Below are positions 1 through 26,108 of a DNA stretch of 26,108 nucleotides, piece after piece. The DNA is taken from positions 1 to 26,108 of the IMG/VR virus record IMGVR_UViG_3300047384_000194; one strand, 5' to 3'. How positions within the stretch are numbered: the stretch's first letter is position 1; each line of letters opens with the position of its first letter. Both the position numbers and the translations under genes were made by a program. Under the pieces are notes generated by a model, which did not search any database, was not told the origin of the DNA, and saw only the letters and a program-made list of their open reading frames with translations. Origin of the DNA: a virus.

Positions 1-179
1 TTATTGATTAAAGTTTGCCCTTCTTTTAAAACCTCTTCTAATACAAATAAATTGACAGTTTCATACAGATTTGCAGATACTTCAGGTAGATAGACCTTAC
101 CAGTCCAAACACCTGCTGCGTTCTGTACCAACTGTAATTCAGAAGTAGTACCATTAAAGAATCTTAAATTATTCCACAT
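1..179 (-). CDS. 5' part of an unknown, probably baseplate-associated gene (runs off the window)
   Basis: An ATG at 179-177 on the minus strand opens a frame that stays open to the window edge, giving 59 residues that begin MWNNLRFFNGTTSELQLV. It starts two bases after the stop of the upstream small gene, so it belongs to the same transcription unit as the gp6-like and gp25-like genes. In contractile-tailed phages the gene after gp6 is usually another baseplate wedge or fibre protein. That is inference from position only: the visible residues show no motif I recognise. The segment is rich in alternating hydrophobic and polar residues, compatible with beta structure. Confidence 0.6.
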   Translation of the reverse strand, partial: MWNNLRFFNGTTSELQLVQNAAGVWTGKVYLPEVSANLYETVNLFVLEEVLKEGQTLIN

Positions 180-181
180 AG

Positions 182-457
182 TTATCTAGTTGTCTCGTCG
201 TCTTTTTGTACTGTAAAGTTTTTATAGTTCTTTAAATATCTTACTTGATCTAAAAGAGCTACCATATAATCGTTGATAAAGAGTAAAAACTCTCTAATCG
301 TTTGGTTTCTTTGAATATGAGGGGAAACTTGTCTACCGATTAGACCTCTTTGACCAGACTTATAGTCGTACTTGGTATTCTTAAGATCGTCTCTTCTGTG
401 CTTGGCCACTTTATACAGCCTTTTACGCTTGTAAACTAATAGGTCTCTAAATAACAT
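182..457 (-). CDS. Small basic protein in the baseplate operon, unknown
   Basis: A 91-residue protein with a Lys/Arg-rich first half (MLFRDLLVYKRKRLYKVAKH) and a more hydrophobic second half around residues 55-80. I do not recognise a family. Its ATG overlaps the stop codon of the gp6-like gene by one base (TAATG), so it is probably translated by coupling to gp6. The next gene starts two bases after its stop. Position and co-expression suggest a small structural or assembly factor of the baseplate wedge, but nothing in the sequence proves it. It has no signal peptide and no convincing transmembrane segment. Confidence 0.65.
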   Translation of the reverse strand: MLFRDLLVYKRKRLYKVAKHRRDDLKNTKYDYKSGQRGLIGRQVSPHIQRNQTIREFLLFINDYMVALLDQVRYLKNYKNFTVQKDDETTR

Positions 458-2286
458 TATTTCAAGGCTTTTCTATTTCCAGCCTGTACTCTAGTGTATA
501 TTGTTCTAGGTACCGGCGTTTCATCAAAATTCACACTAAGTGCAGCTTCAGCATTAATACGGGCGTCGTCAATAATAGGGTCACCATCTCGGTCTTGCCA
601 TCCGCCTCTAAAGACAGCGACTTCTTCTTTCTCCATGATGATGTCACCCCATTCGTCTAAGCCTGCAACTGTATAAGGAATTTGGGTAGTAGCATCTACA
701 TCCACGGTCTTAACTTCCTCAATGCGCTTAAAGAAAATATATTTTTGTTTGCCGTTACCAATATCTTCTAAAACTACAGGTTCTTGTGGAACAACAGATA
801 CAGTTTTAGACTCATAGTAACCTAGACGTCTAGCTGTCTCTTCTGTTTCCGAGATGAATCTCACATTTACTGCATCAATACCATCAATTTCTTCTAGAAT
901 ATACACAATATCAGATTTAGGCAATTTATCTCTTCTTGTAATATTCAATAAGTAGTCACTTACTCTAGCTCTAACTTCGCTAAAGATTTCTTGTTTCGTA
1001 TAGCCCTCAAAATATCTAATATTAATATCTAAGCTATATTTTCTAATTTGAGGTTTAACAAATACCACTTCAGTAGTAACCATTTGTTGGCCACTATCTT
1101 GAATTACTTGTGACATTTTGTCATATTCGTTTTGGTCAAAGAACATTTCATTCTGTGGAATAGAGAAATAGTCTTGACTTGCTAATAGTTTTCTTTTTAT
1201 ATCTGGTACAGCAAAAATATAAATAACATTATCATCATCTAAATACTGATCCGATGTGGTATTGTAAGCATCCACATACGAGAACATACCATATCTTGAT
1301 AAGAAATACTCGTAATTGTCTGGAGTTGCTAAGACGTAAGATTTGGAAGCGAGAGGTGCCATTAACTTAGTAAATTCAGTCGACTCTTTGTCTGCGCCCA
1401 TTTTAGGTGAAGAAGTTACATTAACCTCTAGGTATTCATTTAAGTCAAAATCATCGCCATTAGAATCTACACCATCTGATAACCATTGAAAAATAATATC
1501 TTGACCATCGTCAATATTACCTAAAGCACCTTTGTGTTTTACATATTCAATTTGAATATCAGATCCAGCTGGTGGAATTGCACCAAAATTACCAGTACCA
1601 AAGTAAACATCTAACCCGCCTGAAATACCTGTTTTAAGTATATAGCCTTTTTCTTCGTTTAATAAGTCATACATGGACTCATGTTTAGTCCATTGCTCTC
1701 CGTTAATAGCAACTGTAACTTTTGAATGATCTGTTAACCCATTAATTTTTATATTGTAAGATTGCATTGGCTCTCCAGTTCCAGTAAATGTTTGTTGTTC
1801 AAACTGACCCTGAATAATAGCACACTTAACTTTAAGTTTATTAGATTTTTCCAATCTAAACTTTTCTTGTTGACTTAATATAGTGTATTTTAAACTATTT
1901 AATTCACATGATAGTTCTGATCTAGCATCAATATTTAAACCAGTACCTGCAATCTTACCAAGATCTGCACCTACTTTCCATCTAAATTCAATCTCGCCAG
2001 TTGCAGCAAAACCTCTAGTTGCATCATGGCCAGTTAATCTTGATAGACCATATATAGACTCTGGTTGCTGAGCAGTATAAATGTTTTGTTCTACTGTAGC
2101 ATCTTCTACATAGAACATAATTAGTTCACCAAGCTCTGCCATTACATTTACAATCTGAGCAAATGGTGAAGCCTCTGTAAATAGAGTGTTTGCACGATTA
2201 TACACTCTTGCAATGTAAGTACGAGCATCAACCTTAATTTGGTTAGCGCTGGTTCTTAGTGTACTTAAAAATTTTAATTCTGCCAT
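457..2286 (-). CDS. Baseplate wedge protein, gp6 / baseplate J-like
   Basis: A 609-residue protein close in length to T4 gp6 (about 660). In contractile tails gp6/J-like proteins form the dimeric ring of wedge arms that links the hub to the tail fibres. The N-terminal part has the usual signature: a segment around residues 40-65 (ASPFAQIVNVMAELGELIMF) followed by a YVEDATVEQNIY-like helix and a GLSRLTGHDATRG segment, then beta-rich sequence. The C-terminal half carries RYFEGYTKQEIFSEVRARV and an EEIDGIDAVNVRF stretch, as in J-like proteins that end in alpha/beta domains. It lies directly after a gp25-like gene, the order seen in most contractile injection machines. Its stop overlaps the next ATG by one base. 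The family assignment is confident; exact homology to T4 gp6 rather than P2 gpJ is less so. Confidence 0.85.
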   Translation of the reverse strand: MAELKFLSTLRTSANQIKVDARTYIARVYNRANTLFTEASPFAQIVNVMAELGELIMFYVEDATVEQNIYTAQQPESIYGLSRLTGHDATRGFAATGEIEFRWKVGADLGKIAGTGLNIDARSELSCELNSLKYTILSQQEKFRLEKSNKLKVKCAIIQGQFEQQTFTGTGEPMQSYNIKINGLTDHSKVTVAINGEQWTKHESMYDLLNEEKGYILKTGISGGLDVYFGTGNFGAIPPAGSDIQIEYVKHKGALGNIDDGQDIIFQWLSDGVDSNGDDFDLNEYLEVNVTSSPKMGADKESTEFTKLMAPLASKSYVLATPDNYEYFLSRYGMFSYVDAYNTTSDQYLDDDNVIYIFAVPDIKRKLLASQDYFSIPQNEMFFDQNEYDKMSQVIQDSGQQMVTTEVVFVKPQIRKYSLDINIRYFEGYTKQEIFSEVRARVSDYLLNITRRDKLPKSDIVYILEEIDGIDAVNVRFISETEETARRLGYYESKTVSVVPQEPVVLEDIGNGKQKYIFFKRIEEVKTVDVDATTQIPYTVAGLDEWGDIIMEKEEVAVFRGGWQDRDGDPIIDDARINAEAALSVNFDETPVPRTIYTRVQAGNRKALK

Positions 2287-2293
2287 TAGTTAT

Positions 2294-2650
2294 TTATCTT
2301 AAATTTACTTGGATTGTGTACTCATTATTTACAGTAATGTCTACATAACAAATATCTCTAACTTCACCTTTAAAAAACTTAACATCTACTGACGTATCGT
2401 ATTTTCTAGAAAGGGGTACGTAATTAGATAGTTGTTTTTCAATCTCGTTTCTAATTTGGAATTCATTTTGGTTTAAACTATACACCAAATCTTCTAAATT
2501 ACATCCAAAATCAGGTTCACCTAATACATCATTCTTTCTAGTAAAAAGAGTATTCTCGATCTGTGTCAATAACTGCTCTATCTCACCGTTGTTTTGTACA
2601 ACAGTTGTTTGATAGTTAGGGTCACCTATATGTTTAATGTAAAAATCCAT
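2294..2650 (-). CDS. Baseplate wedge protein, gp25 / W-like
   Basis: A 118-residue protein, the usual size for the gp25 family (T4 gp25 is 132). gp25/W proteins sit at the heart of the baseplate wedge and start sheath assembly. The hallmark is the conserved Glu-Pro stretch at residues 44-50 (GEPDFGC), followed by an amphipathic helix (NLEDLVYSLNQNEFQIRNEI) that matches the family pattern of EP...G...L...L. The third position of the classical EPR motif is Asp here. The C-terminus is beta-rich (YVDITVNNEYTIQVNLR), as expected for the lysozyme-like fold. It lies seven bases before gp6 and about twenty after a putative neck or structural protein. The start ATG at 2650 is preceded by AT-rich sequence and no Shine-Dalgarno motif. 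Confidence 0.85.
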   Translation of the reverse strand: MDFYIKHIGDPNYQTTVVQNNGEIEQLLTQIENTLFTRKNDVLGEPDFGCNLEDLVYSLNQNEFQIRNEIEKQLSNYVPLSRKYDTSVDVKFFKGEVRDICYVDITVNNEYTIQVNLR

Positions 2651-2670
2651 TTATATATGTATTCGGCTCA

Positions 2671-3513
2671 TTATGAGTGGAACATCCAGTCCACACCTTC
2701 GTCACCCTTAATTTCTTCAATAATCGACTCTAATTCGGTGTCTCCCATGTCTTTTATTGCGTCATAATCAAATTCTACATTACCAGGTAATGCAAATTTA
2801 AAGATACCAAGTTTGGCACCTAAAGACTGCTTTATTTTAGCAGAACAATATCTAAAAAATATTTCATCTTCATAAATAGCACAATCTGGTAGAGTTTCGT
2901 ATACATGTAGAATTACATCCTTCTTAGGCGTATCACCTAAGATCTTTAACTCACCAGTTAATCTTGAGTATTGAAATGAAATAGGATTTTCCATAATCTG
3001 TCTAGACAAATCAGCTAAAGATTGATTTAATACATAGTATTGTAATTCTTCTGCAGCTTCCGCAGCTCCAGCACCCTCATACATTCCTCTAAATAACATT
3101 CTTTCTAAAGCGAAGTCTCCACCACTTTGAAATCTTACATCTAATCCACCTCCAGTAGAATTAAAACCAGAACCAGTATCATGGACACCAAATACAGAAA
3201 ATACTGCACCTGAACCATCCACGCTTGCATTAGGTAAATTTAAAGACCTGTGGTTTTTAAAATACGTAGAAGCAAATACTTCTGCTGGAACATGATAATA
3301 GTTCTCTCTAACAGCATCTTCATAGTTTTTATAGAACCATTTCTTAGCTCTTTTAACTATATTAATAATTTCTCTTTGAGGTAGGTTAACAGGAACCATA
3401 CATGCACCAGTCATGTCGTCACCCAATTCTTGAAGGAATGCGTTTAAACAACTATCGCCGAATGATCTTTCGGTGCTTAAGTTAGTTTCGTTACCTGATC
3501 TTATTTCACTCAT
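2671..3513 (-). CDS. Putative virion structural protein (neck/connector-like C-terminus)
   Basis: A 280-residue protein without signal peptide or transmembrane helices. I cannot name the family firmly. The N-terminal third has a Lys/Arg-rich amphipathic helix (REIINIVKRAKKWFYKNYED). The middle is Gly/Ser-rich (roughly residues 98-135). The C-terminal part (FRYCSAKIKQSLGAKLGIFK, then LPG and an acidic helix) resembles from memory the end of neck and connector proteins of large myoviruses, where an AxxxxxLG...F...LPG pattern recurs. Position just upstream of gp25 and gp6 supports a virion role. Alternatively it is an extra baseplate or tail-completion component. Its stop is 20 bases before the gp25 start. 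Confidence 0.45.
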   Translation of the reverse strand: MSEIRSGNETNLSTERSFGDSCLNAFLQELGDDMTGACMVPVNLPQREIINIVKRAKKWFYKNYEDAVRENYYHVPAEVFASTYFKNHRSLNLPNASVDGSGAVFSVFGVHDTGSGFNSTGGGLDVRFQSGGDFALERMLFRGMYEGAGAAEAAEELQYYVLNQSLADLSRQIMENPISFQYSRLTGELKILGDTPKKDVILHVYETLPDCAIYEDEIFFRYCSAKIKQSLGAKLGIFKFALPGNVEFDYDAIKDMGDTELESIIEEIKGDEGVDWMFHS

Positions 3514-3514
3514 T

Positions 3515-4825
3515 TTAACTATTTATTTTTGTGCTTACCACTATTTCAGTATCATCAAATCTAGCATGTGGACCAATACCACCCTCTCTGAAAATACCTC
3601 CAATCATTCTACCTTTGAAAATACCATCTCTTCCAAAGACAAAACAATTTGTTAATTGACAACTACCATGTACATAAGAAGACTCAACTTTTGAATCCTT
3701 TACCTCACAACCTTTATAGAGTTGTGATCTTATTATCTGTGCACCATCAACAATACCACCATAAATAGCACTATTTTCGATGTTGCCTGATAGCTCGCAA
3801 TCTATAAACTCAAAGCCATCTAACAAGTATGCAGTTTTAAATTTACCACCTTTAACTTGTACCATACCGTAGTCGGAATCGTAGTTAATAATACCCTCTT
3901 CCATACCACCGTGTGCGAGTAACGCTAGAACTTTATGTTTAAATCTGTTCCATTGTACTTCGATTACTTGCTCGTTGTCTGTTAAGTCCACTAATATATT
4001 TATCTTCTTCCAATATTTATTTACTGCTTTGTAATCTTTTAGCATTTCCATTAGAGGTTTATTCTTCTCTAAGATACGCTTAAGTTCGATTTTATTCTCA
4101 GGAGTAAATTTAGGATTAAAACAAGATTTAAAGACAGACATGATAAATCCATCTGCAAGATGTAGAATATCATCTGTTCTTTTCTCATAATCCTTACCAC
4201 CTAAATATCTAAACTCTAAATAGTTCTTCTGTGCCTTTTCAAAGTTAATACCATAATATTTAGTATTAGCAAAAGTAAAGTTATCTGAACTAATTAGATT
4301 TTCGTTATAGTAAAAAGCTTCATGTTTAGGCATAATCCATTTAATAGACTTTGCATAAGTAGAATCTTCTCTATTTGGGAAATACTTGTATACTCTAGCC
4401 TCATCAAACTCTAGAATAAATTTCAACACAGACATGTGTTGAACCATATTTTTATCTACTAAATAATCAGGGTTAAATGACATATTAAGGTGGATTGAAG
4501 CTCGGTCATTTGTATAACCATTCTTTTCAATCCATCTTAACATTTTTTGAATTACAATTCTAGCATTTCTATAAGGCATAGGACCCGTTACGAGTTCAAT
4601 TAAGCCTTTACCACCTGACATATCAGGTTCCATCTTAAAGACATCAGCGCTTGGTTGGAAATCAGAATGTGCTTTATCTTCTAACTTAATCTTTCTATTT
4701 ACTAACTCAGATATAGATTTTTGTGTTTCCTCTAATTCTAGATTAGAATAAAACTCAAACTCAATTCCAATCTGGCTAGCGTTTAGAATAGATTGCCTAT
4801 CCGAAGATACGTTTAGTTTTTGCAT
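3515..4825 (-). CDS. Amidoligase-like (glutamine-synthetase fold) protein with C-terminal beta-helix
   Basis: A 436-residue, apparently two-part protein. The first 300 residues show motifs spaced as in COOH-NH2 ligases of the glutamine synthetase/glutamate-cysteine ligase fold: IGIEFEF (19-25, metal-binding Glu pair), EPDMSGGKGLIELVTGP (66-82), SIHLNMSF (110-117) and YLEFRYLGG (202-210). Such enzymes use ATP to form amide bonds between a carboxylate and an amine. From about 322 onward the sequence becomes short hydrophobic/Gly/Cys repeats (FIDCELSGNIENSAIYGG, SSYVHGSCQLTNCFVFG), the look of a left-handed beta-helix or pentapeptide-like solenoid. It lies between the S1-like gene and the neck/gp25/gp6 genes, so it is probably expressed with virion genes. 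The substrate is unknown; peptide tagging of a phage or host protein, or a cell-wall-related reaction, are guesses. Fold call fairly sure, activity not shown. Confidence 0.65.
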   Translation of the reverse strand: MQKLNVSSDRQSILNASQIGIEFEFYSNLELEETQKSISELVNRKIKLEDKAHSDFQPSADVFKMEPDMSGGKGLIELVTGPMPYRNARIVIQKMLRWIEKNGYTNDRASIHLNMSFNPDYLVDKNMVQHMSVLKFILEFDEARVYKYFPNREDSTYAKSIKWIMPKHEAFYYNENLISSDNFTFANTKYYGINFEKAQKNYLEFRYLGGKDYEKRTDDILHLADGFIMSVFKSCFNPKFTPENKIELKRILEKNKPLMEMLKDYKAVNKYWKKINILVDLTDNEQVIEVQWNRFKHKVLALLAHGGMEEGIINYDSDYGMVQVKGGKFKTAYLLDGFEFIDCELSGNIENSAIYGGIVDGAQIIRSQLYKGCEVKDSKVESSYVHGSCQLTNCFVFGRDGIFKGRMIGGIFREGGIGPHARFDDTEIVVSTKINS

Positions 4826-4849
4826 GTTAAGAGTATGATATTACTTTTG

Positions 4850-4863
4850 AATATATATCAAAC
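4850..4863 (-). promoter_or_regulatory. Putative phage promoter element before the amidoligase-like gene
   Basis: Read on the minus strand this is TTTGATATATATT, about 25 bases upstream of the ATG at 4825. It is a variant of the GATATATAAT element found in other intergenic gaps of this window. No conserved -35-type box is evident, as in T4-type late promoters. The call is by recurrence of the motif, not by experiment. Confidence 0.4.
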
Positions 4864-4879
4864 TCTGTTGGGATAGTTA

Positions 4880-6160
4880 TTAGGGTAATTTTAAAAATAC
4901 CTTCATAGACGATTCATCAATTCTAGTAATTTGTACATCTAAAGAATCACCTATCATATATTCTTCAAGTTTATTATCTGGAAGCTCGCTTACATGTAAT
5001 AAACCAGTTACGCCCTCTTCAATATTTACAAATATGCCATAATCCTTTTTAGTCTTTACTTTTGCAGCAACAATAGAAGGTATTTGGTATCTTGATGAAA
5101 TATTAATCCATGGATTAACAGCAGTCCCCTCTTTTTGAGTTAAGGTAATTTTGTTATTACTAATAATATCTTTTACAAAGAAGTTAATTGGCTCTCCTGG
5201 TTTAATATCTCTATTCTTAAATCTAACTAAAGTATCTTCATTTAATTCATTATTATGAATCATTCCAGTTAAACATTTATCAAACTCAACAAAGACCCCA
5301 TATTTTGCAGTTCCTGTTACGTTACCTTCTTTAGGTTCTTGTATATTTTCTTTTAAGTTATTAATAGCCTGTGGAATTAAAGCTTGTAAATATTTTCTAT
5401 GTGATACTACAATTGTACCTCTATCTGGAGAGAAACTAACTGGTACTACATAAATTTCTTCACCGACAATAGAACTAAAGTCAGATAGTTTATTAATACC
5501 TGCAAGTGAACCTGGCATAAAGCAATCTATACCTTGTACTCTTACAATATAACCACCATTCTCAATCATATTTTTAACCTTACCGATCCAGGCAGTATTA
5601 CCCTCTTCGATACCAGCTCTTAGGTCCATGAAAGTTTTATGTTTCACTCCACCTGTAATAGATCCAGTTAATGTACCCTTTGTTTCTGTAATTAAGACCG
5701 CTGTCTCTTCACCAGGCAACATCATTCTAACTTCTTCAGATTCTTTTGAAGCCTTTACATATACAGACTCTCTATATCCTATATCAACAGTAATCCATTC
5801 TTGGTCTACTGCATAGATATTACCTGTATGGATTTCTCCAATATTTAAACTTGGTTTAATTTCAGGGCTATTTTCAACTAAAATATCATATAGCTCTTGT
5901 GCATAAGGTTCTCTTGAATATACCTTATCACCATGTCTAGTCTTAATATGTGGATTTGGTTTTCTGGTTTTAGTAACACACGTAGCTTCGTATGCGTCCC
6001 ATAAGAACTCGCCGCTCTCATCGTAGAACTGTGCGTGGGGATCTTGAGTTTCCTCTTTTACTTCTTTAATTTCTTCTGTGGGTCTTTGAATAGTTTCAAC
6101 TAATTCAACTGTGTTTGCTTCTTGGGTTGCAGAAATTCTGCGTCTTTTTTTATCTGACAT
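4880..6160 (-). CDS. Ribosomal protein S1-like RNA-binding protein, four S1 domains
   Basis: A 426-residue protein built of four OB-fold S1 repeats at roughly residues 106-168, 187-256, 277-345 and 360-425. The last two are clearest: GNVTGTAKYGVFVEFDKCLTG with IHNNEL, and AAKVKTKKDYGIFVNIEEG with LHVSEL, matching the S1 pattern G.V....yGiFV......GL.H.SEL. The first 45 residues are charged and probably disordered (DKKRRRIS, then Glu-rich). Cellular bS1 usually has four to six such repeats and brings mRNA to the 30S subunit, which matters for messages with weak Shine-Dalgarno sequences. Most genes in this window lack one, so a role in steering host ribosomes to phage mRNA is an attractive inference. 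An alternative is RNA stabilisation or packaging into virions. It has its own upstream promoter-like element. Confidence 0.85.
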   Translation of the reverse strand: MSDKKRRRISATQEANTVELVETIQRPTEEIKEVKEETQDPHAQFYDESGEFLWDAYEATCVTKTRKPNPHIKTRHGDKVYSREPYAQELYDILVENSPEIKPSLNIGEIHTGNIYAVDQEWITVDIGYRESVYVKASKESEEVRMMLPGEETAVLITETKGTLTGSITGGVKHKTFMDLRAGIEEGNTAWIGKVKNMIENGGYIVRVQGIDCFMPGSLAGINKLSDFSSIVGEEIYVVPVSFSPDRGTIVVSHRKYLQALIPQAINNLKENIQEPKEGNVTGTAKYGVFVEFDKCLTGMIHNNELNEDTLVRFKNRDIKPGEPINFFVKDIISNNKITLTQKEGTAVNPWINISSRYQIPSIVAAKVKTKKDYGIFVNIEEGVTGLLHVSELPDNKLEEYMIGDSLDVQITRIDESSMKVFLKLP

Positions 6161-6182
6161 TTATTTTAGATTAACAGTGTAA

Positions 6183-6198
6183 CATATTATATATCTAC
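6183..6198 (-). promoter_or_regulatory. Putative phage promoter element before the S1-like gene
   Basis: On the minus strand the sequence is GTAGATATATAATATG, containing the GATATATAAT element seen elsewhere in the window. It ends about 25 bases upstream of the ATG at 6160. The TAG stop codon of the upstream HExxH gene lies inside the element, so a coding end and a promoter share bases. Confidence 0.5.
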
Positions 6199-6563
6199 TT
6201 AAGTACGCGTTTTATCCATGCGTAATGTTTTCTACCACTTAGGTAGCTTAAGTTATCATCATTATCGTAAGCCTCTCTTTCAAACGAGATGTTATAGTAG
6301 GCTTTTTTACCATAAAAGAATAGTTTAATAAACCACTCAGTTACATACCAAATATAAAATGGTATAATTAGCATCTCTTCTTGTTGTTTAATATGAATAG
6401 TCTCGTGGTTAATTATCCTAGCCGCCTTTCTTCTCCACGGTGGAGTCGAATTGTAAATCTCTCTTAAGATAACATACGGCCAAAGGGTAATACCGCCGAT
6501 CCTCATAAATAGACCTATGCGGTCTAAAAATTTATCATTATATTTAATAATAGGTGTTTTCAT
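6195..6563 (-). CDS. Small HExxH zinc-metallopeptidase-like protein with hydrophobic segments
   Basis: A 122-residue protein with a zinc-binding HETIH motif at residues 53-57, inside INHETIHIKQQEEM. A downstream FEREAYDND stretch (94-102) provides a Glu in the place of the third ligand of gluzincin-type peptidases. Between them is a strongly hydrophobic, aromatic segment (about 64-84, LIIPFYIWYVTEWFIKLFFY) and there is another around 17-34, so it may be membrane-associated. Short proteins with HExxHxxQ and ErEAy motifs occur in Bacteroidetes and their phages; their substrates are not known to me. The neighbouring gene also encodes an HExxH protein, suggesting a pair acting on the same target, for example in lysis or release. 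It could also have lost catalysis. Confidence 0.65.
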   Translation of the reverse strand: MKTPIIKYNDKFLDRIGLFMRIGGITLWPYVILREIYNSTPPWRRKAARIINHETIHIKQQEEMLIIPFYIWYVTEWFIKLFFYGKKAYYNISFEREAYDNDDNLSYLSGRKHYAWIKRVLK

Positions 6564-6577
6564 ATAATTTATATATT

Positions 6578-7078
6578 CTATTTACAAATCTCAGCCCTGG
6601 GTATAAATAACTTATGTGTTAATTCTTCAGCGTGTTGTTCCCAAGGTCTATCTCCCCATGGTTGGTCCCATGTAGATATTTGACCTCTCCATGTAACTAG
6701 GCCAAATCCTTCTTTTAATAAACCCTTTTCAAATTGATAAACATGTACGAGTTCATGAAAGAATGTTCTCTCTAATCTCTCTAACGTATATCTACTATTT
6801 AATTGAATTAGATAAATGTTAGGTAATATTTCTGTAGTTAGTCCAATAATCCTAAAATCTAATGGAGCCATTTCTGTTTTAATCACCGGTGATATAAGAG
6901 GTGGATTTCGTAACAAGGAATCTCTTAAAAACTTTTTTGAACTTTCATTATTAATAACCTCTGCTATAGTAGGTCTTTTGATAATTGAAATATTAATGCG
7001 CTCGGGTTTATTATCTTCTGCAATCTGAGCTGCAAAGAGGTAAAATACTAACAGAAAGATGAATCTTTTAAGGATAAT
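6578..7078 (-). CDS. HExxH zinc-metallopeptidase-like protein, likely exported, non-ATG start
   Basis: The frame has no ATG or GTG. A TTG at 6916 would give 112 residues, but the frame stays open upstream to a TAA just before 7091 and encodes a classic signal-peptide pattern: ILKRFIFLLVFYLFAAQIAE, basic then hydrophobic then small residues. I therefore favour a rare start, ATT at 7078-7076 or the adjacent ATC, giving about 166 residues. A promoter-like element ends 18 bases before, the spacing seen at other genes here. The mature part has HELVH (residues 54-58 counted from the TTG) within RTFFHELVHVYQFEKG, and PWEQHAEELTHKL about 35 residues later supplies a third-ligand Glu. It is probably secreted to the periplasm or membrane. 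A sequencing error or frameshift at the start cannot be excluded. Confidence 0.55.
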   Translation of the reverse strand: MILKRFIFLLVFYLFAAQIAEDNKPERINISIIKRPTIAEVINNESSKKFLRDSLLRNPPLISPVIKTEMAPLDFRIIGLTTEILPNIYLIQLNSRYTLERLERTFFHELVHVYQFEKGLLKEGFGLVTWRGQISTWDQPWGDRPWEQHAEELTHKLFIPRAEICK

Positions 7079-7090
7079 GTTAGGATTTGA

Positions 7091-7110
7091 TTGTTATTAT
7101 ATGTATCTAC
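7091..7110 (-). promoter_or_regulatory. Putative minus-strand phage promoter, divergent region
   Basis: On the minus strand GTAGATACATATAATAACAA closely resembles GTAGATATATAATATG before the S1-like gene and the GATATATAAT elements elsewhere. Its end is 18 bases upstream of the proposed ATT start at 7078, supporting both the promoter call and the extended start of the exported HExxH protein. Confidence 0.45.
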
Positions 7111-7135
7111 AAAAAACTTTGCCATTTTAGGCAAA
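7111..7135 (-). terminator. Weak hairpin with T-run, possible minus-strand terminator
   Basis: Read on the minus strand, TTTGCC and GGCAAA form a perfect six-base stem around a six-base loop (TAAAAT), followed by G and six T residues. This has the shape of an intrinsic terminator, though the stem has only three G-C pairs. It could end baseplate-operon transcripts that read antisense through the plus-strand gene pair, just before the next minus-strand promoter. Confidence 0.4.
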
Positions 7136-7152
7136 ATAAGTGCCTCTAGATT

Positions 7153-7189
7153 TTTTTATGTCAATTATTTTTCGTATATTAGTACTGTA
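7153..7189 (+). promoter_or_regulatory. Bacteroidetes-like promoter for the plus-strand gene pair
   Basis: The sequence TTTTCGTATATTAGTAC around 7169-7185 resembles the Bacteroidetes housekeeping -7 box TAnnTTTG, with TATATTAG at 7175-7182 as a one-mismatch match. The -33 TTG element is not well conserved; only T-rich sequence is seen at 7151-7160. A start near 7189 would leave a leader of about 20 bases before the ATG at 7210. This differs from the GATATATAAT motif on the minus strand, so the plus-strand genes may be transcribed early by host RNA polymerase. Confidence 0.4.
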
Positions 7190-7209
7190 ATTAAAAACAA
7201 ACAATAACT

Positions 7210-7683
7210 ATGTATATTAAAGAACACGAAGGATTTAGCGGGGAAACGGTTTACTCAATCGAACAAAACATTAATGGTAAAATGCACAAATTCCATACAA
7301 GCGAATATGGCTTTAAATGGGATGTAGAATATGACTATAGAGTCGTTACGAAATGTGTAGCTGGTTGGATGACTATTACTGAAGGTAAATCCACTCTTGC
7401 AGCCCTAGTTAATAGGTATAAGAAGAATGCCTTACAGACGATCGAACTTAAGTCTACTCACCCTGGGTCAGACACTTATTTAACTGCCTTGGCACTTAAA
7501 GCCAATAAGTTCGCCACCGTGGCAAACTGTATCTTGGAGAACATAACTATAGGTACCATCCATAGTAGCTTCCCAAAGATGGCTGATCATGGTCACTGGA
7601 AAAACATTGGTAGTAAGACCTGGGCCGATAACGCTTACAAATTAGAAGACTCTTTTAAAAATATAACTTTAGTAGAAGCATAA
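7210..7683 (+). CDS. Plus-strand orphan protein, unknown
   Basis: A 157-residue soluble protein I do not recognise. It starts MYIKEHEGFSGETVYSIEQN and has alternating beta-like and helical stretches, with a Gly/Trp/His-rich part near residues 125-140 (KMADHGHWKNIGSKTWADNA). No signal peptide or transmembrane segment is seen. Together with the following gene it is the only plus-strand coding in the window. Base composition looks slightly less AT-rich than its neighbours. The stop TAA overlaps the next ATG (TAATG), so the two are probably co-translated. A separate, host-like promoter suggests early expression, for example in host takeover or defence evasion, but that is inference. Confidence 0.7.
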   Translation: MYIKEHEGFSGETVYSIEQNINGKMHKFHTSEYGFKWDVEYDYRVVTKCVAGWMTITEGKSTLAALVNRYKKNALQTIELKSTHPGSDTYLTALALKANKFATVANCILENITIGTIHSSFPKMADHGHWKNIGSKTWADNAYKLEDSFKNITLVEA

Positions 7684-8093
7684 TGGAACAATTTAACTAT
7701 AAAGAAATCAAATGTAACGGTGTTGGTGGCTCGGGCTACCAAGCCGTTCTTAAACACAAAGATCAAATCCAATCTATTTGTCAAGAGGTTCGAGACTTAC
7801 TCGGCGATAAACTCTGGGATAAAATGATTAAGCAGGCATCTGAAGTAGATACTTACACTGAATATCATTCGGGTCGTAGATACAACAGCGTAGAAGATAA
7901 TGCTTATAGATTGGTTACTGGGATTGCAAGACAAGTATCTTCTTACCTTAACGATGATTTGCTAATTGAGATGCACGTAGGAGCCATTCTAGACAACCTA
8001 ACTATTGACGAAAAGGTTTATATGGTTCTCGATGCTCTTCGCGACTGTGCGTCTGCAGACCATTGGTATACTTTCGAAAAGGACTGGGGTTAA
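7683..8093 (+). CDS. Plus-strand orphan protein 2, unknown, mostly helical
   Basis: A 136-residue protein that looks mainly alpha-helical with balanced charge (for example QSICQEVRDLLGDKLWDKMI). I do not recognise a family. It starts on the overlapping TAATG of the preceding gene and ends tail-to-tail with the minus-strand 602-residue gene, the two stop codons overlapping by four bases, which leaves no room for a terminator between the convergent genes. The co-directional pair may form a small two-protein module; no function can be assigned from sequence. Confidence 0.7.
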   Translation: MEQFNYKEIKCNGVGGSGYQAVLKHKDQIQSICQEVRDLLGDKLWDKMIKQASEVDTYTEYHSGRRYNSVEDNAYRLVTGIARQVSSYLNDDLLIEMHVGAILDNLTIDEKVYMVLDALRDCASADHWYTFEKDWG

Positions 8094-9898
8094 AATACAA
8101 TCGGTACAAAACCTACCATTGGAACTGGTCCGGCAGGAGTTGGAATACCACCAAGATAAAGCAACTTAAATTCTAGTAGATGCAGGGCATAAGCTCCTGC
8201 AACTGCTGTACTTACTGCCATCGCGGGTGGTTGTGTTGCCGGTAACATATTAAAAGACTTACCTGTATTCCAGGCTCTTCTTAAATTATTAGCTAGGCGA
8301 TTTGCACTTCCATAATAAATTGGAACATAAATACCTGTTAAAGGTGGAGCAATTAACGCTGGAGGAGCAGAAGGAGTTGGCTTAAATGGTTTAACAACAC
8401 AAGCATACCAATATGCAATTGTTACTCTAGCCATCATCATATATGGATCTCCAGAATAAGTCTTACCTCCAGGTGTTGAACCACTAGGCTCCCATGGATG
8501 TGCTACTTCTGTTAAATCTTCTTCACATTCTTCAGCTTTCTTTTTAGCACATTTAGCTCTATGATATTCAAATTTAAAAAGAGTACCTTCTGGTTTTGGA
8601 TTAATTTGAAAGAATGCTTTTTGTGCATCTGCCTTTTTAGAAGCAGCCATTAATTTAGACTTTGGTACCTTTCTCCACTTCTTTTCCCATTCATTCTTTT
8701 CATATTTACTCTTTACCCAGTTTTTTGATTTAATAAACTTAGGTGCATTATTAACTACACCGCTTGCATTTGCAGTAAAATTACCACTTCTTACCCCAGG
8801 GTACCAACTAAAAGTAGCCACTACATTTGAGGTTAAAATCTTTGGTCTTTGGCTAGGGTTTTCCGGCGGGTAGTGTTCAAAATCATAAGCCACTTGAATT
8901 TTATATTCATTCAATGGGCAATCTAATTCATAGGGTAGAGTAATCGGCCCTGTTGGATCCTTTTTAATTCTATTTCTTAATAATGTAGTATTAAAGAATG
9001 TCCATGTATTCTCCTCTTGTTCAGGATGTACTTCATGAATAGCTTCAATACAAAGAGTACTAACATTATCTACTAATTCTTTCCAATCATAACCAGCATC
9101 TTCAATATCATTTCTAGCAGTAGTATTAACATTAGGATAAGGCATGCCAGACCAACCACCGCCAAATCCACTTGAATTGCTATAGTTCTCTGAGCCAAGA
9201 CATGCTAACCAAATATAGAATTCCCATTTAGTATTCTTATTTGTAATCCTTTCAAATTGCTGTAATAGTCTAGATGCAAATATCTTTTCTAATTCATCTT
9301 GAGTCTCATTACCATCAATACATGGAAATTGAAAAAATCTAAATTTATATAAGTCATATTCCTCTTTAGCAGCATCAACGAATTTATTAAAAGCTTTATC
9401 ATTTTCTTTTTCTAATTCTGCTAATTCTTCAGCACTTGGTGGTTCTACTTCTGGGCAAAAATCAGCATAGGCAGGATGTGACTCTTTCCCCATCTCAATT
9501 AGATTACCGTCTTCATCATATTGGTCTTGTAGAGGTATATCACCCTCTCTTAATAATCGTTCGAATGCAATACCATATCCCTGTTTTAATAACATCTCAG
9601 CAGCACCATTATTAATATGGAATTCTGCAACATGGGTTTGTGCATTATTTTTTACAGCTTCAATATAATGTTCTGCAACCTGAACTCCAAAATCATATCT
9701 ACCAGATAATGGATTTGGATTAATCGCATTTACATAATCAGCTTTATTAGATTTTAAACTATTATTAAGTGGATTACCTACCTCGGATTTGAACTCAGGA
9801 AGATCGTAAGAAACTACAGCTCCACCTGGTTTAGTAAACTGCTGACTTGTAATAGTGTTAGCCAAGTCAGGAATAAATTTAGGCCACATTGCAGGCAT
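8090..9898 (-). CDS. Large virion protein of the spike/hub region, unknown
   Basis: A 602-residue protein encoded three bases after the gp5-like spike gene. It begins MPAMWPKFIPDLANTITSQQ without a signal peptide. The middle is helical and charged (about residues 145-215 and 370-450), with several Trp/Tyr/Gly stretches such as SSGFGGGWSGMPYPN. The last 90 residues are rich in Pro, Ala, Gly and hydrophobic residues (APPALIAPPLTGIYVPIYYG, ending PVPMVGFVPIVF), possibly a membrane-interacting or oligomerising end. No enzyme motif is visible. Position next to the spike suggests a hub, tip or central-channel component delivered or exposed at infection; that is context-based inference. It is convergent with the plus-strand pair. 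Confidence 0.6.
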   Translation of the reverse strand: MPAMWPKFIPDLANTITSQQFTKPGGAVVSYDLPEFKSEVGNPLNNSLKSNKADYVNAINPNPLSGRYDFGVQVAEHYIEAVKNNAQTHVAEFHINNGAAEMLLKQGYGIAFERLLREGDIPLQDQYDEDGNLIEMGKESHPAYADFCPEVEPPSAEELAELEKENDKAFNKFVDAAKEEYDLYKFRFFQFPCIDGNETQDELEKIFASRLLQQFERITNKNTKWEFYIWLACLGSENYSNSSGFGGGWSGMPYPNVNTTARNDIEDAGYDWKELVDNVSTLCIEAIHEVHPEQEENTWTFFNTTLLRNRIKKDPTGPITLPYELDCPLNEYKIQVAYDFEHYPPENPSQRPKILTSNVVATFSWYPGVRSGNFTANASGVVNNAPKFIKSKNWVKSKYEKNEWEKKWRKVPKSKLMAASKKADAQKAFFQINPKPEGTLFKFEYHRAKCAKKKAEECEEDLTEVAHPWEPSGSTPGGKTYSGDPYMMMARVTIAYWYACVVKPFKPTPSAPPALIAPPLTGIYVPIYYGSANRLANNLRRAWNTGKSFNMLPATQPPAMAVSTAVAGAYALHLLEFKLLYLGGIPTPAGPVPMVGFVPIVF

Positions 9899-9901
9899 AG
9901 C

Positions 9902-10618
9902 TTACTTGTTCTTTTGTTGATAGTTAATATGTGTCGAACCTAATTTTGCAACTGTTGCCGGAGTAGGAGGCATCGGAGGACCAGATGGCCCAACACCAGT
10001 TGGATGAATATGTGCATTGTAATCATCTAATAGAGCCTGTAACCAATCTTGTAGAGATTGACCTCTTACTGCAGGTTCTGTTTCATCTGCTCCAGACTCA
10101 CCTGTATTAGATACAAATATATCTCCACAATCTAAAAAGACTTTAGCATCTGTAGAAATCTTAATAAAACCCTCTTCATCAATTTGAAGCATAGGTCTTT
10201 CTTTTGCGCCCTCACCTCTAGTAATGACCAAGCCATCTTCTGGTGAGTGGTAAATTCTTAAGTTACGTTCTGCATCGTAAACCAGGGATATAACATCTTG
10301 TGGTGCGTCAGATGACTCTAGGATGTCTCCCTTTAAGTCATCATTCTGATCTACTTGAAACCAGTATTCTGGGTGGTAGATATTACCATTATCAAATCTA
10401 ACTGCAACAATATCACCAACTCTAGGTACAGCATGCGCACCTACCTGATCTCTATTCATAGGAGTTGCCCATGGAATCTGGTCGTCTGGTAATTTATCAA
10501 ATTTACCGAATACTTTTACTCTAACCCTACCTTGAAGAAGTGGGTCTTCATTAATAACCACTTCACCTAACCAATGAGTCTCTCGTAAATTATCTCTGTA
10601 AAGTTCATTATTATTCAT
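9902..10618 (-). CDS. Baseplate spike protein, gp5 / V-like OB-fold, no lysozyme domain
   Basis: A 238-residue protein with an OB-fold domain at about residues 16-88: WLGEVVINEDPLLQGRVRVK, then IPWATPMNRD, PRVGDIVAVRFDNG and HPEYWF, the pattern of the gp5 N-terminal and gpV OB-folds that sit under the hub. The middle forms short beta strands (VFLDCGDIFVSN), and HIHPTGVGPSGPPMPPTP at about 203-220 is typical where spike trimers are built. T4 gp5 also carries a lysozyme; here none is present, so peptidoglycan digestion must come from another protein or is not needed. The start overlaps the upstream gene by eight bases. It lies three bases upstream of the 602-residue protein. Confidence 0.85.
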   Translation of the reverse strand: MNNNELYRDNLRETHWLGEVVINEDPLLQGRVRVKVFGKFDKLPDDQIPWATPMNRDQVGAHAVPRVGDIVAVRFDNGNIYHPEYWFQVDQNDDLKGDILESSDAPQDVISLVYDAERNLRIYHSPEDGLVITRGEGAKERPMLQIDEEGFIKISTDAKVFLDCGDIFVSNTGESGADETEPAVRGQSLQDWLQALLDDYNAHIHPTGVGPSGPPMPPTPATVAKLGSTHINYQQKNK

Positions 10619-12032
10619 GTACGTTTTCGTTTATTGGTCCATCAGTATCTGGTGGTGTATCACCGTGAATATTATCTGGGCCTAATGAAGCTTCTGGTTG
10701 AAGTAGTCCATCATTAAGCTCATCATAAATTTTACCTAATTTTATATTATCTGGAGTAGAATCAGATCCAGCTAACCCTACATTACCTAAACCACCAATA
10801 CCAGGACCTCCATTACCATCGTTATTTTTACCTATTAGATTTCCTACTAGGTTGCCGACTGCATTTAAACTACCTGTTTTTAAAGCGGTTGATATATCAT
10901 TTATTGTACCACCTAATCCGTGAACATTACCTAAAAGTAGAGACCCTGTTAAATCGTCAGTTGCTTTATCTAAAAGGTTTTTAACAATACCAGGTTGATC
11001 TGGGTTAGCGAACGAATTAGCAATACTATTTGCTTGAGCAGTAGCTGCGTCTTTTGCGTTTTGTAATACAGATTCAACTTTGCCAATTGTTCTACCTCTA
11101 ATAGCATCTAAATATTTCTGACCAGTGGATTGACCAGCACCATTATCTACTCTACCGACTTTTTGAGCCTCTTCTATTCTTTTATTAATAGGTTTATCTG
11201 AATCTTCTTTTTCGTTAAACAAGTTCGAACCTAATTTTTGATCTATTTGTCTACATGTACCCCAATTAATTTTAATACTTGGTCTTACAGCTTCTGGGTT
11301 TTTAGTTAATTCACCAAAAAACGACGCTAAAGAATCTTTATCAAATTCACAATGAGTAAATCTTAATCTAACAAAAGGAGTTACATCAGCTGACGTAAAG
11401 TCTTTATTAACATAATTTTCATGTAAATCAGTTATTGTACCACCAGCAGAATTACTTGAATTACCAAAAATAGAATCTTCATTATCAGTACTACCTAAGT
11501 TTCTAGAATTAGTATCTTTTTGAAATACTCTAATCTCAGATACAATTATATCCATCGAAAATTCTCTTAAGTTTCTAGGTACCACCTCTACATATCTTTC
11601 AAAATCAAAACAGGCTCTTTTATATAAGTCCATTAAACCAATTGCTGTAAACTCCATGTTCTCTTCTAGACATGTAATTTCTAGTTCTGGTTTTTCAGCA
11701 CCTCTCCATGGCTCTGTCATATCACCATAAGTCATAGCAGCATCTAAGCCTTTTAAACCCTGCCAAAACCAAGGCATTTCTTGATTAACCTTTCTTAATA
11801 CTCTATTAAAGTTCTTTAAATTAGCAGCAAGTTTATTTCCAACATCATCTCTAATTACATCTTGTAGATAACGCTCTGCCGTACCATCAAGTAGGGGCGA
11901 GTGCCCAACATCAGGATGGTCGTCAAAATGGAATAATATAAGAAAACTCAAAAACGTAGGATCTTCGTCAATCAAACGTATTCGAGAGCCCTTTTTAAAC
12001 TCATTCCTTGTTCTAAAATCTAAATCTGCCAT
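10611..12032 (-). CDS. Putative tail-tube/baseplate hub-associated protein
   Basis: A 473-residue protein. Residues about 30-190 contain PWFWQGLKGLDAAMTYGDMT, then ELEITCLEENMEFTAIGLMD and a DLYKRACFDFERYVEVVPRN helix followed by an LREFSMDIIVSEIRVF strand, similar in feel to tube-like baseplate proteins that contact the gp27 ring. The C-terminal 170 residues are Gly/Asn/Asp-rich and low in complexity (NNDGNGGPGIGGLGN), probably flexible. The gene sits between hub (gp27-like) and spike (gp5-like) genes and overlaps gp5 by eight bases, so translational coupling is likely. Alternative: a second hub or tape-like adaptor. The virion role is well supported by context, the specific name is not. Confidence 0.6.
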   Translation of the reverse strand: MADLDFRTRNEFKKGSRIRLIDEDPTFLSFLILFHFDDHPDVGHSPLLDGTAERYLQDVIRDDVGNKLAANLKNFNRVLRKVNQEMPWFWQGLKGLDAAMTYGDMTEPWRGAEKPELEITCLEENMEFTAIGLMDLYKRACFDFERYVEVVPRNLREFSMDIIVSEIRVFQKDTNSRNLGSTDNEDSIFGNSSNSAGGTITDLHENYVNKDFTSADVTPFVRLRFTHCEFDKDSLASFFGELTKNPEAVRPSIKINWGTCRQIDQKLGSNLFNEKEDSDKPINKRIEEAQKVGRVDNGAGQSTGQKYLDAIRGRTIGKVESVLQNAKDAATAQANSIANSFANPDQPGIVKNLLDKATDDLTGSLLLGNVHGLGGTINDISTALKTGSLNAVGNLVGNLIGKNNDGNGGPGIGGLGNVGLAGSDSTPDNIKLGKIYDELNDGLLQPEASLGPDNIHGDTPPDTDGPINENVHE

Positions 12033-12052
12033 AGATTATCTATCTTACTTTT

Positions 12053-13561
12053 TTATGCTAGATTTCGAGAACGAGACGGCCACTCTCTCCTAAGTAGAGT
12101 GAAGTAGGTTATCATACCATCCTCTTTATCGTATTTATAGTCAATATTTTCTACCACGTAAAACCCAGATATAAATTTATCCATCATCTGGTCCATTTCA
12201 TTTAGGTCTACTTTAGGTTTTCCAGCTTGCATAGGCCTTTCTGTTAAACCGGCCTCTTCTCTCTTTTGATCTGCCTTTTGTTCAGCTTCGATCTTAACTT
12301 TATCATAGTGGTAAATAATTACAGGTACTTTAGAAAATTTATACAATGATGGATTAAAACCTTCAACTGTAACCTTTAATTTCATTTTCTCTAATTCCAT
12401 TTGGTTTTGAGCTCTATGTAGTTTAGTAAATGCAGCGTTGGCATGTGTATTACCTAATCCATCATCACCAGCATTTTGTCTACCTACATATTTGTACTTA
12501 ACCTGCTCTTTATACCTCTCGTCTTTTCTATTACCCTTTAGAGGTTCATCTAATTCAGATAATTCTTCAGTGGTTAAAGGTTCTATTGTAAACTCTTGGA
12601 ATCTATCTCCAGGTTCAGAATTATTATCATAGATCTGTACGTTTCTAGAGTTACCCGCCTTTAAACTTATTTTAGAAGAATTATTTACTATTTCAAAGTC
12701 TCTAATATAACAACTTAAACCTGTAAGTTCTACATGGTTAGTTAATAATAAAGGTACTTTTACGTTATCTGAATCTGTAGTATCTTCTGCAGTTCTTTTC
12801 TGTGCTTCTGAATTAGCAAACGAAGTTAATACAGACATTACTTCATCTAGCTTAGGATTTTTAGAATTGAATATCTTATTAATATCCACATAGGTTAGAT
12901 AGTAATATTGGTCAATATACCATTTAGCAAACGCGTCATCTGAAATATATGAATCTTCTACAATAGACTTAATAAAATCTAAGAAAGTTTCATAAGCTTG
13001 AATTCTAGACTGCTTATCGTCTGTGCTTTCTACATTTGTAGCCAATCCTAACTCTAAATCTCTAGCAATCTTTTCTAAATGTGCTAATGAAGTATCTGAA
13101 TCTAATACTTGACAGTCTTCTCCAAATAACCTAGGTATTTTAGCAATACCCTCTAATGTTATTTCGCTACCACCTTCTACATCCGGGGCATCCGGTGCTG
13201 AAATTACTTCTATTATATCAAAATCCATGTGAACTGACTTAAAAGTCTCTTGGTGTTTTGAATTTAATAGGATTGTAAAGAAGTCACCATCTCTGGGCAT
13301 TGAATCAACTTTAAAAGCACCTAGATCTGTAAAAGATACTGAACATTTAGGTACATTACCACTTAACTCAATTTCAAAAGACTCTATATTAACTCTTTTT
13401 ACCTGTACACCATTACATAAAATAAAAGGTTCAAATGCACCAATAGCTTTAGTTTGCTTATCTACATTATCACCCTTATCTTCTGCTAGGGCTTCCATCT
13501 TAATCTCGGTAGGCATAAGAGCCGGCTCAACTACCGCTAATATATGATTATCTAATTCCAT
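12053..13561 (-). CDS. Baseplate hub protein, gp27 / D-like
   Basis: A 502-residue protein whose ends match the hub family that forms the trimeric ring above the spike. The N-terminal third has KRVNIESFEIELSGNVPKCS and VSFTD followed by RDGDFFTILL, the two tube-like beta domains. The end (about residues 468-498) has SGFYVVENIDYKYDKEDGMI, then TYFTLLRREWP, a strong hallmark of gpD/gp27-type hubs in large phages. A helical insertion of roughly 90 residues (from about 165) and a charged linker (about 320-370) make it longer than T4 gp27 (391). It precedes the tube-like and gp5-like genes, the normal order. The start is preceded by AT-rich sequence without Shine-Dalgarno. Confidence 0.8.
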   Translation of the reverse strand: MELDNHILAVVEPALMPTEIKMEALAEDKGDNVDKQTKAIGAFEPFILCNGVQVKRVNIESFEIELSGNVPKCSVSFTDLGAFKVDSMPRDGDFFTILLNSKHQETFKSVHMDFDIIEVISAPDAPDVEGGSEITLEGIAKIPRLFGEDCQVLDSDTSLAHLEKIARDLELGLATNVESTDDKQSRIQAYETFLDFIKSIVEDSYISDDAFAKWYIDQYYYLTYVDINKIFNSKNPKLDEVMSVLTSFANSEAQKRTAEDTTDSDNVKVPLLLTNHVELTGLSCYIRDFEIVNNSSKISLKAGNSRNVQIYDNNSEPGDRFQEFTIEPLTTEELSELDEPLKGNRKDERYKEQVKYKYVGRQNAGDDGLGNTHANAAFTKLHRAQNQMELEKMKLKVTVEGFNPSLYKFSKVPVIIYHYDKVKIEAEQKADQKREEAGLTERPMQAGKPKVDLNEMDQMMDKFISGFYVVENIDYKYDKEDGMITYFTLLRREWPSRSRNLA

Positions 13562-13570
13562 CTTTTAATA

Positions 13571-14368
13571 TTAGTTACAAGGAGCACCATCATTAGAAAC
13601 TCCATCTGCATTACCAGTACCCTGAGGGCCATCACCAGTATTTTGATTACTAGAATTTTCTGTAGCTGTTAGACCTCGGCCACCGCCTGAACCAGACGTA
13701 AGTTTACCTTTACCAACTCCTTTATCTAATAATTTATCAAGTTGATTTTCAGTTAAACCTCTACCGCCGCCAAAACCTGATCCTCCACCGGATTCTACAT
13801 CAGTTGGTGTAAATGTAGCGGCCAAATCAGGAGCCACATCTTCTAATATATTTTTCACTACAGGGTCATTAAGTTCTCCTCTTTGAGCCTGCGCACCAAA
13901 CGTTACTAAACCTTTATCAAACTTATAGTTTTTCTTACCAATAGGTATTACGTTAGGTGGAAGTAAAACTTCTTTATTGTATTTCTTTTTTAATGCCTCT
14001 ATTCTTCTATCATCTTTTTTAGAGAATCGCTTACCCTGTAAAAACTGATTTTTAATAGCATTATCTTCGCCTCCTTCTGGTCTATCTAATTTATGAAATG
14101 CAATTCCAGATGAAGGTATTTCTAATACATCTCCAGCCTGTAATGAGAACGGATCGGAAATGCCGTTATATTTTAAAATAATATCAGTCTTAGTCTGATC
14201 TCCATAATATTCTAATGCGATCAAATCAGGTCTAGTTGCTTCATCATCTTTAACAATATGCTCGCGCACTCCAGTCTGTTCAGCTTTGTTTGTAAATAAC
14301 ATTGTAGGCTGAGTCATTATTAATTTGACTGTATCTTTAGTCTTATTTAAAAGTGTTCTAAAATCCAT
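13571..14368 (-). CDS. LysM-like baseplate protein (gp53-like)
   Basis: A 265-residue protein. Residues about 44-86 (ATRPDLIALEYYGDQTKTDI, then ILKYNGISDPFSLQAGDVLE) show the LysM-like pattern used by gp53 and by the small LysM proteins of contractile machines: a start segment, YGD, a hydrophobic helix, NGI, then AGDVLEIP. In these machines the domain glues wedge or hub pieces together rather than binding peptidoglycan. The C-terminal 75 residues are Gly/Ser/Asn-rich with two near-identical GGGRGLT motifs (about 199-205 and 228-234), likely flexible. It is nine bases before the hub gene. A true peptidoglycan-binding role cannot be excluded. Confidence 0.7.
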   Translation of the reverse strand: MDFRTLLNKTKDTVKLIMTQPTMLFTNKAEQTGVREHIVKDDEATRPDLIALEYYGDQTKTDIILKYNGISDPFSLQAGDVLEIPSSGIAFHKLDRPEGGEDNAIKNQFLQGKRFSKKDDRRIEALKKKYNKEVLLPPNVIPIGKKNYKFDKGLVTFGAQAQRGELNDPVVKNILEDVAPDLAATFTPTDVESGGGSGFGGGRGLTENQLDKLLDKGVGKGKLTSGSGGGRGLTATENSSNQNTGDGPQGTGNADGVSNDGAPCN

Positions 14369-14371
14369 CTA

Positions 14372-16183
14372 TTAACCTGCAGCGAAGTCTGAATTTCTAA
14401 GCGTTCTATCGCCAGTCATTCTTCTTCTATCTTTATTTCCAAATTGTGATACATCCATTACATCGTCTAGAGATTTACCTTCAACTTCTGGTTGTAAGTA
14501 CATTCTACCTCTACCTGCATTAAACATAGACTCAATTTCTGATTTATCTCTAGGTCTACCAGGTTTTAGAGTTACTATCATCTTTAACTTAGATGGAAAA
14601 CCTTCAAAACCTAAAGGACCTTCAAATTCAAATTTAGCATTTTGTAATGCTAGGTTACCACAAACCAGCATAGGATTCATAGGATTACCTACCGTTAAGT
14701 GCCATTGACCTGTTGGATCGCCTGTTAAAAAGGCTTTTACAATATCACCACCAGATGGAGAACCTAAGTGCTTCATTAACGCACCACCAACTAGGTTATC
14801 CATAATCTTTGAATCACCAATTGCATTGACATCACCCGATAATAAACCTTTTACACCTTTCCCTAAGTCTTTAAATCCAGATCCTAATGAAGATTTTACT
14901 TGTGTCATAACAGAACTCAAATAACCAGCATAATCACCAGACTTTAATTTGTTAAAGTCTCCAAATGGTTTACCAGTAGAACCACTACCTGAATATCTAG
15001 TAGCACCACCCCAGAATGGAGCATTGTTATATGTAATCGCTAGTAGATTCGACAGTACGTCCATAAATACTACCTTTGGCGATGTATTATCAAAACCTCT
15101 TAAGTCATAGTAGAAATTAAGAGTAAATTCTTTATCAAAAGTTAAACCTTTATTATCTCTTGCTAATACAGATTTAATTGCATTGTAAGGTCCATATACG
15201 TGGTTAGGATATGTGTCTGATAATGGATCGAAACCATGACCCTTAGTACTAATCATATCTGATTGTGCAGCGGAATAACCGTTAACACCAGCCTCAACTC
15301 CTTTTGCGAAAGGAGATGCTTCAATCATTGCACCTAAAGTACCTCTTCTCTTTTCAGTACCTGCACTTTGAGCTACTTGAACATCAGAATCGACAGGTGT
15401 CCAACCAAATCCAGTTCCGAATGATAAAACATCTTTCATCTCATTACCTAATTTAGGGGACATCCATGTAATTGCACGTGCTAAATCCGGTTCTGATTTA
15501 TCAAACTCTTTTCCGGCCTCATCATAAGTTACAGCATTTCTAATATCATCTCCTACTGGAAATGCAAATCTTCTTAAAGTAACTAAAAACTCATTCGAGA
15601 TTTGACCATAATGTTCAGCCTGAATAAAGTCTCTATAACTATAAGAAAAACCTAAACCACCATTATTTCCAGCATACTCTACAATACGTTTAGCAGTTGG
15701 GTTTAAAATATTATCTTTATCTGAGTGTAGTACTGTTTTATTATAGTCTCCGTATTTTGGGTTTGAATATGTAGTACCACCTGCATAGTTTCTATAATTT
15801 AATAATGTCCATGCATTAGATTTAGATCTTATAGATTTAACACCTTCGATAGTTTTTTCCGGGTCTTTAATCTCATAAGCCCTACTACCTAAAGCACTAT
15901 TACCATATATTGAGTTTTGTTCACCAGAACTTGCACCAGTATTTGTAGTATTACCGGGTGAAGTTACTTCTTGTGACTCAGTTGGAGTTGAACCTAATGC
16001 CGAATTTTCAGAATTAGCTTGTGCGCCTGCATCAGTATTAGCCTCTGGCATTGGATTGCCATTTGAATCTAATGGCGTATCACTAGTTACAACATCTCCA
16101 GTCTCAGTATTTTGATATTGAAATGCTGAAGACATTCCTCCACCTCCTGTTAAAAAGCTAGTATCTATTAATTCACCGCCCAT
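14372..16183 (-). CDS. Probable baseplate tail-tube junction protein (gp48/gp54-like role)
   Basis: A 603-residue protein. The first 100 residues are Gly/Ser/Asn/Thr-rich and low in complexity. The core has a beta-rich part with RDFIQAEHYGQISNEFLVTL and RRFAFPVGDD, a FTLNFYYDLRGFDNTSPKVV and FMDVLSNLLAITYNN segment, and a strong late signature: TGQWHLTVGNPMNPMLVCGN, then LGFEGFPSKLKMIVTLKPGR, PRDKSEIESMFN and RMYL. I know this tail-end pattern from tube-cap or junction proteins of large myoviruses, where it contacts the tube and hub. It is the first gene of the baseplate cluster and has its own promoter-like element. The specific homology is from memory; structure prediction would settle it. 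Confidence 0.6.
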   Translation of the reverse strand: MGGELIDTSFLTGGGGMSSAFQYQNTETGDVVTSDTPLDSNGNPMPEANTDAGAQANSENSALGSTPTESQEVTSPGNTTNTGASSGEQNSIYGNSALGSRAYEIKDPEKTIEGVKSIRSKSNAWTLLNYRNYAGGTTYSNPKYGDYNKTVLHSDKDNILNPTAKRIVEYAGNNGGLGFSYSYRDFIQAEHYGQISNEFLVTLRRFAFPVGDDIRNAVTYDEAGKEFDKSEPDLARAITWMSPKLGNEMKDVLSFGTGFGWTPVDSDVQVAQSAGTEKRRGTLGAMIEASPFAKGVEAGVNGYSAAQSDMISTKGHGFDPLSDTYPNHVYGPYNAIKSVLARDNKGLTFDKEFTLNFYYDLRGFDNTSPKVVFMDVLSNLLAITYNNAPFWGGATRYSGSGSTGKPFGDFNKLKSGDYAGYLSSVMTQVKSSLGSGFKDLGKGVKGLLSGDVNAIGDSKIMDNLVGGALMKHLGSPSGGDIVKAFLTGDPTGQWHLTVGNPMNPMLVCGNLALQNAKFEFEGPLGFEGFPSKLKMIVTLKPGRPRDKSEIESMFNAGRGRMYLQPEVEGKSLDDVMDVSQFGNKDRRRMTGDRTLRNSDFAAG

Positions 16184-16199
16184 ATAAATATGATTTCTT

Positions 16200-16215
16200 T
16201 TTTATTATATATCTG
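16200..16215 (-). promoter_or_regulatory. Putative phage promoter at the head of the baseplate cluster
   Basis: On the minus strand the sequence is CAGATATATAATAAAA, a full GATATATAAT element ending about 20 bases upstream of the ATG at 16183. The five baseplate genes that follow are spaced by at most about 20 bases, so this may be the main promoter of that operon. Confidence 0.55.
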
Positions 16216-16237
16216 ACTATGTATCAGGATATTATAT

Positions 16238-16834
16238 TTAGACCCACTCTCCTCGGTCTAATTCATCATGATTTGGCCTATAAAGTATAGTATCGACCCA
16301 ATCTTTATCCTTAGGGTATCTATCTACTAAAAACTTTTGAAGTGCTTTAACGTATTCACCTTTACTTTGAAACTTAAATTGACCTGTATATTGAGTACGG
16401 CTTGTGAGCTCATAGAGTTCCTTTAGAGCCACTTCTACCTGAAAGTCTTGTATCTTATTGAATAGTTTATCTTGTTCGGCCTTGGTCTTCACACAAAATA
16501 CTGAATCGACAGTAATAAGATATTGTTTCCATTTCTCACCATCAAAGACCCTATCTTCTAGTGCTTTAACAGTTTTATATTCCTGTCTTTTTAAGTTAAT
16601 TCTAGTCTCTTTACCTTCAAAGTCTCTGATAAATCGACCACCAAATAAGTATGCTTTTAAAAAGACTATATTATCATAGAACTTTTTAATACGAATTTGA
16701 TACCTAGGGTTTACATCGTCAAATTTAACGTCGTAAATTAGGGCTCGAACCGGAATAAGTACATTTGGGTTTTGTGTAGTAGATATTAAAGCTTGTACGT
16801 ATTCACCTTTAGTAAATATCTTATGCTTAATCAT
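16238..16834 (-). CDS. Unknown protein with two KGEYVxAL motifs
   Basis: A 198-residue basic protein I do not recognise. KGEYVQAL occurs at about residues 9-16 and KGEYVKAL at about 157-164, each followed by a hydrophobic helix, suggesting a duplicated small domain. The middle is beta-rich and charged. No signal peptide is seen. The ATG overlaps the upstream gene by eight bases, and the gene ends 22 bases before the promoter-like element of the baseplate cluster. Context (end of a run of small unknown genes before structural genes) does not assign a function. Confidence 0.65.
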   Translation of the reverse strand: MIKHKIFTKGEYVQALISTTQNPNVLIPVRALIYDVKFDDVNPRYQIRIKKFYDNIVFLKAYLFGGRFIRDFEGKETRINLKRQEYKTVKALEDRVFDGEKWKQYLITVDSVFCVKTKAEQDKLFNKIQDFQVEVALKELYELTSRTQYTGQFKFQSKGEYVKALQKFLVDRYPKDKDWVDTILYRPNHDELDRGEWV

Positions 16835-17234
16835 GGTCTATAAATCTAACATTATCAAACTTACTGAGTACACCTCTTTTAGGGTAATCGCATCTGTTGA
16901 TAATAATTAGATCCATATCATAAAGTTCACCTGTTAGGTCCGCTATAAAATGTTTAAAATTTAAAACAGCATTGCTATCTAAGTTTTTAAACATATAGAG
17001 TAACTTTGCATCATTATTTTCACCTTCTAATTTATCGTTAATTAACTTTTGAATTAATTTACGAATATACAGTGAAACAATTACATCTGATGGTTCCTCG
17101 CTATACGGGTCACTTTTAACTAGTCTATTTACAATATCGAAATAGGATATAGTTAAATCATAATCACCAGACTTTGCTAATTTTTCAAACTCAGTCCTAG
17201 TTTTACACCAAACACCTTCTATTTTTAGTGTCAT
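16827..17234 (-). CDS. Unknown 135-residue protein
   Basis: A mixed alpha/beta, slightly acidic protein (MTLKIEGVWCKTRTEFEKLA at the start, DLIIINRCDYPKRG near the end). No family recognised. It overlaps its upstream neighbour by four bases (ATGA) and its downstream neighbour by eight, so the three are probably translated together. Confidence 0.6.
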   Translation of the reverse strand: MTLKIEGVWCKTRTEFEKLAKSGDYDLTISYFDIVNRLVKSDPYSEEPSDVIVSLYIRKLIQKLINDKLEGENNDAKLLYMFKNLDSNAVLNFKHFIADLTGELYDMDLIIINRCDYPKRGVLSKFDNVRFIDHD

Positions 17235-17554
17235 TTCTTTAGTTTAGCCTCCAGTATTTTTAGTTCTTTTTTTAATTCTGAGGCTCTTAATTTTAATTCA
17301 GCTTCATTTGGGTTATACTGTTTACCCCATTCAGTTTTAACTACTATTTTATCTCTATCTAAGTCACTACCGGTAGCAAGACCCAAATCTAAAACAATAT
17401 CTTTTAGAAACTTAACCTGGTTTGCTCGACCGAGCGCACTGTCAAATTCATATACAACGCGAGAGGTGAATTCCTCACCTCCGCCATTGACATTATCATC
17501 AATTAAAAACTTGACCACGCCATTATCAGCCGGCTCAATTTGAATAGTAATCAT
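17231..17554 (-). CDS. Unknown 107-residue protein with C-terminal coiled coil
   Basis: The first 75 residues are beta-like and acidic (MITIQIEPADNGVVKFLIDD), and the last 25 are a Leu/Lys/Glu-rich helix (LRASELKKELKILEAKLKK) typical of a coiled coil. I do not recognise a family. The stop overlaps the next start in an ATGA arrangement. It could be a small oligomeric adaptor; this is inference only. Confidence 0.6.
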   Translation of the reverse strand: MITIQIEPADNGVVKFLIDDNVNGGGEEFTSRVVYEFDSALGRANQVKFLKDIVLDLGLATGSDLDRDKIVVKTEWGKQYNPNEAELKLRASELKKELKILEAKLKK

Positions 17555-17563
17555 TAACTAGTA

Positions 17564-18016
17564 TTATTTTTTACGAGAATTTAAAGACGCCTTTGCCTCT
17601 TTATGGAGAGCTTTGATTTTCTTCTTATCCTCTCTATAGGTCTCTTTATCTTTTACAATAGATAACGCCCATGCTTCTTCAAGCATTTCCATTTCTTTTG
17701 CATTGTAACCTATATTCTTCCATGTATCTTTTAAACCATCTACGCGTTCACCTTTTTCATTGGTATAACCCTCTAGCTTTCTTTCAAGCATTTCATGGTT
17801 TCTTTTTTCTTGAATATCAAGATGTCTTTGATGTAGCTTTCTACCGTTCTCTATATTTGCTTGCTGAATTTTTAATCTTTCAGCTAAAGGTAGTTTGCTA
17901 ATATATTTTAGCACACCTTGTTGTTTCATCATGAATCTTCTCTGCCTTCTAGTAAGTAATGTCTGGCCCTGATTCTGTTGTTGATTTACTTCTTGTGTTT
18001 GTTCTTTTTCTGCCAT
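17564..18016 (-). CDS. Basic, helical 150-residue protein, unknown
   Basis: Starts MAEKEQTQEVNQQQNQGQTL with a Gln-rich, disordered-looking N-terminus, then Arg/Lys-rich helices (LLTRRQRRFMMKQQG) and a strongly charged C-terminal coiled-coil-like part. High positive charge suggests nucleic acid binding or assembly with an acidic partner. The first 68 bases overlap the 3' end of the upstream gene in another frame. The overlap is long, but the next Met (residue 29) would lose the N-terminal region, so I keep the ATG at 18016 as most likely while noting the doubt. Confidence 0.6.
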   Translation of the reverse strand: MAEKEQTQEVNQQQNQGQTLLTRRQRRFMMKQQGVLKYISKLPLAERLKIQQANIENGRKLHQRHLDIQEKRNHEMLERKLEGYTNEKGERVDGLKDTWKNIGYNAKEMEMLEEAWALSIVKDKETYREDKKKIKALHKEAKASLNSRKK

Positions 18017-18539
18017 CGTAATATGATTTAATAAATTCTTCAGCTTGTGGTTTTAGTTGTTCTTGTAAGTTATCTATCTGGCTCATTACAAGCGCTAAAA
18101 TTTGCTCATTTAGATCTGACTTAGTAATATCCATCTGGTCTTTAAACAATTCATATACCTCATGTGAAGGTACATTTAATTGTAAAGGCATCTCGATTGA
18201 ATTCTTAGCACTAAGCTTTCTTAGCATTTCTAACATAACATTTACCTCTGCGTTATTTTGAGTCACAGGTTGAGGTGTTGCCTTAACCGGTGTTTCATCA
18301 ATTGGCTCTGGGCCTGTAGATGCAATAGTACTTTTAAATGGAGTTGCTAAAACTTTAGCATTTGAAATATCCTTCGCTTCCATTAAGAGTTCTGGTATAA
18401 TATTAGAGAAAACTTTAGTTCCATCTGTAAATAAAGTAAATTCACCATCTACTTTATCAAATGTAACAATGTCTCCTGCACGTTCTGTTTTAGTCCAAAC
18501 GTAAATTTGCTCTTTCTGTTCAGTTAATTGCTCTGCCAT
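17949..18539 (-). CDS. Unknown 196-residue protein, start revised
   Basis: I place the start at the ATG at 18539 (MAEQLTEQKEQIYVWTKTER). An upstream in-frame start at 18611 would add 24 residues but would overlap the 75-residue gene by 62 bases. The N-terminal 75 residues look like a small beta domain (DIVTFDKVDGEFTLFTDGTK); then comes a Pro/Thr linker (about 80-100), and the rest is helical (LEMLRKLSAKN, QMDITKSDLNEQILALVMSQ). The basic C-terminal tail (DGRKRTNTRSKSTTESG) is encoded in the region shared with the next gene. No family recognised. Confidence 0.6.
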   Translation of the reverse strand: MAEQLTEQKEQIYVWTKTERAGDIVTFDKVDGEFTLFTDGTKVFSNIIPELLMEAKDISNAKVLATPFKSTIASTGPEPIDETPVKATPQPVTQNNAEVNVMLEMLRKLSAKNSIEMPLQLNVPSHEVYELFKDQMDITKSDLNEQILALVMSQIDNLQEQLKPQAEEFIKSYYDGRKRTNTRSKSTTESGPDITY

Positions 18540-18549
18540 ATTCTTATTT

Positions 18550-18777
18550 TTAAATAATTGACCAATCAAAGTCAAACTCGAGCTGACCAGTCTTTCTATA
18601 GTTATACTCACGATTTAAAAATTGTTTAATAAAGTCATCGGAGCCGACAGGTCCCATGATAGCATCTGTCTTTTCATACCTTGATTTCCAATGATTTGTA
18701 AACTGTTCAACTCCTTGTTCTTTTAATTGTTTTTTTAATTCTACCAACTCTGGTAGAAATAGTTTGTTAAATCCCAT
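18550..18777 (-). CDS. Small unknown protein, 75 residues
   Basis: A small soluble protein with a helical, Lys/Glu-rich first half (LVELKKQLKEQGVEQFTNHW) and a shorter second half ending FDFDWSII. No family recognised. It starts one base after the stop of the oxygenase-like gene, indicating co-translation, and is followed ten bases later by the next ATG. Confidence 0.6.
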   Translation of the reverse strand: MGFNKLFLPELVELKKQLKEQGVEQFTNHWKSRYEKTDAIMGPVGSDDFIKQFLNREYNYRKTGQLEFDFDWSII

Positions 18778-18778
18778 A

Positions 18779-19369
18779 TTAATTTTCTGTGTTAAAAAAG
18801 AATGTTTGAAATAATCTACCTGTTTCCAGGTCTTTACCGAAATAATCTAATGATGCATGAAATAGATCGCCAGGATAAAGTACTAATCTATTATAGACAT
18901 TACCTATAGTATCTACCAATTCCCACTTAGTGTAGTCTTGGCCATCCTTATTAAGTTTGTCTAATAATTCAAAGTCTTTTTCTCCGTTTGCTAATCTAGG
19001 GCATGAAATAAGTCCGGTTTCTTTATGTCTATAAATACCAGTTCCTCCAGTAACAGGAGCATCTGGAGTCAAATAACATACTCCTGCCCAGTCGTTCCAG
19101 CCATCACAATGAATCCAAGTTCTATCTGCTGCAGTTGTATATTGAAATGCACCACAATATTCTTCTTTGCCTTCTTGTGGCCAGATAGGTTCGCCATGCA
19201 CTCCTTTTAAATGATGTGCAATCCAATTTTTAATTGATGGTGATAGGAATGCTTGAGTCCTATGACCTGGATAGTTGCCGTCTACATTAAAGTCTTGTTG
19301 TAAAGCAAAGGCTCTAACATCATCCGGATTATCGTAAAAGTTATCTATAATAATTGCGCTATATGCCAT
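18779..19369 (-). CDS. 2OG-Fe(II) oxygenase-like protein
   Basis: A 196-residue protein with the order of motifs of small phage 2-oxoglutarate/Fe(II) dioxygenase-like proteins. The start has IIIDNFYDNPDDVRAFAL and GNYPGHRTQ. The iron ligands fit His87-x-Asp89 (TWIHCDGWNDWAGVCYLT) and His171 (YPGDLFHASLDYFG), with Arg185 (GRLFQTFFFN) in the place that binds the 2OG carboxylate. A GGTGIYRHK turn is also usual. Such enzymes hydroxylate proteins, bases or small molecules; the substrate here cannot be read from sequence. It starts on the overlapping TAATG of the helicase gene, so it is translated with it, which hints at a nucleic-acid substrate but does not prove one. Confidence 0.7.
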   Translation of the reverse strand: MAYSAIIIDNFYDNPDDVRAFALQQDFNVDGNYPGHRTQAFLSPSIKNWIAHHLKGVHGEPIWPQEGKEEYCGAFQYTTAADRTWIHCDGWNDWAGVCYLTPDAPVTGGTGIYRHKETGLISCPRLANGEKDFELLDKLNKDGQDYTKWELVDTIGNVYNRLVLYPGDLFHASLDYFGKDLETGRLFQTFFFNTEN

Positions 19370-21105
19370 TAGTAAATTGTTTTAATTCTTTCTTCAAATG
19401 ATGGTGGGAATGACCCCTTTTTATTTATCAGGCTTCTAAAGCAAGCATCCAGGATATAGGTAACTGCCCAATCATCTTTAGATCTGATACTACGACCAGC
19501 TCCCTGTTGAATAGCAATACCTGTTTTCCAATCATACCATCCTGGAAATGTTTTCATCTTGGCTTTCACAAGTGGATCGCCTAATGATGGATATGGTACT
19601 TTAAAGAAGATCTGAAATCTAGATTTATCGTCTTTAAGATCTAACCCTTCTAATAGAGATGGACCTAAAAGTATTTTGCCTTCAGTTTTGTTAAACAGAT
19701 CGATCGCGCCGCCCCTCTCCTTTGCCATGTCATAGGTAATAAAACTGAACTTATGTTTAGAATGTTGATTGATGAAGTTCATGAAATCATAGGAACCGGC
19801 GTGAATAATTCCACTTTGCCCTTTATGTTTCTCTAGGATTTTGTCTAAGGTCTTTACTACATGGGGGAGATTTTGTTCGCGTTCTCTAAAAGACAGTTTG
19901 TGCCTGTTGACGAAAACGATGGGGGATTTTTTGTAGTCGAAATTATTACTCATTCTAATAACTCTCGCATTACCCATTGAAGTATGTTTCGCAAATGATT
20001 TAATATCACCTAATGTTGCTGACATAAAGACTTTAAAGCCACTCTTCTTCTGTAAGAATTTATCAATCATCATTGCCTCTTCCAAACATAAGAATTGAGT
20101 TTCAGTTTCTTTTCGATTAATAACAATTGCATCATTGCCGAGCTCTTTAATTATGTCATGATAGTCATCAAACTTACACCATATATCTTTAAGTCTATCC
20201 ATTCGCCCAAAAAAAGTCTGCCATTCTTTAGGAACATCTCCAGTCCGATACTGTAGTTTGCTGACCTTAAGAGCTGCAGTTCTGGCCTTGCGGTAAACCA
20301 CGGCAATACCTCTGAACTCGCTGATGTGCCTCATGAGCTCCTGGTGATCGTCTTCCCGCATTAAGCGGTCGACTATATCTTCTATTCTGTTATCAGATAC
20401 CCAGGAAGTTTGCAATCCATGCTTCTGTATAAACCTGTTTACTTCTTTAAATAACTTTGGTGTACTAACATCTATTCTAGGACTAAAGTGTGATTGTACT
20501 ATACTGTCTACCTTATGTGCTTCATCAAAGAATACAAAGTCTCTCTTAGGAAATGGTATCTCTCTGTCTTGTTCTTGCATCTTATCCTCTACATAATTCC
20601 TTTGTATTAGATAATATGAATAGTTGAAGAGAGCTACAGGTAGCTCCTTCGCGCGCCGCCTAGCCTGAAGATACCCACAGGTTCCCCAGCATTTTAGTTT
20701 CTCGGCAGCTTCATACCCAATACCTTTCATCTTACAATCTGCAAGAGAGAATGGCAGATCATTTACATTACAATTATAGTTGTCTACTCCTCTTATACTG
20801 GGCCAATCCAACTTTAGTCTTTTAAAGTCTTCTTCATACTGATCTTGTAGCATTAGATCAGAGGTTACTAAATAACCTCTTTTACCGAGTTCTTTTAGGA
20901 CGTGCGCGGACCACATAGCAATTAGTGATTTACCACTTCCAGTTGGGGCATCTAAGATAATAGTTCCCTCTGGATCTTGAAGATAGTGATTGCAGATAGC
21001 TTCGACGACTTCTCTTTGCCCTGCTCTAAATTCAAAGCCTTGGCCAAATTTATTTGCCTTTAAGGCATCATCAATAATACTTTCTACTCGTCCGCGTTCC
21101 AACAT
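19369..21105 (-). CDS. XPD/DinG-family DNA helicase with probable Fe-S cluster
   Basis: A 578-residue superfamily 2 helicase. Walker A is DAPTGSGKS at residues 52-60, the DEAH box is at 194-197 (FVFFDEAHKVD), and motif VI is QQGAGRSIRSKDDWA near 533-547. Four Cys at about 112, 124, 139 and 143, between motifs Ia and II, are placed as the 4Fe-4S cluster of XPD, FancJ and DinG helicases. A C-terminal GPSLLEGLDLKDDKSRFQIF stretch is also typical. Members unwind DNA 5' to 3' and resolve recombination or replication intermediates. No nuclease domain is seen. The start overlaps the dCMP deaminase gene by 22 bases. Likely role: phage replication or repair. Confidence 0.85.
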   Translation of the reverse strand: MLERGRVESIIDDALKANKFGQGFEFRAGQREVVEAICNHYLQDPEGTIILDAPTGSGKSLIAMWSAHVLKELGKRGYLVTSDLMLQDQYEEDFKRLKLDWPSIRGVDNYNCNVNDLPFSLADCKMKGIGYEAAEKLKCWGTCGYLQARRRAKELPVALFNYSYYLIQRNYVEDKMQEQDREIPFPKRDFVFFDEAHKVDSIVQSHFSPRIDVSTPKLFKEVNRFIQKHGLQTSWVSDNRIEDIVDRLMREDDHQELMRHISEFRGIAVVYRKARTAALKVSKLQYRTGDVPKEWQTFFGRMDRLKDIWCKFDDYHDIIKELGNDAIVINRKETETQFLCLEEAMMIDKFLQKKSGFKVFMSATLGDIKSFAKHTSMGNARVIRMSNNFDYKKSPIVFVNRHKLSFREREQNLPHVVKTLDKILEKHKGQSGIIHAGSYDFMNFINQHSKHKFSFITYDMAKERGGAIDLFNKTEGKILLGPSLLEGLDLKDDKSRFQIFFKVPYPSLGDPLVKAKMKTFPGWYDWKTGIAIQQGAGRSIRSKDDWAVTYILDACFRSLINKKGSFPPSFEERIKTIY

Positions 21106-21593
21106 ATAACCTCTTTAACTTCGATACCTGCCTTTTCTAAGAGTCCTATGCCAGACATATCTCTATAATCCTCTGAAAAGAATACTCTTTTAATACCTGA
21201 TTGAATAATTAATTTTGCGCAATCAAAACATGGGCATGTAGTGATATACATATCTGCGCCTTCTGCACTTAATGTAGATTTACTTACCTTTGCTAGAGCA
21301 TTAGACTCTGCATGTAAGACCTCTCTTTTAGTTACCTCTTTAGAACAACATGAGTCATCGCAATCATAACCCTTTTCTTCTAGGACTTGTTTATGATTTT
21401 CATTCTCAATCTCTCTGACTTGTTCCTCTTCACAGTTGTTATCAAAGCCATGTGGCGTACCGTTATATCCAGTTGATATTACCTGTGTATCTTTTACAAT
21501 AATACAACCAACGCGCCTACGTTTAGCATACGAGAGCTTAGCTATCTGATAAGCCATCTGCATATAAATTAAGTCTACGGGTATTCTTGGCAT
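21084..21593 (-). CDS. dCMP (deoxycytidylate) deaminase
   Basis: A 169-residue zinc deaminase that converts dCMP to dUMP, the precursor for dTMP synthesis. The zinc site is His94 and Glu96 of the HAE motif (REVLHAESNAL) plus Cys122 and Cys125 (TTCPCFDCAK), and the early VGCIIVKDTQVISTGYNGTP segment is typical of the family. An extra Cys-rich stretch (GYDCDDSCCSKE, about 76-86) is consistent with the second, structural zinc of T4-type enzymes. Length fits the family (T4 193, ComEB about 190). The gene follows an intrinsic-terminator-like hairpin ending only a few bases before its ATG, so expression may need readthrough. It overlaps the helicase by 22 bases. Confidence 0.9.
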   Translation of the reverse strand: MPRIPVDLIYMQMAYQIAKLSYAKRRRVGCIIVKDTQVISTGYNGTPHGFDNNCEEEQVREIENENHKQVLEEKGYDCDDSCCSKEVTKREVLHAESNALAKVSKSTLSAEGADMYITTCPCFDCAKLIIQSGIKRVFFSEDYRDMSGIGLLEKAGIEVKEVICWNADE

Positions 21594-21596
21594 ACT

Positions 21597-21634
21597 AAAA
21601 AAGTCTATGTATTCAATTAATTATACATAGACTT
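21597..21634 (-). terminator. Strong intrinsic-type terminator hairpin upstream of dCMP deaminase
   Basis: A perfect 12-base inverted repeat, AAGTCTATGTAT and ATACATAGACTT (21601-21612 and 21623-21634), encloses a ten-base loop. On the minus strand the 3' arm runs into six T residues. It closes the acidic-protein/205-residue/20-residue-peptide unit and lies 4-8 bases before the dCMP deaminase ATG, so it can also act as an attenuator of that gene. The stem is AT-rich, with three G-C pairs. Confidence 0.65.
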
Positions 21635-21660
21635 CTCTAAAAGTTTCTAAATGTGTGTAC

Positions 21661-21723
21661 CTAATATGCAGGCTTCCAGGGTTTAATCCAATATTCCCAG
21701 AAAATTTGTTTTGCCTTTTTCAT
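21661..21723 (-). CDS. 20-residue Trp/Lys-rich peptide, translationally coupled
   Basis: An ATG at 21723-21721 overlaps the stop of the upstream 205-residue gene by one base (TAATG) and reads MKKAKQIFWEYWIKPWKPAY to a TAG at 21663-21661. The peptide is basic and aromatic (three Trp, two Tyr), amphipathic, and is followed about 25 bases later by the intrinsic-type terminator, so it would be the last product of its transcript. Short sequences of this size can be chance, but the TAATG arrangement, seen at three other junctions of this window, and the placement before a terminator favour a real product. Function unknown; a membrane-active or inhibitory peptide is a guess. Confidence 0.45.
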   Translation of the reverse strand: MKKAKQIFWEYWIKPWKPAY

Positions 21724-22340
21724 TAGTATTCAAATGGTGGAGCTATATCATCATCCTTTTCCATACCGTACCACACGCCCTTGGATTGCCAGTAGAACCA
21801 TCCGTACTTATCGTCAATAACTACTTCAAATTTACCTTTAGGTATATCTACAGACTTCTTAGGAGCTCTTGCGATATACTTAAGTACTGGTACGCCATCA
21901 TCCCAGGTTTTCTTAGTAGACCTTGCGTCTACTGTTTCACCATCACCGAATGCCATGTGATATTCTGCACCTTCAATCTCTTGAGCTAATAACATTGTAG
22001 GAGTTGCGTCAGATTCTAATAGAACTGATTCGTTTCTTTCTCTTTTATATGCTTGTTGTAACTCTTTAAATTCTGCTTTTAGTTTAGAACCAATGGTTTT
22101 CTTAATACCCCAGTAGTCACCAAAGATTAGTGGAGCTACTGCGCCCATACCAGCCTTTTGAACTTGGTTAGCATATTTTCTAGCATAGACAGATCTATCA
22201 AACCAGTCTAATGCAGCTTGAGCCATCTCCTTAGAGATCTTCTGACCTTCAATTTCAGAAGTGCTACCTTTAGCTACCATTTTAAATAGTTTCTTTGCTG
22301 GAGCCTGCCTTGCCTCGTTAAGTGGTTTAATATATTTCAT
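21723..22340 (-). CDS. Unknown protein beside the acidic protein, 205 residues
   Basis: Begins MKYIKPLNEARQAPAKKLFK, a short Lys-rich N-terminus of the kind found in many phage-encoded proteins. Residues about 35-100 are helical with a GMGAVAPLIFGDYWG stretch; the C-terminal 60 residues are beta-like with aromatic residues (YGWFYWQSKGVWYGMEKDDD). No enzymatic motif recognised. It follows the acidic protein by one base and precedes the 20-residue peptide on an overlapping TAATG. Possible roles are capsid-core or structural, by proximity only. Confidence 0.6.
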   Translation of the reverse strand: MKYIKPLNEARQAPAKKLFKMVAKGSTSEIEGQKISKEMAQAALDWFDRSVYARKYANQVQKAGMGAVAPLIFGDYWGIKKTIGSKLKAEFKELQQAYKRERNESVLLESDATPTMLLAQEIEGAEYHMAFGDGETVDARSTKKTWDDGVPVLKYIARAPKKSVDIPKGKFEVVIDDKYGWFYWQSKGVWYGMEKDDDIAPPFEY

Positions 22341-22341
22341 A

Positions 22342-22992
22342 TTATTCTTTACCTGCGCCGTATGTTTCTTTTAACTCGTCTATCTTTTTAGCATAAGCCT
22401 CTTTCATCTCATTACAGTGAGCCTCATACATTTCTTGAGTTAATTCTGTTTCTTTAACTTCACCATAACCTTCTTCCATTGCCTTTGCAGCAAGAGTCGC
22501 TACTAGAGCAGCATTCTCTTTCATATACATTTCTAATGTGTGGTCTTGGTATTCGTCATTCTCATAAGCACATGCAGCTTCTTTTACTTTTGCATAGCCT
22601 TCAACTAACATTTCTTCTACTGTTGATGGAGCTTCTGCTTCTCCTTCTGATTCAACTTCTTCAACTTCTTCTTCAGGAGCTTCTTCAGAATCTTCTTCAT
22701 CATCATCTTCATCTTCGTCGTCATCGTCGTCGTCTTCATCATCGTCATCTTCGTCAGAATCGTCGTCATCAGACTCTTCAGAATCATCAATATCGTCGTC
22801 AGAATCATCTTCTTCGTCTTCTATTTCTTCAGCAGGTAATTCAGTGCCTTCTTCACACTCTAAACAATTACCTTCTTCGTCGGTACCACATGGGCACTCT
22901 TCGTTTTCTACTTCTTCTGTAGTATCTACGTTATCTTGTCCAGCTTTTAACTGAACTTGATACTCTTCGAATGATAGGATTTTTTTAGCCAT
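22342..22992 (-). CDS. Extremely acidic protein with Cys cluster
   Basis: A 216-residue protein whose central part (about residues 50-120) is an almost unbroken run of Asp, Glu and Ser encoded by GAT/GAC/GAA codons. Before it is a cysteine cluster, CPCGTDEEGNCLEC (about 34-47), which looks like a small metal-binding knuckle, and after it a helical part (TVEEMLVEGYAKVKEAACAY, and repeats of the form EMYxxxxxE). Similar acidic proteins of T4-like phages act in the prohead core or as DNA mimics; either is possible here, and neither is proven. It heads a transcription unit with a clear promoter-like element and is followed by a gene one base later. The Asp/Glu run makes shadow frames on the other strand that should be ignored. 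Confidence 0.65.
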   Translation of the reverse strand: MAKKILSFEEYQVQLKAGQDNVDTTEEVENEECPCGTDEEGNCLECEEGTELPAEEIEDEEDDSDDDIDDSEESDDDDSDEDDDDEDDDDDDEDEDDDEEDSEEAPEEEVEEVESEGEAEAPSTVEEMLVEGYAKVKEAACAYENDEYQDHTLEMYMKENAALVATLAAKAMEEGYGEVKETELTQEMYEAHCNEMKEAYAKKIDELKETYGAGKE

Positions 22993-23010
22993 TTTTATAT
23001 TGTTTTATTT

Positions 23011-23023
23011 AATTATATATCAA
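23011..23023 (-). promoter_or_regulatory. Putative phage promoter before the acidic protein
   Basis: On the minus strand the sequence is TTGATATATAATT, ending 19-20 bases before the ATG at 22992, within the 38-base gap after the Hint-protein stop. Together with the 16200-16215 element it is the best copy of the recurrent GATATATAAT motif. Confidence 0.55.
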
Positions 23024-23030
23024 TTTTTCA

Positions 23031-24800
23031 TTAGGTAATTTTTTCGCGTAATTCTGCGTTGTGGAATAATATACCATCAGCCATATAGACGTCTTCAGTT
23101 TCTACGTCAATTGAATATGTATTAACAGTTTCCGTAACATACTCAGTGTTGGTTACCTCTACCCACCCATTTGCAGTGTAGAATGAATCTCCAACTATAA
23201 CATCAGCTGCCTGTTTAAACGAAATATCATTACCAGCAGATTTTACTAGGATAGGGTGTTCACCAGTTACCTTTGTTAAACCGTTATTAAAGTTATGATA
23301 TGCAGTATGCTGACCTGCGATTACTCTAGTAACGGTTGCGCTACTTGAGCTAGCTGAGAATTGATTAATTTGACTTGAGTATTCTTCCCAAGTTGATTCT
23401 GTTTCATCATCGCCTAACCCTGTAATATCATAAGAGGCTAGAACGTCACCCACTTGCAGATCTTCTACTAGTTTAGTTGTACCATCAGCCAAATTCATTA
23501 CTGTACCTTCTACGTGACATGGTCCCCATGAAAAGGCGATGCTATCTACACTAGCCGAATCCAATGTAAAAGTACCATCTGTGTTAAAATCAATAGTTAA
23601 AGTCTCACCACCGTTTTCGTTACCTGAACCTTCATCAATCCAAGCAGTTACATATCCATCATTAGAGGAAGGAGAAAAAGAAACCGTGTCAATATATGAA
23701 CTAGCAGGACTGTTCGGATTTTCTACACTAAAATAGGTGTAGATTCCGTTACTATCAGTATCGGTTATATCTACATGAGCGTCGCCATTCCAATCGAAGT
23801 TAGCTGTTACGGGTCCACTACCTACCATTGGATTAGGATGCCCACTGTGATTTACCGAAGTAAATTCAAAATTAAATTGAGGTACCGGCGTTTGTGTCGT
23901 CGTTATAGATGTATTAGGAGCTGTAATTAAAACAGAACACCAGTGGCTTGTATCATCTGGATGTCTAACAATTAAATAAATTTGATTAGCCGGTAGACCT
24001 GTATTTGGACCTGCTTGTGTGCTAGCGCTCTCTTCTGTATAAGGTTGATTTCTAATAAGCCCACCACTATTAGCATTTGGATCAACGTGGTCATAAGAAA
24101 CCTGTGCCTGTCCAGTACTCGGAGAATTATTAACTGTTAAATTTTCAACCCAATATGGAGTAATACTCGACTGGTGATTAGAATCATCCGGGGTTGTAAT
24201 TGCCCAATATACATCATTATCTTTTACTAGAGTTGCATCAGGGTCTAACGCAAAAGTATATGTTGTTGCCGCGTTTGCCGATTGACTTGAATTATCATCA
24301 CTATATTCACTACCTCCTTGGCCAGAAATATGTTCATTTACAATAGTAGCATTAGTGGACGTTAATAAAATACTATTAAGTGGCGCAGCTGTAGTCGTTG
24401 TTTGCTCTAATGTTGTAGTCGTTGATTCAACTGTAGTTGTCGTTGTTTGCTCTAATGTTGTAGTCGTTGATTCAACTGTAGTTGTCGTTGTTTGCTCTAA
24501 TGTTGTAGTCGTAGTTGGCTCTAATGTTGTAGTAGAACTGACTGTACCATCCCCAGTTTGTGTAATAGTAAAACTATCTACTAATGTGTTATCATTAACA
24601 TAGTTCCAATGTCTTACTTCCCATTGAGATGTTCTAGTCGCACCAGTATTATCTGCAATTGTAAAGTCTGATGTACCTGTAGTTTCTGTATCAGATCTTG
24701 TGATCCATGATACACCATCCACATTAACCCATGTAAAATTTGGATTTGATGTAGTATTATTTCCTGTATAAGTAACAGATCTTTGAATTATTGAAGGCAT
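23031..24800 (-). CDS. Tail/surface protein: BACON-like domain, Thr-repeat linker, C-terminal Hint (intein-like) domain
   Basis: A 589-residue modular protein. Residues about 20-83 look like a BACON domain (FTWVNVDGVSWITRSDTE near the start, SFTITQTGDG at the end). Residues about 88-138 are a mucin-like Thr-rich linker with a 15-residue repeat (TTTTVESTTTTLEQT). Next come beta-rich, Asn/Ser-rich parts, and a Hint domain at about 428-581: nucleophile-position Cys428 (CHVEGTVMNLADG), VGDVLASYD, the TGEHP block at 512-516, YSIDVETEDVYMADG and a terminal His-Asn (580-581) followed by only eight residues. Hint domains self-cleave or splice their own backbone; here it could release or attach the tail after N-S acyl shift. 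With BACON it suggests a fibre or adhesin maturing by autoprocessing. Likely virion; no signal peptide. Confidence 0.75.
   Translation of the reverse strand: MPSIIQRSVTYTGNNTTSNPNFTWVNVDGVSWITRSDTETTGTSDFTIADNTGATRTSQWEVRHWNYVNDNTLVDSFTITQTGDGTVSSTTTLEPTTTTTLEQTTTTTVESTTTTLEQTTTTTVESTTTTLEQTTTTAAPLNSILLTSTNATIVNEHISGQGGSEYSDDNSSQSANAATTYTFALDPDATLVKDNDVYWAITTPDDSNHQSSITPYWVENLTVNNSPSTGQAQVSYDHVDPNANSGGLIRNQPYTEESASTQAGPNTGLPANQIYLIVRHPDDTSHWCSVLITAPNTSITTTQTPVPQFNFEFTSVNHSGHPNPMVGSGPVTANFDWNGDAHVDITDTDSNGIYTYFSVENPNSPASSYIDTVSFSPSSNDGYVTAWIDEGSGNENGGETLTIDFNTDGTFTLDSASVDSIAFSWGPCHVEGTVMNLADGTTKLVEDLQVGDVLASYDITGLGDDETESTWEEYSSQINQFSASSSSATVTRVIAGQHTAYHNFNNGLTKVTGEHPILVKSAGNDISFKQAADVIVGDSFYTANGWVEVTNTEYVTETVNTYSIDVETEDVYMADGILFHNAELREKIT
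23058..23519 (-). other. Hint/bacterial-intein-like domain
   Basis: The 154-residue segment runs from Cys428 to His580-Asn581 of the surrounding protein. Splicing blocks are present in order (Cys start, L.VGD.V, TGEHP with the TxxH pattern, DVYMADGILFHN). No homing endonuclease is inserted. Residue +1 is Ala rather than Cys, Ser or Thr, so full protein splicing is unlikely; N- or C-terminal cleavage is more likely, as in bacterial intein-like domains. Confidence 0.7.
24394..24512 (-). repeat. 45-base tandem repeat coding a Thr-rich linker
   Basis: Two identical 45-base copies (24421-24465 and 24466-24510), preceded by 27 bases of a further copy, encode the repeated TTTTVESTTTTLEQT linker of the Hint protein. 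Perfect identity implies recent duplication and probable length variation between phages. Confidence 0.85.
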
Positions 24801-24815
24801 ATTGACTTTATTCTA

Positions 24816-24830
24816 TTTTTATATATATTA
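24816..24830 (-). promoter_or_regulatory. Putative phage promoter before the Hint protein
   Basis: TAATATATATAAAAA on the minus strand, about 16-20 bases before the ATG at 24800, in the 37-base gap after the upstream gene's stop. It is a weaker variant of the GATATATAAT motif, closer to the T4 late TATAAATA core. Confidence 0.4.
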
Positions 24831-24837
24831 CTTTTTA

Positions 24838-26108
24838 TCAACTAATGGTTACATTAGGCGCATTTATTGAGTTTTGCCAGTTCATATTAAATGTTAATCT
24901 ATTTGTTGATGAACTATACGATGCTGTAGGTTCAAACCCTGGTGGGTTGCCTTGAGTATAAGTATAACCTGTGCTTCCTACCCAATCTGTTCGACTTAAA
25001 TTATTTAAGAAAGCTGCATACCCTGCACCAACTCCATCAATACTTCCATCCTGTGATGATGGAATTACATAATAGTGCGACTTCCCATATATTCCCATAC
25101 CGATACGATTACCCGTTCTAGGGACACCTGTCAATTCAAATTGATATTGACGACCTGTGCTATAACTAGTACCACTTGTCGCGACTGTTGTAAAGTCAAG
25201 TAGTGGTTCAGTTGTCGTTGTAACCCCGCTACAATCTACTGCAGTCGCCGGCGCTGAGTGGTTTACAATATGACTATTATACTGGAATCCAGGTTCAGTG
25301 CTACTTACTATTTTAAAGTAAACACCAGAAGATCCGACATATTCGTCATCGTTCATAATAGCAGTTGTAAGAGTACTCAATGTCGCCAATCCGTTTTCTG
25401 GGGCTTCATACGTAGCTGTTTTAGGATTATTAGTATATGAACATGAACCATATTGGGAGTAATTACCTGGAATATAACTAACAGTATATAGTGTTGGATA
25501 TGATGTATCGTTTATAGTTACTGCAGTCTGTACATTTCCGGTTGAATAACCATTCTCATCGGTTGCATATAAACTAAATGTTAAAGTTTCAGGACCTTCT
25601 AGCTTGTTATCATTCTTTAATGTTATTGTATGGCTACCAGTATTACTATTCATAGTTACCCAATTACCCCAAGAAGAATCACTTGGCGAATCTCCCGAAC
25701 CTGCACCAGAAGACCAACCAGACGTTATATCATCTTGGTCGGCAGCATCTGCTAAATTAGAATACATATTCACCCATACACGAGTTCCGTTAGTTATATT
25801 ACTACCAGTTACTGTTATTGTAATCTGTTGTCCTTCATCAACTGTACCTGATGGGTTTGCTGTAATATTGCTATAATTTGGCGTTGGTGGTACATATTGT
25901 GTTGTTACCGGAGCCTGTGTCGTTGTCGCCGGAGCTTGCGTTGTTGTAGCCGGAGCTTGCGTTGTTGTAGCCGGAGCCTGTGTCGTTGTCGCCGGAGCTA
26001 AAGTGGTAGTATTAATAATATTTCCACCAGTATTTGCATCCGCATGTTGTGTAATTGTAAATTGCTTACTTAAACCCGGATCATTCGGATAAGCTGAAGC
26101 TTGCCAGT
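24838..26108 (-). CDS. Large modular tail/surface protein, 3' part (BACON end, APATTTQ repeats, Calx-beta-like domain)
   Basis: The frame is open to the window edge, so the first part is missing; about 422 residues are visible. The upstream end reads SKQFTITQHAD, the typical end of a BACON-like domain. Next come repeats of APATTTQ, a Pro/Thr-rich linker, then a Calx-beta-like module (about residues 70-165: GTVDEGQQITITVTG, KLEGPETLTFSLYATDENG, AVTINDTS, matching the DEG...D..EG.E...L pattern). Further beta-rich, Ser/Thr/Tyr/Gly-rich sequence follows with a TTTTEP turn near residue 270. The protein ends NWQNSINAPNVTIS. It is likely a fibre or decorating surface protein. An internal ATG near 25767 is not a likely start because the frame continues upstream. 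It shares the BACON-plus-linker plan with its downstream neighbour. Confidence 0.65.
   Translation of the reverse strand, partial: WQASAYPNDPGLSKQFTITQHADANTGGNIINTTTLAPATTTQAPATTTQAPATTTQAPATTTQAPVTTQYVPPTPNYSNITANPSGTVDEGQQITITVTGSNITNGTRVWVNMYSNLADAADQDDITSGWSSGAGSGDSPSDSSWGNWVTMNSNTGSHTITLKNDNKLEGPETLTFSLYATDENGYSTGNVQTAVTINDTSYPTLYTVSYIPGNYSQYGSCSYTNNPKTATYEAPENGLATLSTLTTAIMNDDEYVGSSGVYFKIVSSTEPGFQYNSHIVNHSAPATAVDCSGVTTTTEPLLDFTTVATSGTSYSTGRQYQFELTGVPRTGNRIGMGIYGKSHYYVIPSSQDGSIDGVGAGYAAFLNNLSRTDWVGSTGYTYTQGNPPGFEPTASYSSSTNRLTFNMNWQNSINAPNVTIS
25910..25993 (-). repeat. 21-base tandem repeats in A-B-B-A order coding APATTTQ
   Basis: Four 21-base units: the outer two (25910-25930, 25973-25993) are identical, the inner two (25931-25951, 25952-25972) are identical, and the two types differ at synonymous positions. 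All encode the same seven-residue linker unit. The pattern suggests duplication by slippage or recombination within a protein linker. Confidence 0.85.

Follow-up and report, generated by a model that had tools for sequence, protein, structure and literature searches.

A minus-strand gene of 436 codons, here termed AML, encodes what sequence comparison and structure modeling support well as an amidoligase of the glutamine-synthetase fold that carries a β-solenoid at its C terminus. The protein is probably an active amide ligase, and we tentatively propose that it acts on a virion or assembly protein. The window, i.e., the whole stretch of DNA analyzed, is a virus record of 26,108 bases with a cluster of virion genes lying nearly all on the minus strand (from ORFs, Pfam and PHROGs) and some DNA-metabolism genes near its end. 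The ORF that the initial annotation had placed at exactly 3515-4825 is real, as judged from ORF and translation, and lies on the minus strand—a detail previously unstated—and the S1-like, neck, gp25 and gp6 genes described around it were recovered with Pfam and PHROGs. The features referred to below are:

457-2286, minus strand: gp6-like baseplate wedge protein (Baseplate_J; phrog_219, E 5.5e-27; PF04865 above cut-off)
2294-2650, minus strand: gp25-like baseplate wedge protein (phrog_43, E 1.2e-4; PF04965 below cut-off)
2671-3513, minus strand: Ad2, head-tail adaptor (neck) gene (phrog_211, E 2.2e-9), one base from the AML stop codon
3515-4825, minus strand: AML, amidoligase-solenoid fusion gene, 436 aa (ORF and translation; PF12224 above cut-off; AlphaFold2 model)
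3515-3517, minus strand: AML stop codon
3518-3910, minus strand: C-terminal β-solenoid, residues 306-436 (folded alone, pLDDT 93.1; pentapeptide-repeat and β-helix neighbors)
3911-4105, minus strand: mainly helical linker, residues 241-305, least conserved part of AML (DSSP of the model; 23 sequences)
4106-4825, minus strand: glutamine-synthetase-like ligase domain, residues 1-240 (best VIA-align row covers model residues 8-239)
4208-4216, minus strand: EFR (residues 204-206), putative metal and phosphate residues (E204 and R206 invariant in 96/96; strand 203-209)
4484-4492, minus strand: HLN (residues 112-114), putative metal/ATP residues (H112 and N114 invariant in 96/96; strand 110-117)
4595-4597, minus strand: E77 (in ELVTG), putative metal ligand (invariant in 96/96; strand 75-79)
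4754-4768, minus strand: GIEFE (residues 20-24), with E22 and E24 as putative metal ligands (invariant in 96/96; G20, E22 and E24 on strand 17-27)
4880-6160, minus strand: ribosomal-S1-like protein (PF00575, E 2.8e-27)

Models of the rpsA type in NCBIfam cover most of the length of the S1-like protein, all below their cut-offs. Rfam and tRNA scans of the window returned nothing, and searches of 29 window proteins in PHROGs and of 20 of these in Pfam gave no match named as a glutamine amidotransferase, an ATP-grasp enzyme or a gamma-glutamyl cyclotransferase.

The assignment of AML as an amidoligase-like enzyme, originally made from motifs, is borne out by both family and fold. In Pfam, the protein scored above the gathering cut-off of PF12224 Amidoligase_2 (E 4.1e-7; 30.6 bits, cut-off 22; residues 18-127), and NCBIfam and PADLOC returned nothing. 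All of the quoted motifs are present—GIEFEF (residues 20-25), EPDMSGG...ELVTGP (66-82), HLNMSF (112-117) and EFRYLGG (204-210). An AlphaFold2 model built from 23 sequences had a mean pLDDT of 90.8 and a pTM of 0.82. Structure prediction and a fold search had been suggested as a check, and the fold was that of glutamine synthetase in both Foldseek against the PDB, where all eight matches at E≤1e-3 were chains of one glutamine synthetase entry with further glutamine synthetases next, and VIA-align, whose best row covers model residues 8-239 (Z 11.5, 182 residues aligned at rmsd 3.3). Glutamine synthetases and gamma-glutamyl-methylamide synthetase thus share the fold of AML residues 8-239 at Z of about 10-11.5, but their identity to AML is just 9-15%. 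Neither PafA/Dop nor GCS was among the 50 VIA-align rows listed, which excludes neither. In the viral model library, 48 proteins matched AML at E≤1e-3; 29 of them are named, and 22 of these are annotated as amidoligase. The top match is a full-length uncultured-phage protein (439 aa, TM 0.87), and the third is the relative from phage Atu_ph07.

AML shares with Amidoligase_2, besides the score above cut-off and the fold, the GxExE / E / HxN / ExR pattern that we take to be characteristic of the family, but it differs in carrying the C-terminal solenoid and a conserved EFRYxGGxxY stretch. To our knowledge, most Amidoligase_2 members have not been tested biochemically. PF12224 itself proved too insensitive for counting. 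Among the 19 records behind AML loci—12 of them IMG/VR contigs, possibly fragments, and one of these (behind L164) with the same AML as LR756500—it detected one, vs 18 with the A2 (AML) profile. Scanned at E≤0.05, the huge-phage homologues L085 and L163 had no match to PF12224; the Atu_ph07 relative scored 30.2 bits. The A2 search of the records missed the pair of relatives in phage SCTP-2, which a direct profile comparison detects.

With glutamine synthetases and gamma-glutamyl-methylamide synthetase as its top solved-fold rows, AML could also be imagined to act on no protein at all and to produce a small metabolite with an amide bond, such as a gamma-glutamyl compound. This alternative would leave the conserved solenoid and the fixed position among virion genes unexplained, and no biosynthetic partner was recognized in the window by Pfam or PHROGs; we regard it as improbable.

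The C-terminal part supports the β-helix fusion proposed in the initial annotation. Folded alone, residues 306-436 gave a confident all-β model of 131 aa, with pentapeptide-repeat, synthetic solenoid and right-handed β-helix proteins as VIA-align neighbors at Z 7-10, values that indicate shared architecture and not kinship. The pentapeptide-repeat proteins MfpA, Qnr and AlbG have this solenoid architecture in common with AML (Z ~8-10). The pentapeptide-repeat Pfam model had no hit in the AML of the window; Pentapeptide models stayed below cut-off in L085 and L163, the two relatives scanned, as did Pentapeptide_4 in the homologue of a 735 kb phage (E 5.6e-6). A PDB sequence search with the A1 (AML) profile yielded weak solenoid hits alone (E 0.003-0.36). 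The SV2 luminal domains, top Foldseek solenoid hits at E ~1e-4, had TM-scores near 0.2 and were rejected as relatives, and eIF2B was set aside as a solenoid relative at an rmsd of 11.4. The domain limits required some adjustment: the ligase motifs do lie in the N-terminal 300 residues first assigned to the enzyme, of which residues 241-305 form the mainly helical linker, and the solenoid is confirmed but starts near residue 306-308, so that it spans nearer 125 residues than the last 115.

To assess the active site, we used a conservation set of 96 sequences (67 distinct), made up of 79 of 80 relative loci, five huge-phage records, 11 further loci and the divergent contig L171; the one locus omitted (L079) has its AML ORF split in two pieces, by frameshift or assembly error. 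G20, E22, E24, D68, E77, H112, N114, R152, E204 and R206 are invariant in 96/96, and E66, K159 and K162 are each kept in 95/96, L171 being the sequence that differs at the two lysines—all this with overall identity among relatives dropping to about 27-29%. D68 and R152 lie outside the active-site strands of the AML model listed above. The metal, ATP and phosphate roles of E22, E24, E77, H112, N114, E204 and R206 are assumptions that we carry over from glutamine synthetase. The putative metal-binding glutamates, whose loss in relatives would have spoken against the initial annotation, are retained throughout the set. Among 23 sequences, invariant columns make up 20.8% of residues 1-240, 1.5% of the linker and 5.3% of the solenoid. 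AML is under purifying selection, with a median dN/dS of 0.097 (56 of 153 pairs usable) next to medians of 0.089 for Ad2, 0.102 for gp6, 0.178 for gp25, 0.170 for S1 and 0.065 for the hub protein; within AML, the value is 0.16 for the solenoid vs 0.09 for the rest, computed from different sets of usable pairs.

Because eight putative active-site residues—E22, E24, E77, H112, N114, R152, E204 and R206—are invariant in 96/96 relatives, AML is predicted to be an active amide ligase, and probably is one. Its place among virion genes is the one observation that would suit a structural or chaperone protein in which the fold was kept and catalysis lost. Against such a protein stand the eight residues, unchanged at about 27-29% identity, and the concentration of invariant columns in residues 1-240 as compared with the solenoid. 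We consider a loss of catalysis very improbable; given an active-site pattern that does not vary at any position, a pure pseudo-enzyme was deemed unlikely.

The gene order around AML is equally stable within the phage group of the window. Counted over the best 80 of 96 relatives of AML—not 80 independent cases, because near-identical contigs are included—Ad2 comes directly after AML in 80/80 contigs, at a spacing of 1-4 bases in 77, with an overlap in two and 182 bases in one. An S1-type gene precedes AML in 76/80, and four contigs break off no more than 350 bases upstream of AML. Moreover, AML protein distances correlate with the distances computed for Ad2, gp25, gp6, S1 and the hub protein (r 0.80-0.95 over 22-25 loci, 0/1000 permutations each; 0.93 for S1), which shows that AML is inherited with its cluster. 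The initial annotation was right about the virion-gene flanks but overstated the case in calling AML "inserted", as it is a stable, inherited part of the cluster within the group. Two small metallopeptidase-like genes and a plus-strand pair upstream of S1 were seen in some loci only.

The AML phage group is widespread, given the at least 547 relatives of AML found in a profile scan of IMG/VR. Most of the cultured phages nearest by gp6 infect Bacteroidota (Prevotella, Tenacibaculum, Flavobacterium and Chryseobacterium), Sphingomonas phage PAU being an exception, and the accessible text of PMC7162821 predicts that five genomes over 634 kb replicate in Bacteroidetes; because of these two lines, a Bacteroidota host is likely. 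The A2 profile, run without a positive control, had no match in Tenacibaculum PTm1, Sphingomonas PAU, Lak-A1 or Flavobacterium MaF61, and for Lak-A1 this null is weakened by a gp6 that is broken when read with table 11.

The constancy of the S1-type gene raises the question of whether AML modifies the translation machinery instead, e.g., its S1-like neighbor or a host ribosomal protein, much as RimK adds glutamates to S6. This explanation draws on the upstream S1-like gene, found also in LR756500, and on the parallel distances of the two proteins, and it is alive because S1 adjoins AML. However, in four huge-phage records over 630 kb, a distance of about 48 to 440 kb separates S1 and AML. When the regions surrounding the Atu_ph07 and SCTP-2 relatives were searched with the S1 profile, no S1 gene turned up, and in the group itself Ad2 sits nearer to AML (mostly 1-4 bases) than S1 does (mostly 48-56). 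We hold a target in translation to be improbable.

Two-domain AML proteins with 32-39% identity also occur in huge phages, namely in LR756500 (462 kb) and in LR756502, LR745206, LR756504 and LR756501/LR756503 (634-735 kb); the A2 search, run on five records, gave a single match per record. AML lies <3 kb from Ad2 or the tail-cluster gene g603 in 4/5 records (LR756500, LR756502, LR745206 and LR756504), a proximity for which the structural genes were chosen after inspection and which does not amount to four independent events, because LR756502 and LR745206 look alike in this region. LR756500 keeps the S1-AML-Ad2 order with small ORFs between, three of them between S1 and AML, and has Ad2 and g603 ~13 kb apart; in LR756502, LR745206 and LR756504, these two genes are separated by 184-383 kb. 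In LR756504, gp25 and Ad2 lie ~2 kb from AML on the other strand, with g603 ~186 kb away; in LR756502 and LR745206, it is g603 and a LysM-type wedge gene that adjoin AML (in LR756502 also g502), with Ad2 ~350-390 kb away. In the 735 kb genome, described in the accessible text of PMC7162821 as that of the largest phage known in 2020, AML at 241 kb is near neither Ad2 (455 kb) nor g603 (635 kb). AML is close to g603 in three IMG/VR contigs (L160-L162), and none of the virion genes of the window that were tested was found near AML in L159 and L163.

In the contig L171, binned with a Bacteroidetes MAG, a divergent AML (27% identity) lies directly behind a gene matching head closure Hc2 (phrog_679, E 3e-5). 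The gene following AML has PHROGs matches of unknown function and a weak one to a tape measure protein. In the L171 genome, AML is ~89 kb away from the Ad2 homologue and ~68 kb away from that of g603. A collagen-like gene is located some 3 kb upstream of AML in L171. Reading the ORFs adjacent to AML in the huge phages for a common small protein, such as a Pup-like tag, showed no family common to all. Sister huge-phage genomes do share some small proteins beside AML.

Among cultured phages, the nearest relatives of AML are AUZ94978 of Agrobacterium phage Atu_ph07 and gp125 and gp124 of Salicola phage SCTP-2, matched by the A2 profile at E 9e-20, 2e-14 and 3e-11, respectively, in a ten-sequence search. 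They share E77, H112, R152, N194, E204, R206, GG and Y213 with AML but differ in having no solenoid in the profile alignment, and the SCTP-2 relatives, unlike the gene of the window, form a tandem pair. In Atu_ph07, a single gene separates AUZ94978 from the portal, and AUZ94978 is on the opposite strand. The accessible text of PMC6102473 lists CDS 170-215 as one of three clusters with most of the virion proteins detected by MS and gives the capsid protein AUZ94997 as gp215; by accession offset, the portal (AUZ94980) becomes gp198 and the prohead-core protein (AUZ94986) gp204, both of which stand in its head-gene list. Because these offsets fit the published gene numbers as far as that text gives them, AUZ94978 should be gp196, inside CDS 170-215. 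No virion gene was found among the annotated neighbors of the SCTP-2 relatives, most of which are called only "hypothetical".

Known phage amidoligases are arranged differently. As comparators, we used cassettes of the phiEco32 / LUZ24 type from three phages: CW02 of Salinivibrio, tf of Pseudomonas and phi14:2 of Cellulophaga, the last in its first half. Each cassette groups genes for GATase, ATP-grasp and AIG2 / gamma-glutamyl cyclotransferase within a region of replication-type genes, whereas the structural genes are encoded on the other strand; we infer that such blocks are expressed early. Annotation names the ligase in the CW02 and tf cassettes, and in phi14:2 we take it to be gp52, a cassette gene of 515 aa, because its length matches that of the phi14:2 "Amidoligase enzyme" among the fold matches of AML. 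These phage ligases belong to the same broad superfamily and are represented among the viral fold matches of AML, but they lie in replication-gene cassettes, whereas AML lies among virion genes. With the A2 profile, none of the cassette proteins given in the ten-sequence search scored better than E 0.1; because this profile does recover the proteins of Atu_ph07 and SCTP-2, AML seems to form a separate branch together with its jumbo-phage relatives.

Partner genes were searched in the 19 AML records, with the GATase and GGACT models run on the three cassette phages as positive controls because the PF12224 search had proved insensitive. GATase_6 was found in 0/19 AML records, with 14/14 control genomes and 3/3 cassette phages positive. 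GGACT (AIG2-like) was found in 3/3 cassette phages and in 4/19 AML records, one of which, LR745206, has two copies; in these records it lies at least about 24 kb from AML. The ATP-grasp model PF13535 found nothing in the 19 records but also nothing in the three cassette phages, so it is blind here. On the GATase and GGACT searches and on gene order, we rejected a placement of AML in a phiEco32 / LUZ24-type cassette.

These comparisons bear on the explanation most familiar from the literature. In their accessible parts, PMC5498523, PMC10580990 and PMC11318856 read phage amidoligases as acting on the host cell wall or on metabolites, with peptidoglycan change and superinfection exclusion as proposed outcomes, and AML could likewise alter peptidoglycan peptides or surface amines in the envelope of the host, for instance, against superinfection. 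The presence of GGACT, the cassette partner in all three comparators, in four of the AML records agrees with such a role. It is missing from the other 15, the lack of GATase_6 and the location of the comparator ligases outside the virion genes weigh on the same side, and we therefore rate an envelope target as rather unlikely; it stays in consideration because GGACT does occur in some huge genomes and because the absence of GATase is not the absence of every partner.

We return to the proposal that AML is an active ATP- and metal-dependent amide ligase, docked by its solenoid, that acts on a virion or assembly protein. Several observations suggest such a target: the fixed neck/baseplate position, the closeness to structural genes in 4/5 huge-phage records, the Hc2-like gene next to AML in L171, the virion-protein cluster around the Atu_ph07 relative and the lack of GATase. 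Counted against it are the S1-type gene, a constant neighbor equally compatible with a translation role, the failure of closeness in the 735 kb genome, L159 and L163, the distant Ad2 and g603 homologues in L171, the SCTP-2 relatives with no annotated virion gene beside them, the missing solenoid in the Atu_ph07 and SCTP-2 alignments, and the GGACT genes in 4/19 records. On balance, we give the proposal as a whole, and the virion or assembly protein as substrate in particular, somewhat less than an even chance, and the neck specifically a smaller one. As to the interpretation first offered in the initial annotation, its fold, family, glutamates and solenoid fusion hold, and its virion or assembly target is argued solely from genomic context.

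Mechanistically, AML would be made together with the neck and baseplate proteins, presumably late. A carboxylate, whether on a Glu/Asp side chain, at a C terminus or in a free amino acid, would be phosphorylated by AML with ATP, and an amine would then attack the activated carboxylate to give an amide; a carboxylate phosphate followed by an amine is the chemistry of the glutamine-synthetase fold. This enzymatic part, a metal/ATP-dependent ligase joining carboxylate to amine, is very likely correct. The solenoid most likely serves as a docking arm that steers AML to a part of the assembling virion, with the neck or head-tail junction as the first candidate, where the docked enzyme would tag or cross-link a structural protein or a closely linked assembly factor. 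That AML, tethered in this manner, covalently tags or cross-links the phage's own neck or tail during assembly is possible, though doubtful. HK97 and some capsids form self-made isopeptide cross-links, to which AML would be an enzymatic counterpart; we know of no virion assembly with a protein-ligation step.

Phage amidoligases as such were already known, and relatives of AML have been deposited as uncharacterized or as "Amidoligase enzyme". What is new is the stable ligase-solenoid form, its fixed neck/baseplate place, its recurrence in huge phages and the absent GATase partner; in the accessible text of the literature searched, we found no description of an AML-type ligase-solenoid among virion genes. 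Throughout a widespread group of phages, which are large and uncultured, an apparently active amidoligase with two domains in fixed arrangement is a constant gene, and it recurs in huge phages, including one of 735 kb, mostly near neck or tail genes. Should AML indeed modify virion proteins, the assembly of these phages would involve the ligation of protein, driven by ATP.

Two genes of the window encode small HExxH-motif proteins and were present in some of the related contigs but not in others, and a further gene gives a minor coat protein match:

6195-6563, minus strand: small HExxH-motif protein (HETIH), matching phrog_15610 'protease'
6578-6916, minus strand: small HExxH-motif protein (HELVH), with a weak likeness to M78/SprT metallopeptidases
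18782-19369, minus strand: match to DUF6445 and to phrog_1644 'minor coat protein', adjoining a DNA helicase gene

We also observed a plus-strand gene pair (7210-8093, +) upstream of the ribosomal-S1-like gene, within a virion cluster otherwise encoded on the minus strand; the pair was present in some relatives only.

On a single contig (L079:8001-9138), the ORF of AML, the gene for the amidoligase fused to a β-solenoid, was broken into two overlapping ORFs, reflecting either a frameshift or an assembly error. Salicola phage SCTP-2 (L088:6924-10684) carried a tandem pair of amidoligase-like genes, gp125 and gp124, with one gene separating this pair from the ClpP homologue gp122. The 735 kb phage has, ~3-7 kb from AML, a tandem array of five paralogous ORFs (L085:907-4533) whose function is unknown, and in the huge-phage record LR756502 a relative was located between the tail-cluster gene g603 and AML.

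In Sphingomonas phage PAU (L178:226-9707), gp25-like and gp6-like baseplate wedge genes followed the same order as in the window, with one small gene between them, and AML was not seen in this stretch. These PAU genes lie near genes named by that phage's authors as encoding capsid decoration and internal capsid vertex proteins.

Finally, we identified homologs of AML, the head-tail adaptor gene Ad2 and g603 in a 254 kb contig, CAIWBA010000291.1 (L171); the Ad2 match is interrupted by one internal stop. This contig, binned into a Bacteroidetes MAG, probably derives from a jumbo phage and not from the host.

What the first reader, a model, noticed from the sequence alone, without database searches (positions are those of the whole stretch)
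23031..24800. Tail protein ending in a Hint domain with Ala at the +1 position
The Hint blocks look intact (Cys428, TGEHP, HN end) but the protein ends eight residues after the terminal Asn with Ala at +1, so classical splicing is unlikely and self-cleavage or attachment is expected. Combined with a BACON-like domain and a Thr-rich stalk, it may be a fibre or adhesin that self-processes during assembly or adsorption.
Basis: partly seen in the sequence, partly recalled or inferred. Interest (0 to 1): 0.68.

Follow-up and report, generated by a model that had tools for sequence, protein, structure and literature searches.

The report
Phage fibre ending in intein-like domain
A tail-fibre-like gene of a marine phage ends in a self-processing protein domain related to bacterial intein-like domains, and the same ending, with its catalytic residues kept and almost nothing after it, recurs on dozens of unrelated phage fibres, which suggests that many phages use it as a self-acting fibre-maturation module.

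Summary
Window 23031-24800(-) encodes 589 aa with a Hint domain at 428-581 (Cys428, T512GEHP, H580-N581), Ala582 at +1 and an 8-residue end. It is not chance: an AF2 model (pLDDT 91) superposes on the Tetrahymena BIL2 domain (Z 19.2, rmsd 1.9), and profile searches rank bacterial intein-like (BIL) domains above inteins and Hedgehog. It meets every sequence criterion tested for an A-type BIL domain. It belongs to a family seen here as 60 non-redundant domains at the C-termini of fibre-like phage proteins. Cys1 is kept in 57/60, the terminal His-Asn in 59/60, while +1 varies freely and only a median of 7 residues follow. Bacterial Hints fetched with the same patterns are followed by a median of 125. 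At the window's own locus, related phages carry Hint (7 of 13), an S74 chaperone-like end (1) or neither (5). Best explanation: a swappable self-processing C-terminal fibre module, working like S74 but with Hint chemistry. Cleavage is inferred, not shown. Splicing is not excluded: A-type BILs without a +1 nucleophile can splice by aminolysis. Unexplained: the short tail holds a Lys in 29/31 clusters.

The parts
23031..24800 (-). Gene of the 589-aa fibre-like protein with C-terminal Hint domain
   Evidence: same gene position in syntenic phage contigs
24546..24800 (-). Residues 1-85, BACON-like N-terminal domain shared with neighbouring fibre genes of related phages
   Evidence: alignment A5; Pfam BACON in 8/15 members, best 7e-8; window sequence itself below threshold
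24381..24539 (-). Residues 88-140, Thr-rich stalk (TTTTTLEQTTTTTVEST repeats)
   Evidence: translation; 45-bp tandem repeat 24394-24512, 2.6 copies, 100% matches
23520..24380 (-). Residues 141-427, predicted beta-rich region before the Hint; part shared only with Hint-bearing relatives
   Evidence: 43% identity over 354 aa to L032, which includes the Hint; AF2 not confident here
23058..23519 (-). Residues 428-581, A-type BIL-like Hint domain
23517..23519 (-). Cys428, predicted N-S acyl-shift nucleophile (Cys1)
   Evidence: Cys in 57/60 non-redundant relatives
23253..23267 (-). Block B T512-G-E-H-P516 (TxxH)
   Evidence: Thr 92%, His 92% of 60 relatives
23058..23063 (-). Block G His580-Asn581
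   Evidence: His 60/60, Asn 59/60
23034..23057 (-). Post-Asn tail AELREKIT, +1 Ala; short Lys-bearing tail typical of the family

Best explanation
[quoted passage not shown] Inferred chemistry: Cys428 makes a thioester with the preceding residue; the thioester is hydrolysed or aminolysed, separating the fibre from the Hint. Asn581 cyclises and frees the short tail; the two steps together may join fibre and tail. Inferred role: a swappable C-terminal self-processing module of the fibre that acts during folding or assembly and is then shed, working like the S74 intramolecular chaperone end but by Hint chemistry. Shown: domain, fold, catalytic residues, family-wide placement, module swapping, purifying selection. 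Inferred: cleavage, timing, role.
For: Invariant Cys1/His/Asn across 56 Cys1-bearing relatives at 22-63% identity (four nr members were left out, three without Cys1); TxxH kept in 92%. Fold matches BIL2 Z 19.2, CthBIL4 (2lwy) Z 17.5; the profile ranks BILs first (2.7e-15), inteins 5e-10, Hedgehog 0.1. dN/dS 0.05-0.38 over related pairs. +1 is V, K, A, I, T, G, R and others, one Ser, no Cys, so trans-esterification is not selected. Domains are C-terminal with 2-24 residues after Asn, median 7; bacterial Hints retrieved with the same patterns have a median of 125. Different fibre-type N-termini carry the same end: collagen, BACON, gp10-C/fn3. At the syntenic slot: Hint in 7/13, S74-like in 1 (PF13884 E 9e-4, just under cut-off), neither in 5. 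A-type BILs with HN and no +1 nucleophile cleave and partly splice (PMC4031507, PMC7664689).
Against: No experiment and no virion proteomics found. In the window the residue before Cys428 is Pro (Gly in 32/57, Pro in 4/57), which from intein practice (own knowledge) can slow N-terminal cleavage. In L017, L018, L021 and L032 the Hint already sits on a separate small ORF, so cleavage cannot be needed to free the main fibre there. Stand-alone paralogues in NCTB and L003 have lost Cys1 and block-B His yet keep His-Asn. Five of 13 syntenic phages have neither module. The S74 replacement rests on one locus.
Confidence: 0.5

Rival explanations
1. Covalent attachment: the Cys428 thioester is resolved by an amine (the freed tail, the tail Lys, another virion protein or a host-surface amine), so the fibre ends up ligated and not just cut.
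For: A-type BIL ligation by aminolysis is known (PMC4031507). The short tail holds a Lys in 29/31 sequence clusters, against a mean of 13.2 and a maximum of 24 in 10,000 length-matched draws of other C-termini.
Against: No acceptor identified; the Lys position varies (+1 to +11); Lys may only be a solubility or charge feature. The clusters are not fully independent.
Confidence: 0.2
2. Retained structural tip: the Hint fold is kept as a compact C-terminal cap or oligomerisation head, with little or no catalysis in the virion.
For: Stand-alone paralogues without Cys1 and block-B His persist; some members (L072, L075, L008) have Gln for the block-B His; split-ORF versions exist.
Against: A purely structural cap would not need Cys1 in 57/60 and His-Asn in 59/60 at about 30% identity.
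Confidence: 0.22
3. A decayed intein that inserted near the end of a fibre gene and lost its endonuclease.
For: Hint fold, mini-intein size, no endonuclease insert.
Against: No uninterrupted homologue with the tail joined to the fibre was found among syntenic relatives; the same end occurs on unrelated N-termini; selection keeps the catalytic residues while +1 drifts. Internal Hints in the same contig set do have Ser or Thr at +1 (L092, L074, L075).
Confidence: 0.05
4. Release of a C-terminal toxin or effector, as in polymorphic-toxin Hints.
For: PT-HINT and Intein_splicing Pfam models match many members.
Against: Nothing follows the Hint except 2-24 residues, unlike the bacterial Hints.
Confidence: 0.01

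Closest known systems
[quoted passage not shown] thermocellum BIL4, PDB 2lwy; T. thermophila BUBL BIL2, 6y75/6tmm)
   Same: Hint fold, Cys1, TxxH, terminal His-Asn, no +1 nucleophile; best sequence and fold matches
   Different: Sits at the very end of phage fibre proteins with almost no C-terminal flank; the known ones lie inside secreted bacterial proteins or precede other domains; activity here untested
phrog_38766 / alexandravirus-type 'virion structural protein' (Erwinia, Dickeya, Yersinia jumbo phages; Phage NCTB intein-domain proteins)
   Same: Collagen-like tail protein with C-terminal Hint and HN plus a ~10-residue tail; 48/56 domains match the PHROG
   Different: About 30% identity in the Hint only; N-terminal parts unrelated; often Thr at +1
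Peptidase_S74 intramolecular chaperone ends of phage fibres
   Same: Same place (C-terminal end of fibre-type proteins); occupies the equivalent slot in L022; self-removing (PMC7824862)
   Different: Unrelated fold and chemistry (Ser/Lys against Cys/Asn)
Pretoxin Hint (PT-HINT), BIL-bearing adhesins and MafB toxins
   Same: Hint domain on surface or secreted proteins (PMC4287609)
   Different: There a variable C-terminal domain follows; here none
Inteins (class 1)
   Same: Fold and blocks A, B, F, G
   Different: No +1 nucleophile, no real C-extein, no endonuclease

Membership tests
A-type BIL domain | Hint fold | tested here: met
   AF2 pLDDT 91.3, Z 19.2 / rmsd 1.9 to BIL2
A-type BIL domain | N-terminal nucleophile Cys1 and block B TxxH | tested here: met
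   Cys428, T512GEHP; family 57/60 and 92%
A-type BIL domain | C-terminal His-Asn | tested here: met
   His580-Asn581; family 59/60
A-type BIL domain | No conserved Cys/Ser/Thr at +1 | tested here: met
   Ala582; family +1 V14 K11 T10 A8 I5 G3 R3 L2 and single N, S, P, M
A-type BIL domain | Autocatalytic cleavage or splicing | not testable with these tools
   needs expression and mass spectrometry
Class 1 intein | Nucleophile at +1 and flanking exteins of a conserved host protein | tested here: not met
   Ala +1, 8-aa tail, variable host protein
Type B BIL | Lacks the intein-like C-terminal His-Asn block | tested here: not met
   His-Asn present
Hedgehog Hog domain | No C-terminal His-Asn; sterol-recognition region after the Hint | tested here: not met
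   His-Asn present, only 8 residues follow; weak profile match E 0.1
PT-HINT pretoxin | Toxin domain after the Hint | tested here: not met
   stop eight residues after Asn581
Peptidase_S74 fibre end | S74 sequence and fold | tested here: not met
   Hint fold and no S74 match in P0001; S74 found only at the equivalent slot in L022
Tail-fibre-type protein | Virion location | not testable with these tools
   inferred from gene position next to baseplate and fibre genes and from PHROG labels

The most novel reading that the evidence does not exclude
The C-terminal Hint makes a reactive thioester at the fibre end that is resolved by an amine, such as the conserved tail Lys or an amine on a partner or host surface, so that phages covalently cap, crosslink or anchor their fibres by Hint chemistry.
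Probability: 0.1. Interest if true: 0.88.

Novelty: new variant of a known kind. Interest (0 to 1): 0.52.

Why it matters
S74-type self-removing ends are a known way for phage fibres to fold and mature. A second, chemically unrelated self-processing end that is widespread on marine and jumbo phage fibres would explain the many 'intein domain' tail annotations, would give Hint domains without a downstream partner a role, and could supply small splicing or ligation domains that accept any +1 residue. It is directly testable on cultured Erwinia or Yersinia phages.

Tried and rejected
Vint family search in the window record: none. Single-sequence viral scan with the window Hint found no relatives; alignments were needed. 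Full-length AF2 with 13 sequences gave a usable model for the Hint only (mean pLDDT 49.6), so the BACON-like and middle regions have no model. Literature searches for Hint or BIL ends on phage fibres and for virion proteomics of Hint-bearing phages found no study of them; phiCbK and CBB discuss inteins in terminase and other enzymes, not fibres. Toxin release and live-intein readings rejected, see rivals. One apparent 171-residue tail (L081) comes from a paralogue ending in His-Asp and was left out of tail statistics.

Full report
Observation. The ORF at 23031-24800 on the minus strand translates to 589 aa exactly as described: BACON-like start, Thr-rich stalk, beta-rich middle, and a terminal Hint domain with Cys428, T512GEHP, His580-Asn581, Ala582 and an eight-residue end AELREKIT. 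The record is a 26-kb virus fragment with baseplate genes (Baseplate_J/gp6-like, gp25-like, gpV-like), so it most likely comes from a contractile-tailed phage.

Is it a real Hint? The single sequence is weak in Pfam but matches phrog_38766, a jumbo-phage virion structural protein, over its Hint end (8e-11). A profile of 56 relatives hits BIL domains of the PDB first (2lwy 2.7e-15; 6y75/6tmm 3-4e-15), then inteins (best mini-intein 5e-10; one larger 'intein C-terminal splicing' protein at 6e-11), with Hedgehog only at 0.1. An AF2 model from 47 sequences has pLDDT 91.3 and pTM 0.86. It superposes on T. thermophila BIL2 (Z 19.2, rmsd 1.9, 140 residues) and C. thermocellum BIL4 (Z 17.5); on the Mtu RecA intein the aligned span runs from residue 1 to residue 440, that is model Cys6 (Cys428) to model Asn159 (Asn581). 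Rows within about 1 Z are tied, so the fold alone does not separate BIL from intein; the sequence profile and the +1 residue do.

The family. Relatives were found in cultured phages (NCTB; Erwinia, Dickeya and Yersinia jumbo phages; Alcaligenes and Salmonella phages), where Y3's record already says 'putative phage tail protein, contains intein domain'. They were also found in 79 viral loci by patterns internal to the Hint, which do not bias the position of the domain or what follows it. In 60 non-redundant domains, Cys1 is kept in 57, block-B His in 92%, terminal His in 60 and Asn in 59. In the 56-row alignment of Cys1-bearing members the only invariant columns are Cys1, His and Asn (four members were left out of it, three of them without Cys1). 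dN/dS between related pairs is 0.05-0.38. +1 is V, K, T, A, I, G, R and others, with one Ser and no Cys. The domain ends the protein: 2-24 residues follow, median 7. Hints fetched from bacterial genomes with the same patterns are followed by a median of 125 residues (33 ORFs). N-termini differ: collagen, BACON, gp10-C plus fn3, poly-Gly stalks. Within the contig set, Hints lying inside other proteins (L092 8779-9720, L074, L075) have Ser or Thr at +1, as real inteins do.

The locus. Phages with helicases 83-94% identical to the window's share the slot just upstream of an acidic 'MAKKILSFEEY' protein. Of 13 with a fibre cluster there, 7 end in a Hint (fused in L026, L037, L039; on a small separate ORF in L017, L018, L021, L032; L017 and L018 carry the same sequence), 1 ends in an S74-like domain (L022 7363-8100, PF13884 E 9e-4, just under cut-off), and 5 have neither. 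The L022 contig carries its Hint protein elsewhere (L064). The end of the fibre is therefore an exchangeable module, with Hint and S74 as alternatives at one slot.

Mechanism. Established for A-type BILs: thioester at Cys1, Asn cyclisation, mostly cleavage, some splicing by attack of the freed amine (PMC4031507; PMC7664689). The family keeps exactly the residues for these two steps and drops the one for trans-esterification. I infer N-terminal and/or C-terminal self-cleavage, and read the role as a maturation end of fibres comparable to S74. Against it: Pro at -1 in the window; stand-alone paralogues without Cys1 that keep His-Asn; split ORFs; S74 exchange seen once. A finding without explanation is the Lys in the tail: 29 of 31 clusters against 13.2 expected from length-matched C-termini of other proteins. 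It may mark an acceptor amine or merely charge.

Known or new. The domain kind is known (A-type BIL). Individual phage genes are already annotated as containing an intein or Hint domain, and the cultured homologues form phrog_38766. I found no paper that describes the arrangement: catalytic residues kept, +1 free, nothing downstream, swapped with S74, on many fibre types. The library is open-access only, so absence is weak. I rate it a new variant of a known kind.

Noticed in passing
L022 7363-8100 compared with window 23031-24800: Peptidase_S74-like end (PF13884 E 9e-4) at the locus where relatives carry the Hint; the same contig has a Hint protein elsewhere (L064).
   Followed up: partly
L017 7410-8147, L021 4803-5507, L032 612-1661: The Hint is on its own small ORF that starts with what looks like the second half of a BACON domain (RTAYLxIxHP..LTITQ); in L021 the preceding fibre ORF stops within the equivalent of the same domain.
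   Followed up: partly
L003 4480-4941 and L001 744-1205: Stand-alone ~153-aa Hint proteins next to collagen-like fibre genes that lack Cys1 and block-B His but keep HN at the end; possible trans-acting or structural paralogues.
   Followed up: no
L095 and L105: Two Hint domains in tandem separated by four residues (HN-IPPF-C).
   Followed up: no
tails of the family, e.g. window 23034-23057: A Lys in 29/31 post-Asn tails, far above the length-matched background.
   Followed up: partly
window 22342-22992: Very acidic Asp/Glu-rich protein with a conserved C-terminal region, present next to the fibre cluster in all close relatives; related forms occur in more distant contigs without a fibre cluster beside them.
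   Followed up: no
window 3515-4825: Amidoligase_2-like protein (PF12224, E 4e-7) among baseplate genes; possible peptide ligase in a phage tail region.
   Followed up: no
window 6195-6563 and 6578-6916: Two adjacent small proteins with HExxH motifs (HETIH, HELVH), no Pfam match; possible metallopeptidase pair.
   Followed up: no
window 4880-6160: Protein with S1 RNA-binding domain repeats (PF00575, E 3e-27) in a phage structural region, resembling ribosomal protein S1.
   Followed up: no
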